Below are positions 1 through 64,000 of a stretch of DNA of 64,000 nucleotides, one piece after another. The translations under genes and the position numbers were made by a program. Position 1 is the stretch's first letter. Each line of letters starts with the position of its first letter. The notes below the pieces were generated by a model. It was given only the letters and a program-made list of their open reading frames with translations. It made no database searches and was not told the origin of the DNA. Source of the DNA: Deltaproteobacteria bacterium HGW-Deltaproteobacteria-8 (lineage in GTDB: Bacteria > Desulfobacterota > Desulfovibrionia > Desulfovibrionales > Desulfovibrionaceae); the NCBI GenBank assembly GCA_002840405.1, contig PHAR01000011.1:1-64000 (forward strand), in the 5' to 3' direction.

Positions 1-581
1 TAGAACTTGTAGCGCACCGGGTTCTTCTCAAAGTAGCGCTGGTGGTAGTCCTCGGCCGGATAGAAGGTGCTGTAGGCGATGATGGGCGTGACCACAGGCT
101 TGGGCAGCACTTTGGAATCGGCGAGATGCTTCTTGGAATCCTCGGCTTCGCGGCGTTGCGCCTCGTCGTGCACGAAGATGGCTGGGCCATACTGTCTGCC
201 CCGGTCACAGAACTGGCCGCCTGCGTCCGTGGCATCGTGATGGCGCCAGAACCACTCCACCAACTGACGATAACTTACCTTAGACGGGTCGAACCGGATC
301 TGCACCGACTCCAGATGGCCGGTTTGGCCAGCAGAGACCTGTTTGTAGGTGGGGTTATTCTCCGCACCGCCCGCGTAGCCGGAGAGGGCCTCCACCACGC
401 CGGGGATGTGCACGAAGTCAGACTCCACGCACCAGAAGCATCCTCCCGCGAAAGTGGCCATCTCAAGATTTGCGGAACTCATAGATTCTCCTTTGAGTTC
501 CTGCACTTTCTTGGGTGCGGCACTGGCAGCAGAGGCCGACAGGGTCAGCAGTAGTGCGCAGAGGGCGAAGGTTCTATTCAT
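1..581 (-). CDS. msrA: Peptide-methionine (S)-S-oxide reductase MsrA, secreted, 3' end at window edge
   Basis: The enzyme reduces methionine-S-sulfoxide in proteins, using a catalytic cysteine. The reverse strand reads from ATG at 581 to the window edge (about 193 residues seen). Residues 1-22 look like a signal peptide (MNRTFALCALLLTLSASAAS), so a periplasmic enzyme is inferred. The catalytic GGCFWCVES motif lies at about residues 45-53, followed by the family's SGYAGG and GHLESVQIRFDP segments and ending in RYFEKNPVRYKF, which is where a stand-alone MsrA normally stops. A second in-frame ATG at 482 would give a cytoplasmic form. Whether an MsrB domain follows cannot be seen. Family assignment is firm. 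Confidence 0.93.
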   Translation of the reverse strand, partial: MNRTFALCALLLTLSASAASAAPKKVQELKGESMSSANLEMATFAGGCFWCVESDFVHIPGVVEALSGYAGGAENNPTYKQVSAGQTGHLESVQIRFDPSKVSYRQLVEWFWRHHDATDAGGQFCDRGRQYGPAIFVHDEAQRREAEDSKKHLADSKVLPKPVVTPIIAYSTFYPAEDYHQRYFEKNPVRYKF

Positions 582-943
582 GTCCAAGCTCCACGATTAG
601 GGTGTGCTTATGCAAATAGGAATGTATGCCGTTTTAAGCAGGAGTCAATGCTCCAGGGCGGTGGCTTGCATGAGCAGCAGCCCCTGGTGGACACCGAACC
701 CAGGCATGACGGCATACCGGTCAACGATTTATGCGAGATCGTCGAAGGACTTGTCCAGGGCGTGTAGCCACAGAGGCGACGATTACCGACAACCGCTTGC
801 GCTTCCTACGGCAAGGCGCGTACACAGGGGGAATGGTGGTGGGCTAGCGCTCCTGCCAACGACCGGGGGCCACCTGCATGCGGCACTAAAGGTCCACTCG
901 TTGTTACTTTGAATCATTCCAGCCTGTATGGAGGGAACCCATA
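582..943. other. Intergenic region with no recognised gene
   Basis: About 360 bases lie between the divergent msrA and the HD-GYP remnant. Short open frames exist here, but none has a convincing ribosome-binding site or a recognisable product. The promoters of both flanking genes must lie here, but I see no strong -35/-10 pair. Confidence 0.5.
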
Positions 944-2237
944 ATGCGCGCGCTTGTTTATTCCATGATAACGGCTGCAGTGGTCGCCCTGTACGGGACG
1001 CGGGTCTGCCCGGTCATCGAGGCGGCCTCGCGCGTGCACTGGGTTTCTTCCCTTGTGCTATACTTCCTGGCCATGTGTGGGTTACGCGCTCTGCTGCTCT
1101 CACCGATAGTAACTTCACACCCTGGCGATGCACAATCCTTGCGCCAGCTTGCTCTGGACCAGACACTCTATCTTCTGGCCTCCATCGTTGCTGGAATATA
1201 CCCGGTTCTTGCCTTCGGCTCTCCGCCTGCGAATGGGGTGAAGGTCTTTGTCGGGGCCGTGGCTCTGGGCTTCTTCTTTTCCCTTGAGCTGGCCCTGCAG
1301 CGGGAAAGGACGGTTGTCGTCGAAGCAAGGAAGCTGGGAATCGACTGGCGGCTTGAAGGCGCCTACCTGCCGGTCACCAGGAAATTCGGTTTCCTGGCGG
1401 GTGCCTGTGTTATTTTCACCGCCTTGATCGTCGCCGCCGTCGTCATCAAGGATGTGCATGAGAACTTTCCTTTGGCGCCTGGGCCTGAATACTGGGCCGT
1501 GGCCATGTCGTGGGTTGCCAAGGATTTGCTTTTCGTCATGCTCTGCCTCACGAGCGCGGCGACATTGGTCATATCTTCCTTCGCCACCAACCCGCGACCT
1601 TGCGACCACCCAGGAAGTGACAATTATCGCCCTGGCTTCCCTGGCCGAGACCAGGGACAACGAGACCGGCAACCACATCCTGCGCACTCAACGCTACGTG
1701 CGCATCTTGGCCGAGCAGTTGGCCAAGGGGCCGCAGGCGGCGCTTTTGACCCCGCAGTACATCGACCTCCTGTACCAGTCCGCGCCCCTGCACGACATTG
1801 GCAAGGTCGGCATCCCCGATGCCATCCTGCTCAAGCCCGGCAGGCTCGAGCCGGAGGAGTTCGCGGTCATGAAGCGCCACGCGCAGTATGGGCACGACGC
1901 CCTGCAGGCCGCAGTCGACCGCCTCGGCCCCACGTCCTTCTTGCGCCTAGCCCAGGAGATCGCGCTCACGCACCACGAGAAGTGGGACGGCGGCGGCTAT
2001 CCGAATGGCCTGAAGGCGGAAGTGATTCCACTCTCAGGGCGGCTCATGGCCTTGGCTGATGTGTACGACGCGCTCATTTGCAAGCGGGTGTACAAGCGCG
2101 CTTTCAGCCACGAAGAAACCCGGGCGATCATCTTGGAGGGACAGGGCACCCACTTCGACCCGCTGGTGGTGGAGGCCTTTCTCGTAGAGGAGGCGAAGTT
2201 CTTGGTTATTGCGGCTGAATTCTCAGAAGCTGAGTAA
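944..2237 (+). pseudogene. Membrane-anchored HD-GYP cyclic-di-GMP phosphodiesterase, split by a frameshift
   Basis: Two reading frames together make one known architecture. The first frame (from ATG 944) encodes about 215 residues with roughly six hydrophobic segments, including the LALQRERTVVVEARKLG loop typical of an integral-membrane sensor module. Near 1585-1605 the sense passes to the next frame, which continues with TTQEVTIIALASLAETRDN and a full HD-GYP domain: LHDIGKVGIPD, then HHEKWDGGGYPNG, ending at 2237. The metal-binding HD and GYP motifs are intact. HD-GYP domains hydrolyse cyclic-di-GMP. Left in two frames, the gene would give a truncated membrane protein. A sequencing error, a true inactivating indel or recoding are all possible; nothing here looks like a classic slippery site. 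Confidence 0.8.
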
Positions 2238-2257
2238 AGGGGCCGATTGGCCGCTCT

Positions 2258-2310
2258 GCACTACAAATCCGCACTACAAATGTCCCCAAAAGGTCGTAAT
2301 TTTGTAGTGC
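2258..2310. repeat. Short direct and inverted repeats of GCACTACAAA
   Basis: The 10-mer GCACTACAAA occurs at 2258-2267 and again at 2271-2280. Its exact reverse complement TTTGTAGTGC is at 2301-2310. The last copy could pair with either of the first two, giving alternative hairpins. It follows the HD-GYP stop codon by about 20 bases and may be a terminator or a protein-binding site; there is no long T-run after it. Confidence 0.55.
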
Positions 2311-2492
2311 CGTCAGTAATATACGAATGATTTCAGTGCTTCTGGCGGCATTAGTTGGACGGCATTCAATTGGACGCGCACATTCAGCTACTGCGCCAGC
2401 TTTGTCTCTTGCTAATCAGCTACCGATTTGAGAGGAATTATGGTAGCGTAATGACATCCATTGACGCGACCTACAACCCGCAGAGGTCCTCC

Positions 2493-5400
2493 ATGAGTCT
2501 GTTCCGCTTCTTCCGCAAAGAGAATTCCTGCCGCGTTCTCGTGGACCCGGATGGCCGCTTGGCGCAGAAATACACGAACTTCAAGGCGCTGTTGGAGAAC
2601 AACAATGAGGCCCTGGACATCCTGGCTGGGCTGGAGCAGCTCTACTACGGCGGCGGCACGTTCAACATGGCTGCCGTGCGCGACGCCTGCCGCAGGCTCT
2701 CTGAGACCACCGGAGAGCTGGTGGTCATGCTCAACGCCCTGACCGGGAACCGGCACCAGGGACTGCGTGGGTCTCTCGCCCGCGTTGACGCCGAGATGGC
2801 TCCGCTGTTCGGGGACGGAACTGTGGCGCAGCGAGCCGATGCCCCGCTGGTGCAGCCCCTGTCCGCCGTGGACCCCGGCCAGACGGCCCTGGTGGGCGGC
2901 AAGGCCTCAAACATGGCGGCCATGCGAAACGTGCTGGGCATGCCCACGCCGGACGGATTCGCCGTCACCTCGGCGGCCTTCGCCAGCATCCTGGATGCCG
3001 GGGGCTTGCGCCAAGCCGTGGCCGCGCAGTTGGACCGGGCCTCGCCCTATGACTTGGAAGACCTGGACGCCCGTTGCCGGGTGCTGCGCGAACTCATCAT
3101 GGCGGCAGAGGTGCCGCAGGCCATTGCTTCGGCCATCCACGCGGAAGTGGACAGGCTGGAGCGTGAGGCCGGTGCCCCGGTGCTCCTGGCCATGCGCAGC
3201 AGCGCCGTGGGCGAGGACTCCCAGGCCTCCTTCGCCGGGCAGTATTCCACCGTGCTGAACGTGGGCAGGAACGGCGTGCTGGACGCCTACAAGACCGTGC
3301 TGGCCAGCAAGTATACCCCAGCCGCCATCCTCTACCGCCTGCGCTACGGACTGGACGAGGCCGACACGCCCATGTGCGTCCTGGGCCTGATCATGGTCCC
3401 CAGCCAGGCCAGCGGCGTGCTCTACACCGCCGACCCCGGCGGCCAGTTGGACCCGGAGGGCGCACCGGCCCTGCGCATCAATGCCGTGCTGGGCCTGGGT
3501 GAGCAGCTTGTCAGCGGTCGCGCCACGCCGGACATCTTCGTGCTGGGCCGGTCTCCCCTGCGCATTCTGCACCAGGAGATCAGCCCCAAGGCCGAGCGTC
3601 TGGTGACCCTGGCCGAAGGTGGCACGGCCCTCCAGGCTGTCACAGGGGCAGAGGGCGAACGCTCCTGCGTGTCCGAAGCCACGGTGCTGGACCTGGCAGC
3701 CCGCGCCCTCACCCTGGAAGCGCACTTCCACACGCCCCAGGACGTGGAATGGGCCGTTGACCCGTCCGGGCGTCTGCTTCTGCTGCAATCGCGCCCCCTG
3801 GAGGCTGCGGCCACGGTGGAGGGGCCAGCGGTCAAGCAGGAGAACATTGCCAACCCCGTTCTGCTCCAGGGCGGCAAGACGGCGGCCCCTGGCGCTGCCA
3901 CGGGTCCGGCCTTCGTGCTCGGCTCCGTTACGTCCGGCTCTGGCACGTCTGGTCCTGGCGGGCGGGAGGCCATGCCCGAAGGCGCGGTGCTGGTGGTGCG
4001 CACGGCTGCGCCCGAACACGCGGCATTGCTGGACAAGGCCGCTGGCATCGTCACCGACGTGGGCGGGGTTGCCAGCCACCTGGCCTCCGTGGCCCGCGAG
4101 CTGGGGCTGCCCGCGCTGTTCGACGCTGGCGACGCCACCACGCGCATCCCCCACGGCCAGGTCATCACCCTCTGGGCCGACGCAGCCACGGTCTATGACG
4201 GCGAGGTGGCCGAGCTGGCCCGGACGCGCTCGGGGCGCAGGAGCCACGTCTTTGACAGCCCCATGCACAAGCGCCTGCGCGCCGCCCTGGACCTCATCGC
4301 CCCGCTGAACCTCACCGACCCCGAGGCCCCGGAGTTTTCGCCCGAAGGCTGCCGCACCATCCACGACATCGTCCGCTACGCCCACGAGAAGTCCATGAAG
4401 TCCATGTTCGCCCTGTGCGACGTGGCCGGGAACGAGGCCAACGTGGTCCGGCTCAAGGCGGGCATCCCCCTGGTGCTGTACTGCGTGGACCTGGGCGGCG
4501 GCCTCAAGCCGAATCTGACCACCTGCGATGATGTAGCCATCAGCCATGTGGAGTCCATCCCCATGCTGGCTCTCTGGAGCGGGCTGACCCACCCCGGCGT
4601 GTCCTGGGCGGGCGGCGTGGCCCTGAACGCGGGCAACCTCCTCTCGCTCATGGCGTCCACCACAACCACGGCAGAGGCTCCAGGAGGGGACAGCTACGCG
4701 GTCATCTCGCACGACTACGTGAACCTGAGCGCCAAGTTCGGCTACCACTACGCCAACATCGACGCCCTCTGCGGGGAGGGGCCGGGCCAAAGCCACGTGT
4801 CCCTGCGCTTCTCCGGCGGCGTGGGCAGTTTCTCAGGCCGGTCCCTGCGCATCAACTTCCTGGCCACGGTGCTGGGGCGGCTGGGCTACGTGGTGAACGT
4901 CACCGGCGACCTGCTGGAAGCCAGCCTCAAGGGGTCGGACTGCGACGCCCTGACGGACGTGCTCGACCAGACGGGCCGCCTGCTGGCCTCCAGCCGCCTG
5001 CTGGATGTGGCCATCGGCAACCCCGGCCAGGTGGACGGCATGGTGGAGCGCTTCTTCCAGGGGAACTACGACTTCCTCGGCCAGTCCGACCGCAACCGGG
5101 TGCCGGGCTTCTACTCCCTGCAAGGCGACTGGAGCCTGGAGACAGGCGGCGAGTCCCCGGTGCTGCGCCAGGACGGCTCCAAGTGGGTGGACGGCCTATC
5201 TTCTGGGGTGGCCAGCCTGGCCGGAAAGTTCATGGGCAAGCGCTACCAGGAGTTCCTGGACGGGATTGAGGCCTACGCTTACTTCCCGCTGGCCGTGGCC
5301 CGCGATGTCCAGGCCCGCGACGCCGACCTCCAGGTGGAGGTGCTGCTGCAGGCCGGGAGCATCGACAGAGCAGGCGGGCTGGTCTTCGGCCTGAAGAACT

Positions 5401-5729
5401 CCGGCAACTACTTCGTGTTCCGCGTTAACGCTCTGGAGGACAACGCCGTGCTCTTCGAGTTCGTAGACAACCGGCGGCTGGAACGCGCCAAGGCCGAACT
5501 ACCGGTGGTGGCAGGCCGCTGGACCCGCCAGGAGGTGCAGGTGCACGGGAACAGGATCGCCTGCCGCGTGGATGGGCAGCCTGTCCTTGAGTATGAGTCC
5601 GCCAAGCCCGTGGTCGGCTACGTGGGGCTATGGACGAAGGCGGACTCGGTGACGCAGTTCCGAGACCTCACCCTGACCGTAGGAGGTGTCCCAAGGCAAC
5701 TCATCACGCTGGGAGGCCCGCCTATCTGA
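2493..5729 (+). CDS. PEP synthase/pyruvate phosphate dikinase-like protein with a non-canonical C-terminal half
   Basis: The 1078-residue protein starts with about 130 residues of unknown type. A PPDK_N ATP-grasp domain follows (GGKASNMAAMRNV near 135, RSSAVGEDSQASFAGQ near 235) and then the swivelling phosphohistidine domain (TDVGGVASHLASVARELG, His near 529). The PEP/pyruvate-binding TIM barrel expected next in PpsA or PpdK is not recognisable. Instead there are about 300 residues without an obvious family and a C-terminal beta-rich segment of about 190 residues resembling LamG/DUF1080-type concanavalin folds (GLVFGLKNSGNYFVFRVN). It may transfer phosphate to a substrate other than pyruvate. 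ATG 2493 is preferred because GAGG precedes it by six bases; ATG 2451 is an alternative that overlaps a four-codon ORF starting at 2440. Confidence 0.75.
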   Translation: MSLFRFFRKENSCRVLVDPDGRLAQKYTNFKALLENNNEALDILAGLEQLYYGGGTFNMAAVRDACRRLSETTGELVVMLNALTGNRHQGLRGSLARVDAEMAPLFGDGTVAQRADAPLVQPLSAVDPGQTALVGGKASNMAAMRNVLGMPTPDGFAVTSAAFASILDAGGLRQAVAAQLDRASPYDLEDLDARCRVLRELIMAAEVPQAIASAIHAEVDRLEREAGAPVLLAMRSSAVGEDSQASFAGQYSTVLNVGRNGVLDAYKTVLASKYTPAAILYRLRYGLDEADTPMCVLGLIMVPSQASGVLYTADPGGQLDPEGAPALRINAVLGLGEQLVSGRATPDIFVLGRSPLRILHQEISPKAERLVTLAEGGTALQAVTGAEGERSCVSEATVLDLAARALTLEAHFHTPQDVEWAVDPSGRLLLLQSRPLEAAATVEGPAVKQENIANPVLLQGGKTAAPGAATGPAFVLGSVTSGSGTSGPGGREAMPEGAVLVVRTAAPEHAALLDKAAGIVTDVGGVASHLASVARELGLPALFDAGDATTRIPHGQVITLWADAATVYDGEVAELARTRSGRRSHVFDSPMHKRLRAALDLIAPLNLTDPEAPEFSPEGCRTIHDIVRYAHEKSMKSMFALCDVAGNEANVVRLKAGIPLVLYCVDLGGGLKPNLTTCDDVAISHVESIPMLALWSGLTHPGVSWAGGVALNAGNLLSLMASTTTTAEAPGGDSYAVISHDYVNLSAKFGYHYANIDALCGEGPGQSHVSLRFSGGVGSFSGRSLRINFLATVLGRLGYVVNVTGDLLEASLKGSDCDALTDVLDQTGRLLASSRLLDVAIGNPGQVDGMVERFFQGNYDFLGQSDRNRVPGFYSLQGDWSLETGGESPVLRQDGSKWVDGLSSGVASLAGKFMGKRYQEFLDGIEAYAYFPLAVARDVQARDADLQVEVLLQAGSIDRAGGLVFGLKNSGNYFVFRVNALEDNAVLFEFVDNRRLERAKAELPVVAGRWTRQEVQVHGNRIACRVDGQPVLEYESAKPVVGYVGLWTKADSVTQFRDLTLTVGGVPRQLITLGGPPI

Positions 5730-5805
5730 CCGTTCGAGAGGCCCTAAGGCAGCATCGGCCTACTCTGCGGTCCACAGGCCAAAAGGCTTTGGTGCTCACA
5801 AGCGC

Positions 5806-8118
5806 TCAGTGATGGTCTCTGGAGCCGTTCTTGCCGTTGGCCCCTGTGCGCGGGAACACCATGATGAAGCGCGCGCCCTGTCCGGAACGGGGCCGGGCGT
5901 GAATGGTGCCGCCGAAGTCCTGCACGATGCCGTAACTGATGGACAGCCCCAGCCCCGTGCCCTTGCCCACCTGCTTGGTGGTGAAGAAGGGCTCGAAGAT
6001 GCGGCTGGCGATCTCGCGCGGGATGCCCACGCCGGTGTCAGCCACCTCGGCCATGACCGTGCGCCTGCGGGCGCGGGTGCGCAGGGTGATGCGGCGGTCG
6101 CGTGGGCCGCAGGCGGCATTGGCGCACTTGTCCTCAATGGCGTCGCGGGCGTTGAGCAGGAGATTCATGAACACCTGCTCCAGGCGGTTCGGGTCGGCCA
6201 TGATGGGTGGCAGCTCCTCGGCAAGGTCGAAGACCACCTCGATGCCACGCACCTTGAGCTGCTGGCTGAAAAAGTCAAAGGCCCGCTGGATAACCAGGTT
6301 CAGGTCCACGGGCTGCGCGTCCTGGGTTGCGGGCTTGCGGCCGAACTCGCGCATGTGGTTGATGATGCGCGTGCTCCGCTCCACGTTGTTGCGGAGCTTG
6401 TCGGCCATCTCGCGCAGGGTGGTTTCATCTGGCAGCTGGCCGCGTTCCAGCTTGCGCAGGAACAGATTGGCCACCATCTGCATGACGGCCAGGGGCTGGT
6501 TCAGCTCGTGGGCCACACCCGTGGCCATCTCGCCCAGGGTGGCCATCTTGGAGGCCTGCACCATCTGGCGCTCGGCCCGGATGCGTTCGGTGACGTCCGT
6601 GGCCGTGGCCAGGAGGACCTTGCGGTCATCCGACTCGGAGATGGCGGTAATGATGTTCACGTTGAACATCCGGCCATCCTTGGCCTGATTGCGCACGCGG
6701 TACATGGCCTGTCCGAGCCCCAGGGTTGTGGCGCCGCTTTCGGCCTCTTCGGGATGGAAGATGAGCCGGATGTTCTGGCCGATGAGTTCTCCCCGGCGGT
6801 AGCCATAGAGCATGGCGGTGCTGCGGTTCACGTCCAGGATAGTCATGTCCGTGGCGTCGATGACGAACAGGGCGTTGGGAATGTTGTTGAAGATGTCCTG
6901 GTATTTCCGATCGCTCTTGCGCAGTTCTTCCTCCAGGCGCTTCCGCGGGGTGATGTCCAGGCACATTTCCATGGCCGCGGTGATGTTGCCCTCTTCGTCG
7001 TAGAGGGGCGAGGTCTTGACGATCCAGTGGGCCGATGTGCCGTCCTTGTACACGCCCGTTTCCTCGGTAAAATGCGGCTGTCCGTCCTGGAAGGTCTTCT
7101 CAACAGGGCATTGCGGGCACTTCTCGGTGCGGCCCTTGTAGGCCTCGTAGCAGTATGCGCCCTTGCTCACGTGGAACAGGTCGGAAAAGGTCTGGTTGTA
7201 GCGTAGCAGGCGAAAGTCGCGGTCCTGCACGGTGATGATGCAGGGAACACCCTCGAAGAGCTTCTGGTAGAGCTGGCGCTGGTTGTTGATCTCCCCGTGC
7301 TTGCTGCTGATCTCCCTGCACATCAGCCCGATGGCGTCGGCCAGCTCGCCCAGTTCGTCACGCTGGGGGATGTTGAGCGTGCAGTTCATCTCCCCATCGG
7401 CGATGCGTCGGGTGACGCGGATCATGGCCCGGATAGGCCGCTGGATGAGGATGTAGAGCACCGCATAGAGCACGGCAAAGACCCCGGCGAGGAAGATGCA
7501 CAGGGACAGGGTGTTGGCGTCCACCAGGGCCTCGAGGGTCTCCTTCTGCTTGCGCAGGGCCATGTTCAGGACGAGTACACCCAGCACCTTCTCCTCCGGG
7601 CGGTGGAAGTGGCAAGAGGCCGTGGCGCAACCCTCGTCGTTGGCGATGGGGCTGAAGATGGTCAGGTGGCGCTCGCCGTCCGGACCCTCCTCGATGCGGG
7701 TGCGCTCCTCCATCTCCAGGAAGGCCGGCACGGGCTTGCGCTCATGGCAGGAGGCGCACTGGAAGCCGCCCGTGGGCCAGCGCTCCCCAACGTCTGTCTC
7801 GCGGCTGGCGAACATGACCAGCCCTTCCTTGTTCAGGATGCGCACCCCGGAAATGCCTTCCATGCGCCCGGCGCGGGCCACTATTGTTTGCAGCTCGCCG
7901 CGCTCGTTGCGCATCATGGAGCTGGATGCACCGGACTTGATGGTTTCGCAAATGCGGTCGGCTTCGAGGTCGGCGTTTTTCTCTGCCAGTTCGCTGAAGC
8001 TGTGCATGTTGAATTTGTACAGAAAGACGCCCAGCCCCAGAACCAGGACAACGAGGCAGCCCATGATCTTGGCGGCCAGCGGCAGGCCGGGGCGCAGACG
8101 GGACAGCCGGGTGATCAT
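5806..8118 (-). CDS. Membrane sensor histidine kinase with periplasmic c-type haem motifs and Cys-PAS
   Basis: The 770-residue protein has a membrane helix near residues 12-34, a periplasmic domain with CASCH (about 121-125) and CATASCH (about 164-170), a second helix near 205-225, HAMP, a PAS domain with CYEAYKGRTEKCPQCP, a second PAS, HisKA with GVAHELNQPLAVM (His about 537) and HATPase_c (NLLLNARDAI, DTGVGIP, GTGLGLSISYGI). CxxCH normally ligates covalent haem c, so the input is probably redox state or a gas at haem; the second motif has four rather than two spacers. The start ATG overlaps the upstream stop (TGATG), so the two kinases are translationally coupled. Confidence 0.9.
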   Translation of the reverse strand: MITRLSRLRPGLPLAAKIMGCLVVLVLGLGVFLYKFNMHSFSELAEKNADLEADRICETIKSGASSSMMRNERGELQTIVARAGRMEGISGVRILNKEGLVMFASRETDVGERWPTGGFQCASCHERKPVPAFLEMEERTRIEEGPDGERHLTIFSPIANDEGCATASCHFHRPEEKVLGVLVLNMALRKQKETLEALVDANTLSLCIFLAGVFAVLYAVLYILIQRPIRAMIRVTRRIADGEMNCTLNIPQRDELGELADAIGLMCREISSKHGEINNQRQLYQKLFEGVPCIITVQDRDFRLLRYNQTFSDLFHVSKGAYCYEAYKGRTEKCPQCPVEKTFQDGQPHFTEETGVYKDGTSAHWIVKTSPLYDEEGNITAAMEMCLDITPRKRLEEELRKSDRKYQDIFNNIPNALFVIDATDMTILDVNRSTAMLYGYRRGELIGQNIRLIFHPEEAESGATTLGLGQAMYRVRNQAKDGRMFNVNIITAISESDDRKVLLATATDVTERIRAERQMVQASKMATLGEMATGVAHELNQPLAVMQMVANLFLRKLERGQLPDETTLREMADKLRNNVERSTRIINHMREFGRKPATQDAQPVDLNLVIQRAFDFFSQQLKVRGIEVVFDLAEELPPIMADPNRLEQVFMNLLLNARDAIEDKCANAACGPRDRRITLRTRARRRTVMAEVADTGVGIPREIASRIFEPFFTTKQVGKGTGLGLSISYGIVQDFGGTIHARPRSGQGARFIMVFPRTGANGKNGSRDHH

Positions 8119-10097
8119 CACCGCTCTTCCGTGCGTCCCTCGACACTGCCAGGCTGGGCGAGTGGCAGCCATACGGTGATGCGCGTGCCCTCGCCCAGGC
8201 TGGACTCGACCTCGATGCCGCCGTGGTGCTGCTCGATGATGCGGTTGGAAATGAACAGGCCGATGCCTGTGCCCTTGCTGCCTTTGGAGGAGAAGAACAG
8301 GGTGAACATCTTCTCGCGCGCCTCGCGGTCCATGCCCACGCCGGTGTCGGTGATGGTGAACACGGCCCGGTCGCTCTGCGCCTCCACCTGGAAACCCATC
8401 TTGCGCGGCCGGCCAGTGGTCTCGGAAAGGCAGGCGTCGATGGCGTTCTCCAGGAAGTTCACCAGGGCCGAGGACAGGGCCGTGTAGTCGGCCGCAAAAG
8501 AGCCCTGCGCAAGGGCAAAGTCGCAGGCCAGGGCGATGCCTGCGTGGGCGGCCTTGCCCTCCACGAGGTTGGCCAGATCATTGGCAAAGACCTGCAGGTC
8601 GAGCTCCGCAAACTCCAGGTCGCGGCTCTTGGCGTAGTAGAGGATGTCCAGGACCATTTTGCGGATGTGCTGGATGCGGTGGCGGACAGTGTCCCAGCCG
8701 CTCTGGATCTTCTCCATGTCACATTTCCTAAGGCCGGACTCCACACGGTACATGCCACCGTCCAGGCCCATGAGCAGCCCCTTCACTCCGTGGGACATGC
8801 TGCCGAGCATCATGCCCAGTGAACTCAAGTGGTCCTGCAGCTGGCGGATCTGGGTGATGTCTGTGGACACCTCCATGACCTTTTCCACACGGCCTGCAGC
8901 ATCGAAGAGCGGCGCGGTCCAGATGAGGATGTTGCGGGACTCGCCCAAGCGGTCCGTGACCACGGTTTCCGACTGGTGGCGGGTTCCGTCCTCGAAGGTC
9001 GTGAGGATGGGGCACTCCGGACAGGGCTCGGTGCGGTGCTTGTATGCCTCATAGCAAGGCATGCCCAGGGTGGCCCCGAAGTCGCGTAGAAAGGTCGTAT
9101 TGGCCTCGACCACATTGAGCGAGCGGTCCTGCACGGTGATGGCGCAGGGTACGGCGTCAAAGAGGTCGCGGTAGCGGCGCTGGCTGGCCACCAGCTCGCT
9201 GTGCATGCGTTCCACCTCGGTCAGGTCCACGGCGATCTCCAGCACCATGGTGGCTCCGCCGCCATCGCCGGAGATGGGCGTTGTCGAGACCAGGGCGTGG
9301 AAGTAGCTGCCGTCCGCGCCCTGCAGCGTCTCATGGCTGGAGCCGGCAAGGCCGCTCTTCAAGGCCTCGTCCACCGGGCAGCCCTGCCCTCCGGGGTAGG
9401 CCGTGCCATAGATCGTCCAGGATTCCCGGCCCTCGGGCTCGCCCAGGCGTTCGCGGTACAGTGCGTTGGCCGAGATGATGTGGCGCTCGCGGTTGTGGAT
9501 GGACACGAAGCAGGGCAGCTCACCCAGGGTGCCTGCCCCGCCTTCGCCGCTCTTCACGAAGCGCATGGCCGAGGACAGGCCCTCCACGATCTGCTTGGCC
9601 GCGAGCCGGCGCTCCAGTTCCACCAGCCTGGCGCTCTTCTCGGCCACCAGCCGCTCCAGGTTTTCGGTATGCTCGCGCACCTGGGCGCGCAGGGCGATGC
9701 GCTCCTGGGCGTTTCTCAGGCCGTGCTCCAGCAGGTCGTCGTCGATGGGCTTGGTGATGAAGTCGCCTGCGCCAAACTTGAGGCTGGCTATGGCCAGTTC
9801 CAGGTCCCCGTGGCCGGAGATCATGAGGACCTCGGTCTCCGGGCTCAAGGCTTTGATGGCCTTGAGCAGGCCGATGCCATCCAGGCCAGGCATCTTGATG
9901 TCGGTGAGCACCATGGCCGGGTTGGCCGTCTTGAACAGGGCCAGGCCCAGGTCGCCGTCGGCTGCGGTGAGCACGTTGAAGCCGAGGTCGCCAAGGAGCA
10001 TGGTCAGCAACTCGCGGATGTCCTGTTCGTCGTCCACGAGCAGGACAGTGGTCCTGGCGCTCGTGGCGGTGGCTGGCTCAAGGTGGGCTGGCTGCAT
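8118..10097 (-). CDS. Receiver-PAS-PAS-histidine kinase hybrid
   Basis: The cytoplasmic 659-residue protein has an N-terminal receiver (VLLVDDEQD, phospho-acceptor Asp66 in LTDIKMP, Lys116 in ITKP), a coiled linker near 135-170, one PAS near 190-295, and a second PAS near 305-420 carrying CYEAYKHRTEPCPECP, the same cysteine signature as in the adjacent kinase. The phosphoacceptor box reads SMSHGVKGLL (His436), with Gly where most HisKA kinases have Glu. The ATPase domain has NFLENAIDAC, DTGVGMD and GTGIGLFIS. No membrane segment is seen. It sits between the single receiver gene and the haem-type kinase on the same strand, so a phosphorelay among the three is inferred. Confidence 0.9.
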   Translation of the reverse strand: MQPAHLEPATATSARTTVLLVDDEQDIRELLTMLLGDLGFNVLTAADGDLGLALFKTANPAMVLTDIKMPGLDGIGLLKAIKALSPETEVLMISGHGDLELAIASLKFGAGDFITKPIDDDLLEHGLRNAQERIALRAQVREHTENLERLVAEKSARLVELERRLAAKQIVEGLSSAMRFVKSGEGGAGTLGELPCFVSIHNRERHIISANALYRERLGEPEGRESWTIYGTAYPGGQGCPVDEALKSGLAGSSHETLQGADGSYFHALVSTTPISGDGGGATMVLEIAVDLTEVERMHSELVASQRRYRDLFDAVPCAITVQDRSLNVVEANTTFLRDFGATLGMPCYEAYKHRTEPCPECPILTTFEDGTRHQSETVVTDRLGESRNILIWTAPLFDAAGRVEKVMEVSTDITQIRQLQDHLSSLGMMLGSMSHGVKGLLMGLDGGMYRVESGLRKCDMEKIQSGWDTVRHRIQHIRKMVLDILYYAKSRDLEFAELDLQVFANDLANLVEGKAAHAGIALACDFALAQGSFAADYTALSSALVNFLENAIDACLSETTGRPRKMGFQVEAQSDRAVFTITDTGVGMDREAREKMFTLFFSSKGSKGTGIGLFISNRIIEQHHGGIEVESSLGEGTRITVWLPLAQPGSVEGRTEER

Positions 10098-10154
10098 CCG
10101 GTTGCCTCCGTGGCCTCGGGTGGCGCGCGCCCGGCGCGGAAGCGTGGTAAGGCT

Positions 10155-10193
10155 CCGGCGCGGCGGGCGGGCGCATGTTTCCCGCCGCGCCGG
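10155..10193. repeat. Intercistronic hairpin with 13-bp arms
   Basis: CCGGCGCGGCGGG at 10155-10167 is the exact reverse complement of 10181-10193, with a 13-base loop. It lies in the 108-base gap between the receiver gene and the hybrid kinase gene. There is no T-tract on the coding (minus) strand, so it fits an RNA-stabilising or attenuating stem better than a terminator. Confidence 0.65.
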
Positions 10194-10205
10194 GGCGCTG
10201 TGCGG

Positions 10206-10559
10206 CTAGACCAGGGTCTTGGCGATCAGGTCGAGCAGCACGGCCGGTTCCACAGGCTTGGTCAGGGTGGGGATGTCCTTGCTCAAGGCCGCGGGCCGCG
10301 GGCCGACGCCGCTGATGACGATGATCGGCGTGCCCTTCAGGGCCTCGTCCTTGCGCAGGCCGATGTAGAACATGGTGCCGGCCTTTTCGGGCATGTCCAT
10401 GTCCAGGGTGATGAGGTCGGGCAAAAAGGCCTTGGCCTGCGTAAGCCCCTCGGCGCCGTTGTAAGCCTTGGCCGTGAGGAAGCCGTTGTCGGTCAGAACC
10501 TCATCCAGAAAGTCCACCACTGCGGGGTCGTCGTCCACGATCAGGATCTTCTTGCTCAT
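10206..10559 (-). CDS. Single-domain response regulator receiver
   Basis: The 117-residue protein is a bare CheY-like receiver: acidic pocket ILIVDDDPA, phospho-acceptor Asp53 within LDMDMP, Ser in IVISGV and Lys in LTKPVE. There is no output domain, so it must act by protein contact or in a phosphorelay. It is followed by the hybrid kinase and then the haem-type kinase on the same strand, and preceded by DUF1641 and the SQR-like gene. A GGAGGA ribosome-binding site precedes the ATG. Partner kinases are inferred from adjacency only. Confidence 0.9.
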   Translation of the reverse strand: MSKKILIVDDDPAVVDFLDEVLTDNGFLTAKAYNGAEGLTQAKAFLPDLITLDMDMPEKAGTMFYIGLRKDEALKGTPIIVISGVGPRPAALSKDIPTLTKPVEPAVLLDLIAKTLV

Positions 10560-10601
10560 GGGGTCCTCCTGCCGCCGCTTGGCGGCTTGGTTTCTTGGGG
10601 G

Positions 10602-10643
10602 GCGCGGCCCGGACTGGCCGTGGCAAAAGCCGCCGGGCCGCGC
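10602..10643. repeat. Intercistronic hairpin with 11-bp arms
   Basis: GCGCGGCCCGG at 10602-10612 pairs exactly with 10633-10643 across a 20-base loop, in the 133-base gap between DUF1641 and the receiver gene. It resembles the hairpin at 10155-10193, in the next gap of the same run of genes, and likewise lacks a T-tract. Confidence 0.6.
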
Positions 10644-10692
10644 GCGTGCAATGGCTGGTGCGGTGTCGGACGCCCCGGCCTGCGTTTTTGTC

Positions 10693-11337
10693 CTATCCCG
10701 AGAGCTTGCCCAGATTCTTCGTCAGTTCGAGCATGACGCCAAGACCCTTGCGGGCTTCCTTGCTGCTCATGCCGGTCACCAGGCCCAGCGGGCCGCATTC
10801 CTTGCACTCGCTCAGGTCCATGGTGGTCATGAGGTCGGCCATCTTTTCCAGCATCTCGCGCGCCTGCGGGGTGCTGATTTTCTTGATCAGGCCGAGCATG
10901 GAGACAAAGCCGTCGCCCATGACCTCGATGTCCTCGGGCGTGTAAGCCCGGGCCATCTTGCCGCGGACCTCGACCATGGCCTTGTACATGCGGAACACGC
11001 CCTTCTGGTCCATCTCGTCCAGAAACTCGATGCCCTTAGGCACGGCCGAGTGCAGGAGCGGCTCAATGGTCTGCCAGAGGTCGATGATGTTCTCCATCTG
11101 CTCCAGCAGGTAGGTGAGGTTCTTGATGCTGCGCAGCAGGCGCTTGAGCAGGGCGAAGATGTCCTCCAGCTGGAACCCGGCCTCGACGTCGCCAAACTCC
11201 TTCATGAGGGTCTTGAACGCGTCGTGGATGATGGGAGTCAGGTCATGCTTCAGTTCCTGCCAGCCCCGGGAGGAGTCGACCAGGTACTTGAGCTGCTGCT
11301 CCATGCCTTCAATACGTTTGAGAACCTGTTCTTCCAT
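10693..11337 (-). CDS. DUF1641 protein partnered with the SQR-like flavoprotein
   Basis: The 214-residue, mostly helical soluble protein matches DUF1641, a family usually encoded beside sulfide:quinone-oxidoreductase-like flavoproteins. Visible features are a helical N-terminus (EEQVLKRIEGMEQQLKYL), a conserved central LLEQMENIIDLWQTIEPLL segment, and a C-terminal CKECGPLGLVTG with two cysteines. The ATG at 11337 is chosen over a TTG four codons upstream because GGGGGA lies five bases before it. It starts 15 bases after the SQR-like stop, so they are almost certainly co-transcribed. The biochemical role is unknown; a subunit or tether of the flavoprotein is inferred. Confidence 0.82.
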   Translation of the reverse strand: MEEQVLKRIEGMEQQLKYLVDSSRGWQELKHDLTPIIHDAFKTLMKEFGDVEAGFQLEDIFALLKRLLRSIKNLTYLLEQMENIIDLWQTIEPLLHSAVPKGIEFLDEMDQKGVFRMYKAMVEVRGKMARAYTPEDIEVMGDGFVSMLGLIKKISTPQAREMLEKMADLMTTMDLSECKECGPLGLVTGMSSKEARKGLGVMLELTKNLGKLSG

Positions 11338-11352
11338 TGTGTCCCCCAAGCG

Positions 11353-12591
11353 CTAGGCGCCGGCCAGGTGGTGGCGCATCTTGCCGGCCATGAACATCTG
11401 GGATTCCAGCGGCAGTTCGTGGCCCTTGAGCATCAGGTTGAAATACACCCACTTGAACATCATCTTGCCCCAGTAGTTGAAGTGGCTTTCGCCCAGGAGC
11501 GCGAAGGGACCGACGCCGGGGAAGGGGTATTTGCCCTGCAGCGGCTCCACCGAGTAGTTGAAGTCGATGAGGTAGGCCTGCTCGTAGCCGGAGACGATGA
11601 AGCAGGTGGAGTGGCCGTCGAACTCGGGCCGGGGCTCTTCGCCGTCGATCTCGCGCAGCAGGTTGTCGCAGACGATGTCGGCCTGGTAGTGGGCCACGCT
11701 TCCGGCCTTGGAGGTGGGGCAGTTGGTGGCGTCGCCGATGACGTAGCAGTTGGGGATGTTCTTGGCCTTGAGCGTGTGCTTGTCGGTGTCCACGTAGCCC
11801 ATGGCGTCGCCCAGTTCGGAGTCGATGATGATCTGGGAGCCGAAGTTGGGCGGAATGGCCACGAGCAGGTCGTAGTCGGCCTTGTCGCCCTTGACGCTCT
11901 CGATGGTCTTCTCGCCCACGTTGACGCCGGCGATTTCGAAGTTGGGCAGGATCTTGATGTTCTTTTCTTCGCAGACCTTGCCCAGGACGCCGGCGGCCAC
12001 GGGCTTGGTGAAGGCGCCGGTGAGCGGGGTCACGAGCTCGATCTCGATGTCCTTGCGCACGCCGTTGATGGTGAAGAACCAGTCGAGCAGGTACACGAAC
12101 TCGAGCGGGGCCACCGGGCACTTGATGGGCATCTCGGCGATGTTCAGGATGACCTTGCCCTTCTTGTAGTACTTGAGCTTCTTGTACAGGTTCTGGGCGC
12201 CGTCCGGGGTGTAGAAGTTGTGGATGTTGCCGCCCCAGTCGTCCATCATGCCTTCGATCTCGTCGGGCATGATGCGGCAGCCGGTGCCGATGACCAGCCA
12301 GTCGTAATCGTATTCGCCCTTCTCGGTCTTGACCTGCTTCTTCTCCGGATTGATGTTGACGATGGTGTCCTGCACAAAGGTCACGCCCTCGGGGATGAAG
12401 TCGCTCTTGGGCTTCACGCAGTCGGCCATGGAGTAGACGCCGAAGGGGACAAAGAGCCAGCCGGCCTGATAGTGATGCTTCCAGTCGCGGTCGATGACCG
12501 TGATCTTCCAGTCGTCGCCAAGGGACTTGGCCATTTTCGCGGCAACGATGGTGCCGCCCGCTCCGGACCCGAGAATGAGCAATTTTTTCAT
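11353..12591 (-). CDS. Sulfide:quinone oxidoreductase-family FAD protein
   Basis: The 412-residue flavoprotein belongs to the SQR/FCSD family, which oxidises sulfide or polysulfide and passes electrons to quinone at the membrane. The N-terminal FAD motif is LILGSGAGGTIVAAKMA, followed by HHYQAGWLFVPFG. A conserved cysteine is in KCPVAPLEF, and the C-terminal FAD site reads GDATNCPTSKAGSVAH. A further cysteine is in HSTCFIVSG. There is no signal peptide. ATG 12591 is preferred over ATG 12603 because GGAGAAG between them serves as its ribosome-binding site. In a sulfate reducer it may protect against sulfide/polysulfide or act as a redox sensor-reductase; the substrate is not shown by sequence alone. 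Confidence 0.88.
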   Translation of the reverse strand: MKKLLILGSGAGGTIVAAKMAKSLGDDWKITVIDRDWKHHYQAGWLFVPFGVYSMADCVKPKSDFIPEGVTFVQDTIVNINPEKKQVKTEKGEYDYDWLVIGTGCRIMPDEIEGMMDDWGGNIHNFYTPDGAQNLYKKLKYYKKGKVILNIAEMPIKCPVAPLEFVYLLDWFFTINGVRKDIEIELVTPLTGAFTKPVAAGVLGKVCEEKNIKILPNFEIAGVNVGEKTIESVKGDKADYDLLVAIPPNFGSQIIIDSELGDAMGYVDTDKHTLKAKNIPNCYVIGDATNCPTSKAGSVAHYQADIVCDNLLREIDGEEPRPEFDGHSTCFIVSGYEQAYLIDFNYSVEPLQGKYPFPGVGPFALLGESHFNYWGKMMFKWVYFNLMLKGHELPLESQMFMAGKMRHHLAGA

Positions 12592-12635
12592 GATCTTCTC
12601 CATTTAATGGTGCATGAAATCTGAGCCGGCCTTCA

Positions 12636-13232
12636 TCAAGCAAGGCGGGGGCGCCCCATCAGGCGCGGGGCTGTCTGCCCGCTCCCCGGTTTCCTCCTAC
12701 GGGAGAGTCTGCTTCTGCCCGCGGCGACGCTTGCGTCGCGCCAGGGCTTCTGGCTGTCGGTTTCGATCACGGCCCTGGCGGCGTGGGTCGCCCGGGCCAC
12801 CCGGGCCGCCCTGGACGGGCAGGCCTCGCGTGAGTCGGTCATGAGGTCGGCCAGGGTGATGGCGCGGAAGCGCTGCTCCATCTGGCGGGCGATGTCGCCC
12901 CAGATGCTGCCGGTGGGGCAGGCTTCGATGAGCAGGCAGTCGATGTCGGCCTCGCAGCACTGGGGCTTGAAAACCGCGCCCTCCATGGTCGTCAGGATGT
13001 CGGCCAGGGTGATGGTCTGCGCGGGGCGGCCGAGGATGTACCCGCCGGTGGCGCCGCGCAGGCTTTTCAGCAGGCCTGCGCCCTTGAGCGGCCGGACGAT
13101 CTTCTCCAGGAGCTTGCCGGAGATGCCGATGATGACCGAGAGCTCTGAGGCGCGCATGGGGTGGCAGTCCCCGTGGTGCGCAAGCTCCAGCAGGATTCTG
13201 GTCGCGTGGCAGGTTCTTGCGGTTGGTTTCAT
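12636..13232 (-). CDS. Rrf2-family transcriptional regulator (probable cluster-binding)
   Basis: The 198-residue protein has the Rrf2 winged helix-turn-helix (RASELSVIIGISGKLLEKIV, wing LRGATGGYILGRP) and a cysteine region CCEADIDCLLIEAC where family members such as IscR, RsrR and NsrR bind an iron-sulfur cluster. The basic C-terminal tail of about 50 residues (RRKPGSGQTAPR) is longer than usual. It lies 44 bases upstream of the SQR-like gene and downstream of a promoter with two candidate operators, so autoregulation and redox control of the SQR block are inferred. Confidence 0.88.
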   Translation of the reverse strand: MKPTARTCHATRILLELAHHGDCHPMRASELSVIIGISGKLLEKIVRPLKGAGLLKSLRGATGGYILGRPAQTITLADILTTMEGAVFKPQCCEADIDCLLIEACPTGSIWGDIARQMEQRFRAITLADLMTDSREACPSRAARVARATHAARAVIETDSQKPWRDASVAAGRSRLSRRRKPGSGQTAPRLMGRPRLA

Positions 13233-13290
13233 GCCTGTCCCGTTGTTTGTCGGTGCAGTCTGAGCTCGACCCAGGTAAATGGTATTCTTT

Positions 13291-13370
13291 CAATCGCGAT
13301 AAATACAAATGCGATAGTTTCAATCACGATTGAACGAGTCGTGTTTATGAAGAAAACCCGACGCTGTCAA
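13291..13370 (-). promoter_or_regulatory. Promoter of the rrf2-SQR block with two operator-like repeats 30 bp apart
   Basis: Reading leftward, TTGACA (13370-13365) is followed after 17 bases by TAAACA (13347-13342); CATAAA is an alternative -10 with a 15-base spacer. Just downstream, the 12-mers CAATCGCGATAA (13291-13302) and CAATCACGATTG (13321-13332) share CAATCxCGAT and start exactly 30 bases apart, about three helical turns, with a half site GCGAT at 13311-13315 between them. This position suits repression by the Rrf2 protein encoded immediately downstream. Confidence 0.6.
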
Positions 13371-13527
13371 GGGAGTTTGTGAATAAAAGGGCAATATATT
13401 TTATTGCCGTTTTAAATCAATTAGTTGCCCATTCCCCGCGAGGGCGCGGAGGATGGGCCGATTCTCCCGCGTCACTGGGGAAAAGGTGGTGGGGGCTATG
13501 GAACGGATGTGGGGCGGGGGAAATGGG

Positions 13528-13962
13528 TCAGCAGGCGCAACCGTGGGCAGTGCCGGGGATGGTGTCGTCCTGAAGGTCCTTGATGCTGATGCCTTCGAGC
13601 TCGGCCTCCATGACCTGGGTGACACGGACCCAGGCCCGGTGGCTGCGGCAGGTGGGCGAGCGGTGGCAGACCTTGGGGTCTTCGCAGCAGTGGGTCAGGC
13701 ACAGGTTGCCCTCGATGAGGCGGATGATGGCCGCTAGGCTGATGTCCTCGGGTTTGGCCGCGAGGACGTAGCCCCCGGAGGCTCCGCGCGTGCTTTCCAC
13801 CAGTTGTGCTGTCTTGAGGGGTTTGAGGATCTGTTCGATGAAGCGCACGGACACGCCGGTATGTTCGGAGATGTCGGCCGTGCGCACCGGGCCCTGGCCC
13901 TGGTACACGGCAAGATCAAGGAGGATGCGCACGGCGTAGCGTGCCTTGGCGGAGAGCTTCAT
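13528..13962 (-). CDS. Second Rrf2-family regulator
   Basis: The 144-residue protein starts at ATG 13962 (MKLSAKARYAVRILLDLA, the canonical Rrf2 beginning). It has the helix-turn-helix RTADISEHTGVSVRFIEQIL, the wing TRGASGGYVLAAKPEDI and the cysteine group CLTHCCEDPKVCHRSPTC, rich enough to hold an Fe-S cluster, and ends in GCAC. The length is normal for the family. Its stop lies 295 bases before the next rrf2 gene, whose own promoter starts in that gap, so the two regulators may be separately transcribed. Targets are unknown; the adjacent SQR block and its own gene are natural candidates. Confidence 0.88.
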   Translation of the reverse strand: MKLSAKARYAVRILLDLAVYQGQGPVRTADISEHTGVSVRFIEQILKPLKTAQLVESTRGASGGYVLAAKPEDISLAAIIRLIEGNLCLTHCCEDPKVCHRSPTCRSHRAWVRVTQVMEAELEGISIKDLQDDTIPGTAHGCAC

Positions 13963-14197
13963 GGTTCTCGTGGTTGTTGGCGTTTCCCGGTGGTGTTGCT
14001 CACCGGTCAGGAATAAGTGCCCTATGCACCAGCACGGATGAAATGGCAATGCCAAATCGATGATTGTGATTCCGTTCACATACGGCGCCGCAAACCACCT
14101 GCGAGGACATGGCAAGACATATCCGAGAGAACCCCTGAGCCAGAGTGAAAACGTCGCTCCCCCTCGCCGTCGCACAAATCATCTGCACGGCGCGCCA

Positions 14198-14247
14198 AGC
14201 GCTGGGGTCAAGCGAAAGCGCGTCTGCGCGTGCTTGACGCCAGCGCT
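14198..14247. repeat. 16-bp imperfect inverted repeat
   Basis: AGCGCTGGGGTCAAGC (14198-14213) and GCTTGACGCCAGCGCT (14232-14247) are reverse complements with one mismatch, separated by 18 bases. It could be a recombinase-binding core or a strong stem-loop. Confidence 0.6.
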
Positions 14248-14301
14248 GCGCGCCGTATCGTGCCCTGGACGGCGAGGAAGTGCGCACCGCGCCACCTTTG
14301 C

Positions 14302-14347
14302 GCGCGCACTGGGCTGCGCACCATGACCGCGCACTGACGCGCGCACT
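14302..14347. repeat. Iterated GCGCACT motifs
   Basis: GCGCGCACT occurs at 14302-14310 and 14339-14347 with a further CGCGCACT at about 14328-14335, all in the same orientation. Arrays like this often bind integrase arm domains or a regulator; this role is inferred only from position. Confidence 0.4.
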
Positions 14348-14383
14348 CCAGACATCCGATCTATCCTGCGAAGCCACTACTGG

Positions 14384-14427
14384 TGTCCGGTTTTGCTGCC
14401 ACACTGAAGTGGCAGCAAAACCGGACA
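14384..14427. repeat. Perfect 19-bp inverted repeat with 6-base loop
   Basis: TGTCCGGTTTTGCTGCCAC (14384-14402) is the exact reverse complement of 14409-14427, with ACTGAA between. The TGTCCGGTTTTG beginning looks like an insertion-sequence terminal repeat, so two ends lying head to head (a deletion scar or a tiny non-autonomous element) are possible; a stem-loop recombination site is the alternative. Confidence 0.65.
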
Positions 14428-14922
14428 GGATTTCATTCCAGGCCCCCTCGGCGTTCCGTCCTCGCCCCCTCCCCAGGCTCCTGCCTAAAATTTCTGCCTG
14501 CTGAGCACAAATACCCTCCCACCCGCCCTTGCATTTTTTCTTGGCCATGGCGCAGACTATCCTGTGACTCTGTTTTGTTTTGGGCTTCGGGGCCTTGTGC
14601 TTCGTGAACGGTCGCCTGCCTGACGGGATGACTGGATTGCCCACCAACAGTTGCGGAGTGTCTATCTCAAGACGCTTCCTGGCCCCGAAGAGAGCGTGGA
14701 CACCCACGCCCAGCACCACGGACTGTCCTGTCCGAACCAGCCGCTGAAGGAGCAGCGGAAATATATGGACCTGCGGAGTTGCTACCGCTGGCGCAGAATG
14801 ACGCCAAAGGCGTTGTTTGCGCAGATGCCGACAAGTTCGGCGCGCAGGCCCAGCCTGCTGAAAGAGCACACTACTCACCGAACCAGGCGGCAGGAACGGA
14901 ACAGAACGGAAGGGCGGGGGGA

Positions 14923-15885
14923 ATGGGAACGAACAGATGGCCAAAGTCGCTGCACTCGCAGGCGGAGGCGCTTATGGGCGGCATACGCGCCATCGGGCGA
15001 AAGAAAGGAGTTGTGGACCGGCGTTTTATCCGGGGGCTGGGCACGTGGACCGTGTACCGGCGCGACATCCATAGCTTCGTCGAGTTTCTTCAGCGTGCAG
15101 GGCTCCGCGACCTTCGCGACGTGCGCCGCGTCTCCGGTCTCACCCGCGCCTACATCGCTAGTAGAGGACAGGCGCTGCGTGGCGCCGGGGGTTCGTTCCA
15201 GACCATCGAACGCGAAATCTCAGCGCTCACGAAGTTCTCTCACGCGCTGGACGTCTACGCCGAGCGCCACGGTGGGGAGTCAGCTGCTGACATCCGCACG
15301 GTTCTGACAGAGGAGAAGGCGCGCTGGCGCGAGGAGCTGGCGCCACGATCTAATGGATACACCACCAGGGCTTATCCCGACCCTGACGGCCTCTACGCCG
15401 CCATCTCCGATCCTGCGCTGCGCTTGCAAGCCCGGCTTATGGGCGAGACGGGATGCCGCGCGGAAGGAGTTGGCGCCCCAGCTCGCGGGAGCAATCCTCT
15501 TACGGTCGCGAACCTGCTCGGCATGGGCGCCGACCCGGTTTCTGACGAAGCCGCCGGCCGCATCCTGGTCATCGAGAAGGGGGGCAAGCAGACCGAACAC
15601 TACGTGGGCGCCGCCACGTATCAAGCATTGGCGGATCACATCCAGGAGCACGGCCAGCTGGTCTCGGGCTACCGGTCATTTCTACGCGCTGTGGAGACTG
15701 CAGCGCGCCTCACCGGTCAATACGCGCCAGGCCGGGGCACCCATGGGCTCAAACACAGCTTTGCACAGACCCGCATGCGTGAGGCCACCGAGGCTGGGTT
15801 TTCGTACGAGGCCGCAAAGCAGGCCGTGGCCAATGAGATTGCGCACAACCGCATGGACAGCGTCGACGTCTACTTGAGGGCCTGA
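14923..15885 (+). CDS. Tyrosine recombinase/integrase with a variant active site
   Basis: The protein has about 320 residues. The N-terminal part (WTVYRRDIHSFVEFLQRAG) resembles the SAM-like core-binding domain. The catalytic half shows GETGCRAEGV (Arg about 179), the beta-hairpin lysine in IEKGGKQTEH, THGLKHSFAQ (His about 274), the late His in ANEIAHNRMD and the Tyr nucleophile in SVDVYLRA at the C-terminus. Usually the HxxR box reads HxLRH; here it is HGLKH, so the second catalytic Arg is replaced by Lys. The start at 14923 follows a purine-rich GGGCGGGGGGA. The stop overlaps the next gene's ATG. Confidence 0.75.
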   Translation: MGTNRWPKSLHSQAEALMGGIRAIGRKKGVVDRRFIRGLGTWTVYRRDIHSFVEFLQRAGLRDLRDVRRVSGLTRAYIASRGQALRGAGGSFQTIEREISALTKFSHALDVYAERHGGESAADIRTVLTEEKARWREELAPRSNGYTTRAYPDPDGLYAAISDPALRLQARLMGETGCRAEGVGAPARGSNPLTVANLLGMGADPVSDEAAGRILVIEKGGKQTEHYVGAATYQALADHIQEHGQLVSGYRSFLRAVETAARLTGQYAPGRGTHGLKHSFAQTRMREATEAGFSYEAAKQAVANEIAHNRMDSVDVYLRA

Positions 15886-16394
15886 TGGCGAAGCTTGCGG
15901 CACATCCCTCTGGCCTGCACACGGCCAAAGAGCGGGAACGGGCTCTACGCTGGCTCGCTGGACTTGCTGAAGTGGACCGCGAGCGCATCCTGGCTGACGC
16001 TTTCGCCGCGTGCGCTGCAACCACTTCGCACAGTGAACCAGCTGCGGCCGCTCCGACTCCGTATTTCGCGCTGCTCGCCGCCATTCGCCACTTCGGTTTC
16101 GACACGCTCAGGCGGCGCGGCTACCGCGCCGCAGGGCCGGAGCAGTTCGCCGCCTTTGAGCGCGTGCGCGAATCCCGCGCAAAGAACCTTGTACGCGAGC
16201 GCCCGTCGCCTCTGCGGGCGAAAGTGCTGCTGCGCTGGGCCATGGTCAAGGAGCTGCACGGCCAGGGCCTCGGCTTCCGGCTCATATCCCGCTACTTCTC
16301 CCAGCAGCTCCGCATCCCCGTGTCGCCGTCATACCTGCGCAAGATGTGGCAGGCCTACAACCAAGACGCGGCAAATAGCCAGGACATGCCATAA
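15885..16394 (+). CDS. Unknown small protein translationally coupled to the integrase
   Basis: The 169-residue protein starts at an ATG sharing one base with the integrase stop (TGATG), so the two are translated together. I do not recognise a family. The N-terminal half is helical and Arg/Ala-rich (TAKERERALRWLAGLAEVDRE). The C-terminal half could be a helix-turn-helix (GLGFRLISRYFSQQLRIPVS) and ends in an acidic/polar tail. An excisionase-like or integrase-accessory role is inferred only from the overlap and the possible DNA-binding helices. Confidence 0.65.
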   Translation: MAKLAAHPSGLHTAKERERALRWLAGLAEVDRERILADAFAACAATTSHSEPAAAAPTPYFALLAAIRHFGFDTLRRRGYRAAGPEQFAAFERVRESRAKNLVRERPSPLRAKVLLRWAMVKELHGQGLGFRLISRYFSQQLRIPVSPSYLRKMWQAYNQDAANSQDMP

Positions 16395-16940
16395 GCGCTG
16401 CACTGCCCGCCTGATGCCGCACCTGCTCAACCTCTTCTCCTGGCTTGCCATAGCCACCGCTCTCCTCCTCCAGGTCGCAAGAGCGGCGCTCCTGTCCGTG
16501 CTGCAGAAAAGGCGCTCCCACTGTTCGCCGTTGCCGTCGAAAAAAGGCTGCCCCTGCCCTGAGGCATTGGCGCGGCGTCTTGTGCGGCTGCGTCCACGAA
16601 GGCGCTGGCGCCGCACGCCGGGGATGCAGTCCGGCCTGCCACCTCCAACCTTTCCGGCAGGCTGGGCAAGCCCCTCATAATGTTCCGATGAATCGTCTTG
16701 TTCGCAAGCCGATATTTCTGGAACACAAGCTTCAAACTACGGCTTGGAGTGACGGAGAGTTGCGGCCTACGCCCAGCCTCACGTTGCCTTGTCCAAGCCG
16801 GTGAAACTTTTAAAATGACCTCCGGGAAGTCCCAAGGATTTCAGACACTCGAAGAGGTACTATATCGGATCTATCTGGCTAGACTTTAACGTCATTTTAA
16901 GAGAGATCATGGTCCCTTTCACCTTCACAAAGGAGCCGCC
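16395..16940. other. Gap inside the element with no recognised gene
   Basis: These 546 bases contain only short frames without good starts. TTAAAATGAC (16810-16819) is repeated in exact reverse complement at 16891-16900, flanking an AT-richer segment that probably contains the promoter of the following gene. An operator pair or transcript stem is possible. Confidence 0.45.
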
Positions 16941-17831
16941 ATGATCCACAGTTACGCCCTCATCACGCTCAGCAGGGCCATTGTGCTGCCCGGTCTTTCA
17001 CACCGGACCGGAAAGCCCTGCCGCGTCGTCTCAACCCGACAGCTTGTTGTCTCCATCAACGATGAGACAGTGGCGCTGGAAGGCTGCCTGGACCCGCGTG
17101 GTCACGGCTTTCGTGCCGCGCTGCGCGACATCAGCACCGTGCAGCGTGGGCTTATTGAGCACGCGGAGTTTATGAGCCCGCGTAGTCTCATCATGCGGCG
17201 CGTGCTCGACCTGCCCTCGGCGGTGGACTATGGCAGCGGCAGCGCAAGCGCAGCCTACTACTCCCTGTCGACACAAGACTCCGTAGAACTCATCGGCGGA
17301 TGGGGAGATGCCCAAGGCAACGTGACTGTGCAGATGCTGCCCATTTGCGGGTTTCTCGCGCCCACAGAGGATCCGGTGGTGGCGCCATGGCGGCAGCTCG
17401 GACACTTGTGGCCCAACGGCCAGTTCGCTCGGCCTTCGGGGGCTGAGGTCGTCTCGTTCGTGCGACAGGCAGGGGTCGTGTTCGCGGGGGTGATGCCAGC
17501 GAGCATTGTCCAAGAAACAGAAGAGCGCTTTGCCCAAACCTGGGGCGCAGGCTGGCGACCGGGCGCGATTTCGGAGGAGGCTCTGAGCATGGCAGAGAAG
17601 ATTGCGCAGGTCAGCAAGCCCAGGAAATACGTCCCGGTCACCCCGGAGCTCATCCGCCTGGCCGCCAAGAAGCCACTGCTGCACAGCACCGGCGTGCCTT
17701 GGGATTACGCGCCGACGACCTGCTATCCTGGCCGAAAAATTTGGCGCAACGGTCTTACACGGGAGGGGGTGGCTGTGCCGCGGGATGACTGGGCCGTGGC
17801 GAAGTTCTTCGCTCAGCGTGAGGAGCGCTAA
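16941..17831 (+). CDS. Orphan protein of unknown function in the mobile element
   Basis: The protein has 296 residues, with a good ribosome-binding site (AAAGGAG, six bases before the ATG). I recognise no family. It has no signal peptide or membrane segment. There is a Gly/Ser/Ala-rich stretch (DYGSGSASAAYYSLS), a proline-containing central region, and a C-terminal basic segment (ISKP-like run KIAQVSKPRKYVPVTPELI). It stands alone between two gaps and a bidirectional terminator, the usual position of mobile-element cargo, but nothing shows what it does. Confidence 0.7.
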   Translation: MIHSYALITLSRAIVLPGLSHRTGKPCRVVSTRQLVVSINDETVALEGCLDPRGHGFRAALRDISTVQRGLIEHAEFMSPRSLIMRRVLDLPSAVDYGSGSASAAYYSLSTQDSVELIGGWGDAQGNVTVQMLPICGFLAPTEDPVVAPWRQLGHLWPNGQFARPSGAEVVSFVRQAGVVFAGVMPASIVQETEERFAQTWGAGWRPGAISEEALSMAEKIAQVSKPRKYVPVTPELIRLAAKKPLLHSTGVPWDYAPTTCYPGRKIWRNGLTREGVAVPRDDWAVAKFFAQREER

Positions 17832-17877
17832 TATCCCCTCATCGTGACCATCACCATCGGACAATAGAGGCAATCAA

Positions 17878-17906
17878 AGGGCGGGGAAAAACCCGCCCTT
17901 CTTTCT
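17878..17906. terminator. Bidirectional rho-independent terminator
   Basis: AAGGGCGGG (17878-17886) pairs exactly with CCCGCCCTT (17893-17901) over a six-base A-rich loop, followed rightward by TCTTTCT. Leftward the same loop and flanks are also compatible with termination. It lies between the convergent orphan gene and serine recombinase gene. Confidence 0.85.
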
Positions 17907-17910
17907 GTCG

Positions 17911-19620
17911 CTACACGATCACAAGCTGTTCTTCTTCGGTATCAGAAGCTTTTTCATATTCACAGGGCAAGCGCGTCACCGCAAGCCCGGCGAAAGAACG
18001 AGAGGTAATGACCTTGTTGATGACCGGGGCAAGCCGCTGCTCAACGCGTGTCCACTGGCCATCTTCGAGTTCGTAGACAGTCCCGGATTTCATCCGGATC
18101 GAAACGCAGTGTTTTGGAGCACAGTCGACGCGGTCAATCATTGACCGCATCTGCATCGAAATCCGCACCCGGCGGGCGTAGACAGCATCATCCGACATGT
18201 CTATCCCCTCAGGCGCCACGCCGGCCTGTCTGAACAAATCTGTATTTTCGGCTGCCTGGCGAGCCTCCGCCGCCACGCCACGGGCCGCTGCAAGACGCTC
18301 CCGAAGGCTTTTCCGCTTCCTGTGCTCTTCAAGCAAGGCCCGCTTCAACTCGTTCATGTCCTCAAGGGCTTTATCGTCTAGCAGGCTGACGAGATTCGCA
18401 ATATTGGCATCTGCTTTATCCAGTTCGGCCTTCAGTTTTTCAACGAGATCCATGTTTTCCAGTTCAGCTTCGCGGTGCAACCCTGCAGCCTCGATTATGT
18501 CGATCTCTTTCAAGGTTCCGGCCAAAATGAAGTTCTCTAATACCCTGTAATTATACCAGCTGTAGTTCTGGCAGCCGAGCTTCTCCAGCCCCGACGAGCA
18601 CACCAGATACATTGCCCAGGGCTTCTCCCGTTTCTTGTCGTGGGTGCGGTTGAGGAAACGCATCGTGCCGCCGCAAACCGTGCATTGGGCAAGCCCCTGG
18701 AACAGGTTTGCAAATTTCTTTCCCTTGCGGCCTGAATGTCCTGTTCGTCGCACATGTGACATGCCTTGAATTCTATTGAACAGCTCTGGGCTGATGATTG
18801 GCGGATAATAGTCAGGTATTCTCTTTTGAGCGACATGGACCTCCTTGGTCTTGGTTTCTGGCTCGTAGTCGCCAACGACCGCGCGGTTGTGCAAAACTTT
18901 GAAAATATAGCTCGGGTGCCATACGGGCCGGCGTTTGTTCCAAGCTGGTATGCCTTCATTCATCAGAGCGCGGGCGATGGCCCCTCGGCCTATGCCGTCA
19001 GAATACATGCCATAGATGCGCTTCACGATCTCGACACGTTCAGGGATCAGGCAGAACTCTCCGTTCTTGACTTCCATCCACAGGGGGCACTGGCTGGTGA
19101 CCGGTGTCCCTTGCGCTGCTAAGAGGCGCTTTGTCACCCAGTTCGCCAGAGATCGCTTGGATTTGTGCTCGCTCTCGCTGTTGGCCCGCGCCATTTCCGA
19201 GATGATCGGAAACAGGGCCACGTAGGTGAGGCTGTCCATGACCATGTTGATGGACGTGATGCCTATCCGGATTTCAGCTTTGATGATGTCGAGCAGAAGT
19301 TGCAGCGCGCTGCTTGGCTCATCTCGGGTCAGGCGGTCAATGGACTCAACGATGAGCATCGACCCTTTCTCGATAACGTTGTCACGCGCAAGATCTAAGA
19401 ATGTTCCAAGGGCTCCGCCTTTAGAATTTTTGCTGCGGTAGGCGGAGACGCCGATATCTGAAAGAGTTTCGTCGATCGTCAGGCCGTGGCGCGCAGCGAA
19501 TTCTTTTGCCGCCTCAACCTGTCGACGTTCACCGTCCCCCCAGGCCTGAGACTGGCTAGACAGGCGGATGTATGCGAAAGCCTTAGCCGAAACGTGTTTC
19601 TTCTCAACGTTGTCTTTCAT
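17911..19620 (-). CDS. Large serine recombinase
   Basis: The 569-residue protein has a resolvase catalytic domain (AYIRLSSQSQAWGDGERRQ with nucleophile Ser21, then GVSAYRSKNSKGG and VESIDRLTRD), a recombinase domain near 190-300, a zinc ribbon (CTVCGG near 325, later CSSG and GCQNY) and a coiled coil near 395-465. Large serine recombinases integrate and excise phages and elements by cutting both strands through phosphoserine. ATG 19620 is chosen because the catalytic fold begins a few residues later. Codon use is less GC-biased than its neighbours, consistent with transfer. It ends against a bidirectional terminator. Confidence 0.93.
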   Translation of the reverse strand: MKDNVEKKHVSAKAFAYIRLSSQSQAWGDGERRQVEAAKEFAARHGLTIDETLSDIGVSAYRSKNSKGGALGTFLDLARDNVIEKGSMLIVESIDRLTRDEPSSALQLLLDIIKAEIRIGITSINMVMDSLTYVALFPIISEMARANSESEHKSKRSLANWVTKRLLAAQGTPVTSQCPLWMEVKNGEFCLIPERVEIVKRIYGMYSDGIGRGAIARALMNEGIPAWNKRRPVWHPSYIFKVLHNRAVVGDYEPETKTKEVHVAQKRIPDYYPPIISPELFNRIQGMSHVRRTGHSGRKGKKFANLFQGLAQCTVCGGTMRFLNRTHDKKREKPWAMYLVCSSGLEKLGCQNYSWYNYRVLENFILAGTLKEIDIIEAAGLHREAELENMDLVEKLKAELDKADANIANLVSLLDDKALEDMNELKRALLEEHRKRKSLRERLAAARGVAAEARQAAENTDLFRQAGVAPEGIDMSDDAVYARRVRISMQMRSMIDRVDCAPKHCVSIRMKSGTVYELEDGQWTRVEQRLAPVINKVITSRSFAGLAVTRLPCEYEKASDTEEEQLVIV

Positions 19621-19766
19621 GGCGCCAGTATAGCTGCGGAAATCATCTGAAGCCAGGAAAATACTGAGGGCAACCGGGAGCGCCAACGGCTACGCTGTGA
19701 TGAAGTCGTTACATTCAAAGCAGTTACATAATAGTAGTGGGTGTATTATTGAGCCTCCCCTGCCCG

Positions 19767-19841
19767 CCAGAGGGCCTGAGGCCCTCTGGACTCCCCATTG
19801 CGCCGAAAGGGCTGTTTCAGGAGGAACCTGAAACAGCCCTT
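19767..19841. repeat. Dispersed palindrome pair, copy 1
   Basis: CCAGAGGGCC-TGA-GGCCCTCTGG (19767-19789) is followed by ACTCCCCATTGCGCCG and then a 15-bp hairpin AAGGGCTGTTTCAGG / CCTGAAACAGCCCTT (19807-19841, loop AGGAA). The same two-part module occurs in the opposite orientation near 47.6 kb, and its first half recurs at 26854-26876. It follows no gene directly on this strand; it sits between the recombinase and the nitrogen genes. Confidence 0.85.
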
Positions 19842-19912
19842 GCTTTCTTTGGGGAAATCACGGGAGCGCGTATTTCTCTTCGCCCATCGTCTCCTCTTCA
19901 AATGGGCCAACC

Positions 19913-19956
19913 GCGCGCGGGGCTTTCGAGCGTCTCCGCTCGAAAACCCCGCGCGC
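19913..19956. repeat. 18-bp inverted repeat with one mismatch
   Basis: GCGCGCGGGGCTTTCGAG (19913-19930) pairs with CTCGAAAACCCCGCGCGC (19939-19956) except for one base; the loop is CGTCTCCG. A decayed relative of the left half (AAAAGCCCCGCGCACGG) is visible near 27007-27022, so this seems to be part of the dispersed repeat family. Confidence 0.6.
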
Positions 19957-20017
19957 ATTGTTGCTGGCCAGCCCGGGCCGTGGCCTTTGCCCGCACCACC
20001 CCGGCCCAGGCCCTATG

Positions 20018-20060
20018 AGGGGGTCCGGGGGGCATCATGCCACCCGGCCGCCGGAGGCCA
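20018..20060. repeat. Dispersed palindrome, second form
   Basis: GGGGGTCCGGGGGGC-ATCAT-GCCACCCGGCCGCCGG lies here; the arms pair with one mismatch. The same frame (GGGGGTCCGGGGGGC...GGCCGCCGGAGG) recurs near 47596-47633 with perfect arms. Confidence 0.7.
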
Positions 20061-20162
20061 TTGATTCTCTCCCCTCTCCCCGCACATTTCCGTTGACCCC
20101 TGCCCGGAACAGGTGAACATGGTGCATGTCTTGTGTCCTGGCTGTTCGTCCGAGCCAAGGCG

Positions 20163-20177
20163 GCACCCTCTGGGCGC
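20163..20177. promoter_or_regulatory. Possible enhancer (NtrC-like) half-site pair
   Basis: GGCACC-CTCT-GGGCGCC is an imperfect dyad resembling GCACC/GGTGC enhancer half sites. It lies about 160 bases upstream of the candidate sigma-54 promoter, a normal enhancer distance. Sequence match is partial. Confidence 0.3.
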
Positions 20178-20329
20178 CGGCGATGCGCGCGCGTGTCCGG
20201 GGCAGATATTACAATTATGGAAATGGCGGCCCACAGTTTTGCGTTCCTGAATAAAATGCCGCACGCAAAAATGTATGAGCATTTTAAAAATATAAGCAAT
20301 TTCAAGGCGAAAACAAATATCATACTGTT

Positions 20330-20345
20330 TGGCCCGCCTTTTGCT
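20330..20345 (+). promoter_or_regulatory. Candidate sigma-54 promoter for amtB-glnK-glnD
   Basis: TGGCCCGCCTTTTGCT has the obligatory GG and GC spaced by ten bases and matches the consensus TGGCACG-N4-TTGCW at all but one defined position. It lies in an unusually AT-rich stretch (about 20210-20330) suited to bending by IHF, and points toward amtB, whose start is about 235 bases downstream of the predicted +1. Sigma-54 control of ammonium transport is common in bacteria. The long leader is the main reservation. Confidence 0.55.
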
Positions 20346-20590
20346 TTTGTCTGGTCCACACCGCACGAAAACGCAGGGGTACTGACAAATGTGTATCGTG
20401 TGTGTCTGGAAGCCCTCGGCAACCCGGCCACGTTGCAAACAACAGCGCGGCACGCTGGTGAAAGGCCTGAAGGAAGGCGCAATGAGGACGGTTGAGACAT
20501 TATTTACAATTACGTGAAGGCGTTGCCCGGCCGGGGCGTTAGGAGCTGGCCGGGCGTTTCCCTGGACCCGAGAGGAAGGAGGATCCCTCA

Positions 20591-21796
20591 ATGAACGCGG
20601 CGGATACTGCATTTGTGCTCATCTGCTCGGCCCTGGTCATGTTCATGACCCCAGGCCTGGCGCTGTTTTATGGCGGCATGGTGCGCAGCAAAAACGTGCT
20701 CGGCACCATCATGCAGAGCTTCATCCTGCTGGGCCTGGTCTCGGTGCTCTGGGCCGTGTGCGGCTACACCCTGGCCTTTGGCACGGACCACGGCGGCATC
20801 ATCGGCGGCCTGGACTTCCTGTTCCTGAACGGCGTGGGCCTGGACGCCACGGGCGGCCCGGTTGAGAACATTCCGCACATGGCCTTCATGATCTTCCAGT
20901 GCATGTTCGCGGTCATCACGCCTGCGCTCATCACCGGCGCCTTTGCCGAGCGCATGAAGTTTGGCGGCTTTCTGGTCTTCAGCGCCCTGTGGCTGATCCT
21001 GGTGTACTGTCCCATGGCCCACTGGGTCTGGGGCAAGGGCTGGATGGCGTCCATGGGCGCGCTGGACTTCGCGGGCGGAGCGGTGGTGCACATGAGCTCT
21101 GCCGCTGCTGCCCTGGCTGCGGTCGTCGTGCTGGGCAAGCGCAAGGGCCACGGCCACACCCCGTTCATTCCCCACAACCTGCCCATGACCGTGCTCGGCG
21201 CGAGCATCCTGTGGTTCGGCTGGTTCGGCTTCAACGCCGGTTCGGCCCTGGCTGCGGACGGCTTCGCGGTAAACGCCTTTGTGACCACGCACATGGCTGC
21301 CGCCGCTGCGTCCCTGGGCTGGATCTTCATGGAGTGGAGGCACTCCGGCAAGGCCACGACGCTCGGCGCGGCCTCGGGCGCGGTGGCGGGTCTGGTGGCC
21401 ATCACCCCGGCGGCCGGATTCGTGACGGTCATGCCGGCCCTGCTCATCGGCCTGGGCGGCGGCGTGTTCTGCTTTCTCGGCGTGCTCTTGAAGAACAGGT
21501 TCGGCTACGACGACGCGCTGGACGTGGTCGGCGTGCACGGCGTGGGCGGCACCTGGGGCGCCATCGCCACCGGGCTCTTTGCCAGCATCAACAAGGCCAC
21601 CGGGCTTTTCTATGGCAATCCGTCGCAGCTTTGGATACAGTTGGCCTCAGTGGCGGGCACCTGGATCTTCTGCTTCGTGGCCAGCCTGCTCCTCTTCAAG
21701 CTCGTGGACGCCACCGTTGGCCTGCGCGCCAGCCAGGAAGAGGAAGAACGGGGTCTGGACCTCACGCAGCACAATGAGACCGGCTACCAGGCGTAA
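20591..21796 (+). CDS. amtB: Ammonium transporter AmtB
   Basis: The 401-residue inner-membrane channel carries ammonia/ammonium as a homotrimer. About eleven membrane helices are visible. The N-terminus MNAADTAFVLICSALVMFM has no cleavable signal, followed by the family motif PGLALFYGGMVR. The pore histidines lie in GAVVHMSSAAAAL and GVHGVGGTWGA, and FGWFGFNAGSALAADG is the Amt signature. A strong AAGGAGG precedes the ATG. It is followed after 42 bases by glnK, whose product plugs AmtB when nitrogen is plentiful. A sigma-54-like promoter lies upstream. Confidence 0.97.
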   Translation: MNAADTAFVLICSALVMFMTPGLALFYGGMVRSKNVLGTIMQSFILLGLVSVLWAVCGYTLAFGTDHGGIIGGLDFLFLNGVGLDATGGPVENIPHMAFMIFQCMFAVITPALITGAFAERMKFGGFLVFSALWLILVYCPMAHWVWGKGWMASMGALDFAGGAVVHMSSAAAALAAVVVLGKRKGHGHTPFIPHNLPMTVLGASILWFGWFGFNAGSALAADGFAVNAFVTTHMAAAAASLGWIFMEWRHSGKATTLGAASGAVAGLVAITPAAGFVTVMPALLIGLGGGVFCFLGVLLKNRFGYDDALDVVGVHGVGGTWGAIATGLFASINKATGLFYGNPSQLWIQLASVAGTWIFCFVASLLLFKLVDATVGLRASQEEEERGLDLTQHNETGYQA

Positions 21797-22177
<381 letters not shown>

Positions 22178-22201
22178 GCCCCCGCTGTCTGCCCCGCGTC
22201 C

Positions 22202-25126
22202 ATGACCAGGGAAACCGAAAGCGAACCTACCGGACCGGTCCTGCCGTCCTCAGCGCTCACGCTGCGGCAGGGCCGGTCCTCCCTGGCCGAGGCTGCCCGC
22301 AAAGGCGACCTCCAAGGCTACCCGGCCGCCGCCTCCAGCCTCATGGACGCCTATTTCCGCGAGCGTCTGGCCGAACTGTCCGAACATCACGATCTCCCCG
22401 CCGACTCCCCCCCCTATGCCCTTGTCGCCGTGGGCGGCTATGGCCGCAGCGAGCTGTGCCCGGCCTCGGACGTGGACGTGCTCGTGCTCTACGAGGGCGC
22501 GGTGCCCGCGAGCGCAGAGGAGCTCTCGCGCGGGCTGTTCCACCCGCTCTGGGACCTGGGCCTGGACCTCGGGCATGGCGTGCGCACCCTCAAGGACGGC
22601 TTGGCCCTGGCCAGGGAGGACACCCAGGTCCTGACCTCGCTGTTGGACATCCGGCTGCTCGCCGGGGACGCGCGCGTGCTGGAGCGCTTCCGGCATGAAT
22701 TTTCCGACAAGGTGCTGGCCGAGGCCGCCGAGCCCTTCGGCCAGTGGGTGCTGGCCCACAACGTCCAGCGCCGCGCCGAGTTCGGCGATTCCTCCGGCCT
22801 GCTCGAACCGGAGCTGAAGAACGGCCTGGGGGCCTTGCGCGACGTGCACCAGATCCACTGGCTGCTCGGCCTCCGCCCCACCGTGGCCAAGCCCTTCACG
22901 CCTGGCGACCGCGAGCTGCTCGAAGCTGACTACGCCTTTGTGCTGGCCGCGCGCACGGCCCTGCACCTGGCAGCAAAGCGCAAGACCGACCGCCTGTCCT
23001 TCGACTACCAGCCCCAGGTGGCCCGCGCCCTGGGCTTTGCCGGGGCCGATCCCTGCGCCGAGCCCGATGCTCAGCCCGAAATTCAGTCCGGCGCCCATGT
23101 ATGTGAGCAGGACCCGGGCCTGGCCACCGGCCTGGCGGTGGAGGCCTTCCTCTCGCGCCTGCACCAGAGCATGATGCGCATCCGGTCCATGCGCCAGGCC
23201 TGCTGGCTGGGCGCCTTTCCGCCCACGGCCCACATCCCGGCCCTGCCGCCCGATACGCCGCAGGGCATCCTCGACACCCCCACGGGCGTGGCCTTTGCGG
23301 ACGAGGATCCGCTGCCCGGCCCGGACCTGATCCTGGCCCTGTTCGTCGCCGCCGCCCAGGCTGCCCGGCCCGTGGCCTGGTCCGCCCTGCGCGCCACGCG
23401 CCAGGCCCTGGCCGACCCCGCCCTGCGCGCCGCCTTCGCCACCCTGCCCGGCACCCTCGCCGCGCTCATCGCCATCTTCCGGGTCTCCGGCCGCGACGCC
23501 GAAAGCTCGCCGCTCTCGCTGGTTTCGGGCAAGCCCAAGCCGCAGGGAGCCCTGGTGCGCGCGCTCAAGGGCTTCTTCGCCGCGGGCAAGGTCCCTGGCG
23601 AGGCGGACCCGCCGCCGCTGCCCACCACCCCGAGCCTGTCCACGGCCCTGCAGTCCATGCTCGACACCGGCCTGCTGGCCGCCCTGGTGCCGGAGTTTGG
23701 GCCCGTGGAGCATCTGGTGCAGTTCGACGACTTCCACATCCACCCCGTGGGCAAGCACACCCTTGAGGTGGTGCGCACCCTGGCCGCCCTGCCGGAGAGC
23801 GAGGATGCGCGGCTGGCCGAGTGCGCCCGGTCCCTGCCGCACTACGAGCGCCTGCTGCTGGCCGGGTTCGCCCACGACCTGGCCAAGCCCGACCGCGACC
23901 ATTCCGGCACGGGCGCGCGCCTTGCTGCGGACGTCCTGCGCCGCCTGGGCGCGGACGAGGAGACCCTCGCCGACGTGGCTTTCCTGGTGCGGGAGCACCT
24001 GCTCATCCCCAAGACGGCCACCCGCCGCGACCTGGCCGACGAGTCCGTGGCCGCGCGCCTGGCCGAGGTCTGCGGCACACCCGAGCGCCTGGACATGCTG
24101 CACTTGCTGGCCGTGGCCGACTCCAGCTCCACCGGCCCGCGCGCCTGGAACCCCTGGACCGCGTCGCTGTTCACGGAGCTGACCATGAAGGCCCGGCACC
24201 TCCTGACCAGCGGCCCCCTGGCCGAGCCCCGCGCCGTGGAGAACAGCCGCAAGGTGCGCGAAGCCGCGCTTGCCCTGGCCGAAAAGCCCGGCGGCTCAGG
24301 CGAACCGGCCCTGGGCCGCGCCTATGCCGAGGCCTGCCTGGAGCGCATGCCCGCGCGGGCCACCCTGGTGCTCGAAGCGCCGACCCTGGTGCGGCACATG
24401 GAGCTGGCCCGGCGCTTCCGCGCCAGCCTGGACGAGGACCTGGTGCGCAAGCCCTCGAGCAAGGCGGGCATCGGGGTGGTGGAAATCGTGGCCGTGCCCC
24501 TGCCCGGGGCCAAGGCCTTCCAAGTCAGCCTGGCGGCCCTGAACCAGCCGGGGCTGTTCGCGGTCATGGCCGGGGTGCTGGCCCTGCACGACCTGAACAT
24601 CCTCTCGGCCGAGGTGCTGACCTGGACCGGCGGGCCGCCTGCGGTGGACATGGGCGGCAACGTCAGCGCCAACGGTGGCGGCGGCAACATGGCCCTGGAC
24701 ATGTTCGTGGTGCAGGAGCCCGCCGAGGGCCTGTACCTGGACGACCTCTGGCAGCGCATCCGCCGCGCGGTGAGCTACGCGCTGCTCGGCAAGCTCGAGC
24801 TGGAGTACCGCCTGGAGCAGAAGCGCATCTCGCCGCTCACCCCGCCCTCGCGCGCGCCCAAGGCCCGGCGCAAGGTGCGCGTGGATTTCGAGGCCAGCGA
24901 TTTCTACACCCTGGTCGAGATCGCCGCGCCCGACCGTCTGGGCCTGCTGCACGACCTGGCGCGCGCCCTGGCGGGCCTGCATCTGGAGATCCACCTGGCG
25001 CGCATCGCCACCAGCGCCGGGCGCATCCACGACTCCTTCTACGTGCGCAGCGAGGGCGGGCAGAAGCTCACCGACCCGGCCCAGGCCGAGGAGATCAAGA
25101 AGGCGCTTTTGTCCGTGTCCAAATGA
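22202..25126 (+). CDS. glnD: PII uridylyltransferase/uridylyl-removing enzyme GlnD
   Basis: The 974-residue bifunctional glutamine sensor adds UMP to Tyr51 of PII when glutamine is low and removes it when high. In order: nucleotidyltransferase (VGGYGRSELCPASDVDVLVLYE split around residue 80), the GlnD helical linker, the HD domain (GFAHDLAKPDRDHSGTGA near 555), and two C-terminal ACT domains (LNQPGLFAVMAGVLALHDLNI and APDRLGLLHDLARALAGLHL). Length is near the family's upper range, with Ala/Pro-rich inserts, one around residues 280-290 reading DAQPEIQSGAHVC. Unusually it is in the amtB-glnK operon rather than alone. Confidence 0.96.
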   Translation: MTRETESEPTGPVLPSSALTLRQGRSSLAEAARKGDLQGYPAAASSLMDAYFRERLAELSEHHDLPADSPPYALVAVGGYGRSELCPASDVDVLVLYEGAVPASAEELSRGLFHPLWDLGLDLGHGVRTLKDGLALAREDTQVLTSLLDIRLLAGDARVLERFRHEFSDKVLAEAAEPFGQWVLAHNVQRRAEFGDSSGLLEPELKNGLGALRDVHQIHWLLGLRPTVAKPFTPGDRELLEADYAFVLAARTALHLAAKRKTDRLSFDYQPQVARALGFAGADPCAEPDAQPEIQSGAHVCEQDPGLATGLAVEAFLSRLHQSMMRIRSMRQACWLGAFPPTAHIPALPPDTPQGILDTPTGVAFADEDPLPGPDLILALFVAAAQAARPVAWSALRATRQALADPALRAAFATLPGTLAALIAIFRVSGRDAESSPLSLVSGKPKPQGALVRALKGFFAAGKVPGEADPPPLPTTPSLSTALQSMLDTGLLAALVPEFGPVEHLVQFDDFHIHPVGKHTLEVVRTLAALPESEDARLAECARSLPHYERLLLAGFAHDLAKPDRDHSGTGARLAADVLRRLGADEETLADVAFLVREHLLIPKTATRRDLADESVAARLAEVCGTPERLDMLHLLAVADSSSTGPRAWNPWTASLFTELTMKARHLLTSGPLAEPRAVENSRKVREAALALAEKPGGSGEPALGRAYAEACLERMPARATLVLEAPTLVRHMELARRFRASLDEDLVRKPSSKAGIGVVEIVAVPLPGAKAFQVSLAALNQPGLFAVMAGVLALHDLNILSAEVLTWTGGPPAVDMGGNVSANGGGGNMALDMFVVQEPAEGLYLDDLWQRIRRAVSYALLGKLELEYRLEQKRISPLTPPSRAPKARRKVRVDFEASDFYTLVEIAAPDRLGLLHDLARALAGLHLEIHLARIATSAGRIHDSFYVRSEGGQKLTDPAQAEEIKKALLSVSK

Positions 25127-25129
25127 AAA

Positions 25130-25158
25130 GGGCAGGGCGGTACAGCCCCGCCCCCTGT
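25130..25158. terminator. GC-rich hairpin after glnD
   Basis: GGGCAGGGCGG (25130-25140) can pair with CCGCCCCCTG (about 25148-25157) with a bulge. There is no T-run, so termination is uncertain; it separates convergent genes. Confidence 0.35.
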
Positions 25159-25195
25159 GTGCGTCAGCGCAATTGCGGCCCCGCCCGCCAGTCGG

Positions 25196-25666
25196 TCAGG
25201 AGGGCAGCAGGTCTTCGCCGAAGCGGTTCGTGCCCCTGGTTCCGGGGATGAACAGCATCAGGAACGCGACATAGAGGTTGAGCAGCGGCACCAGGGTCAG
25301 CCACATCCAGTGCCCGGACCTGTCCAGGTCGTGCAGCCGCTTGATGCCGATGACGATGTGCGAGTAGGCCGCGCAGAACCAGAACAGCATGCCCAGCGCG
25401 GGCAGGATCATGGAAGCCACCATCCCGCCAGCCAGCAGCGTCCCGAAGGCGGCCCAGTACTTCGCCCGGTTCAGGCGTCCGTCATAGGCCAGCAGCACAT
25501 ATTTCAGGTTCTGCCAGTCCAGAAAGGGCCTGGCTGCGTCATAGCCCCCGGCCATCCCCGCAAAGACCGTGTTCTGGCCCGCAGGGCCTGGCTGCAAGGT
25601 CGCGTGGCAGTGCTTGCAGCGCAGCGCGCCTTCCTTGATCTCTTCCTTGCAGTATGGGCACAGCAT
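25196..25666 (-). CDS. DUF805 inner-membrane protein with N-terminal zinc ribbon
   Basis: The 156-residue protein begins with a zinc ribbon (CPYCKEEIKEGALRCKHC, residues 3-19), then a linker, then a DUF805 membrane domain: the DGRLNRAKYWAAF entry motif, three or four hydrophobic helices, and the conserved IGIKRLHDLDRSGHW loop. ATG 25666 places the ribbon at the very N-terminus. DUF805 proteins have no established function. The fusion of ribbon and DUF805 is seen in other bacteria. It is convergent with glnD and divergent from the next gene. Confidence 0.85.
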   Translation of the reverse strand: MLCPYCKEEIKEGALRCKHCHATLQPGPAGQNTVFAGMAGGYDAARPFLDWQNLKYVLLAYDGRLNRAKYWAAFGTLLAGGMVASMILPALGMLFWFCAAYSHIVIGIKRLHDLDRSGHWMWLTLVPLLNLYVAFLMLFIPGTRGTNRFGEDLLPS

Positions 25667-25924
25667 GAGGCGGACTCCTTCGGGTTTCTGGCCGGCCTCC
25701 CGGACGGGGCAAGAGGCCATGGATCATGGGGGTACGTACCCGAGAAGCCCTGCCCGCGCAAGAAAACGGCCAACAGCCCCAAGCCCGGGCAGGCCCTGCC
25801 GCTGCCGCGCCCCGCGTGTTTTCCGTCAACTCCAGCGTTAACCCCGGCCCGCACCCGTTGCCAGCTCCGGCGCTTTGCGCTAGCCTGCGCACACTCTCCA
25901 AATCAATAATCACCGGAGGCACCC

Positions 25925-26641
25925 ATGCGCCCGACACGTAGAATTTTCGCCGCAGCCCTCACCACCACGCTCGCAGCCGTCCTGCTCCTCGCGCCCGCGC
26001 CGGGCCAGGCCTTCAGCCTGGGCGGCCTGTTTGGTTCGCGCGTGGACAAGGAGCTCGTGGCCCAGGTGCCCCGGGACAAATACGGGGCCATCGACAAGGC
26101 CGACTTCGAGCTGGCCGTGGCGAACGAGGAAGTGTCCCTGGCCAAGCTCAAGGAAGAACTGGCCGACCGCCAGGACGACTACGCGGGCATAGCCACCAAG
26201 CTGGCCAAGGCCCAGGCCACCGCGGCCGAGCTGGCGCTGGACACCGCGCGCATCAACGCCGTGGACGCGGCAGGCCTGGGCAAGAAGGAAGACAACCTGA
26301 AGATCAAGGCTGACCTGAACGAGGACAGCAACAAGAACGAGGTGGAACGCATCCAGCTCAAGTCCAAGCTCGACCAGACCGACCTCTTTGTGCGCGACCT
26401 GACCAACCGCGTGGCCGACAAGGAAAAGTCCGTGGCCGTATTCAAGAACCGTCGCCTCGGCGCGCCGCCTTCCACCGCCGTGGCCCCGGCCGCAGCGCCC
26501 GCCGCCGCTCCCGCCCCGGCCGTTGTTCCCGCGCCCGCTGCCGGCGCCCCCGGCAGCCAGCCCGTGGAGATCATCCGCCAGGAGCTTCCGGCTCCGCCCC
26601 CGCCCCCGGCCCCCGCGCCCGAGGCGGACCTGAAGAACTAG
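25925..26641 (+). CDS. Secreted coiled-coil protein with Pro/Ala-rich tail
   Basis: The 238-residue protein has a signal peptide (RRIFAAALTTTLAAVLLL, cleavage probably after GQA near residue 29). Residues about 55-175 are charged and helical with heptad spacing (LAKLKEELADRQDDYAGIA), probably a coiled coil. Residues 185 onward are Pro/Ala repeats (AAPAAAPAPAVVPAPAAG) ending in PAPEADLKN. No enzymatic motif is visible. A periplasmic or outer-membrane structural role is inferred from signal, coiled coil and extended tail. An AGGC-rich ribosome site (GGAGGC) precedes the ATG. Confidence 0.75.
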   Translation: MRPTRRIFAAALTTTLAAVLLLAPAPGQAFSLGGLFGSRVDKELVAQVPRDKYGAIDKADFELAVANEEVSLAKLKEELADRQDDYAGIATKLAKAQATAAELALDTARINAVDAAGLGKKEDNLKIKADLNEDSNKNEVERIQLKSKLDQTDLFVRDLTNRVADKEKSVAVFKNRRLGAPPSTAVAPAAAPAAAPAPAVVPAPAAGAPGSQPVEIIRQELPAPPPPPAPAPEADLKN

Positions 26642-27216
26642 CGCCAAGAGCCCCGGCAGGCACCCTGCCCAGGCCCCCGCAGACTGCCCACGACCGCGCC
26701 CGACCCGGCTTTGCCACACTCGGCAAGCCAGGCCGGGCGCTGCTTCACAGCCCCTTCCGCAATGACCGCAACAAGGCACAACAAGGCCTGATTCCGAGCA
26801 ACCCCCGAGGCGCTGCCTCCGGCGGCCGGAGTCCTGGCAATAGCCTCCGGCGGCCAAAGGGCCTGAGGCCCTTTGGAATCCCCAGAGGGCCTGGGCCGGG
26901 GCGGCCTGGGCAAGACGCGTTGGCTGGGCTGGGCCGCAAACAATGTGCGCGCCCCCTTCGGGGTTTCAGGGGTGTCGTACAGGGATGACACACTGTGCTT
27001 TGGCCCAAAAGCCCCGCGCACGGTTGGCCCTCATTCCAAGGGAAGAGGGTTGGCACCGCTTTCGACCATCCACCGATGCCCACAGACCGCCCGCCGAAGC
27101 GTCGATGCTCCGACCCTTTACGACCCTTGCCGGGCGGTGCTAGGGCTTGGGCGAGGCTGCCATGTTCACTCGGTGACGGCGGCGATCGGGGATGACAAGC
27201 AAGGGGGGCGCTGCCC
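26642..27216. other. Intergenic region carrying repeat copies and no gene
   Basis: These 575 bases contain the dispersed palindrome at 26854-26876, a second CTCCGGCGGCCGGAG palindrome just before it, and a decayed relative of the 19.9 kb repeat near 27007. The remaining sequence shows no convincing coding frame. It must contain the promoter of the hydantoinase-like gene. Confidence 0.5.
26835..26885. repeat. Dispersed palindrome, copy 3
   Basis: CCAAAGGGCC-TGA-GGCCCTTTGG (26854-26876) differs from the 19767 copy (CCAGAGGGCC...GGCCCTCTGG) by one base in each arm, and the two changes restore pairing. It is framed by GCCTCCGGCGG on the left and AATCCCC on the right, as in the other copies. Confidence 0.85.
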
Positions 27217-29010
27217 ATGTATCTCGGCATTGATGTAGGCGGCACGCACACGGACGCCGTGGCGCTGAACGAGGCGGGAGTCGCTGCCCAGGTGAAGGTC
27301 AAGACCGACCAGACTGACCTCCTGGCCTCGGTGAACCAGGCCCTCAGGGGCATCCTGGAGACCGTGAAGCCCGAGGGCGTGCGCCAGCTGAACCTCTCCA
27401 CGACCCTGTCCACCAACGCCATCGTCCAGGGCACCACCGAGGACGTGGGCATGCTGGTCATCCCCGGGCCGGGCATCAGCGCGGACGAGTTCATGCTCTG
27501 CCGCGACTACCACGTGCTCGACGGGACCATCGACCATCGCGGCAGCGAGACCGACCGCCTGGACGAGCGCCAGGCCCAGGCAGCCATCAAGGCCTGCCGG
27601 GCGGCGGGCGTGCGCGTGTTCGGCTGCGTGGGCAAGTTCAGCACGCGCAACCCCCTGCACGAGAACACCATGCGCCAACTGCTGGGTGCGGATTCCGACT
27701 ACGTGACCCTGGGCCACGAGCTGGGCGGGCGCCTGAACTTTCCCCGGCGCATCGCCACGGCCTACTTCAACTGTGCGGTCTGGCGGGTGTTCAACGACTT
27801 TGCCACGGCCGTGGAGAAGAGCCTGGCCGAACTCGGCCTGGGCCACGTGCGCGTGAACACGCTGAAAGCCGACGGCGGCACCTTCCCGCTCGCCCAGGCC
27901 CGGCGCATGCCCGTGCAGAGCATCTTTTCCGGCCCGGCGGCCAGCGTCATGGGCATCATCGCCCTGTGCGACATCACGCGGGACTCGGTGATCCTGGACA
28001 TCGGCGGCACAACCACGGACATCGCCGTGTTCGTGGACGGCCAGCCCCTTGTGGAGAACGACGGCATCAACATCGGAAGCCACCCGACCCTGGTGCGCGC
28101 GCTCAAGGTGCGCTCCATCGGCATCGGCGGCGACTCGGCCATCAACGTCCTGGGCGAGGCCGTGCGCGTCGGCCCCACCCGGCTCGGCCCCTCGCTGGCC
28201 GACTCCATCCCGGCCGGGGCCGGGCTGCCCGTGAATGCGCGGCCCACCCTCATCGACGCCCTGAACTGTACCGGGGCCTGCGTCCACGGCAATGTCGACG
28301 CCTCGCGCCGGGGCGTGGCCGAGTTCGCGACCCTGCACTCCATAGAGCCCGGCATGCTGGCCGAACAGGCCGTGGCCGCTGCGGCCGAGGCCATCTACAA
28401 GGCCACCCAGGAGCTGCTCGCCGAGATCAACGACAAGCCCGTGTACACCATCCACGAGCTGCTGGAGGGCCGCCGCGTGGCCCCTGGCCGCGTGTATCTC
28501 ATGGGCGGCCCGGCCAAGGCCATGCAGGAGTCCGTGCGCCAGCGCTTCGAGCTGTTCACCGTGGTGCCGGAGCATTTCGGCGTGGCCAACGCCATCGGCG
28601 CGGCGCTTACGCGCAATACCGCCAGCCTGGAGCTCTTCGCCGACACCGAAAAGGGCGTCATGTTCATCCCGGCCCTGCGCCACCGTGAGAACGTGCCGCG
28701 CACCTACACCCTGGCGGACGCCGAGCGCGACGCCATGAACCACATGCTGGCGCACCTCTCGGAGATGGGCGTGTTCGCTGACCGCGACAACGCCCAGATC
28801 ACCCATGCCAGCAGTTTCAACATGGTCGACGAGGGCCGCACCACGGGCCGGAACATCCGCGTCAAGTGCCAGATCAAGCCCGGCGTGGCCTTCACCCTGA
28901 ACGGCCAGCCACCGGTCCAGCCGGCCAGCCGCACCACGGGCCAGTCCCTGCGCAGGGCCACGGGCCAGCCAGCGGGCCCGCCCACAGGCAAAACGGGCGG
29001 GAGGGGATAA
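27217..29010 (+). CDS. Hydantoinase/oxoprolinase-family (HyuA-like) protein
   Basis: The 597-residue protein has the ASKHA ATPase fold of hydantoinase A: MYLGIDVGGTHTDAVALNE at the N-terminus, STNAIVQG, then SGPAASVMG, LDIGGTTTDIAVF and a C-terminal MGGPAKAM motif. It is a little shorter than typical HyuA and ends in a Thr/Gly/Gln-rich low-complexity tail. The family hydrolyses cyclic amides in an ATP-dependent way, usually with a HyuB partner, but no hyuB gene is adjacent. Instead a histone-deacetylase-like gene begins three bases after its stop, so the two probably act on the same amide or acyl substrate. Confidence 0.88.
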   Translation: MYLGIDVGGTHTDAVALNEAGVAAQVKVKTDQTDLLASVNQALRGILETVKPEGVRQLNLSTTLSTNAIVQGTTEDVGMLVIPGPGISADEFMLCRDYHVLDGTIDHRGSETDRLDERQAQAAIKACRAAGVRVFGCVGKFSTRNPLHENTMRQLLGADSDYVTLGHELGGRLNFPRRIATAYFNCAVWRVFNDFATAVEKSLAELGLGHVRVNTLKADGGTFPLAQARRMPVQSIFSGPAASVMGIIALCDITRDSVILDIGGTTTDIAVFVDGQPLVENDGINIGSHPTLVRALKVRSIGIGGDSAINVLGEAVRVGPTRLGPSLADSIPAGAGLPVNARPTLIDALNCTGACVHGNVDASRRGVAEFATLHSIEPGMLAEQAVAAAAEAIYKATQELLAEINDKPVYTIHELLEGRRVAPGRVYLMGGPAKAMQESVRQRFELFTVVPEHFGVANAIGAALTRNTASLELFADTEKGVMFIPALRHRENVPRTYTLADAERDAMNHMLAHLSEMGVFADRDNAQITHASSFNMVDEGRTTGRNIRVKCQIKPGVAFTLNGQPPVQPASRTTGQSLRRATGQPAGPPTGKTGGRG

Positions 29011-29013
29011 GCC

Positions 29014-30345
29014 ATGCAGGGAGCAAAGAGCAGCCTGGGGATCATCCTTTTCCCGGCCTTTGACTGGAGCATCTCGCCCACCCACCCGGAGCGCGAAGAG
29101 CGCTTGCTGTACACCCAGGACCAGCTCAAGGAAGAGGGCCTGTTCGACATCGAGGGCGTGGACGAGCACAAGCCCGGCGTGGCCACCCGCGAGGACGTGG
29201 AGCGCGCGCACTTCTGCTTCCCCGAGGTGGAGGCCGTGGCCACGCGCTCGCACATGGTGGCTGCTGGCGGCACCATCACCGCCGCTGACCTGGTCATGAC
29301 CGGCCGCCACAAGCGGGCGTTTGCCCTGGTGCGCCCGCCCGGCCACCACGCCATGAAGGTGGTGCAGGGCTCGCGCGGGTTCTGCAACATCAACATCGAA
29401 GCGGTGATGATCGAGCACCTGCGCGAGAAGTACGGGGTCAAGAAGATCGCCGTGGTCGACACCGACTGCCACCACGGCGACGGCACCCAGGACATCTATT
29501 GGCACGACCCGGACGTTTTGTTCATCTCGCTGCACCAGGATGGCCGCACCCTGTATCCCGGCACCGGCTTCCCCGCTGACTGCGGCGGGCCAGGGGCGCT
29601 CGGCCGCACGGTGAACATCCCCCTGCCCCCCGGCACCGGCGACGAGGGCTACCTCATGGTCATGGAGCGCATCGTGCTGCCCATCCTCAAGGACTTCGCG
29701 CCTGAGATCGTGGTCAACTCCGCCGGGCAGGACAACCACTTCACCGACCCCATCACCAACATGAACCTGACGGCCCAGGGCTATGCGCGCATGACCGAGC
29801 TTTTGAAGCCCGACCTGGCGGTGCTGGAGGGCGGCTACGCCATCCAGGGCGCGTTGCCCTACGTCAACTTAGGCATCGCCCTGTCCCTGGCCGGGCTGGA
29901 CTACTCCGGCGTGCGCGAACCCGCCTATGACGCCGTGAAGCACCGCCAGCGCCCGCAGCTGGCCGAGTACATCGAGCGGCTGTGCGACACCATCCCGAAC
30001 GTCTATTTCCACCCGCCCGCCGAGCCCCAGGACGGCTTCGTGACCACCACGGACGCGGGCGACTGGTTCGTGCGCCACAAGAACATCTACTACGACACCG
30101 ACGACATCACCGAGGCCCAGACCGAGGAGCTGTATCTCTGCGGGGCCTGCCGGGGGCTGCTCAAGATCGTCAGCCGGACGACCAAGAACCCGGCCTGCTT
30201 AGGGATCGAGATTCCCCTCCACGCCTGCGACGCCTGCCGCAGCCTGGGCTACAGCCTCTATGAGGAGGCCCAGGTCAAGGAGGGCTACCGCTACGCCCAG
30301 TTCATCAACCGCCGCGACAAGGAGTACCTGCGCCACGGGTTCTGA
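29014..30345 (+). CDS. Histone-deacetylase-family (acetylpolyamine amidohydrolase-like) protein
   Basis: The 443-residue protein has the zinc amidohydrolase motifs VRPPGHHA, VDTDCHHGDGTQD (metal Asp/His), SAGQDNH (metal Asp) and LEGGYA. Bacterial members deacetylate acetylpolyamines, acetoin-pathway proteins or other small amides. The last 120 residues are an added domain with CGACRG and CDACRS pairs, spaced like a zinc ribbon, which ordinary family members lack. GGAGGGG precedes the ATG, and it follows the HyuA-like stop by three bases. The substrate is not evident. Confidence 0.88.
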   Translation: MQGAKSSLGIILFPAFDWSISPTHPEREERLLYTQDQLKEEGLFDIEGVDEHKPGVATREDVERAHFCFPEVEAVATRSHMVAAGGTITAADLVMTGRHKRAFALVRPPGHHAMKVVQGSRGFCNINIEAVMIEHLREKYGVKKIAVVDTDCHHGDGTQDIYWHDPDVLFISLHQDGRTLYPGTGFPADCGGPGALGRTVNIPLPPGTGDEGYLMVMERIVLPILKDFAPEIVVNSAGQDNHFTDPITNMNLTAQGYARMTELLKPDLAVLEGGYAIQGALPYVNLGIALSLAGLDYSGVREPAYDAVKHRQRPQLAEYIERLCDTIPNVYFHPPAEPQDGFVTTTDAGDWFVRHKNIYYDTDDITEAQTEELYLCGACRGLLKIVSRTTKNPACLGIEIPLHACDACRSLGYSLYEEAQVKEGYRYAQFINRRDKEYLRHGF

Positions 30346-30424
30346 CTGGACAAGAAGCGTGGCCGGGCTCGGCCGCGCTGAAGGTCGCCGCCGCAAGCAG
30401 CTATGGCACCGATGTTGCTTTAAT

Positions 30425-30470
30425 GCCCTGTACAGGGCGCCTCTTCCCGATTTCGCGCAAGAATTTGCGC
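30425..30470. promoter_or_regulatory. Two palindromes upstream of the secreted protein gene
   Basis: GCCCTGTACAGGGC (30425-30438) is a perfect 14-base palindrome, and GCGCAA-GAAT-TTGCGC (30455-30470) a perfect 6-bp hairpin. They precede the next gene's ATG by about 50-90 bases. The first looks like a dimer operator; no clear -35/-10 pair is assigned. Confidence 0.4.
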
Positions 30471-30518
30471 AGTATTGACGGGAATGGCGCCACAACAGGA
30501 AAAAATTGGAGAACACAC

Positions 30519-31046
30519 ATGAAACGCGCAAAGATTCTCGCAACACTGCTGGTCGGCGTGGGCCTGTCCGGCCTGCTTCTGGCCACGCCTGCCCTTGCCA
30601 ACCGTGAAACGGACGCCGCCCTGGACCGCATCGAGCGCGTGCTTGACGATGTGGAGCAGATCCAGAGCATCATGCGCGACCGGCCCCACGAGGTCGAGAG
30701 CGCCCGTGAGCGCCTCCACCGCGCCGAGGCCCAGCTGGAGCGCGAGCGCATCCACGCCATGAGCGCGGCCTCGGGGCTTTCGGTCCGGCGCATCGAGAAC
30801 ATGCGCGAGCGTGGCCTGAGCTGGGGCCGTATCGCCCACGATCTGGGCGTGAGCCCCTTTGTGGTGGGCGTGGCCATCGGGCATTATGGCGAGCGCGACT
30901 ACCGCCACGGCCATGACCGCGACGACGACCAGCGCTTTGAGCAGTGGCACGGCAAGAAGAAGGGCTGGAAGAACGGCATGCCTCCGGGCCAGGCCAAGAA
31001 GATGCAGCGCGATGACCGTAATGACCGCGACAGGCGCGACAACTAG
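30519..31046 (+). CDS. Small secreted His/Asp/Arg-rich protein
   Basis: The 175-residue protein has a signal peptide (RAKILATLLVGVGLSGLLLA, cleavage after ALA near residue 28). Residues 30-85 are a charged helix (DRIERVLDDVEQIQSIMRD), then LSWGRIAHDLGVSPFVVGVAIG, then a tail rich in His, Asp, Lys and Arg (YRHGHDRDDDQRFEQWHGKK). The tail could bind metal. GGAG lies eight bases before the ATG. No named family is assigned. Confidence 0.75.
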   Translation: MKRAKILATLLVGVGLSGLLLATPALANRETDAALDRIERVLDDVEQIQSIMRDRPHEVESARERLHRAEAQLERERIHAMSAASGLSVRRIENMRERGLSWGRIAHDLGVSPFVVGVAIGHYGERDYRHGHDRDDDQRFEQWHGKKKGWKNGMPPGQAKKMQRDDRNDRDRRDN

Positions 31047-31109
31047 GTCCACGCGTTCCGCCTGATTCGCCCGCACAAGCATCTGCACACGTCTCTGCAT
31101 GAACTCACC

Positions 31110-31151
31110 GGGCCGGGGCTCCTTCCTTCAAGGGGGCTCCGGCCCTTTTTT
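31110..31151 (+). terminator. Rho-independent terminator
   Basis: GGGCCGGGGCTCC is followed after 8 bases by a GGGGGCTCCGGCCC arm and a TTTTTT run. The same GGCCGGGGCTCC design is reused at 32432 and 33909, both just after genes. Confidence 0.85.
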
Positions 31152-31243
31152 GTGGGGCGTAAGCCGGGCTGTTGACGCCGCAGGCCTGGGGGGGCAAAAT
31201 CCGGACCGATCCCCCCAACCCCCAAACCGTTGGAGCCCCCCCC

Positions 31244-32377
31244 ATGCACAAAGTGCTCATCCACCCGGCCACCTACCAGGACTGCCGCCAGGCCGTGGAG
31301 GCCGCCTTCGAGGCCTTTCCGCGCCCGGTGCGCGGGCTTTCGATCCTCGTCAAGCCGAACGTGCTGCGCGGCGGCGTGCCCGAGGAGGCCATCACCACCC
31401 ACCCGGCCGTGCTGCGCGCCGTCATGGAGTGCCTGCTGGACCTGGGCGCCACGGACATCACCGTGGGCGACAACCCCGGCCTCATGGGCTACGGCGCCAA
31501 CGAGGCCTGCTTCGAGAAGTGCGGGCTCACCGAGGCCGCGCTTGGCCACTACAAGAACATCGGCCTGGACGCCGTGGAGGTGCCCTTCAGCACCCTGGGC
31601 GACCCTGGCCTCATGCCCAATCTCAGCGTGTCGCGCGCGGTGCTGGAGGCGGACGTCCTCATCAGCCTGCCCAAGTTCAAGACCCACGGCCTGACCGTGC
31701 TCACCGGGGCGCTCAAGAACAGCTACGGCATCCTGCCCGGCGCGCAGAAGGCGCACCTGCACAAGCTCTCGGGCTCGCCGCAGCGCTTCCAGGAGGTCAT
31801 CGTGGACGTGTTCCGCCTGCGCGAGCCGGACTTTTTTGTGGTCGACGCCGTGGTGGGCATGCAGGGCAACGGCCCGGCCAGCACGGAGCTGCGTTGGATC
31901 GGCAAGGTCCTGGCTGCGGACAATCCCGTGGCCCTGGACGGGGTCATCGCGCGCATGATGGGCCTGGACCCGGCGCTTCTGCGCATGCTGACCTACGCCC
32001 AGGACTGCGGCCTGGGAGATTTCTCGGACGCGGCGCTGAAGGTGCAGGGCCAGCTGACGGCCATCCCGGACTTCAAGCTGCCGCCGCTCGACGGCGGGGC
32101 CATCCAGCTCTTCCAGCCGGTGCAGGACCTGCTGGACAAGAGCCTCGTCAAGCGCCCAAAGGCCGACCCGGAGCGTTGCACGGGCTGCGGCACCTGCGTG
32201 GCCCAGTGCCCGGCGCAGGCGCTGGCCCTGGTGGCCACCGCGACAGGGGCCATCGCCGTGGTCGACGCGGAGCTGTGCATCGGCTGCTTCTGCTGCCAGG
32301 AGATGTGTCCGGAAAAGGCCATCACCCTGGCCGCGCCTTCCCCTTCAGGCGGTTGCCCGTGTTCGGGGGGGAAGTAA
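31244..32377 (+). CDS. DUF362 protein with C-terminal two-cluster ferredoxin domain
   Basis: The 377-residue cytoplasmic protein has an N-terminal DUF362 domain (VLIHPATYQD, LVKPNVLRGG, ISLPKFKTHGLTVLTGALKN, all family hallmarks) and two 4Fe-4S motifs at the C-terminus, CTGCGTCVAQCP and CIGCFCCQEMCP. The second lacks the usual spacing residue identity but keeps four cysteines. Such proteins are common in sulfate reducers and are thought to carry electrons to a partner enzyme whose identity is unknown. It ends in a Gly/Cys-rich tail. It is monocistronic between two terminators. Confidence 0.88.
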   Translation: MHKVLIHPATYQDCRQAVEAAFEAFPRPVRGLSILVKPNVLRGGVPEEAITTHPAVLRAVMECLLDLGATDITVGDNPGLMGYGANEACFEKCGLTEAALGHYKNIGLDAVEVPFSTLGDPGLMPNLSVSRAVLEADVLISLPKFKTHGLTVLTGALKNSYGILPGAQKAHLHKLSGSPQRFQEVIVDVFRLREPDFFVVDAVVGMQGNGPASTELRWIGKVLAADNPVALDGVIARMMGLDPALLRMLTYAQDCGLGDFSDAALKVQGQLTAIPDFKLPPLDGGAIQLFQPVQDLLDKSLVKRPKADPERCTGCGTCVAQCPAQALALVATATGAIAVVDAELCIGCFCCQEMCPEKAITLAAPSPSGGCPCSGGK

Positions 32378-32431
32378 GGCCCGCTGCCCCAGCGGTGGAG
32401 GGCGCAGGCTGACATCTTCGCAAGCCATATT

Positions 32432-32466
32432 GGCCGGGGCTCCGCAGGGGGTCCCGGCCTTTTTTT
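32432..32466 (+). terminator. Rho-independent terminator
   Basis: GGCCGGGGCTCC pairs imperfectly with GGGTCCCGGCC, followed by a seven-T run, 55 bases after the DUF362 stop. Confidence 0.85.
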
Positions 32467-32577
32467 GCGTCTAGCGATAGAAGTATTTGACAAGGCATAG
32501 CTGTTCCATGATATCTGGGCCAGAGTCAAAACTGTGCGAGCACCCCCCACCCGCGCGAAACGTCAGGAGGTGTGGCT

Positions 32578-33519
32578 ATGGCGCGACGTTGCAAACGGTT
32601 TGCGCCCCTGCTGGGGCTGTCGGTGTTGGTGGCGTTGCTGGCGGGCTGCGTCGGCTCCGCAGTGCAGGGAACCAAGTACACGGCCTTCAAGGATTCCACA
32701 GCCGTGCTGGCCCAGGACACCCGTACGAGCTACGAGGGGGTGCAGAGCCTCTGGGAGGAACTCACCGCCCAGTGCCTAGCCATGCCGAGCAGCAAGGCTG
32801 AGTATGTGAATGTTCTGTCGAAAAGCGGCATCCCCTGCGGCAAGACCACTGGCGGCGAGGTCAGGGAATTCGAGAACCCACAACCCAGGTTGGATGCGCG
32901 TCTGCAGGCCATGGACACCCTGGCCCGCTACGCCTCGGTGCTGAACACCCTGGCCACCACGGACTACGCCGCCGGAGTAGACGCCTCCACGGCCAAACTC
33001 ACGGCGAGCCTGGACAACCTGGAGGCCGCCCTGGCGCAGGGCGGCGTGCCGGTGACTCCGGCAGTACAGGGGGCCACGAGCGCCATCAGCACGGTGGTGC
33101 GGCTGGTGGCCACAAGCTACGTGAATGGCGAGCGCCAGAAGGCCCTGCATGAGCTGCTCAAGGACACACAGCAGAGCATCGCGGACCTGGCCATATACAT
33201 GAAGCGTGACAATGGAGAGATATCGTCAATGGCCAAGGGCTACTCGGAGTTTTACGTGGGTCGGGCCCAGGAGGCGCGCCCCAGCGACTATAAAACGGCC
33301 AAGGCCTATGACGCCGAAGTGCTTAAGGTATATAAGAAGGGCAAGTACCTCGAAGCGGCCTTCCGGGCCCAGGACAAGATGCTTGACCTTCTGCCCTTGG
33401 CCCATAAGGAGCTGCTTGACAACCTCGACAAGCCCAAGGGCCGCATGGAGCAGCTTGAGGCCTTTGTCGGCGCGGCGGAGCAGGTACTTGTCCTCATGCA
33501 GCAGATCAAGAATATCTGA
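32578..33519 (+). CDS. Lipoprotein of unknown function
   Basis: The 313-residue protein has a lipoprotein signal, ending in LLAGC with the acylated cysteine at residue 24. AGGAGG lies seven bases before this ATG, which decides between it and an upstream GTG. The mature part is helical throughout (DSTAVLAQDTRTSYEGVQSL) with four or five amphipathic stretches and one near-Cys pair (CLAMPS, GIPCGK). It is membrane-attached on the outer face of the inner membrane or in the outer membrane. The next gene, 20 bases on, is a small helical protein, likely its partner. Confidence 0.78.
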   Translation: MARRCKRFAPLLGLSVLVALLAGCVGSAVQGTKYTAFKDSTAVLAQDTRTSYEGVQSLWEELTAQCLAMPSSKAEYVNVLSKSGIPCGKTTGGEVREFENPQPRLDARLQAMDTLARYASVLNTLATTDYAAGVDASTAKLTASLDNLEAALAQGGVPVTPAVQGATSAISTVVRLVATSYVNGERQKALHELLKDTQQSIADLAIYMKRDNGEISSMAKGYSEFYVGRAQEARPSDYKTAKAYDAEVLKVYKKGKYLEAAFRAQDKMLDLLPLAHKELLDNLDKPKGRMEQLEAFVGAAEQVLVLMQQIKNI

Positions 33520-33539
33520 CATCTCAAGGGAGGTGAATC

Positions 33540-33866
33540 ATGCCGGAGTCATTATCCAAGCAATTGCTCAACCTTGCCGATGTGTTGACAGAGATCGCCT
33601 GCGAGAGCACGGGAGCAACCAGTGCACGGGCCTTCGACCTGTCCCAGGACTGCCGATACTATGCCACAAAGGCGGCGCTGCTCGCGCTCAAGAAGAGCGA
33701 GCCGGGGTACAAGGAGATTCAGGACGCCTTGAACAAGGCGGCGGAAAAGGCCGAGGAGGCTAACCAGAAGCTGAGTGATGTGGCGCGGAAGATCGCAGCA
33801 GTGGCGGACGCCTTGAATCTCGCCACGCGGCTCATCCAGGTGATTGTCGGAGTGCTGGGCCTGTAG
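33540..33866 (+). CDS. Small helical protein paired with the lipoprotein
   Basis: The 108-residue protein has no signal peptide. It is almost wholly alpha-helical: an N-terminal helix (SLSKQLLNLADVLTEIA), a charged middle (ALNKAAEKAEEANQKLSDVA) and a hydrophobic C-terminal helix (LATRLIQVIVGVLGL) that could insert in a membrane. AAGGGAGG precedes the ATG. Family unknown. It is co-transcribed with the lipoprotein and followed by a terminator. Confidence 0.68.
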   Translation: MPESLSKQLLNLADVLTEIACESTGATSARAFDLSQDCRYYATKAALLALKKSEPGYKEIQDALNKAAEKAEEANQKLSDVARKIAAVADALNLATRLIQVIVGVLGL

Positions 33867-33908
33867 CCGTAGATCCCGCCGGGCGCTGCAGCGCTGGAAC
33901 ATAGATCC

Positions 33909-33949
33909 GGGCCGGGGCTCCCCTTCATGCGGGGGGCTCCGGCCTTCTC
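33909..33949 (+). terminator. Rho-independent terminator
   Basis: GGGCCGGGGCTCC is followed by GGGGGGCTCCGGCC and TTCTCATT, the third use of this design in the window. The T-run is imperfect. Confidence 0.75.
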
Positions 33950-33960
33950 ATTGGCCGCCC

Positions 33961-34830
33961 CTAGCCCAGCTCGAAGCTGGTGACGCCGAACTCGCGGCCC
34001 AGGTCGATTTCCGGGGCTGGGCCGCGATACATGCGCCCTGTCTCGAACACCGGGCGCATGCCGTGGGACTCGGCCAGGCGCACCGCCCCGGCGTGGGGCA
34101 TGGGCACGTCGAAGTATACCGGCAGCAATGGGGCCGAGGCGCACAGGCCCTGGAACAGGGCGCTGGCAGCGGCATCGTCGTCGGCAAAGAGCGGGCCGAT
34201 CTTGCTGCCCACCCCGCAGGGGCGGATCACGCCGAACCCGGCCAGCCCGCCGCCACGCTCCAGCCCCAGGGCGGTGTGGCCGGGCAGGGTGAGCCAGGCC
34301 CGCAGGAAGGCCTCGCGCCGGGCCGGGAAGCAGCGCCGGTCATAGGCCAGCGCCTCGGCCAGGGGAAACTCGGCCAGGGGCCGCACGCCCGCGGGCAACG
34401 CCTTGCCCGCGTCGAAGCGCCCCTCGTACCGGCAATTGCGCCGGGACACCTCAAAGCCGTCCTTGCGGTAGGTGTCCTGCTGGGCCAGCACCGAATCCAG
34501 GCCAACAGTGGGGGCCTTCAGCCCGGCCAGTGCGTGGTCCCACAGGCGCAGGCCGTAGCCGTGGCCGCGCAGTCCCGGCACCACGATGTACAGGCCGATG
34601 AAGTCCAGGGCCGGAGCGCCGTCCTCGTCGAGGTAGCGCACGGCGGAGATGCTGGCTGCGGGCCGGCCGTCCAGCAGGCCCAGGTGGAAGCCCTCGGGGT
34701 CAGCGGCCCAGAAGGCGTCCGCGTCGCGCAGGCCGGGATTCCAGCCCTCTGTCGCGGCCAGCTTGAGGGCGAAGTCCAGCTCGGTGCGCTCCATGCGCCG
34801 GATGACGTATCCGTTGCCCGTGTCGTCCAT
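33961..34830 (-). CDS. GNAT-family N-acetyltransferase
   Basis: The protein has about 289 residues. The N-terminal half shows the GNAT fold with acetyl-CoA loop GLRGHGYGLRLWDHALA near 88-104 and IGLYIVVPG before it. The C-terminal half (PGHTALGLERGGGLAGFGV, DVPMPHAGAVRLAESHG) matches the second GNAT-like domain of the YitH/double-GNAT group. The start at 34830 is preferred because GGAGGA precedes it. Substrate unknown; this group often acts on free amino acids or antibiotics, but nothing here decides. It is transcribed toward the terminator. Confidence 0.85.
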   Translation of the reverse strand: MDDTGNGYVIRRMERTELDFALKLAATEGWNPGLRDADAFWAADPEGFHLGLLDGRPAASISAVRYLDEDGAPALDFIGLYIVVPGLRGHGYGLRLWDHALAGLKAPTVGLDSVLAQQDTYRKDGFEVSRRNCRYEGRFDAGKALPAGVRPLAEFPLAEALAYDRRCFPARREAFLRAWLTLPGHTALGLERGGGLAGFGVIRPCGVGSKIGPLFADDDAAASALFQGLCASAPLLPVYFDVPMPHAGAVRLAESHGMRPVFETGRMYRGPAPEIDLGREFGVTSFELG

Positions 34831-34910
34831 GCCTGTCCTCCTTTGTCCTGGACCTGTTTTGGCTTTGACCCGGCGTGCGCCGGGGCTCTGTCCCTGTTCC
34901 GTCCGGTTGG

Positions 34911-36548
34911 CTAGAAGATGATCATGTCCTGCTGGGCTGCGCTGCACAGCACCCAGCGCTCGCCAGTGCCGTCCGCCGCGCGCCGCAGCAGCACGAAATG
35001 GCTGGTGCCGGGGCTGGTCTGGCCCAGGGCCGCGTAGGCCAGTGCCAGCTCGCCGTCCGGGCTGAAGGCCACCCGCGACAGCGAGACAACGCCGCCGGAG
35101 AGCGTCAGGTCGGGTGAGCGCCGCTCCGGGGGCCGCATGCGCCCAGGTTTGGCGGGAGCGGTCCTGCCGCCGTCCGCAGGCTCCTCTTGGATGTTGAGGC
35201 CGTACTCTCCAGGCCCGGACACAAGGATGTTGTCCGTGACCAGCACCTGCTGGCCGCGCACGGCGTCCCAGGCCTTGGCCAGAGCTTCGAGGGCCTGACC
35301 GTTGTCCAGCCCTGTCGCCGACGCTGTGGACGGGCCTGGAGACAGGCCGCCGCAGCTGCGCGCGAGCGCGGCCAGAACTTTCGCGTCCAGGGCCGGGGCG
35401 GCCAGGGTCTGGCCTGCCGCCAGACGCGCCTGGGCGGTGTGGACAAGGTATTCGTGCTGCTGGCCTAAGTTGGGGCCGGCGAGATCGGGCAAGGGTGGAG
35501 CGCCTGCTTCCGCACCCGGGTCAGTCCGGGCTGCGGGCGAAAGCCTGCCCCCGGAGCGGAAGAAGCCCGCCCAGACCTCGCGCTCCTGCTCTGAAAGCTC
35601 CGGCCCGCGCGGCGTGGCCGCGAGCTGGGGCCGGAAGGTCCTGGCCAGGCGCTCGAAGGCCTGGCCGTTGGCCTCGGCAGTGGCCTCCGGCGTTTCCAGC
35701 GTGAGTACGAAGTAGCCCGAGGTCTGGGGCAGCAGCAGAGTGCGCGTCACGGTCGGCACGCGTTCGTCAAAGCCGATGAGGGTGCGCACGCCGTGGCTTT
35801 CGGCGCTCCAGGCCTCGGTCTCCGCAAGGCTGGCCTTGGTCATGGTCGGGGCTGTGGCATTGGGCGCCAGGTGGGCCGGGTGCTCCAGGTCGTGCCGGAA
35901 GCGCTCGGCGGTGCGGTGCGCGCTGGCGACAAAGCGCACGCTGATCCGCGCGTAGTCAAGAAAGGCCGCGCCCTTGGCCAGGAACGTGAGCTCGTACTTG
36001 CCGCCTTGGGCCAGGCTGTCCTGCTCCTCCACCTTCCAGCCCTGCGGCGTCTCCAGGCTGAAGTACCGCCCCTTGGGCTCGAAGCGTTTCTCGCGCAGGG
36101 GGGGGATCTTGCGGTCGTTCGGACGGGCTTGCGGGGCCGCAAGCTCCGCAGGGCCGCTGTCGTAGGCTGAGGGGCGGCAGTCAGCCATGACCGTGCTGGC
36201 CTCGGTGCAGCGTGCGGCCAGTTCGCGCAACCCCGCACGTCCGTCCGGGCCGGGCGCGGCGTCCCGCACGCAGGCCAGGGCTCGCTCCGTGTCCACGGTG
36301 CCGCAGTGCACCGGGCAGTCCTTGAGGCAGGGGCGCAGGCAGGATTCGTCCCCCTCCCGGCCCTGCTCCGCGCAGATGCCCAGGCAGCGCCGCAGGCAGG
36401 TCTCGGAGGTGGCGGCCAGGGCCGTCTGGGCCAGAATAGGCAGGAGGCAGAGGATAAGAAATAGCAGGCCGCGAATGTGCCGATCGGGAAGATGCCTATC
36501 AGGAAGATGTCGGGCGGGGCCTGGAGCGGAACAACGTGTGACAGGCAT
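34911..36548 (-). CDS. Cys-rich secreted protein of unknown function
   Basis: The 545-residue protein has a signal segment (RGLLFLILCLLPILAQTALA, cleavage near residue 46) preceded by an unusual 25-residue basic start containing the duplicated LPDRHLPDRH. The mature N-terminus has ten cysteines in about 50 residues (CLRRCLGICAEQG, CLRPCLKDCPVHC), which suggests disulfides. The rest looks like a beta-rich module (FSLETPQGWKVEEQDSL) and an Ala-rich segment, ending in DGELALAYAALGQT. No family recognised. GGAGG precedes the ATG. It sits between the GNAT gene and thiE on the same strand. Confidence 0.7.
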   Translation of the reverse strand: MPVTRCSAPGPARHLPDRHLPDRHIRGLLFLILCLLPILAQTALAATSETCLRRCLGICAEQGREGDESCLRPCLKDCPVHCGTVDTERALACVRDAAPGPDGRAGLRELAARCTEASTVMADCRPSAYDSGPAELAAPQARPNDRKIPPLREKRFEPKGRYFSLETPQGWKVEEQDSLAQGGKYELTFLAKGAAFLDYARISVRFVASAHRTAERFRHDLEHPAHLAPNATAPTMTKASLAETEAWSAESHGVRTLIGFDERVPTVTRTLLLPQTSGYFVLTLETPEATAEANGQAFERLARTFRPQLAATPRGPELSEQEREVWAGFFRSGGRLSPAARTDPGAEAGAPPLPDLAGPNLGQQHEYLVHTAQARLAAGQTLAAPALDAKVLAALARSCGGLSPGPSTASATGLDNGQALEALAKAWDAVRGQQVLVTDNILVSGPGEYGLNIQEEPADGGRTAPAKPGRMRPPERRSPDLTLSGGVVSLSRVAFSPDGELALAYAALGQTSPGTSHFVLLRRAADGTGERWVLCSAAQQDMIIF

Positions 36549-36585
36549 GGACGCCCTCCGGCTGGTGTGCTCTTTGGTTTTGGGG

Positions 36586-37257
36586 CTACTGGCTGTGGCT
36601 GCAGCCCGAGCGCAAGGCCTGGATCAGCGCCTCCGCAGCCTTGAGCGGGTCGGGCGCTGCGCAGATGGCCGAGACCACGGCCACCCCGTCGGCCCCGGCG
36701 CGGAACACCGACTCGGCGTTCTCCATGCCGATGCCGCCGATGGCCACCAGCGGCTTTGCCGTGGCCTGTCGCGCCATGGCGAGCCCGGCCAGGCCCCAGG
36801 CCGTGTGCAGGTCGGGCTTGGTGGGCGTGGGAAAGATCGGGCTCACCCCGTAGTAGTCCACATCCAGGCGCTCGGCCTCGTGGATCTGCCCCAGGCGCTC
36901 CACGGACAGGCCGATGAGCGCGCGCGAACCCAGCAGGTGCCGCGCCAGCTCGGCGGGCATGTCGTGCTGCCCCAGATGCACCCCGGCCGCGCCCACGGCC
37001 AGGGCCGCGTCCACCCGGTCGTTGATGATCAGCGGCACCCCGAAGGGCTCCAGCAGGCCCTTGAGCGCGCGCGCCAGGTCCACCAGGGAGCGCATGTCCA
37101 GGCGCTTCTCGCGCAGCTGGACCATGGTCGCCCCGCCGCGCACGGCCAGGCCCACCACATCGAGCACGCTTTTCTCCCCGCATAGCCGCTGGTCCGTGAC
37201 CAGGTACAGCGTCGGGTCGAAACCAGGACGCTGGTCCGGATGCTGGCCCTTGCGCAC
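36586..37257 (-). CDS. thiE: Thiamine-phosphate synthase ThiE
   Basis: ThiE condenses hydroxymethylpyrimidine diphosphate with hydroxyethylthiazole phosphate to thiamine phosphate. The 223-residue protein has VQLREKRLD, INDRVDAALAVGAAGVHLG, the GLSVERL turn, YYGVSPIFPTPTK and VAIGGIGMEN, all canonical. The start is a GTG at 37257, two bases after the thiM stop, which trims a long spurious N-terminal extension. It is coupled to thiM, so this pair handles thiazole salvage. Confidence 0.95.
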   Translation of the reverse strand: MRKGQHPDQRPGFDPTLYLVTDQRLCGEKSVLDVVGLAVRGGATMVQLREKRLDMRSLVDLARALKGLLEPFGVPLIINDRVDAALAVGAAGVHLGQHDMPAELARHLLGSRALIGLSVERLGQIHEAERLDVDYYGVSPIFPTPTKPDLHTAWGLAGLAMARQATAKPLVAIGGIGMENAESVFRAGADGVAVVSAICAAPDPLKAAEALIQALRSGCSHSQ

Positions 37258-37259
37258 GG

Positions 37260-38075
37260 CTAGCGCTCCACCTTGAGGCGCTGGCGGATGTCTTGTTCGC
37301 CCATGGAGTACAGGGCGTCGTAAAAGTGCAGTTGCAGGGTGCCGGGGCCTGCGGCCTTGTCTGCGGCCATCTCTCCCGCCACCTTCATGGCCACGCAGGC
37401 GTGGAGCGCCGCCTCGAAGGGGTCCGGGTTCACCGCTGCAAAGGCTCCGCACAGGGCCGTGGCCGTGCAGCCCAGGCCGGTGACGCGCGGCATCAGCGCG
37501 CTGCCGCCATGGACCAGCGCCGTGGCCTGGCCCGCGCAGACCAGGTCGACCTCGCCGCTGACCGCCACCGCGCAGGAGAAACGGTTCGCCAGGGCGCGGG
37601 CCAAGTCCGCCGCGTCGCCGGATTTCGCCGTGCTGTCCACGCCCTTGGCCGCAGCGCCGCTTTTTCCGGCCAGGGTCATGATCTCCGAGGCGTTGCCACG
37701 GACGATGAAGGCCTTGTGCCCGGCCAGGAGCGCCAGGGGCGTCGCCGTGCGCAGCGTGGAGGCCCCGGCGCCCACGGGGTCCAGCACCACGGGCACGCCG
37801 GCCGCGTCGGCCGCAGCCCAGGCCGGGTCCATGGCCGCCAGGTATTCCGGGGCAACAGTGCCCAGGTTGATCACCAGCGCGCCGGAGATGCCCACCAGCT
37901 CGGCCATCTCCTCAACCGCGTGGCTCATGATGGGCGAGGCGCCCAGGGCCAGCAGCGCGTTGGCCGTGGTGTTGGTGACAACGTAGTTGGTGATGTTGAG
38001 CACCACCGGGTTTTTGGCGCGGATGGCCGCAAGGTCGCGCAGAACGTTGTCGGCGGTGGCATCGGCCTTGGTCAT
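37260..38075 (-). CDS. thiM: Hydroxyethylthiazole kinase ThiM
   Basis: ThiM phosphorylates hydroxyethylthiazole with ATP. The 271-residue protein has NITNYVVTNTTANALLALG, VLDPVGAGAS, RGNASEI and the anion-hole/active-site Cys segment VTGLGCTATALCGAF. ATG 38075 follows AAGGAGA. It precedes thiE with a two-base gap. Upstream leftward sequence lacks the conserved CTGAGA core of a TPP riboswitch. Confidence 0.95.
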   Translation of the reverse strand: MTKADATADNVLRDLAAIRAKNPVVLNITNYVVTNTTANALLALGASPIMSHAVEEMAELVGISGALVINLGTVAPEYLAAMDPAWAAADAAGVPVVLDPVGAGASTLRTATPLALLAGHKAFIVRGNASEIMTLAGKSGAAAKGVDSTAKSGDAADLARALANRFSCAVAVSGEVDLVCAGQATALVHGGSALMPRVTGLGCTATALCGAFAAVNPDPFEAALHACVAMKVAGEMAADKAAGPGTLQLHFYDALYSMGEQDIRQRLKVER

Positions 38076-38274
38076 GGTCGTGGATCTCCTTGAAGGAAAA
38101 GTGCTTACCCGCAGATTGGCTCCAGCCGCCAGAATTGTCAAGGCCATCCGTGTCTTGGGCCTGCCGGGCCCTGTTGCCGGACCCTGTTGCCGGACCGTGC
38201 CGCAGGGGCTTGATCTCGGACAGGCCCAAGCCTAGACTGCGCGCACAAATCGCTTCACGCCAAGGAGACCAGTC

Positions 38275-39495
38275 ATGCCCCAGTTTGCCGAGCGAGTGGC
38301 CAAGGCCCAGCGTTCCTTCATCCGCGAGATCCTGAAGGTCACCGCCGACCCCTCGGTCATCTCCTTTGCCGGAGGCCTGCCCAACCCGGCCTCCTTCCCC
38401 GTGGCCGAGATCGCCGCTGCCGCGGCCAAGGTGCTCTACGAGTCCGGCCCGAGCGCCCTGCAATACTCCACCACCGAGGGCTACAAGCCCCTGCGAGAGT
38501 GGATCGCCAACCGCTACCAGACCCGCATGGGCATGGACGTGGACCCCTCCGACATCCTCATCACCACCGGGTCCCAGCAGGCGCTCGACCTCGTGGCCAA
38601 GGTCGTGGTCAACGCGGGCGACACCGTGGTCATGGAAAAGCCCGGCTACCTGGGCGCCATCCAGGCCTTCACCATCTTTCGGCCCAGTTGGCGCTCCGTG
38701 CCCCTGCAGGACGACGGCCCGGACCTGGCCGCCCTGGAGCAGGCCCTGGACGGGGCCAAGCTCTTCTATGCCGTGACGAGCTTCCAGAACCCCTCGGGCC
38801 TGTCCTATTCCGAGGAGAAGCGCGCAGCCGTGGCCGAGCTCTTGCGCCATCGCAAGGTCTTCTTCCTTGAGGACGACCCCTACGGCGAGCTGCGCTTCAA
38901 GGGCCGCGCCCTGCCCCCGGTGTACAAACAGCGGCCTGAGAACTCCATGCTGCTCGGCACCTTCTCCAAGGTCGCGGCGCCGGGCTTCCGCCTGGGCTGG
39001 ATCGTGGCCAAGGGCGGGATCATGGAGCGCCTGGTCATCGCCAAGCAGGCCGCGGACCTGCACACCGGGTCGCTTGACCAGATGATCGTGCACCAGTTCC
39101 TGACAGACAACGATTTCGAGGCCCATGTGGCGCGCATCCGCGAGCTTTACGGCAACCAGTGCCGGGTCATGCAGGAGGCCATTGCGCGGCATTTCCCGAA
39201 AGACGTGCACGTGACCTCGCCCGAGGGCGGCATGTTCCTCTGGGCCACCCTGCCGGAGGGAGCCTCGTCCACGGAGCTGCTGCGCCTGGCCGTGGCGCGG
39301 AAGGTGGCCTTTGTGCCCGGCGCGGCCTTCTTCGTCGACGGCACGGGCGAGAACACCCTGCGGCTGAACTACTCCAATGCCGACGCCGCCACCATCGACG
39401 AGGGCATCCGGCGCCTGGCGCAGTGCATGGAGGCTTGCTTCCACGGCGTCCCGGCTGCGGAGGCCGAAATGCAGCGCGGCTGCCAGGACGGGTAG
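38275..39495 (+). CDS. PLP-dependent class I/II aminotransferase
   Basis: The 406-residue fold-type I enzyme resembles the LysN/AadAT and MocR-domain group. Visible motifs: SFAGGLPNPASFP at the N-terminus, LQYSTTEGYKPLREW, ITTGSQQALDLVAK, the NPSG loop (TSFQNPSGLSYS), DDPYGELRF, the PLP-lysine segment GTFSKVAAPGFRLGW and NTLRLNYSNAD at the end. Likely an aromatic or branched/2-aminoadipate-type transaminase; specificity cannot be read. AAGGAGA lies before the ATG. Confidence 0.92.
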   Translation: MPQFAERVAKAQRSFIREILKVTADPSVISFAGGLPNPASFPVAEIAAAAAKVLYESGPSALQYSTTEGYKPLREWIANRYQTRMGMDVDPSDILITTGSQQALDLVAKVVVNAGDTVVMEKPGYLGAIQAFTIFRPSWRSVPLQDDGPDLAALEQALDGAKLFYAVTSFQNPSGLSYSEEKRAAVAELLRHRKVFFLEDDPYGELRFKGRALPPVYKQRPENSMLLGTFSKVAAPGFRLGWIVAKGGIMERLVIAKQAADLHTGSLDQMIVHQFLTDNDFEAHVARIRELYGNQCRVMQEAIARHFPKDVHVTSPEGGMFLWATLPEGASSTELLRLAVARKVAFVPGAAFFVDGTGENTLRLNYSNADAATIDEGIRRLAQCMEACFHGVPAAEAEMQRGCQDG

Positions 39496-39502
39496 GAGGG
39501 CC

Positions 39503-40756
39503 ATGCCGCTCCTGAGCGACCTTGGGCAGCTGGCCCGCAAGCTCTCACGCCTGCGCCGCATGGCCCTGGCCGCAGTGTGGGCGTACAAGGTGCGCTCGTT
39601 CTTCGTCATCCTGGGCGTGGGCTTCGGCGTGGCCTCGCTCACGCTCATCGTCACCGCCGTGGACGGGGCCGAGCGCAAGGCCGTGGAGATCGTGGAGTGG
39701 TTCGGGCCGGACGCGGCCCTGGTCTTTGGCGGGAATTTCAAGAAGCAGGCCGTGGGCATGCGCATGAACACCCTGACCACGGACGACATCCGGGGCATCC
39801 GGCAGTCGCTGCCGGGCGCGTACCTGGTGGTGCCCATGCGCGCCAAGTCCGAGGTGCCCTTGAAGTACCAGGACGCCTCCACGCCCGGCACAATGGTGGT
39901 GGGCGCCACCGAGGGCTATGCCAGCGCCTGGAACTGGCCCCTGGTGGAGGGCCGCGACCTCTCGGAGGAGGACGTGCGCCTGGGCGCGCGCGTGGCCATA
40001 TTGGGCGACAAGCCCGCGCGCGAGCTCTTTGGCGAGTCCTCGCCCATCGGCCGCACCTTCATGGTCGACAAGTTCCAGGTGCAGGTTATCGGGCGGCTCA
40101 AGTACCGTGGGGCCTCGGGCGGCGGCGGCGACATCGACGACCGCATCGTCATGCCCATCACCACGCTCACCGCGCGCTTCAACATGGACCGGCGCTATTT
40201 CCGGGCCATGCGCATCAAGTTCCTGGAGCCGCAGCGCATGGCCGCCCACACCGAGAACCTGCGCTCGTTCCTGCGCATGACGCACAAGCTTGAGCCAAGC
40301 CAGGACGACGACTTCAGCATCATCACCGCCGACGAGGTGCTGAAGTTCCTCTCGGTCTTCAAGGGCGGGCTGATGGCCTTCCTGGGCGTCACCGCAGCCT
40401 CGGCCATGACCGTGGGCGGGTTCGTGCTGGCCAACCTGTTCTCCATCAGCGTGAGCGAGAGAAGCCGCGAGATCGGGCTCAAGAAGGCCGTGGGCGCGAC
40501 CCGGCAGGACATCCTGCTGCAGTTCCTCATGGAGGCTGCGGTGCTGACGGCCGTGGGCGGGCTGGTGGGGCTGGGGCTGGGGTTGGGCCTGGGGCAGCTG
40601 TTGACGCGCCTGGGCATGCTGCAGATTTTGTTCTCGTGGAAGGTGTTCTTTTTATCCCTGGCCAGCGCCGTGGGCATTGGGGTGGTATTTGGCCTGAAGC
40701 CCGCGCGCCAGGCCGCCGTGCTCGACCCCATCGCGGCCCTGCGCGGTGAGGGATAG
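39503..40756 (+). CDS. MacB/FtsX-family ABC transporter permease
   Basis: The 417-residue protein has one N-terminal membrane helix (FFVILGVGFGVASLTLIVTA), a large periplasmic domain (about 45-285, MacB_PCD type, RDLSEEDVRLGARVAILGDKPAR) and three C-terminal helices with the FtsX hallmark EIGLKKAVGATRQDIL. Such permeases act with an ATPase (MacB-like or LolCDE-like); neither an ATPase nor a membrane-fusion gene is adjacent, so the partner must be elsewhere. AGGAGG precedes the ATG, eight bases after the aminotransferase stop, suggesting co-transcription. Confidence 0.9.
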   Translation: MPLLSDLGQLARKLSRLRRMALAAVWAYKVRSFFVILGVGFGVASLTLIVTAVDGAERKAVEIVEWFGPDAALVFGGNFKKQAVGMRMNTLTTDDIRGIRQSLPGAYLVVPMRAKSEVPLKYQDASTPGTMVVGATEGYASAWNWPLVEGRDLSEEDVRLGARVAILGDKPARELFGESSPIGRTFMVDKFQVQVIGRLKYRGASGGGGDIDDRIVMPITTLTARFNMDRRYFRAMRIKFLEPQRMAAHTENLRSFLRMTHKLEPSQDDDFSIITADEVLKFLSVFKGGLMAFLGVTAASAMTVGGFVLANLFSISVSERSREIGLKKAVGATRQDILLQFLMEAAVLTAVGGLVGLGLGLGLGQLLTRLGMLQILFSWKVFFLSLASAVGIGVVFGLKPARQAAVLDPIAALRGEG

Positions 40757-40903
40757 AGGGCCTGGCGCGAAGTTTTCTGCAAAAACCGTTTGACAGCCGT
40801 GGCTACGCGTGGCAAAGGGTTTTCTCCGTGGCGGGCAGCCAACGGAAACGCGCTCAGGACAGCCCCTGAAAACGTTTCTAGACAGGGCCGCTCAAGATAC
40901 TCC

Positions 40904-40979
40904 GGGCGGATAGCTCAGCTGGCAGAGCATCGGCCTTACAAGCCGGAGGTCACAGGTTCGAGCCCTGTTCCGCCTACCA
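40904..40979 (+). tRNA. tRNA-Val (UAC anticodon)
   Basis: 76 bases including encoded CCA. The acceptor GGGCGGA pairs with TCCGCCT (first pair G-U); D-arm GCTCAGCTGGCAGAGC; anticodon loop CTTACAA with TAC; T-arm ACAGG-TTCGAGC-CCTGT. Typical valine identity. Confidence 0.96.
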
Positions 40980-40994
40980 TGGATTTCACAGTGC

Positions 40995-41071
40995 GGAGTG
41001 GTAGTTAAGCTGGTTATAACGCCGGCCTGTCACGTCGGAGGCCGCGGGTTCAAGTCCCGTCCACTCCGCCA
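40995..41071 (+). tRNA. tRNA-Asp (GUC anticodon)
   Basis: 77 bases including encoded CCA. Acceptor GGAGTGG/CCACTCC, D-stem GTTA/TAAC, anticodon loop CTGTCAC with GTC, T-arm GCGGG-TTCAAGT-CCCGT and discriminator G, as expected for aspartate. It follows tRNA-Val by 15 bases, so they share a transcript. Confidence 0.96.
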
Positions 41072-41080
41072 AAACACACC

Positions 41081-41115
41081 AAGGGTCGAACTCGCAAGGG
41101 TTCGGCCCTTTTTCG
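41081..41115 (+). terminator. Terminator of the tRNA pair
   Basis: AAGGGTCGAAC (41081-41091) pairs with GTTCGGCCCTT (41100-41110, one wobble) and is followed by a TTT run, directly after tRNA-Asp. Confidence 0.88.
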
Positions 41116-41353
41116 TTGTGCCGCCACGCCCGTCCGGATTTTGTCCCTGTATATGTCCCTGCCAACGGATCGGGAACGTTTGGCTTCTGGCGAAGTCTAG
41201 ACTTTTCGTGTCCCGATTTTTGTCAACGCGTGTGGCAACTTCTTGCCGCGCCATTGGCGTGAGCAAAAACGGGAGGGCAAAAGGAGAGGATAGGGTCGAG
41301 AGGGCAAGGGGAGAGTAGGCAGGGGGAGAGGAGAAAAGGCCGGGCCAGTGGCT

Positions 41354-42121
41354 CTACTGCTTCAAAAACCTTTGCAGCGCGGCCTCAAGGTTCTCCAGGG
41401 GCACCGTTGTGTCCAGGCAGGGGCCAAAGGGCCGCTCGTTCAGCACGCCGAAGACCGGCAAAGGGTAGGCGTCCTGGATGCCGCTGGAGAGGTCGCGGTA
41501 GCAGGCCACGGCGATGATCACCTTGGGCCGCTTGTCCACCACGATGCGCCGGGCGATGGTGCCGCCCGTGGCCACGGCCAGGTGCACCCCGTAGCGGTCG
41601 CGAAGCGCCAGCAGGCCGGTGATGGGGCACAAGCCGCAGCGCTTGCAGTTGTCCACGTCGTGGGTCAGGCGCATCTCGCAGCGGCTGTTCTGCAGGCAGT
41701 GCGGCATGAGCAGCAGGATGCGCTCGGGCGGGAAGCGCCCCAGCTCGCGTAGCACCATCTCGTTGTTGACCTTGATGAAGGAGGTGTGGATGTCCTCCTT
41801 GGAGAATCCGAGCGCCCGGCCCAGCAGGCTCATCATGGGCACCAAGAGCTTCACCGTGACCCCGCGCACGCGCCGGGCCAGGGGCAGGGGGCGCGGCAGG
41901 ACCACGCTCAAGAGCAGGCCCAGGCCGGCCCAGAGCACCAGCACGAAGAGCAGGCCCACGATGACGCCCAGCACCCACGGCGCGTACGGGTGGATGTTCT
42001 TCAGGCCCACGTAGGGCACCACCCAGAGCAGCACCAACAGCGCGCAGACCAGGACGCAGGTCCCAGCGATGAGGCCGATGAACAGGCGCTTGCGCGTGGT
42101 GCCGAACCCGGAGGTGTCCAT
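41354..42121 (-). CDS. DUF116 membrane protein with Cys motif
   Basis: The 255-residue protein has two N-terminal membrane helices (RLFIGLIAGTCVLVCALLVL, then WVLGVIVGLLFVLVLWAG) and a soluble DUF116 domain with conserved cysteines (MPHCLQNSRC, NCKRCGLCP) that look suited to an Fe-S cluster or zinc. The start is ATG 42121; it follows fmt by 16 bases. The def-fmt-DUF116 order is recurrent in Desulfovibrionales. Function of DUF116 is not established. Confidence 0.88.
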   Translation of the reverse strand: MDTSGFGTTRKRLFIGLIAGTCVLVCALLVLLWVVPYVGLKNIHPYAPWVLGVIVGLLFVLVLWAGLGLLLSVVLPRPLPLARRVRGVTVKLLVPMMSLLGRALGFSKEDIHTSFIKVNNEMVLRELGRFPPERILLLMPHCLQNSRCEMRLTHDVDNCKRCGLCPITGLLALRDRYGVHLAVATGGTIARRIVVDKRPKVIIAVACYRDLSSGIQDAYPLPVFGVLNERPFGPCLDTTVPLENLEAALQRFLKQ

Positions 42122-42137
42122 GTGCCGCTCCGGGGCC

Positions 42138-43184
42138 TTAGCCCTGGCAGGTGTTCTTGAGGTAGCCGCAGGCAAAGGAGGGGGCGTCCTGGGGCTTCTT
42201 GCCCTGGGGCGTCACGCGCGGGGTCAGGTAGGCCTTGTCCGCGCAGGCGATGGCCAGATATTTGCCGTCCTGACCGTCCACCACGCCCAGGATGGTTCCC
42301 GGCGTTGTGCCTGCGGGCAGCTCGCCGCCGACCTTGCCCGGCTCGATGGTCAGGGTGAGGGTCTTGTCAGAGGGCTGCTTCCACTCGAAATACGCGCCCG
42401 GCCAGGGGTGCATGGCCCGGATGTGCCGGTTCAGGGTCTCGGCCTCGGCGTTCCAGTCGATGCGGCCCTCGTCCTTGTTCAGCTTGGGCGCGTACGTCAC
42501 GCGTGCCTCGTCCTGGGGCATATTCAGCAGCCGCCCCTGGGGGAGACGCGTCAGGGCCTCCAGCAGGGTCTCAGCGCCCATCTCCGCGAGTTCGTCGTGC
42601 AGGGTGCCTGCGTGGTCGGTGTCCGCGATGCGCAGGGCGCGCTGCAAGAGGATCGGCCCGGAGTCGAGCCCCAGCAGCATGCGCATGATGGTGATGCCCG
42701 TGGCCTTGTCCCCGGCCTGGAGGGCACGCTGGATGGGCGCGGCCCCGCGCCAGCGCGGCAGGAGCGAGGCGTGGACATTGACGGGCATGAGCCTGGCCGC
42801 GTCGAGCACGGCCTGGGGCAGGATGAGCCCGTAGGCCGCCACCACCAGCACGTCGGGCGCGAGCTCGCGCAGGGCGGCCACGTCGGCCTGGTCCTTGAAA
42901 TTGAGCGGCTGGCGCACTTCCACGCCCGCCTCCAGCGCGGCCAGCTTCACGGGCGAGGGCTTGGGCTCCCGGCCACGGCCAGAGGGCCGGTCGGGCTGGG
43001 TGTAGACGCAGAGCACCTCCGCGCCGGGCCAGCCGAGCAGGCGGCGCAGGATAACGGCCGCGAAGTCCGGGGTGCCCATGAAGACCACGCGCAGGGGCGG
43101 CTTCGGATAGCTCTGCTCCGGCCCCGCGTTGTTGACTTCGATGTCCCCGCCGAGAGGGTCTTCGACGGTCAGTCCTTCTTCCAT
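42138..43184 (-). CDS. fmt: Methionyl-tRNA formyltransferase Fmt
   Basis: Fmt formylates initiator Met-tRNA. The 348-residue enzyme has FMGTPDFAAV, the N/H/D site NVHASLLPRWRGAAPI with LDSGPIL, and the C-terminal FMT_C domain ending in a lysine-poor tail (DAPSFACGYLKNT). The start ATG 43184 gives an unusual 30-residue extension before the expected LRVVFMG; it overlaps the end of def by 16 bases, so coupling is likely. No nearer ATG or GTG exists. Confidence 0.95.
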   Translation of the reverse strand: MEEGLTVEDPLGGDIEVNNAGPEQSYPKPPLRVVFMGTPDFAAVILRRLLGWPGAEVLCVYTQPDRPSGRGREPKPSPVKLAALEAGVEVRQPLNFKDQADVAALRELAPDVLVVAAYGLILPQAVLDAARLMPVNVHASLLPRWRGAAPIQRALQAGDKATGITIMRMLLGLDSGPILLQRALRIADTDHAGTLHDELAEMGAETLLEALTRLPQGRLLNMPQDEARVTYAPKLNKDEGRIDWNAEAETLNRHIRAMHPWPGAYFEWKQPSDKTLTLTIEPGKVGGELPAGTTPGTILGVVDGQDGKYLAIACADKAYLTPRVTPQGKKPQDAPSFACGYLKNTCQG

Positions 43185-43672
43185 TTCTTGACCTTGGTGT
43201 CGTACATGGTGCGCTTGAGGCGGCTGGCGTGGTTGACCAGGGTCTTGCCTTCCAGGTGGTCGCACTCGTGCTGCAGGATGATGGCGAGCAGGCCCTCGGC
43301 CTTGATCTCGATGTCCTCGCCTTTTTCGTTCAGGCCGCGCACGGTGACGTTCTCAAAGCGCTTGACCATGCAGGTGAAGGTCGGGAGGCTCAGGCAGGAC
43401 TCCTCGGACTCCTTGCTCCCGGAGCAGTCCGAGAACACCGGGTTCAGGATCACCAGCGGGTTCTTGCGCTCCTTGGGGCCGGTCTCGTCGATGGTGATGA
43501 GCCGGAGGCAGTGGCCCACCTGGGGCGCGGCCAAGCCCACGCCGTCGCTCTCGTACATGGTCTGCACCATGTCGGCCATGAGCTGCTTGATCTCGGGCGT
43601 GATCTCGGCCACGGGCTCGGCCTTCTTGGCCAGCACCGGGTCCGGGTAGGTGAGGATGGGCAGTTTCGCCAT
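43169..43672 (-). CDS. def: Peptide deformylase Def
   Basis: Def removes the N-formyl group from new proteins with a metal-bound water. The 167-residue protein has GVGLAAPQVG, ESCLSLP (metal Cys; the usual Gly is Ser) and HECDHLEG (metal His pair). It begins eight bases after aspS and overlaps fmt. Type I, normal length. Confidence 0.96.
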   Translation of the reverse strand: MAKLPILTYPDPVLAKKAEPVAEITPEIKQLMADMVQTMYESDGVGLAAPQVGHCLRLITIDETGPKERKNPLVILNPVFSDCSGSKESEESCLSLPTFTCMVKRFENVTVRGLNEKGEDIEIKAEGLLAIILQHECDHLEGKTLVNHASRLKRTMYDTKVKKWKKD

Positions 43673-43680
43673 ATGCTTTT

Positions 43681-45564
43681 CTAGGCCTCTTCCTTTTTGA
43701 CTTCGGCGTTCTCCGCCACCTTCTCGCGCAGGGCAATTCCCAACTCGCGCAGCTGCTTCTTGCCGACCACGTTGGGCGCTTCGGTCATGAGGCAGGTGGC
43801 CTTCTGGGTCTTGGGGAAGGCGATGACGTCGCGGATCGACTTCGCGCCCGTCAGAATCATGATAATGCGGTCCAGGCCAAAGGCAATGCCGCCATGGGGG
43901 GGCGCGCCGAATTTCAGGGCCTCGATGAGGAACCCGAACTTCTCCTCGGCCTCGTCGTCCGCAATGCCCAGCGCGCTGAACATGGCCTTCTGCGCAGCGG
44001 GCGTGTGGATGCGGATGGAGCCGCCGCCGATTTCGCTTCCGTTCAGCACCAGGTCGTAGGCCCGGGCCAAGGCTCCACCCGGATCGCTGGCGATGGTGTC
44101 CATCTGGCCGGGCTGGGGCGAGGTGAAGGGGTGGTGCTTGGCCACCCAGCGCTTGTCCTCGGCGTCGTATTCGAGCAGCGGGAAGTCCGTGACCCAGAGC
44201 GGGGCAAAGGCCTTCTCGTCGATGAGGCCGAAGCGCTCGCCCACCTTGAGCCGCAGGTTGCCCAGCGAGGCGTTGGCGACGTCTTCGCTTGCTGCCTGGA
44301 AGAACACGATGTCGCCGGGGACCATGCCCAGGCGCTCGGCCAGCTTGGCCTTTTCCTCGTCGGAGAAGAACTTGACGATGGGCGACTGCCACTCGCCGTC
44401 CTCTTTCACCTTGATCCAGGCCAGGCCCTGCGCGCCGTAGATCTTCACGAACTCGGTATAGTCGTCAATCTCCTTGCGCGAGAGCTCCAGGCCGCCGGGC
44501 ACGCGCATGGCTTTCAGGCAGGGCGCGGCTGCAAAGACCTTGAACCCGCCGCCCGCGAAGATGTCCTTCACGTCCTGGAGGCGAAGTTCGAAGCGCACGT
44601 CCGGCTTGTCCGAGCCGTAGTCGTCCATGGCCTGCTTGTAGGTCATGCGCGGGAAGGCGGCGGGAAGCGCAGCATTGATGGTCTCGGCAAAGAGCGTGCG
44701 CACCAGGCCCTCGGCCATGCCCATGATCTGCTCCTCGTCCGGGAAGCTCATCTCGATGTCGATCTGGGTGAACTCGGGCTGGCGGTCGGCGCGCAGGTCC
44801 TCGTCGCGGAAGCACTTGACGATCTGGAAGTAGCGGTCCAGGCCGGAGACCATGAGCAGCTGCTTGAAGATCTGCGGGGACTGCGGCAGGGCGTAGAACA
44901 TGCCCTGGCTCATGCGGCTGGGCACCAGGAAGTCGCGCGCCCCTTCGGGGGTCGATTTCGTGAGCACGGGGGTCTCGATCTCCAGAAAGCCGAGGGCGTC
45001 GAGGTAGCGGCGCACGCTCTGGGCGGCCTTGTTGCGCAGGATGAGGTTCTTGGCCAGGCGGGGGCGGCGCAGGTCCAGGTAGCGGTATTTGAGGCGCAGC
45101 ATCTCGCTGGCGTCCACGCGGTCCTCGATGGGGAACGGCGGGGTGTCGCTGGTGTTCAGGAGCTTCCAGTCGTTGACGTAGACCTCGATCTCGCCGGTGT
45201 GCATGCCGGGGTTGGCCATGCCTTCGGGCCTGCGGCGCACGATGCCGCGCAGGGCGCAGACATACTCGATGCGGATGGCGTGGGCGCGCTCGTGGGCCTC
45301 CACGGCCTCTGGCGCGCCTTCCGGGCTGAACACGGTCTGGGTCAGGCCCTCGCGGTCGCGCAGGTCGATGAAGATGAGCCCGCCGTGGTCGCGCCGGAAC
45401 TGCACCCAGCCCATGAGGGTCACTTCCTGGTCCATGTTGGCGGCCGTCAGCTCGTTGCAGTGGTGGCTGCGCTTCCAGCCGTCCAGGTCCTGGATGACCC
45501 GGTACTTGTCGTAGTCGCGCTCTTCACCGGGGGTGGAGCCGGGGGTCGTGGTCTGCTCAGTCAT
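43681..45564 (-). CDS. aspS: Aspartyl-tRNA synthetase AspS
   Basis: This 627-residue class II synthetase (bacterial type with GAD insertion domain) shows the anticodon-binding OB domain (EVTLMGWVQFRRDHGGLIF), motif 2 (KCFRDEDLRADRQPEFTQ), the Asp-binding ALPQSPQ, and motif 3 (GGIAFGLDRIIMIL). The bacterial type suggests a discriminating or non-discriminating enzyme; that cannot be told by eye. It lies in the hisS-aspS-def-fmt-DUF116 operon. Confidence 0.97.
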   Translation of the reverse strand: MTEQTTTPGSTPGEERDYDKYRVIQDLDGWKRSHHCNELTAANMDQEVTLMGWVQFRRDHGGLIFIDLRDREGLTQTVFSPEGAPEAVEAHERAHAIRIEYVCALRGIVRRRPEGMANPGMHTGEIEVYVNDWKLLNTSDTPPFPIEDRVDASEMLRLKYRYLDLRRPRLAKNLILRNKAAQSVRRYLDALGFLEIETPVLTKSTPEGARDFLVPSRMSQGMFYALPQSPQIFKQLLMVSGLDRYFQIVKCFRDEDLRADRQPEFTQIDIEMSFPDEEQIMGMAEGLVRTLFAETINAALPAAFPRMTYKQAMDDYGSDKPDVRFELRLQDVKDIFAGGGFKVFAAAPCLKAMRVPGGLELSRKEIDDYTEFVKIYGAQGLAWIKVKEDGEWQSPIVKFFSDEEKAKLAERLGMVPGDIVFFQAASEDVANASLGNLRLKVGERFGLIDEKAFAPLWVTDFPLLEYDAEDKRWVAKHHPFTSPQPGQMDTIASDPGGALARAYDLVLNGSEIGGGSIRIHTPAAQKAMFSALGIADDEAEEKFGFLIEALKFGAPPHGGIAFGLDRIIMILTGAKSIRDVIAFPKTQKATCLMTEAPNVVGKKQLRELGIALREKVAENAEVKKEEA

Positions 45565-45630
45565 GTGTGTTCCTTTTCGAAAACGGATTCGCCGGGTGTG
45601 GCGGAGTATTCTCGCGTTGTGTTCCTGGGT

Positions 45631-46872
45631 CTAGTCGAAGGCGGCGATGTCGAGCTTGAGCTGCCCGCCGTCCTCCATGTCCTTCACGGTCACCTGGCCC
45701 GCATCGAGCTCGTCGGCGCCGAGGATGTAGCACTTTCTGGCCTTGATGCGCCCGGCGTGGCGCAGGCGGCTCTTCATGCTGCCGCTCTGGTAGTCGCACT
45801 CGCCGGAGAGCCCGCGTGCGCGCAGCTTGTGCGCCAGCAGGATGGCGGCGTTGACTGCGGCCGTGCCCTCGCGGGGGTCTGTCACGGCCAGGAAGAAGTC
45901 CGGCCTCGGGGCCTCGGGTTTTTCCATGAGCATGGCCAGACGTTCCATGCCGCAGGCAAAGCCCACGCCGGGCGCGTCCGGGCCGCCGAGCAGCTGCACC
46001 AGGCCGTCGTAACGGCCGCCGCCAGCCACGGCGGTCTGCGCGCCGATGGCACCGCTGGTGACCTCGAAGGTGGTGCGCTGGTAGTAGTCCAGCCCGCGCA
46101 CCAGGCGGGGATTCAGCGTGTACTTCAGGCCCGCGCGGTCGACGAGGGCCAGCACGGCCGCGAAGTGGTCGCGGCAGCTTGCGCAGGTGTGCTGGCCGAT
46201 CTCCGGGGCGTCGGCCACCAGGGCCTTGCAGCCCGGGACCTTGCAGTCCAGCACGCGCAGGGGGTTGGTGTGCATGCGCCGGCGGCAGTCCTCGCAGAGC
46301 TTCTCGTGGTCGAGAGCCTCGAAATAGCTGGTCAGCGCCGCGCGGTAGTTCGGGCGGCACTCGCGGCAGCCCAGCGAGTTCAGCTCGAAGCAGAGGTCCG
46401 CAATGCCCAGGCTGGACAAAAAGTCCTCCAGCATGAGGATGACCTCGACGTCGGCCTGGGGCTCGCTTGACCCGATCAACTCGGCGTTGATCTGGTGGAA
46501 CTGGCGCATGCGGCCCTTTTGTGGGCGCTCGTAGCGGAACATGGGGCCAAAGGTGTACAAGCGCGTGGCGCGGCCGGGTTCGATGGCGCTGGCCTCGATG
46601 GCCGCGCGCAGCACCCCGGCCGTGGCCTCGGGCCGCAGGGTCAGGGAGCGGTCGCCACGGTCGGTGAAGGTGTACATTTCCTTGCCCACCACATCGGTGT
46701 CCTCGCCGATGCCCTTGGCGAAGAGCTCCGTGCGCTCCAGCACCGGGGTGCGCAGCTCGCCGAAACCGTAGCGGCCGAAGGTCTCGCGGGCCTGGGCCTC
46801 CATGTGCGTGAAGCTCCGGGCGTCCTCGGGGAACAGGTCGGCAAAGCCTTTGATTTTCTGGATGGCGCTCAT
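45631..46872 (-). CDS. hisS: Histidyl-tRNA synthetase HisS
   Basis: The class II synthetase has about 413 residues: KIKGFADLFPEDA at the N-terminus, motif 2 (YTFGPMFRYERPQKGRMRQF), the histidine-binding LVRGLDYYQRT, the GGRYDGL motif and the C-terminal anticodon-binding domain (AILLAHKLRARG). Four extra cysteines (CELC-like ADPC-free CKVPGCKALV, CASC) suggest a small ribbon. ATG 46872 is preferred over TTG 46881. First gene of the hisS-aspS-def-fmt-DUF116 run. Confidence 0.96.
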   Translation of the reverse strand: MSAIQKIKGFADLFPEDARSFTHMEAQARETFGRYGFGELRTPVLERTELFAKGIGEDTDVVGKEMYTFTDRGDRSLTLRPEATAGVLRAAIEASAIEPGRATRLYTFGPMFRYERPQKGRMRQFHQINAELIGSSEPQADVEVILMLEDFLSSLGIADLCFELNSLGCRECRPNYRAALTSYFEALDHEKLCEDCRRRMHTNPLRVLDCKVPGCKALVADAPEIGQHTCASCRDHFAAVLALVDRAGLKYTLNPRLVRGLDYYQRTTFEVTSGAIGAQTAVAGGGRYDGLVQLLGGPDAPGVGFACGMERLAMLMEKPEAPRPDFFLAVTDPREGTAAVNAAILLAHKLRARGLSGECDYQSGSMKSRLRHAGRIKARKCYILGADELDAGQVTVKDMEDGGQLKLDIAAFD

Positions 46873-46975
46873 GTCTTCCAATTTGGTTATTGAGGTTCCG
46901 AAAGGCGGGGAATATACCTTCCGGGAACAGCATTGTCAAAACGACTCATCCACGTGAAACTCTTGGAGGAACCCC

Positions 46976-47179
46976 ATGCCCTACGTGAACATCAGGATCA
47001 CCCGCGACGGGGCCACGGCCGAACAGAAAGCCGCGCTCATCAAGGGCGTGACCGAGCTTCTGCGCGACACCCTGGGCAAGAACCCGGCCACCACGGTGGT
47101 CACCATCGATGAGGTGGACACGGACAACTGGGGCATTGGCGGGGAGAGCGTGACGGCAAGGCGCAAGGCCGGGAAGTAG
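46976..47179 (+). CDS. 4-oxalocrotonate tautomerase family protein
   Basis: This is a 67-residue protein. Pro2 (MPYVNIRITRDGAT), which becomes the N-terminal catalytic base after Met removal, is present, and Arg residues follow in ITRDG and RDTLG. The small hexameric family tautomerises 2-hydroxymuconates, but many members are uncharacterised. GGAGG lies five bases before the ATG. It is divergent from hisS and stands alone, so no aromatic pathway is implied. Confidence 0.9.
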   Translation: MPYVNIRITRDGATAEQKAALIKGVTELLRDTLGKNPATTVVTIDEVDTDNWGIGGESVTARRKAGK

Positions 47180-47215
47180 CGGACCTGGGCCAGGCCGGAG
47201 GCCGGAAGCGCCGCG

Positions 47216-47371
47216 CTAGAGCCTTGGCCCGGAGTCCCTGCGCGCGTTTACAACCCCGACGGCAGTCAGCGCGTAGACGATGATGGCCGTGGTCAGGCTG
47301 AAGTAGATGGTCAGGGCTGCCAGCAGGAGTGCGGACGGCAGGATGTCCCGCCAGGTGACGTAGCTCCACAT
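47216..47371 (-). CDS. Small membrane protein
   Basis: This gene of about 51 residues encodes two hydrophobic stretches (ILPSALLLAALTIYFSL and TAIIVYALTAVGVV) between short polar ends. No strong ribosome-binding site is visible, and an ATG about 22 codons further upstream is an alternative start. It may be real, but support is composition only. Confidence 0.45.
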   Translation of the reverse strand: MWSYVTWRDILPSALLLAALTIYFSLTTAIIVYALTAVGVVNARRDSGPRL

Positions 47372-47544
47372 GGATTTTCTCTGGCAGGAGCAAGGCCCTG
47401 CCGTCAAGGGGGAAACCTCCATGTGTTGTTCTTGGAGTAAATCTAGCGGGGCTTTGCCTGCCCGCGGCCTGCCCACTGGCCGCTCACTTCCTGAGTTGAT
47501 TGATTCCTCAGGACCTGTCCACCAACCCCATGCTCCCACACAAG

Positions 47545-47633
47545 CCAAAAGGGCTGTTTCAGGTTCCTCCTGAAACAGCCCTTTTGGCGCAATGTGGGGG
47601 TCCGGGGGGCTTCAAGCCCCCCGGCCGCCGGAG
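47545..47633. repeat. Dispersed palindrome pair, inverted copy
   Basis: CCAAAAGGGCTGTTTCAGG / CCTGAAACAGCCCTTTTGG (47545-47563 and 47569-47587) is a perfect 19-bp hairpin. It is followed by CGCAATGTGGGGG and the hairpin CCGGGGGGC-TTCAA-GCCCCCCGG (47602-47624), then CCGCCGGAGG. This is the reverse-complement layout of the 19767-19841 module. It lies downstream of nfnB. Confidence 0.88.
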
Positions 47634-47648
47634 GCTCTTCTCTTTCTC

Positions 47649-49124
47649 TTACGCTTCGTCTCCCAGCAACCTGCGCGCGATCTCTTTCGCCGCGCGGCGT
47701 CCCGCGCCCATGGCGCTGATGACGGTGGCCGCGCCGGTGACGATGTCGCCGCCGGCGAAGACCCCGTGGATGCTGGTCTCGCCTGTTTCGGGGTCGGCCT
47801 CGATGTAGCCGCGCTTGTTGAGCTTGAGTCCCGGCGTGGCTTCGAGCAGGATGGGGTTGGGCCGGGTGCCCACGGCGATGATGGCGAGGCCCACTTCGAG
47901 CTCGTCTGTGGCGCCCTCGATGGGCAGGGGGCGGCAGCGGCCCGAGGCGTCGGGTTCGCCCAGGCACATCTTCTGGAGGCGGATGCTCTTCAGCCGCTTG
48001 TTCTCGTCACCAACGAACTCCAGCGGGCCGCACAGGCACATGAGCTGCACACCCTCTTCGATGGCGTGCTCCAGCTCCTCGAGGCGGGCGGGCATCTCGT
48101 CCTTGGTGCGGCGGTAGACGATGTAGACGTTCTTGGCGCCCAGGCGCAGCGCAGTGCGCGCGGCGTCCATGGCCACGTTGCCGCCGCCGATGACGGCCAC
48201 GTTGTCGGCCTTGAAGATGGGCGTGTCGTGGTTGGGGAAGTCATAGGCCCGGCCCAGGTTCACGCGGGTCAGGTACTCGTTGGCGGAGAACACGCCGATG
48301 TTGTTCTCGCCCGGCACGTTCATGAACTGGGGCAGGCCCGCGCCCACGCCCAGGAACACGGCCTTGTAGCCCTGGTCGAGGAGTTCCTGGACCAGGATGG
48401 CCTTGCCGCCGACCCAGTTGGTCTTGAACTCGGCGCCCAGCGCCTTCATGGCGTCGATCTCGCGGCGCACGATGGCCTTGGGCAGGCGGAACTCGGGGAT
48501 GCCGTAAACCAGCACCCCGCCGACCTCGTGCAGGGCCTCGAACACGGTGACCTTGATGCCGAGCGCTGCCAGGTATCCGGCCACGGTCAGGCTGGAAGGC
48601 CCGCCGCCGATGCAGGCGACCTTGAGCTCCGGGCGCTCCATGCGGCAGGCGGCCTCGCCGGTGATCTGCAGGCAGGCCGAGTCGCCCGCGGCCAGCTTGG
48701 CGGCAAAGGTGTCGGCCACGTAGCGTTCCAGGCGTCCGATGCAGACCGGCCCGCCGGTCTTGTCCGGGTTCTTGCCCAGGATGCACTCGCCCTCGCACTG
48801 GGTCTCCTGGGGGCAGACGCGGCCGCAGACGGCGGGCAGGGAGTTGTAGTCGCGCAGGACCTTGTACGCGCCGGGCAGGTCGCCTTTCTGGAGCTGGCCG
48901 ATGAATCCCTTGATGTCGATCTCCACGGGGCAGCCCTTGCGGCACATGGGCTTCTTGCATTGGATGCAGCGGGCGGCCTCGGCCTTGGCCTCGGCGTCGG
49001 TGTAGCCCAGGGCCACCTCCAGATAGTTCTGGATGCGCACCATGGGCGGCTGGGTGGGCATTTCGGTGCGCGGGACCCGCTTCGCGGGCTTTTTGGGCGT
49101 CGTGTCAGTAGGTTTGGCGCTCAT
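47649..49124 (-). CDS. nfnB: NfnB: NADH-dependent reduced ferredoxin:NADP+ oxidoreductase, large subunit
   Basis: The 491-residue protein resembles the glutamate synthase small subunit, the fold of NfnB/NfnL. The N-terminal 4Fe-4S pair is CIQCKKPMCRKGCP and CGRVCPQETQCEGEC; FAD motif CIGGGPSSLTVAGYL, NADPH motif AVIGGGNVAMDAARTA, and the C-terminal GVFAGGDIVTGAATVISAMG. With NfnA it forms the electron-bifurcating enzyme linking NADH, ferredoxin and NADP. Its ATG lies one base after the nfnA stop, confirming the pair; a lone GltD-type gene would not have this partner. Confidence 0.92.
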   Translation of the reverse strand: MSAKPTDTTPKKPAKRVPRTEMPTQPPMVRIQNYLEVALGYTDAEAKAEAARCIQCKKPMCRKGCPVEIDIKGFIGQLQKGDLPGAYKVLRDYNSLPAVCGRVCPQETQCEGECILGKNPDKTGGPVCIGRLERYVADTFAAKLAAGDSACLQITGEAACRMERPELKVACIGGGPSSLTVAGYLAALGIKVTVFEALHEVGGVLVYGIPEFRLPKAIVRREIDAMKALGAEFKTNWVGGKAILVQELLDQGYKAVFLGVGAGLPQFMNVPGENNIGVFSANEYLTRVNLGRAYDFPNHDTPIFKADNVAVIGGGNVAMDAARTALRLGAKNVYIVYRRTKDEMPARLEELEHAIEEGVQLMCLCGPLEFVGDENKRLKSIRLQKMCLGEPDASGRCRPLPIEGATDELEVGLAIIAVGTRPNPILLEATPGLKLNKRGYIEADPETGETSIHGVFAGGDIVTGAATVISAMGAGRRAAKEIARRLLGDEA

Positions 49125-49125
49125 G

Positions 49126-49977
49126 TTACTTGCCCTCCCCACACTGGCATTTGTGCTGAAACAGCTTCATGGATTCCTGCTCCTCGGGCCGGAACTGGCC
49201 CAGGCGCTGCCTGAGCTCGCCGAAGTCGACCTGGTGGCCGTCGAACTCGGGCCCGTCCACGCAGGCGAATTTCGTCTCCCCGCCCACCGTGCAGCGGCAG
49301 GCGCCGCACATGCCGATGCCGTCGACCATGATGGAGTTCAGGCTGACGGTGGTCTTGACGCCAAAGGGCTTGGTGACCTTGGCCACGGCCTCCATCATGG
49401 GCACGGGGCCGATGGCCACGACCTCGCTGACGTCCTTGTCCTCTTCCAGGCGCTTTTTCAGCACCTCGGTGACAAAGCCCTTGTGGCCGAAGCTGCCATC
49501 GTCCGTGGCCACCAGGACCTCGGGGCAGAAGTTGCCGAGCTCGTTGCAGAAGAGCAGCAGGTCCTTGTTGCGCGCGCCGATGACCGCGACAACGTGGTTG
49601 CCTGCGGCGGCGTGGCCCTTGGCGATGTGGTGCATGGCCGCGACGCCGGTGCCGCCGCCCACGCAGATCACCGTGCCCTGCTTGTCGATGTGCGTGGGCT
49701 TGCCGAGCGGCCCGCAGAAGTCGGGAATGCTCATGCCCTCTTCAAAGGTGTTCAGCTCTGCGGTGCTCTTGCCCACCACCAGGAACACGATGGTCACGGT
49801 TCCGGCCTCGGCGTCGCAGTCGGCGATGGTGAGCGGGATGCGCTCGCCCTTTTCGCTGGTGCGCAGGATGATGAAGTTGCCTGGCTTGGCCTTGCTGGCC
49901 ACGTGCGGGGCGTCGATGACCAGGAGCGTGGTCTGCCCTGGTATGAGAATTTTTTTCTGTAAAATTCTATAACTCAT
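49126..49977 (-). CDS. nfnA: NfnA: NADH-dependent reduced ferredoxin:NADP+ oxidoreductase, small subunit
   Basis: The 283-residue protein has an FAD-binding barrel (GNFIILRTSEKGERIPLTIA) and an NAD domain (CVGGGTGVAAMHHIA, VIGARNKDLL). A C-terminal 2Fe-2S binding run MCGACRCTVGG ... FACVDGPEF is the PyrK-like ligand set of NfnA. ATG 49977 removes a long spurious extension. The gene is first in the nfnAB pair. In sulfate reducers this complex balances NADPH with ferredoxin. Confidence 0.92.
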   Translation of the reverse strand: MSYRILQKKILIPGQTTLLVIDAPHVASKAKPGNFIILRTSEKGERIPLTIADCDAEAGTVTIVFLVVGKSTAELNTFEEGMSIPDFCGPLGKPTHIDKQGTVICVGGGTGVAAMHHIAKGHAAAGNHVVAVIGARNKDLLLFCNELGNFCPEVLVATDDGSFGHKGFVTEVLKKRLEEDKDVSEVVAIGPVPMMEAVAKVTKPFGVKTTVSLNSIMVDGIGMCGACRCTVGGETKFACVDGPEFDGHQVDFGELRQRLGQFRPEEQESMKLFQHKCQCGEGK

Positions 49978-50331
49978 GGGTGCGGACCTCATCCTGGGTT
50001 GGTGGTTGCCCCTCCGGGGTCTGGGGGTTCCAAGGCTGTAGCGCGTCACCCCAACGATTGCAAGGCGTACGGATTTCTGGGCGCTGAGGCTGGCCAGGGC
50101 CTTGCCAAACTGACGCGGGGTGGTTACAGGTCTTTCATGGCGCGCCTGCCTTGGCTCCCGTAGGGAGCGGCCCGCGCCTGCCTTCCACGGACGGAAGACG
50201 CTTGAAGCCCTGCGGACCCCTCTGGACAGGGGGGAGCCGGCCGAGAAGATCGGCGGCGCACCACGGGCGGAACTCGCGGCTTCCGGTCTTTTTTTTGCGG
50301 ACCGAAGCCCCGGGCAAACCCGGAGTCGGCC
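49978..50331. other. Intergenic region with several hairpins
   Basis: The region holds the nfnA promoter (not assigned) and at least three small palindromes: GCTCCC-GTA-GGGAGC (50154-50168), CTTCC/GGAAG near 50183, and CCCCTCT/AGGGGGG near 50217-50238. A stem GGCTTCCGGTC/GGACCGAAGCC with a run of T in its loop ends just before the next ATG. No gene seen. Confidence 0.4.
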
Positions 50332-50964
50332 ATGTCCGAGCCCATCCGTTCAGCGTCCGTCTCGCCCTTCGCCGCAAGGCCGCAGCTGCATTCGCGCCGC
50401 GTCTCCCTGCGCGTCGGAGCCTTTGGCCTGACCTACTCCACCGACCGCGTGCTCTGGAACGCCGCCCCGGCCTCGCCGACGTCTGACCCGCAGCCTGTCG
50501 ACCCCGCCCCGCCCATTGAGTCCGAGCGCCCGGAATACCCGGCCGCCACCGACACCTCGCCCCAGGACCTTGAAGCCGCACGCAGGCAGAGCTTGTGGGC
50601 TGCGGTCCAGGAGCAGGCCGCCAGGCAGCAGACCCTTGAGGGCCAGGTCACAGGTCGGCAAGCCCTGGGGCAGCCTGCCGATGGGCAGGCCGCAGGTGCG
50701 GAGCAGGGGGTCGGCGCGGAGTTGGGGGGCAGCCAGGCGGTCAGCCAGGTCGTCGGTCTGGCCACGGGCTCCGGCCCGGTGGCCGAAACCCAGGCCAAGC
50801 CTGATTCGGCTCAAAGCGAGAAGACCCAGAACGACGCGGCCCTGACGAACGAGCCCAGCGGCGGGCAGACCCTGGCCCAGGCCATGCGCCGCGCAATCCA
50901 GGCCTACCAGTCCTGCCAGTCCTGCTTCGCCAGCACGGAGTCCATGCTCCAGGCCGTGGCCTGA
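50332..50964 (+). CDS. Ala/Gln/Gly-rich protein of unknown function
   Basis: The protein has 210 residues and is mostly low complexity. Residues 80-190 are repetitive (GQPADGQAAGAEQGVGAELG), with few hydrophobic segments and a C-terminal FASTESMLQAVA. The first 45 residues (FAARPQLHSRRVSLRVGAFG) are more ordinary. It lacks a signal peptide and has no recognised domain. GGAG lies before the ATG. Ala/Gln-rich frames occur by chance in GC-rich DNA, so confidence is moderate, though it has a good start and fills the gap on its strand. Confidence 0.5.
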   Translation: MSEPIRSASVSPFAARPQLHSRRVSLRVGAFGLTYSTDRVLWNAAPASPTSDPQPVDPAPPIESERPEYPAATDTSPQDLEAARRQSLWAAVQEQAARQQTLEGQVTGRQALGQPADGQAAGAEQGVGAELGGSQAVSQVVGLATGSGPVAETQAKPDSAQSEKTQNDAALTNEPSGGQTLAQAMRRAIQAYQSCQSCFASTESMLQAVA

Positions 50965-50974
50965 GCCTGCGCGT

Positions 50975-51193
50975 CTAGCAGGAGTGGAAATCCTTGTTGA
51001 TGTAGAGCATGAGGTCGAAGAGGTTGTGCGCGATCTCGTCGGTCAGGTTTGGCGTGTCGACCAGGCCCTTGGCCTCGGAGTTGGCCGTGCGGGTGATGAT
51101 CTTGGAGAAGAGCAGGCCCACCAGCTGGTCGTCCCCCTGGGTCCAGGGGGTCTTGCCGGAGGGAAATTTCTTGTCGAATCCGTAGTAGTACAT
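50975..51193 (-). CDS. Small soluble protein of unknown function
   Basis: The protein has 72 residues, beginning MYYYGFDKKFPSGKTPWTQG and containing DQLVGLLFSKIITRTANSEA. Its amino-acid composition is balanced, unlike a chance frame, and GGGAG precedes the ATG. No family is recognised. It is convergent with the Ala/Gln-rich gene. Confidence 0.6.
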   Translation of the reverse strand: MYYYGFDKKFPSGKTPWTQGDDQLVGLLFSKIITRTANSEAKGLVDTPNLTDEIAHNLFDLMLYINKDFHSC

Positions 51194-51351
51194 GCTCCCT
51201 CCGCATCAGGTGTCTCGGGCGAATCGGCTTCGCGTCCAGGCGGTCCTTGCTCCGGCTGCGAGGCGCTGTTATCCTCCACCCTTGCCAGGGATATCGGCCA
51301 TGCCGGGCCAGGACTTTACACCCGGCGGAAATGTCCAGACAGGGGGAGCAG

Positions 51352-52059
51352 ATGACCCAGAAGAGCATCCTCGTGGTGGAGGACAACCTGGAGACCAGGG
51401 AGCTTCTGACCTACAATCTCAAGAACGCGGGCTACGCCGTGCGCGAGGCCGGGGACGCGGTCAAGGCCCTGGAGCTGGCCGCCCGGGCCCGGCCCGACCT
51501 GGTGCTGCTGGATGTGATGCTGCCTGGCGGCATGGACGGCTTGGAGGTCTGCCGCAGGCTCAAGCAGGACGAGCGCACGCGCGGCGTGCCGGTGATCATG
51601 CTCACCGCCCTGGGCGACGAGGTGGACCGCATCGTGGGCCTGGAGTTGGGGGCCGAGGACTACGTGCCCAAGCCCTTCAGCCCGCGCGAGCTGCTCCTGC
51701 GCATCAAGGCCGTGCTGCGCCGCTCCGGCAGCGCCGCCGAGGAGTCCAGCGCCGGGTTCAGCGAGGGCGGCCTGAACATAGACTTTGAGGCCCACAGCGT
51801 GACCATCGACGGGGCGGACATCGGGCTGACCAGCACGGAGCACAAGATTCTGCGCGAGCTGGTGCGCGCCAAGGGCCGGGTGCTCCAGCGCGACCGGCTG
51901 CTGGACACGGTCTGGGACACGGACTTCGACGGCACCTCGCGCACCGTGGACACGCACATGCGCCGCCTGCGCGGCAAGCTCGGCGCCTACGCCGACTGGA
52001 TCGAGACCGTGCGTGGGGTGGGCTACCGCTTCAAGCCTCTGGCTCAGGCCAAGGAATAA
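51352..52059 (+). CDS. OmpR/PhoB-family response regulator
   Basis: The 235-residue regulator has a receiver (ILVVEDNLETRELL, phospho-acceptor Asp54 in VLLDVMLPGG, Lys107 in VPKPFS) and a winged-helix DNA-binding domain (IGLTSTEHKILRELV, TVDTHMRRLRGKLG, VRGVGYRF). No histidine kinase gene is adjacent, so the cognate kinase is elsewhere. The next gene is convergent, so it is transcribed alone. GGGGAG precedes ATG 51352; ATG 51331 is an alternative. Confidence 0.93.
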   Translation: MTQKSILVVEDNLETRELLTYNLKNAGYAVREAGDAVKALELAARARPDLVLLDVMLPGGMDGLEVCRRLKQDERTRGVPVIMLTALGDEVDRIVGLELGAEDYVPKPFSPRELLLRIKAVLRRSGSAAEESSAGFSEGGLNIDFEAHSVTIDGADIGLTSTEHKILRELVRAKGRVLQRDRLLDTVWDTDFDGTSRTVDTHMRRLRGKLGAYADWIETVRGVGYRFKPLAQAKE

Positions 52060-52101
52060 CTTGGTATCGGTAGGCTATCGACAGCGTAAAGACATTCTAT
52101 T

Positions 52102-53307
52102 TCAGTCAATTGTGCCGATACCGGCAAGCGTCTTTTGACCGCCGGCCAGGGACTCGAAGTGCGCTGCCCAGCGCTCCACAGCCTGCTCCAGGCCGTAACG
52201 GGCCAGCACATGCTCCCGGCCCTGCCGGCCCATCTCCGCACGCGCCGCCGGGCTCAGCCGCAAAAGCTCACGCAGCGCCTGCGACAGATACCCCGCCCGG
52301 TCCGCTTCCGTGGCCTCCGGACCGGACAAGGCCGGCGGAGCCACCAGTCCGCCAGGGCCACACATGGCCCGCGCATCGCCCGCGTCCAGGCAGGCGCACG
52401 GCACCGCGCAGGACAGCGCCTCCAGCACCGCATTGGGAAAACCCTCGCCCAGAGACGGCAAGGCCAGAACATCCAGCGCCGCGTACACCTGCGCCATGTC
52501 CTCGCGCCGACCCAGCCGCACCGCAGAGCCCGCCAGCCCATGCTGGGCGATGAGCGCGTCCAGCTCCGCTGCGCCCGGCTCAGTGCCTTCCCCGCAGAAC
52601 AGAAATCTCGCGTCCGGGCGCGTGCGCGACAGCTCTGCCGCGGCCCGGCAGAACACCGCGTGGCCCTTCATGGGGTCCACACGCGCCACCAGCCCGATGA
52701 GCGGCGTGCTTTGGGACAAACCCCATTCCCGGCGCAAGCGCGCGCGGGCCTCAACGTCGGGCCGGAAACGCCCGCCGTCCACCCCGTTTTCCAGCACAAC
52801 CAGCCGCCTGGGCCGGTAGCCCAGCGCCAGATGATGGTCCGCCCCGGCCTGGGAATTGGCTGTCACCGCCTCGGGCCAGCCGGACAAGGCCACGCACGCG
52901 CTCAGGGTCATCCGCGTGCCCAGGCCATAGCGCGCCAGATCCATGTACGCGCAGCGCAAGCCCCAGCTCACCGCCGCGCCGCAGCCGGACCAGCGCGCCG
53001 CCAGAAGCCCCAGCAGATCAGCATGGTACAGCCAGGTCTGCACAACCTGCGGGCGCTGCGCACGCATCAGCCGCGCCAGGCGCACCAACCCGCGCGGGTC
53101 CGGCACGCCACGGCCCATGCCCAGGCTCGTCACAGGCACGCCCAGGGAACGGATCGCCCCGGACAGCTCGCCGCCGTCCAGCAGACTCACCACGTGAGAA
53201 TCGAAACGCTCCGCTGGCAGCCGCGACAACAACCGCAACAGCCACGTCTCCGCGCCACCCAGGTTCAACCCGGTGATTACATGCATAACCTTCAACCGCT
53301 CATTCAT
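52102..53307 (-). CDS. Family 4 glycosyltransferase (GT-B fold)
   Basis: The 401-residue protein begins VMHVITGLNLGGAETWLLRL, the donor/acceptor loop typical of GT4. It continues with LENGVDGGRF, a GLVARVDPMKGHAVF donor-binding strand, FLFCGEGTEPG, and the E-x7-E motif in LPSLGEGFPNAVLEALSCAVP. It adds a sugar from a nucleotide donor to a lipid- or protein-bound glycan at the cytoplasmic face. It is oriented away from the glycan operon at 53.8 kb and is separated from it by 471 bases, but is probably part of the same envelope region. Confidence 0.9.
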   Translation of the reverse strand: MNERLKVMHVITGLNLGGAETWLLRLLSRLPAERFDSHVVSLLDGGELSGAIRSLGVPVTSLGMGRGVPDPRGLVRLARLMRAQRPQVVQTWLYHADLLGLLAARWSGCGAAVSWGLRCAYMDLARYGLGTRMTLSACVALSGWPEAVTANSQAGADHHLALGYRPRRLVVLENGVDGGRFRPDVEARARLRREWGLSQSTPLIGLVARVDPMKGHAVFCRAAAELSRTRPDARFLFCGEGTEPGAAELDALIAQHGLAGSAVRLGRREDMAQVYAALDVLALPSLGEGFPNAVLEALSCAVPCACLDAGDARAMCGPGGLVAPPALSGPEATEADRAGYLSQALRELLRLSPAARAEMGRQGREHVLARYGLEQAVERWAAHFESLAGGQKTLAGIGTID

Positions 53308-53346
53308 GGGCCGACACCTACCGCATCAAGCCGCCATTGTCATGCG

Positions 53347-53365
53347 CCAGGGGCGCTGCCCCTGG
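53347..53365. repeat. Dispersed palindrome, short copy
   Basis: CCAGGGGC-GCT-GCCCCTGG followed by ACCCCG. It has the same design as the copies at 19767 and 26854 (CCAxxGGGC...GCCCxxTGG then ACTCCCC or AATCCCC) with paired changes. Confidence 0.75.
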
Positions 53366-53652
53366 ACCCCGCGACAAAGGCTGATTAGCACACCCACATT
53401 CAAGCCTGGGCAACATGACGCAGCGGCAGACATCCGCATCGCCCAGAGCAGCGCTAACCGGGATGCCACACCCTCGAATTGAGCGGCCCTAAGGAACCCG
53501 GCAGGCCAGTGCATTCCCCGGCCTTGGCGTCCCTGGCCAGGCCGCCCTTGCGGTCTACCCGAATACAGACTATTGTCCGCCCGTTTCAACGCCCAAGGCA
53601 ACCACATTTCCGCGAGGTCCACCCAGCAGTTGGTCCGATAACCGAACGTAGA

Positions 53653-53664
53653 CGCGGTAGCGTG
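53653..53664 (+). promoter_or_regulatory. ops/JUMPstart-like element upstream of the glycan operon
   Basis: CGCGGTAGCGTG matches the ops consensus GGCGGTAGCGTG at 11 of 12 positions and keeps the ACGC-GGTA-GCGT mini-hairpin. In enteric bacteria ops sits in the leader of long LPS, capsule and haemolysin operons, pausing RNA polymerase and recruiting RfaH, a NusG paralogue that allows transcription through to the distal genes. Here it lies 115 bases before a long glycan operon, in the right orientation. Whether this species has an RfaH-like factor cannot be seen. Confidence 0.6.
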
Positions 53665-53778
53665 TTTCGAGGTGTTTTATACGACTGTCCATGGGCGGAA
53701 GGTCGGCATTTTACCTTGCCCCGCCAGGCACCGGTTCCATAGAGCGGACAGAAGAGATACCTCTGCGAGGAGTGCGCA

Positions 53779-56388
53779 TTGAACACATTGCCTGAACCTA
53801 CATCGTGCATGTCGCGCGCGCAGGATTGGCTGCGCAGCCCGGCGGGCCTGTTCTGCTGCCTGAGCCTGCTCCTCTGCGTGGACCAACTCCTGGGGCCCTA
53901 TGCCCTGGTGCGCTTCCACGACTGGTTCGATATCGTCGTCTTCAGCGAGCGCAACCTGGCGCGGGACATCCTCCAGCATGGCCTCACGAGCTGGATGCCC
54001 AGCATCGGCGGCATGCCATCCTTCGTGGCCCACAAACCGCCCTACGACCTTGTCCCCATGCTCATGGCCGTGCTGCCGCCCTGGCTGGTGAACTCACTCA
54101 TGTCCTTCCTGGTGTTCTGGGCGACGGGCGCGGGCATGGAGCGCCTGCTGCGCGAGTACTTCGGCCTGCACCGGCGCGTGGCCTTTCTGGGTGGCATCCT
54201 TTTTGTCGTCTCCTGCAACGGTCTCAATATCATGCTCTTCGTCAGCTTTCTGCCGCTCTTTTTCCTCTGCTTTCTGGACCTCTACCGGAGCCTCGGCTTG
54301 TGGCGCCGCGCGCGCGCAGTTCTCCTGCTCCTGCTTATGACGGTTTTTTCCTTGCCGGTCATCTCCCTCATGCCTTACTCTATTCTGCATTTTTTGCTGG
54401 TGCTGGTTTTTCATCCCCGGCGCGGCAAGCTGACCATGCTCGGGGCCACGGTCCTGCTGTGGACCCTGTATGCGCTCTACTACCTGCCCGTGTTCTGGGG
54501 ACTGTGGGATTACCTGCCGGATATCAACCGGGTCTACAGCATTCCCCCCACCTCCTGGTCGCTCAAGAGCCTGCGCAGGATTCTTGACCTGCTTCGGTCC
54601 GTGAACTCCTTCACGCCCATAATGGCCCTGGCCATCTGCTGCCTTCCACAGATGCTTCGCGACACACGGGTGCGCTGGGCCGGGGCGGTGCTGCTCTTCT
54701 ATTTCGCGGTGACCGTCACCAGCATGATGCCGGAGTGGCTGACGCTGATCCACGGCACGTTCCTTGAAAAGATTGACTTCTACCATTTCCTAACGCCGTT
54801 GCCCTTCCTCTTTGTGTTCTTCATTGCCTTGGCCCTGGACGCCATGGTGCGGGCTGGGCAACGGCCCTCGGCGTTGTGGCTGGGCCTAGCCCTGGCCCTG
54901 ACCCTGCCCTGGTTGGCCCTGGACTATGCCCTGCGGGCCCTCTTTTTCTTGTTGGTGGGGCTTGCGGCCTTCTGGCCGCCCCAGGCGCAACCGTCGTCGC
55001 TGTTGCCCGCGTTCCTGGGCCGCCGCCCGGGCCTGCTGCGAGGACTGGCCGCCGCCTCGGTGGCCGGCGTGTTCATGATCAGTAGCGCCATCACCTTCAT
55101 GGATTTTAGCCATGTCATCTACGCCAGGGCCTTTGAGAGCGTACCGGAGCTGCAGGCCCTGGCCCGCGAAACCCGTGCCCCCTTCCGCGTCGGCAGCCTG
55201 GACCTGGCCCCGTGCGTGGCCCTGAGCAACGGGCTGGAGACCGTGGTCGAGCGCAAGATCCTCTTCAATAGGCACTACAAGCAGTATGTGCTGGCCGCCA
55301 GCGGGCCACAATTCGTCAACGCCACGGCCACGCGCAGGGACTCGGCCTTCTACTCGCCAACGGAGCTGTACCTGCGCTTCCCGCAGGACTCCTTCACCAC
55401 ACGCCGCGACGCGGTCTTCAACCGCGGCCTGCCCCTCTCTGCGGGCATGCTGCACCTGCCCATGCTCCAGGCCATCAACATGCAGTACATCCTCTCTCCC
55501 AAGCCCGTCGCCGGGCTGGAGAGCCAGGCCGATTCGGTGCGCCTCGTGCGCGGCGGCGGCGTGCCGCCCGGGCTGCCCGCCTGGCTGAGGGACACGGCCC
55601 TGACGCGCAGCCTGGAACTGCCGGTATACATCTACCACCTGCGGGAGACCTTTGAGCGGGCCTACGTGGTCGGGACCCCGGTGGTGCTGGAGAGTTCGGC
55701 GGACGTGGACCGCGAGCTGCGGAAGCAGAGCGTGGACGACTTGCGGCGCAAGGCCTTCTTCACGCGCGACGACGTGCGCGGCCGACTGCCGGAAGCCCCA
55801 CTGGCCCAGGCCAAAGGCGCGCCCACGGGCTTGGTGACGCGCATCGCTCCCGGCCCCGACGCCTTCACCATCGAGGGGACAACGAACGGCCCGGCCCTGG
55901 TGGTGGTGACCAACAACTGGGACAAGAACTGGCGCGCCCTTTTGAACGGCTCTGAGGCGCCGGTCCTGCGCTGCAACCTGGCCTTCCAGGCCGTGGCTGT
56001 GCCTGGGGCCGGGCCGTTCCGTCTGGAGCTGGAGTACCACAACCCACGGGTCTGGTGGCTGCACTTGGCCTCGGGCGCGGCGGTCCTGGGGCTCCTCGCC
56101 CTGGCCTTCTGGTTCCCCTGCCCACGGGTGGAATTGCCAGGCGGCGGCTCGTTCCTGGGCATTCCGCCGCACCCGCGCGGCGGCTCGCGCCCGGTGCTTC
56201 TGGGTGGCCTGGGCATGACCGGCCTGTGGTCCGTGATCTTCCTGCTCACCCGCGCCCTGCGCGAGCCCGCAGCCAGCCCGCGCCCAGTGCTCTACATCTT
56301 AGCGTACACCGCGCTCATCGGGGTGCTCTTAACCTTCTGGTGGCTTCGCGCCGAAGACCTGTGTCAGAACCAGGACCACGACAAGTGA
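53779..56388 (+). CDS. Multi-spanning membrane protein, YfhO/GT-C-like
   Basis: The 869-residue protein has about twelve membrane helices in the first 460 residues and a final group near 770-860. A large soluble region lies between (ERAYVVGTPVVLESSADVD). YfhO-like membrane glycosyltransferases have this layout, and an early acidic loop (HDWFDIVVFSE) fits a polyprenyl-phosphate-sugar donor site of GT-C enzymes. It starts with TTG 53779, which has GAGGAG six bases upstream; ATG 53809 lacks a ribosome site. First gene of the operon after the ops-like element. Confidence 0.75.
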   Translation: MNTLPEPTSCMSRAQDWLRSPAGLFCCLSLLLCVDQLLGPYALVRFHDWFDIVVFSERNLARDILQHGLTSWMPSIGGMPSFVAHKPPYDLVPMLMAVLPPWLVNSLMSFLVFWATGAGMERLLREYFGLHRRVAFLGGILFVVSCNGLNIMLFVSFLPLFFLCFLDLYRSLGLWRRARAVLLLLLMTVFSLPVISLMPYSILHFLLVLVFHPRRGKLTMLGATVLLWTLYALYYLPVFWGLWDYLPDINRVYSIPPTSWSLKSLRRILDLLRSVNSFTPIMALAICCLPQMLRDTRVRWAGAVLLFYFAVTVTSMMPEWLTLIHGTFLEKIDFYHFLTPLPFLFVFFIALALDAMVRAGQRPSALWLGLALALTLPWLALDYALRALFFLLVGLAAFWPPQAQPSSLLPAFLGRRPGLLRGLAAASVAGVFMISSAITFMDFSHVIYARAFESVPELQALARETRAPFRVGSLDLAPCVALSNGLETVVERKILFNRHYKQYVLAASGPQFVNATATRRDSAFYSPTELYLRFPQDSFTTRRDAVFNRGLPLSAGMLHLPMLQAINMQYILSPKPVAGLESQADSVRLVRGGGVPPGLPAWLRDTALTRSLELPVYIYHLRETFERAYVVGTPVVLESSADVDRELRKQSVDDLRRKAFFTRDDVRGRLPEAPLAQAKGAPTGLVTRIAPGPDAFTIEGTTNGPALVVVTNNWDKNWRALLNGSEAPVLRCNLAFQAVAVPGAGPFRLELEYHNPRVWWLHLASGAAVLGLLALAFWFPCPRVELPGGGSFLGIPPHPRGGSRPVLLGGLGMTGLWSVIFLLTRALREPAASPRPVLYILAYTALIGVLLTFWWLRAEDLCQNQDHDK

Positions 56389-56493
56389 AGACCTGGAAGG
56401 GACCCGGTAGCGCCTTGACGCCCTGGATGCGGTCCCCTATGAAAACTGGCGTTCCGCTTGACAATAACAGCGACCATCCCGCGAGCAGGACCC

Positions 56494-58050
56494 ATGACGA
56501 TGTTCGACCGTAGCCAATTGCGCCTGTTCCCCATCAGCGAACGCATCCACGACCTGGGCCTGGATGTGATCATGGAGCTGCAGCCCACCGCCCCAGGCCC
56601 GGCCCTGGAGCGCCTGCGCCCCCTGGCGCCCTCCCTCATGCGGGCCAGGGAACTCGGCGCGGCGCGCATCCTGTTCATGGGTGCGCACGTCATCCGTTCC
56701 GGCGTGCAGCGCTACCTCATCGACCTCATGCGCCGGGGTTTCATCTCCTGCCTGGCCATGAACGGGGCAGGCCCCATCCACGACTTCGAGTTCGCCCTTT
56801 ACGGGGCGACCACCGAGAGTGTGGCCCGGTACATCGCCAGCGGGCAGTTTGGTCTGTGGCGCGAGACCGGGCGCATGAACGACGTCATGCGCGAGGCCTA
56901 CGCGGCCGACCCGCAGGCCGGGCTGGGCGCGGCCCTGGGCCGGGAGATCGCCGAAGGCGCGTACCCGCACAAGGGCCTGAGCCTCCTGGCCGAGGCCCAC
57001 CGCCTGGGCGTCCCGGTCACCGTGCACATCGGCATCGGCCAGGACATCATCCACGAGCACCCAAACTTCGACCCCGCCGCCGCCGGGGCCCTGTCCTACA
57101 ACGACTTCCTTGCGCTCACGGCCCAGGTGCAGAACCTGGAGAATGGCGTGGTCATGAACTTCGGCAGCGGGGTCATGGCCCCGGAGGTCTACCTCAAGGC
57201 CCTGAGCATGGCCCGCAACGTGGCCCACGGCCGGGGCGAGAGCATCAAGCGCTTCACCACCCTGGTCTGCGACCTGCACGACCTGCCGGACAGTTACCGC
57301 GCCGAGCCGCCCAAGTCCGAACCGGCCTATTATTTCCGCCCCTGGAAGACCATGCTCGCGCGCACCGTGCGCGACGGCGGCGAGAGCCTCTACGTCAAGG
57401 GCCACCACGCCGAGACCATCCCCACCCTGTGGACGCTGCTGGACGAGCTGGAGACGGGCCGGACCGCCGTGCCACCGGTTGGGGCCTACGACGCGGCGGT
57501 CTGCTCCGAGTGCGGCCCGGACGCGCCGGCCAGCCAGGGCTGGGACCGGCCCAAGGTCCTGGACCTGTCCGAACTGGCCCAGGCCGTGGCCGGGATGCGC
57601 GCCAGGGGCCTCAGGGTGGTGCACGCCCACGGCTGCTTCGATCTCATGCACCCGGGGCACATCAAGTATTTCCAGGCCGCCCGGCGCATGGGCGACGCCC
57701 TGGTGGTCACGGTCTCGGCGGACCGCTTCGTGGACAAGGGGCCGGGCCGCCCGGCCTACACCGAGGCCCTGCGGGCTGAGAGCATCGCGGCACTGGAGTG
57801 CGTGGACCTCGTGGCCGTGAACCCCTGGCCCACCGCGGTGGAGACCCTCAGGCGGGTGCGCCCGGATGTCTACGTCAAGGGCCAGGAGTTCGAGACGCTC
57901 ACGGACGAGACAGGCAAGCTCCAGCAGGAGCACGCCGTGGCTGTGGAGTTGGGCATCGAGTTCGCCTTCACCCACGAGATCGTCTTTTCCTCCACCCAGC
58001 TGTTGAACGCGTATTTTCGCACCGCGCCGGACGCGGACCAGGGAGAGTGA
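56494..58050 (+). CDS. Fusion: deoxyhypusine-synthase-like domain plus HxGH nucleotidyltransferase
   Basis: The protein has 518 residues. Residues about 1-320 resemble the Rossmann-like deoxyhypusine synthase fold (GAHVIRSGVQRYLIDLM, MNGAGPIHDFEFALYG, LGVPVTVHIGIGQDIIHE, VMNFGSGVMAPEV), a resemblance I judge distant. Residues about 360-518 are a cytidylyltransferase-type domain (HGCFDLMHPGHIKYF, ending FSSTQLLNAYF) like the C-terminal part of HldE/RfaE. The HPGH signature is intact. The fusion suggests a domain that builds a small precursor linked to one that activates it with CTP or ATP. Start ATG 56494 has AGGA close by. Its stop overlaps the next ATG. Confidence 0.75.
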   Translation: MTMFDRSQLRLFPISERIHDLGLDVIMELQPTAPGPALERLRPLAPSLMRARELGAARILFMGAHVIRSGVQRYLIDLMRRGFISCLAMNGAGPIHDFEFALYGATTESVARYIASGQFGLWRETGRMNDVMREAYAADPQAGLGAALGREIAEGAYPHKGLSLLAEAHRLGVPVTVHIGIGQDIIHEHPNFDPAAAGALSYNDFLALTAQVQNLENGVVMNFGSGVMAPEVYLKALSMARNVAHGRGESIKRFTTLVCDLHDLPDSYRAEPPKSEPAYYFRPWKTMLARTVRDGGESLYVKGHHAETIPTLWTLLDELETGRTAVPPVGAYDAAVCSECGPDAPASQGWDRPKVLDLSELAQAVAGMRARGLRVVHAHGCFDLMHPGHIKYFQAARRMGDALVVTVSADRFVDKGPGRPAYTEALRAESIAALECVDLVAVNPWPTAVETLRRVRPDVYVKGQEFETLTDETGKLQQEHAVAVELGIEFAFTHEIVFSSTQLLNAYFRTAPDADQGE

Positions 58051-59603
58051 TGGCAAGCCAGGACAAGATCATCGGGCTGGACGAGCTGCTGGAGCGGGTT
58101 CAGGAGCTGAAGCAGGCTGGGCGCACCGTGGTGCAGTCCCACGGCATCTTCGACCTCATCCACCCGGGCATCATCCACCACCTGAACGAGGCCAAGTCCG
58201 TCGGCGACGTGCTCATCGTCACCGTGGTGCGCGACGCCGACGTGCGCCGCGGGCCGGGCCGGCCCGTTTTCCCGGACAAGCTGCGGGCCCAGAACGTGGC
58301 CTCCCTCGAAATGGTCGACCTCGTCTGCATCGTGGCCGAGGACATCCCGTTTGAGTGCGTCAAGCTCATCAACCCCAGCTTTTTCGCCAAGGGCCACGAC
58401 CACAAGCAGCGCGACAAGCAGGTTCACGACAAGATCTTCGAGACCGAGCGCCACCTCTACTTCGGCCGCACCGAGATATTCGAGACCAAGGGTGTGTCCT
58501 TCAGCTCCACCCAGTACATCTGCAACAACTGGGACGTGTTCCCTGAAGAGACCAAGCAGTTCCTGCGCCGCATGGCCCAGCAGTTCAGCTTCGAAGACAT
58601 CCGCGGCGCGGTGAACAGCCTCTCCGGCACCCGCACCCTGATCATCGGCGACGGCATCATCGACGAGTACCACTACTGCACGGCCATGGGCCGGGCGGGC
58701 AAGTCGAACCTAGTGGTGAACAAGTACCTCAGCCACGAGCGCTTCGCTGGCGGCGTCTTCGCCATCGCCAACCATGTGGCCAGCATCTGCGATCATGTAC
58801 GGCTGATCACGGTGCTCGGCCAGGGCGACCCCAACGAGGACTTCGCCGCTGCCGGGCTCAAGGACAACATCCAGGCCGACTTCTTCCACCGCTCCGACGG
58901 CCCGACCATCGTCAAGAAGCGCTACGTGGACATCAACTCGAACCAGAAGATCTTCGAGGTCAACTACTTAAACGAGCACGACATCGACGCCGAGTGCGAG
59001 GACGCGGTCATCGCCCACCTGGAGGCCGTGCTGCCGGACTACGATGTGGTCCTGGTGTCCGACTTCGGCCACGGATTCATCAGCGAGCGCATCATCCGCC
59101 TCTTGGAAGCCCGCGCCAAGCGGCTCTGCGTGAACACCCAGACCAACGCCGCCAACACTGGCTTCAACATGGTCACCAAGTACAACAAGCCGGACTTCGT
59201 CTGCCTGGACGAGACCGAGGCCCGGCTGGCCATGCAGAACCGCTTCGGCGACATCAACGACGTGCTCACCAGCCTGTCTGCGGCGATGTGCGCCAAGGAG
59301 CTCGTCATCACCCTGGGCAAGAAGGGCTCCGTGGGCATGAGCCAGGGCGGCAAGGCGCACTTCACGCCCATTTTCTCCTCCCGCGTGATCGACACCATCG
59401 GCGCGGGCGACGCGGTGTTCTCCTACGCGGCCATCTGCTTCGCCCAAGGCCTGCCCCTGGAACTGCTCCAGTTCATCGGCAACGTGGTCGGGGCCCTGGC
59501 GGTGCAGATCGTCTGCAACAAGAAATCGGTGGAGAAGCACGAACTGCTCCAATTCATCGCCGTGATCCTGCAGCAGGACGTCTCGGCCCGCTCCCCGGAC
59601 TAG
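58050..59603 (+). CDS. Fusion: degenerate nucleotidyltransferase plus PfkB-family sugar kinase
   Basis: The protein has 517 residues. The N-terminal nucleotidyltransferase domain reads HGIFDLIHPGIIHHL: the second His of HxGH is Ile, so catalysis may be lost or altered. The C-terminal PfkB kinase spans about 180-505, with AGGVFAIANHVASIC and the catalytic DTIGAGDAVFSYAA. HldE has kinase first and nucleotidyltransferase last; here the order is reversed. TGATG overlaps the previous gene, whose nucleotidyltransferase keeps its catalytic histidines, so the two proteins may divide kinase and activation steps or form a complex. Substrate not shown. Confidence 0.8.
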   Translation: MASQDKIIGLDELLERVQELKQAGRTVVQSHGIFDLIHPGIIHHLNEAKSVGDVLIVTVVRDADVRRGPGRPVFPDKLRAQNVASLEMVDLVCIVAEDIPFECVKLINPSFFAKGHDHKQRDKQVHDKIFETERHLYFGRTEIFETKGVSFSSTQYICNNWDVFPEETKQFLRRMAQQFSFEDIRGAVNSLSGTRTLIIGDGIIDEYHYCTAMGRAGKSNLVVNKYLSHERFAGGVFAIANHVASICDHVRLITVLGQGDPNEDFAAAGLKDNIQADFFHRSDGPTIVKKRYVDINSNQKIFEVNYLNEHDIDAECEDAVIAHLEAVLPDYDVVLVSDFGHGFISERIIRLLEARAKRLCVNTQTNAANTGFNMVTKYNKPDFVCLDETEARLAMQNRFGDINDVLTSLSAAMCAKELVITLGKKGSVGMSQGGKAHFTPIFSSRVIDTIGAGDAVFSYAAICFAQGLPLELLQFIGNVVGALAVQIVCNKKSVEKHELLQFIAVILQQDVSARSPD

Positions 59604-59693
59604 GGGGCGAGGGTTTCGCTTCCCTTCCGCTCCGGCAGAGGGTAGAGCCGTTTCGGCTTCGGCTCGCAACAGAATAGAGGCAAGGTGACGCGC

Positions 59694-60761
59694 ATGGACA
59701 AATTCAAGATCGACAGCCACAAGCTCAACTACCACCCGGCGCGCGTGGGCGCGTGGGCCGCAGGCGAGCGGATCTACCCGATCTACATGGAGATCAGCCC
59801 CTCTGGCGCGTGCAACCACCGCTGCACCTTCTGCGGCCTGGACTTCATGGGCTACGCCGCGCACAGGCTCGAGACCGCCATGCTCAAGGAGCGCCTGTCC
59901 GAGCTGGGGCGCCTGGGCCTCAAGAGCGTCATGTACGCGGGCGAGGGCGAGCCCTTCCTGCACCCGGACATGGCCGAGATCATCCTGCACACCAAGGCCG
60001 CGGGCATTGATGTGGCCCTGACCACCAATGGTACGCTCATGGACGAGGACACCGCCCGGCGCGTCCTGCCCTCGGTCAGCTGGATCAAGGTCAGCTGCAA
60101 CGCGGGCAACGCCGAAACCTACGCCGCCGTCCACCGCGTCAAGCCCGCGCAGTTCGACTTGGCCGTGCGCAACATGGCCCGGGCCGTGGAGCTTCGCCGC
60201 GAGCTGGGCTCCGCCTGCACCCTGGGCGTGCAGAGCCTGCTGCTGCCCGAGAACCGGGACAGCATGCTCGACCTGGCGCGCACCGCGCGCGACATCGGGC
60301 TCGACTACCTCGTGGTCAAGCCCTACTCCCAGCATCCTTCAAGCGTCACCGACCAGTACAAGGACATCAGCTACGCGGACTCCGAGGCCCTGGCCCGGGA
60401 GCTGCGCGAGCTGTCCACGGACACGTTCAGCGTCATCGTGCGCCTGGGGGCCATGAAGAAGTGGGACGAAAAGGCCCGACCCTACGCCAAGTGCCAGGCC
60501 CTGCCCTTCTGGTCCTACATCGACGCGCGCGGCGGGGTGTGGGGCTGCAGCGTCTTCCTCGGCGACGAGCGCTTCCTCTACGGCGACATCCATGAGCAGA
60601 GCTTTGAGGACATCTGGACCGGGGAAAGGCGCCGCAAGGCCCTGGAATGGTTTGACAGCGAGTTTGACTGCGGCGCCTGCCGCGTGAACTGCCGCATGGA
60701 CGAAATCAACCGCTACCTGTGGGAGCTCAAGCACCCCGGGCCCCACGTCAACTTTATCTAG
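59694..60761 (+). CDS. Radical SAM enzyme
   Basis: The protein has about 355 residues. The radical SAM cluster motif is CNHRCTFC near residue 41, followed by AGEGEPFLHPDM and ALTTNGTLMDE, and a C-terminal CGACRVNCRMDEINRY that looks like an auxiliary-cluster binding segment of the SPASM/twitch kind. It generates a 5'-deoxyadenosyl radical for a difficult chemical step, but the substrate is unknown. The start at 59694 is preferred over an upstream GTG at 59685. The 90 bases before it include a GAGCCG/CGGCTC stem at 59645-59665. It lies in the glycan operon between the kinase and the E1 genes. Confidence 0.88.
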   Translation: MDKFKIDSHKLNYHPARVGAWAAGERIYPIYMEISPSGACNHRCTFCGLDFMGYAAHRLETAMLKERLSELGRLGLKSVMYAGEGEPFLHPDMAEIILHTKAAGIDVALTTNGTLMDEDTARRVLPSVSWIKVSCNAGNAETYAAVHRVKPAQFDLAVRNMARAVELRRELGSACTLGVQSLLLPENRDSMLDLARTARDIGLDYLVVKPYSQHPSSVTDQYKDISYADSEALARELRELSTDTFSVIVRLGAMKKWDEKARPYAKCQALPFWSYIDARGGVWGCSVFLGDERFLYGDIHEQSFEDIWTGERRRKALEWFDSEFDCGACRVNCRMDEINRYLWELKHPGPHVNFI

Positions 60762-60771
60762 GGGACGCACA

Positions 60772-61752
60772 GTGTACGCAATCGCCCCGGCCACCCAGCT
60801 CGAGCTGTTCTGGATGATGCTCTTCATCCGCCGCTTCGAGGAAAAGATCTGCGAGGTCTATGGCGCCCAGGACATGAAGACCCCGGTGCATCTGTGCATC
60901 GGCCAGGAGGCCATCGCCGCCGGCGTGTGCGCGCACCTGGACCGCGCCGACCACCTCACGACCACCCACCGAGGCCACGGCCACTGCCTAGCCAAGGGCA
61001 TGGACCCCTACCGGCTCTACGCCGAGTTCTACGGCCGCACCGAGGGCTGCTGCCACGGCAAGGGCGGCTCCATGCATCCCGCAGACCCCGAGCTGGGTAT
61101 TTCCGGCACCTCGGCCATCGTGGGCGGCGGCATCCCCACGGCCGTGGGCGCGGCCCTGGCCAGCTTTCTGCGCCGTGAAAAGCGCGTGTCCGTGGTCTTT
61201 TTCGGCGACGGCGCCTCGGAAGAGGGTGTGTTCCACGAGAGCCTGAACTTCGCGGCCCTGAAGAAGCTGCCCGTGGTCTTCGTGTGCGAAAACAATTTCT
61301 ACGCCACAGGTTCGCCGCTGTCCTCGCGCCAGCCGCACCCGGAGATCTGGCGGCACGCGGCGGGCTACGGCATCCCCGGCCTGGCCGCGGATGGCAACGA
61401 CGTGCTGGCCGTGTACGCCAGCGCGGCCGGGGCCGTGGCCCGGGCCCGCGCCGGGGAGGGGCCCACGCTGCTCGAATACACGACCTACCGCTGGAAGGGC
61501 CACGTGGGCCCGGACTGCGACTGCGCGCGCGGGGTGCGCCCCCTGGCCGAGCTTGAGGCCTGGCAGGAGCGCTGCCCGGTGGCCGGATTTTTGAAGAAAT
61601 TGCTGGAGGCGGGCCTCGTCACCCAGGCGCAGTACGACGCCCGGCTGGCGGAGATGGACGCGCGCCTCGACGCGGACCTTGCCAAGGCCAAGGCCGCGCC
61701 CTACCCAGAGCCCCATGCCCTGCATGCGGACGTCTACCACCAAAGGTCGTAA
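60772..61752 (+). CDS. Thiamine-diphosphate 2-oxo-acid dehydrogenase E1 alpha subunit
   Basis: The 326-residue protein is an E1 alpha of the pyruvate/acetoin/branched-chain type: RRFEEKICEVYG, GQEAIAAGVCAHL, HRGHGHCLAKGMD, CHGKGGSMH, then the thiamine-diphosphate motif FGDGASEEGVFHES followed by LPVVFVCENNFYA. It starts at GTG 60772, eleven bases after the radical SAM stop. E2 and E3 genes do not follow, so this is unlikely to be a conventional dehydrogenase complex. Confidence 0.9.
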   Translation: MYAIAPATQLELFWMMLFIRRFEEKICEVYGAQDMKTPVHLCIGQEAIAAGVCAHLDRADHLTTTHRGHGHCLAKGMDPYRLYAEFYGRTEGCCHGKGGSMHPADPELGISGTSAIVGGGIPTAVGAALASFLRREKRVSVVFFGDGASEEGVFHESLNFAALKKLPVVFVCENNFYATGSPLSSRQPHPEIWRHAAGYGIPGLAADGNDVLAVYASAAGAVARARAGEGPTLLEYTTYRWKGHVGPDCDCARGVRPLAELEAWQERCPVAGFLKKLLEAGLVTQAQYDARLAEMDARLDADLAKAKAAPYPEPHALHADVYHQRS

Positions 61753-61756
61753 GCCC

Positions 61757-62800
61757 GTGCCCTGGACAAAAATCATTCTCGACAAGAGCGCAGCGCTTTC
61801 CAAACTCACCGAGGGCGGACTGCGTGCGGCCACCTATTGCGAGGCCCTGTGTGAGGCCCAGGCCCAGCTCCTGGAGACCGACGACGCAGTGTTCCTGCTG
61901 GGTGAGGGCCTGGACGAACCGGGCGGGGTCTTCGGGTCCATTGCCGGGCTCTCCGAGCGCTTCGGCAACCGCCGCGTGCTGGACAGCCCCCTGGCCGAGA
62001 ACGGCATGACCGGCATCGCCGTGGGCGCGGCCATGGTCGGCATGCGGCCCATCTTCATCCACATGCGCATGGATTTCCTGCCCATGTGCATGGACCAGAT
62101 CGTGAACCACGCGGCCAAGTGGAATTACATGACCGGCGGGCGGACCAACGTGCCCCTGGTCATCCGCAGCATCATCGGGCGCGGCTGGGGCTCCGCGGCG
62201 CAGCACTCCCAGGGCCTGCACGGGTTCTTCGCGCAGGTCCCCGGCCTCAAGGTCGTGCTGCCCAGCACCCCCTACGACGCCAAGGGCCTGCTCATCGCCG
62301 CCGTGCGCGATGGCAACCCGGTCATGTTCATCGAGCACCGTTGGCTCTACGCCAACACCGGCTTTGTCCCGGCTGAGATGTACGAGGTACCCCTGGGCCA
62401 GGGCGTGGTGCGGCGCAAGGGCCGCGACATCACCGTTGTGGCCCTGTCGCACATGGTCTGGGCGGCCATCCGCGCGGCCGAGATCCTGGCCACGGAGGGC
62501 ATCGACGTGGAGGTCATCGACCCGCGCACGGTGCGCCCCCTGGACGCTGGGCTGATCTGCGAGTCCGTGGCCCGCACCGGGCGGCTGGTCATTGCCGACG
62601 TGGCCAGCCCCAGCGGCGGCTGCTCGGCCGAGATCGCCGCCTGCGTGGCCGAGTCCGAGGCCGTGCGCACGCTCAAGGCGCCCCTCCGCAGGGTCGGCTT
62701 CGCCGAAACGCCCACCCCGTGCAGCCCTGTACTGGAGGCCGCCTTTTACCCGGACCACACCCACATCGCCGACGCCGTGCGCGCCTGCATGCAGGCCTGA
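61757..62800 (+). CDS. Thiamine-diphosphate 2-oxo-acid dehydrogenase E1 beta subunit
   Basis: The 347-residue protein has the E1 beta signatures SPLAENGMTGIAVGAAM, GRTNVPLVIRSIIGRG, GSAAQHSQGLHGFF and a transketolase C-terminal domain (DITVVALSHMVWAAIRAAE). It starts at a GTG five bases after the alpha stop. Together alpha and beta form the heterotetramer that decarboxylates a 2-oxo acid on thiamine diphosphate. With no E2 nearby, the active aldehyde may be condensed onto another molecule, as acetolactate- or phosphonopyruvate-decarboxylase relatives do. Confidence 0.9.
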   Translation: MPWTKIILDKSAALSKLTEGGLRAATYCEALCEAQAQLLETDDAVFLLGEGLDEPGGVFGSIAGLSERFGNRRVLDSPLAENGMTGIAVGAAMVGMRPIFIHMRMDFLPMCMDQIVNHAAKWNYMTGGRTNVPLVIRSIIGRGWGSAAQHSQGLHGFFAQVPGLKVVLPSTPYDAKGLLIAAVRDGNPVMFIEHRWLYANTGFVPAEMYEVPLGQGVVRRKGRDITVVALSHMVWAAIRAAEILATEGIDVEVIDPRTVRPLDAGLICESVARTGRLVIADVASPSGGCSAEIAACVAESEAVRTLKAPLRRVGFAETPTPCSPVLEAAFYPDHTHIADAVRACMQA

Positions 62801-62807
62801 GGAACGC

Positions 62808-63566
62808 ATGGACAAGACACTCAGCATCGTCATCCCGGCCTTCAACGAGGCCGCCAACATCAAGGCCACCGTGGACGAGGTCCTCAAGGCCATCGGCGGC
62901 AGCTTCGTGGACTTTGAGCTGATCATCGTCAACGATGGTAGCGCGGACGACACGGGCCGGATCATAGACGAACTGGGCGCCGCCGACCCGCACGTGAAGC
63001 CCGTGCACAACGAGCAGAACATGGGATTCGGAGCGTCCTACCGGCGCGGGGTGGGCCTGGCGCGCATGAACTACGTGGGAGTTTTTCCCGGCGACAACGA
63101 GATCATCGGCCGGTCCATCGCCCGCATCCTGGCCCTGGTGGGCAGTGCGGACATCATCGTGCCCTTCACCATGAACATGGAGGTGCGCCCATATTCGCGC
63201 CGCCTGTTCTCGCGCCTTTACACGCTGATCATGAACATGGTCTTCACCTGCGAGCTGCAGTACTACAACGGGCCGGTCATCCACAGGCGCGACGTGCTCC
63301 AGGCCACGCCCATAAACACCAGCGGGTTCGCCTTCCAGTCCACGCTCCTGGTGCGCCTGATCCGCAGTGGCCACTCCTTCATCGAGGTGCCCATGTACCT
63401 GCGCCCGCGCCTGGGCGGCCGCTCCACCGCCCTCAAGCTCAAGAACGTTCTGAGCGTCTGTCTGGCCATCGTCCGGCTGGCCAAGACCGTGCATGTGGAC
63501 GAAAAAAGTCGCTACTCCGAGCCGAACAACCGCGTCATGTTCCCCAACACGCCGCCGGGCTCGTAG
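62808..63566 (+). CDS. Family 2 glycosyltransferase (DPM1/polyprenyl-phosphate type)
   Basis: The 252-residue protein has the GT-A fold: LSIVIPAFNEAANI, IIVNDGSADDTGRI, a variant DxD region (GVFPGDNEII) and VPMYLRPRLGGRST near the C-terminus. There is no long C-terminal membrane domain. It likely moves a sugar onto a polyprenyl phosphate carrier at the inner membrane. It begins seven bases after the E1 beta stop. Confidence 0.92.
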   Translation: MDKTLSIVIPAFNEAANIKATVDEVLKAIGGSFVDFELIIVNDGSADDTGRIIDELGAADPHVKPVHNEQNMGFGASYRRGVGLARMNYVGVFPGDNEIIGRSIARILALVGSADIIVPFTMNMEVRPYSRRLFSRLYTLIMNMVFTCELQYYNGPVIHRRDVLQATPINTSGFAFQSTLLVRLIRSGHSFIEVPMYLRPRLGGRSTALKLKNVLSVCLAIVRLAKTVHVDEKSRYSEPNNRVMFPNTPPGS

Positions 63567-63601
63567 AAACAGGCCAGAGGACCAGCCGCGGCAAGGCGAG
63601 G

Positions 63602-64000
63602 ATGATGAAAGACATGCTTCTGGGAGGCCTCTGCCTCTTCACCCTGTGCCAGCTGGCGCACATCGCCGTCTGGCGCGTCCGCGTGCCCCAGGCCTATCCC
63701 CTGTGGCTGCTCGGGGTCTTCGTGGCCTTGCCCACTCTGGGCCTGGGGGGCTGGCTCTGTTGGCTGGCCCTTTCCGGCAGCCCGCTCTGGGGCCGCGACC
63801 TGCTGGTCAGCGTTTTTGGGGCCTATGTGCTGCACGGGGCACTGAGCGGGGTTTACGCCATCGCCTACCCCGGGGTCATCCACTTCAGCCCCACAGTGGA
63901 GATCGTCAAGGCCATCGCCGCGGGCATGCCGCGCGGCGTCACTGTCGGCGAACTCGACCTGCCCCTGTTCACGCCGGACAACATGTTCGCCATGCGCCTG
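63602..64000 (+). CDS. Membrane protein, 3' end beyond the window
   Basis: 133 codons are visible with no stop. Three or four hydrophobic helices (LLGGLCLFTLCQLAHIAVW, LWLLGVFVALPTLGLGG, LLVSVFGAYVLHGAL) precede a soluble stretch (VEIVKAIAAGMPRGVTVGEL). Its ATG follows GCGAGG 36 bases after the GT2 stop. It is presumably a further part of the envelope-glycan operon; family cannot be decided. Confidence 0.7.
   Translation, partial: MMKDMLLGGLCLFTLCQLAHIAVWRVRVPQAYPLWLLGVFVALPTLGLGGWLCWLALSGSPLWGRDLLVSVFGAYVLHGALSGVYAIAYPGVIHFSPTVEIVKAIAAGMPRGVTVGELDLPLFTPDNMFAMRL

Follow-up and report, generated by a model that had tools for sequence, protein, structure and literature searches.

A kinase-linked nucleotidyltransferase domain with a conserved loss of the second HxGH histidine, encoded beside an intact partner nucleotidyltransferase

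In the present study, a nucleotidyltransferase (NT) domain fused to a PfkB kinase and lacking the second histidine of its HxGH motif was found in the window (the whole 64,000-nucleotide stretch analysed), directly downstream of a gene for an NT with the motif intact. First, the loss of the motif is conserved among relatives. Second, it co-occurs with an intact partner. Third, purifying selection acts on the altered domain. Herein, we propose, from sequence comparison, that the transfer activity has probably moved to the partner and that the old NT has been retained as a constrained pseudo-transferase that works on the kinase in cis. Literature searches of open-licence papers returned no paper on this altered NT.

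The two proteins and their domains

The two genes and their parts are as follows.

56494-58050 (+): P0001, 518 aa, with an N-terminal GSU2086-family domain and a C-terminal NT domain with an intact HPGH
56503-57435 (+): GSU2086-family domain of P0001, residues 4-314 (NF052581, 362.2 bits against a cut-off of 250)
57553-58044 (+): NT domain of P0001 (CTP_transf_like Pfam match at residues 379-468)
57649-57660 (+): HPGH motif of P0001, within GCFDLMHPGH, residues 380-389
58048-58052 (+): TGATG stop/start overlap of P0001 and P0002
58050-59603 (+): P0002, 517 aa, with an N-terminal altered NT domain followed by a PfkB kinase
58050-58544 (+): altered (putative pseudo-) NT domain of P0002, about residues 1-165 (CTP_transf_like at 32-141)
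58161-58172 (+): HPGI motif of P0002, within GIFDLIHPGI, residues 32-41; Ile codon ATC at 58170-58172
58590-59573 (+): PfkB kinase domain of P0002 (Pfam PfkB at 232-486; GAGD motif; HldA-like fold)

An earlier sequence-only reading had described HPGH in P0001, HPGI in P0002, the TGATG overlap and a kinase lying C-terminal to the NT, the reverse of HldE. Both motifs and the overlap are read directly in the sequence, and the Pfam and NF008454 matches agree on the order, with NF008454 profile positions 319-445 matching P0002 residues 4-128 and, in the relative L036, positions 4-313 matching residues 193-510. This NT-kinase order also occurs in relatives with an intact HxGH and is thus not tied to the histidine loss. 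The same reading had pointed to an FSSTQ run in both NT domains; the run is present (residues 498-502 of P0001 and 151-155 of P0002), but its identity is partly chance, because the altered copies conserve only the two serines well (S152 in 53/57, S153 in 52/57).

The N-terminal residues of P0001, approximately 315 in number and previously left unidentified, constitute the GSU2086-family domain, which is predicted to adopt the deoxyhypusine synthase/AgrE-ArgZ C-terminal fold. The AF2 model of this part, built alone, has a mean pLDDT of 92.5, and its Foldseek and VIA-align matches were AgrE, ArgZ and deoxyhypusine synthase (best Z 20.1, rmsd 3.1, 223 aligned); a whole-P0001 alignment with separate GSU2086 and NT rows apparently misplaced the NT rows and was discarded.

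An HxGH with both histidines is the signature of CTP_transf_like domains. This motif is named as a signature in PMC6060094. Both proteins exceed the CTP_transf_like (PF01467) gathering cut-off of 21, at 53.2 bits for P0001 and 37.2 bits for P0002; P0001 carries both histidines (HPGH) and P0002 does not (HPGI). The NT domain of P0001 is predicted to be active: it groups with other partner NTs, and HxGH and the Lys of [DN]KG are present in 54/54 upstream partners listed. The kinase domain of P0002 scores 80.5 bits for PfkB (PF00294; cut-off 25.8), its D454 is invariant in 65 alignment rows, and the fold of P0002 resembles HldA 4e84 (Z 34.2, rmsd 3.3, 303 aligned). Kinase matches took up the results of both P0002 fold searches, so that its NT assignment comes from the sequence profile, and two NT stretches of the model (118-129 and 153-161) have a pLDDT below 50.

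Histidine loss and the partner gene among relatives

Alignment of the HPGI site across homologues revealed that the loss is conserved, as 57 of the 103 readable NT-PfkB relatives listed lack the second histidine (Ile in 40, Val in 11, and six others). A local error was ruled out as the source of HPGI, since Ile or Val recurs in 51/57 altered copies and all Ile and Val codons are represented. Among the 57 altered copies listed, the replacing residue is never acidic or Lys/Arg, the first histidine (H38) and the Asp of GxFD (D35) are kept in every copy, and the KG Lys is kept in 50. Overall, 29 of the 42 columns conserved in active NTs are retained in the altered NT, and the alignment columns at P0002 positions 124, 126, 127 and 117 are mostly changed; P0002 itself retains an acidic D117, which 53/57 altered copies listed have lost. 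A Lys-to-Arg change was dropped as a second mark of inactivity, since Arg is also present in 11/46 relatives with HxGH (at this site, Lys is retained by 7/57 altered copies). By these comparisons, the NT of P0002 may be classed as a pseudoenzyme, that is, a retained domain with a catalytic residue lost and the loss conserved. The altered NT is preserved in distantly related microbes and therefore probably has a new job. Two pattern matches were obtained in viral contigs, and neither was a relative.

A separate NT gene lies upstream on the same contig in 52/57 altered relatives listed (51 and L102, whose kinase is split between frames), and where a partner lies upstream of a readable fused NT, the second histidine is absent in 52/53 pairs listed. 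Conversely, HxGH is present in 45/50 listed relatives without an adjacent partner, and among the 46 listed HxGH relatives only L064 has a partner beside it, retaining HPGH. No full-length stand-alone partner-type NT was found in 15 HxGH genomes searched whole, which were picked by hand from the HxGH loci among the best 80 of 410 relatives and include none of L006-L030. Partner and kinase genes are on the same strand in 53/53 measured pairs, and the gap is at most 150 bases in 48 of these. A second set provided 35 new loci, of which 30 have the histidine and no adjacent partner, two lack the histidine and have a partner, two lack it and have a partner elsewhere in the genome, and one is a kinase without an NT.

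Taking both sets together, six distinct genomes account for the altered loci that have no partner beside them. Four of these have a partner-type NT elsewhere or, in one case, a fragment at a contig end; the partner is approximately 52 kb from the kinase in G688 and on another contig in G667. For the other two, L038 and L074, no partner was found in their draft genomes. The L038 bin may be mixed, since a relative occurs in 1/147 genomes of its phylum, namely L038 itself. In L075, L081, L084 and L157, the kinase carries a partner-type NT in place of the altered NT, and in L079 and L160 it carries no NT, with the partner still present; the NT domain thus appears dispensable in some lineages. On the kinase tree, at least five changes between histidine and non-histidine states are required, and an independent-pairs test, with three to five pairs, gave no significance. 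The association between partner and histidine loss rests on few independent evolutionary events.

These counts follow from how the relatives were sampled. The main search took the best 80 of 410 relatives. The motif table omits L001-L004 and L013 (the window itself and distant hits), no motif could be read in L077 or L085, and L079 has no NT; L102 is in the motif table and outside the kinase tree. Repeats are included, namely kinases identical between two collections (L014/L034, L015/L046, L016/L040 and L017/L047) and L036/L037, identical in two bins. Partners were searched within flanks of up to 8 kb for the best-80 loci (less at contig ends) and 1.5 kb for L005-L030 and the second set. The second set came from 30/33 and 30/45 matching genomes; 25 of its 60 loci were left uncounted because their kinases matched an earlier one at 97% identity or more, L149 (96.6% identity to L074) entered as new, and the 35 new loci may include mutual repeats.

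Selection and the proposed role of the altered domain

The altered NT is under purifying selection. Its dN/dS is 0.03-0.09, like that of the kinase and partner (14 of 15 pairs computable; the pairs are hand-picked near neighbours and several dS values exceed 1, so the values are rough), and across 51 paired loci its mean pairwise identity is 0.625, compared with 0.614 for the kinase. The altered NT has diverged in step with the kinase (partial r 0.50, 0/500 permutations). With the partner NT, no such link is left after correction for kinase and GSU2086 distances (partial r 0.04, 184/500 permutations). Together, these results fit a kinase-tethered role. The sequence-only reading had suggested that one NT is active and that the other, tethered to the kinase, is structural or allosteric, a view that gains support from the loss in nearly all pairs, the constraint and the co-divergence with the kinase.

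In the mechanism proposed herein, P0001 and P0002 would be two enzymes of one nucleotide-sugar pathway, akin to yet distinct from the GmhA-HldA-HldC (heptose) pathway. The PfkB domain of P0002 would phosphorylate a sugar phosphate, and the NT of P0001 would then transfer a nucleotide onto the product. The ancestral kinase would have borne an active NT of its own. Once a further NT gene (joined, in this locus, to the GSU2086 domain) had settled directly upstream, the kinase NT would have lost the second catalytic histidine and some acceptor-side residues. Kept folded, the altered NT would stabilise or regulate the kinase in cis and possibly still bind nucleotide or the nucleotide-sugar product.

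One form of this cis role, which we put forward tentatively, is that the altered NT binds nucleotide or the nucleotide-sugar product without turnover and turns the kinase down or up, in a feedback control comparable to the one that GMPPA exerts on GMPPB. The residues kept (H38, the GxFD Asp and, in most copies, the two Ser and the KG Lys), set against the changed second histidine and 124/126/127/117 columns, are compatible with this, although the retained residues may serve the fold, the two poorly modelled stretches lie in the NT, and the domain is lost in some lineages. According to the available text of PMC11228364, the non-catalytic GMPPA binds GDP-mannose and regulates GMPPB. In the H31A variant of C. 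ammoniagenes FAD synthetase (second His of HxGH), the portions of PMC3509593 consulted give a kcat falling from 17 to <0.1 per min, very weak binding at the ATP site without Mg, and a near-normal ATP:Mg value that is a two-site average; retained nucleotide binding thus does not follow from those portions of that work. In its broadest form, we can only suggest, with some doubt, that the HPG[I/V] domain represents a pseudo-nucleotidyltransferase conserved in prokaryotes. It would bind a nucleotide or the final nucleotide-sugar and gate the PfkB kinase to which it is fused, acting as a feedback valve derived from the kinase's former transferase and maintained in several bacterial phyla and in at least one record from an archaeon.

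An action in trans seems unlikely. The altered NT would heterodimerise with the active partner NT and hold it by the kinase for hand-over of the phosphorylated sugar, consistent with the two genes lying together in most non-histidine loci listed and with the four kinases fused to a partner-type NT, as if coupling were useful. However, the two NTs do not co-diverge after correction for kinase and GSU2086 distances, which lowers this reading, and the non-adjacent partners of G688 and G667, as well as the partners retained in L079 and L160 without an altered NT, also argue against it. It is still less probable that the altered NT continues to work as a transferase, on another substrate or by an altered mechanism. 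The strong constraint, the invariant H38 and D35, and the His at the site in L064 would be in line with such activity, but the replacements are mostly Ile or Val, and loss of this His abolished measurable FAD synthetase activity in the passages of PMC3509593 cited above. That the domain is a decaying relic of a duplication, as the two lineages with NT-less kinases and the four with a partner-type NT might suggest, is very improbable, since its dN/dS is low and its identity matches that of the kinase.

Comparison with known systems and genomic context

The pair does not qualify as HldE under the family cut-offs. P0002 scores 158.5 bits for HldE (NF008454; curated cut-off 521) and 107.4 for the HldA domain (TIGR02198; 345), and for the HldC domain (TIGR02199; 181.5) P0001 scores 97.4 and P0002 88.1. 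The bifunctional heptose kinase/adenylyltransferase HldE (RfaE) shares its NT and PfkB domain families with P0002 but has the kinase N-terminal and the adenylyltransferase C-terminal, whereas P0002 has the reversed order, an NT without the second His, and an extra NT gene beside it. Split HldA and HldC are likewise separate proteins with an active NT and a kinase, but the kinase P0002 retains an altered NT; a different contig of the same genome encodes a separate HldA (353.5 bits against a cut-off of 345) and a separate HldC (188.4 against 181.5). Two-domain ethanolamine-phosphate cytidylyltransferases (ECT) also pair NT domains, and in Plasmodium ECT only one is reportedly active (work attributed to Maheshwari, 2013, and cited in PMC10033509); the ECT domains are in one chain, whereas those of P0001 and P0002 are in two proteins, one with a kinase. 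The NT fold of GMPPA/GMPPB differs from that of P0001/P0002. These eukaryotic proteins resemble our pair in that a non-catalytic paralogue of a nucleotide-sugar pyrophosphorylase regulates the active one (PMC11228364, available text), but the regulated target there is the NT and here more likely the kinase. In Geobacter sulfurreducens, a GSU2086-family gene adjoins genes annotated hldE and gmhA (GSU2085-GSU2086-GSU2087), and the available part of PMC5585712 lists all three among genes affecting electrode growth. In the window, by contrast, the predicted active NT carries the GSU2086 domain as a fusion, and the NT joined to the kinase is altered; GSU2085 is known by annotation.

An HldE label on such proteins would imply a transferase activity that is probably absent from the kinase-linked domain. 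The relatives form a natural series (kinase with an active NT, altered NT with a partner, partner-type NT instead, and no NT), which makes the conversion of a catalytic domain into a structural or regulatory one directly testable. Downstream, four genes have relatives near some of the 49 altered loci from the best 80 of 410 relatives.

59694-60761 (+): radical SAM/SPASM protein, relative near 28/49
60772-61752 (+): dehydrogenase E1 alpha-like protein, relative near 21/49
61757-62800 (+): E1 beta-like protein with transketolase pyrimidine and C domains, near 19/49
62808-63566 (+): family 2 glycosyltransferase, near 18/49

The gene pair and the loss of the second histidine

The two genes under study, P0001 and P0002, overlap at TGATG (58048-58052), which is common to the stop of the former and the start of the latter.

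56494-58050: P0001, 518 aa, with a nucleotidyltransferase (NT) domain carrying HPGH on the C-terminal side
56503-57435: GSU2086-family domain of P0001, with a predicted deoxyhypusine synthase / AgrE C-terminal fold
58050-59603: P0002, 517 aa, with an NT domain carrying HPGI, followed by a PfkB kinase
59694-63566: radical SAM/SPASM, E1 alpha, E1 beta and GT2 genes, after the pair

FSSTQ is present in both proteins, and the sequence-only reading of the pair, i.e. HPGH versus HPGI, the TGATG overlap and two FSSTQ runs, was reproduced in every element. Relatives were obtained through genome searches and one contig scan, which gave at least 410 relatives, the best 80 of which were used, and their domains were located using profiles built in this analysis. 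Among the relatives listed, the motif was readable in 103 of 105 fused NT domains; the second histidine was missing in 57 (altered) and kept in 46 (intact), counts that contain five pairs of identical kinases. The HPGI-type loss, for which the same reading had proposed an alignment of homologues, is therefore conserved. The replacing residue is I in 40 altered copies, V in 11, L in two, and N, M, T and S in one each, and all 157 NTs (57 altered, 46 fused with the histidine and 54 separate partners) have the first histidine together with the GxFD aspartate. Going by record titles, the altered form is spread over Nitrospirae, Deltaproteobacteria, Nitrospinae, Omnitrophota, Planctomycetota, Elusimicrobia and others, with a further case in one archaeal record, Methanoperedens; because most of these records are metagenome bins, individual assignments could be in error.

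Company of a separate nucleotidyltransferase

Among the matches listed, a separate NT gene upstream of the kinase gene (the partner, P0001 in the window) was observed at 54 loci, comprising 52 with an altered fused NT, one with an intact fused NT (L064) and one with a kinase lacking an NT domain (L079). HxGH and the conserved lysine were kept in all 54 partners. Partner and kinase lie on the same strand in all 53 measured pairs, and the partner stop is at most 150 bases from the first aligned NT residue in 48 of these, the remainder ranging from 182 to 4437. Five altered loci among the matches listed lack an adjacent partner. L017 and L047, which share the same kinase, meet a contig end where a partner fragment is left (69% identity), the partner of L076 sits on another contig, and for L038 and L074 a partner was looked for in their genomes and not found. 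A full-length stand-alone partner-type NT was found in none of the 15 genomes searched whole, drawn from the 45 intact loci with no adjacent partner; other stand-alone NT matches there showed 29-47% identity and ended by residue 115 of 164. In a second set, 35 loci were counted as new: 30 intact without an adjacent partner, two altered with one, two altered without a nearby partner, and one kinase without an NT domain. The genomes of the last three hold a partner-type NT (62-64% identity), located on the same contig about 52 kb away in G688, on another contig in G667, and about 1.6 kb upstream in G704.

L064 (8467-10011) is the sole paired kinase of the motif table with HPGH, and its RRG and KGKTH are as in the altered form. 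Kinases of the P0002 family without an NT domain were observed at L079 (3539-4618), where the kinase starts directly past where the NT domain would end, and at L160 (1465-2544).

Proposed roles and constraint on the altered domain

Judged from sequence and predicted structure, the P0002 kinase looks intact: GAGD is present, D454 is invariant in 65 alignment rows, and a structure search returned an HldA-like fold. Part of the NT domain of P0002 was poorly modelled. A report on one FAD synthetase (PMC3509593) describes H31A, at the same motif position, with a kcat falling from 17 to less than 0.1 per min, an ATP:Mg value (average over two sites) near wild type, and very weak binding of ATP without Mg; a report on P. 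falciparum CCT (PMC6060094) describes K663A as practically inactive in transfer. By analogy, the HPGI domain should do no nucleotide transfer. On the basis of this analogy and the intact-looking kinase, we favour a mechanism in which the NT domain of P0001 would perform the transfer, and the altered NT domain of P0002 would act in cis on the predicted-intact kinase, as a sensor or stabiliser.

For the altered NT, dN/dS across 15 close pairs of altered loci was 0.03-0.09 where computable, similar to the range of the kinase (0-0.11) and that of the partner (0.02-0.15), several dS values being saturated. Intact NTs have 42 columns with at least 90% conservation, and in altered NTs 29 of these still reach at least 80%; those not kept include the second histidine, Tyr 112 (now mostly Phe) and D-x-T-G 124-127. 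Two positions after KG, 99 of 100 intact and partner NTs carry an acidic residue, which 53 of 57 altered NTs have lost; the window's own altered NT retains it as D117. Replacement of the DKG lysine with Arg (48/57 altered copies) was ruled out as a mark of inactivity because Arg also occurs in 11 of 46 intact copies. Across 37 loci, divergence of the altered NT tracked that of the kinase (partial r 0.50) and, more weakly, that of GSU2086 (0.21), but not that of the partner NT (0.04); co-divergence with the kinase is also expected from sharing one gene.

Neighbouring genes and evolutionary history

About 315 residues at the N-terminus of P0001 are assigned to the GSU2086 family (NF052581; 362.2 bits against a cut-off of 250). 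The predicted structure of this domain (mean pLDDT 92.5) most resembles deoxyhypusine synthases and the C-terminal parts of AgrE and ArgZ among the 50 matches listed, with Z of 16-20 (best 20.1, rmsd 3.1, 223 residues); some are NAD complexes by title. In the profile-located set, the partner-GSU2086 fusion was observed in the window and L005, and the two are separate genes in other loci. Among the matches listed, a GSU2086 gene lies nearby in 48 of 57 altered versus 15 of 46 intact loci, with flanks of unequal length.

The host genome encodes HldA and HldC on another contig, both over curated cut-offs, and a GmhA-like gene lies about 1.8 kb past the window end on the other strand (69.5 bits, below the gmhA cut-off of 209.45). 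We infer that the pathway product may be heptose-like. The four genes after the pair form a partly conserved cluster. In the best 80 of at least 410 relatives, a window-type radical SAM gene is nearby in 28 of 49 altered versus 6 of 28 intact loci, radical SAM with E1 alpha and E1 beta in 13 versus 2, and these three with GT2 in 10 versus 2. In L045, a relative examined for this, the kinase is followed by a SIS gene and after it by radical SAM, E1 alpha, GT2 and a second radical SAM gene, and E1 beta was identified by comparison of neighbour genes.

The kinase tree confines the altered form to a single region of 63 rows (support 93), where four rows, L064, L075, L081 and L084, are intact; at least five changes between histidine and other residues are needed, and an independent-pairs test of association was not significant, the pairs being too few. 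On the NT tree, whose root is unsure, the 57 altered NTs and L064 form one group (support 87), and the 54 partners form another (support 95) with L075, L081 and L084 inside. The partner group adjoins the intact fused NTs, and thus the partner does not look like a recent duplicate of the NT fused to the kinase. In a second tree, the partner group comprised 44 partners with L075, L081, L084 and L157 (support 87). In these four loci, a partner-type NT appears to have replaced the altered domain, possibly through deletion between neighbouring copies. A neighbour group on the kinase tree (L082, L083, L086, L087, L088, L090, L092, L093, L097 and L103; eight of the ten have titles naming Omnitrophota or Omnitrophica) retains HxGH and has Arg at the usually conserved lysine in nine of ten members, and perhaps represents a step before histidine loss.
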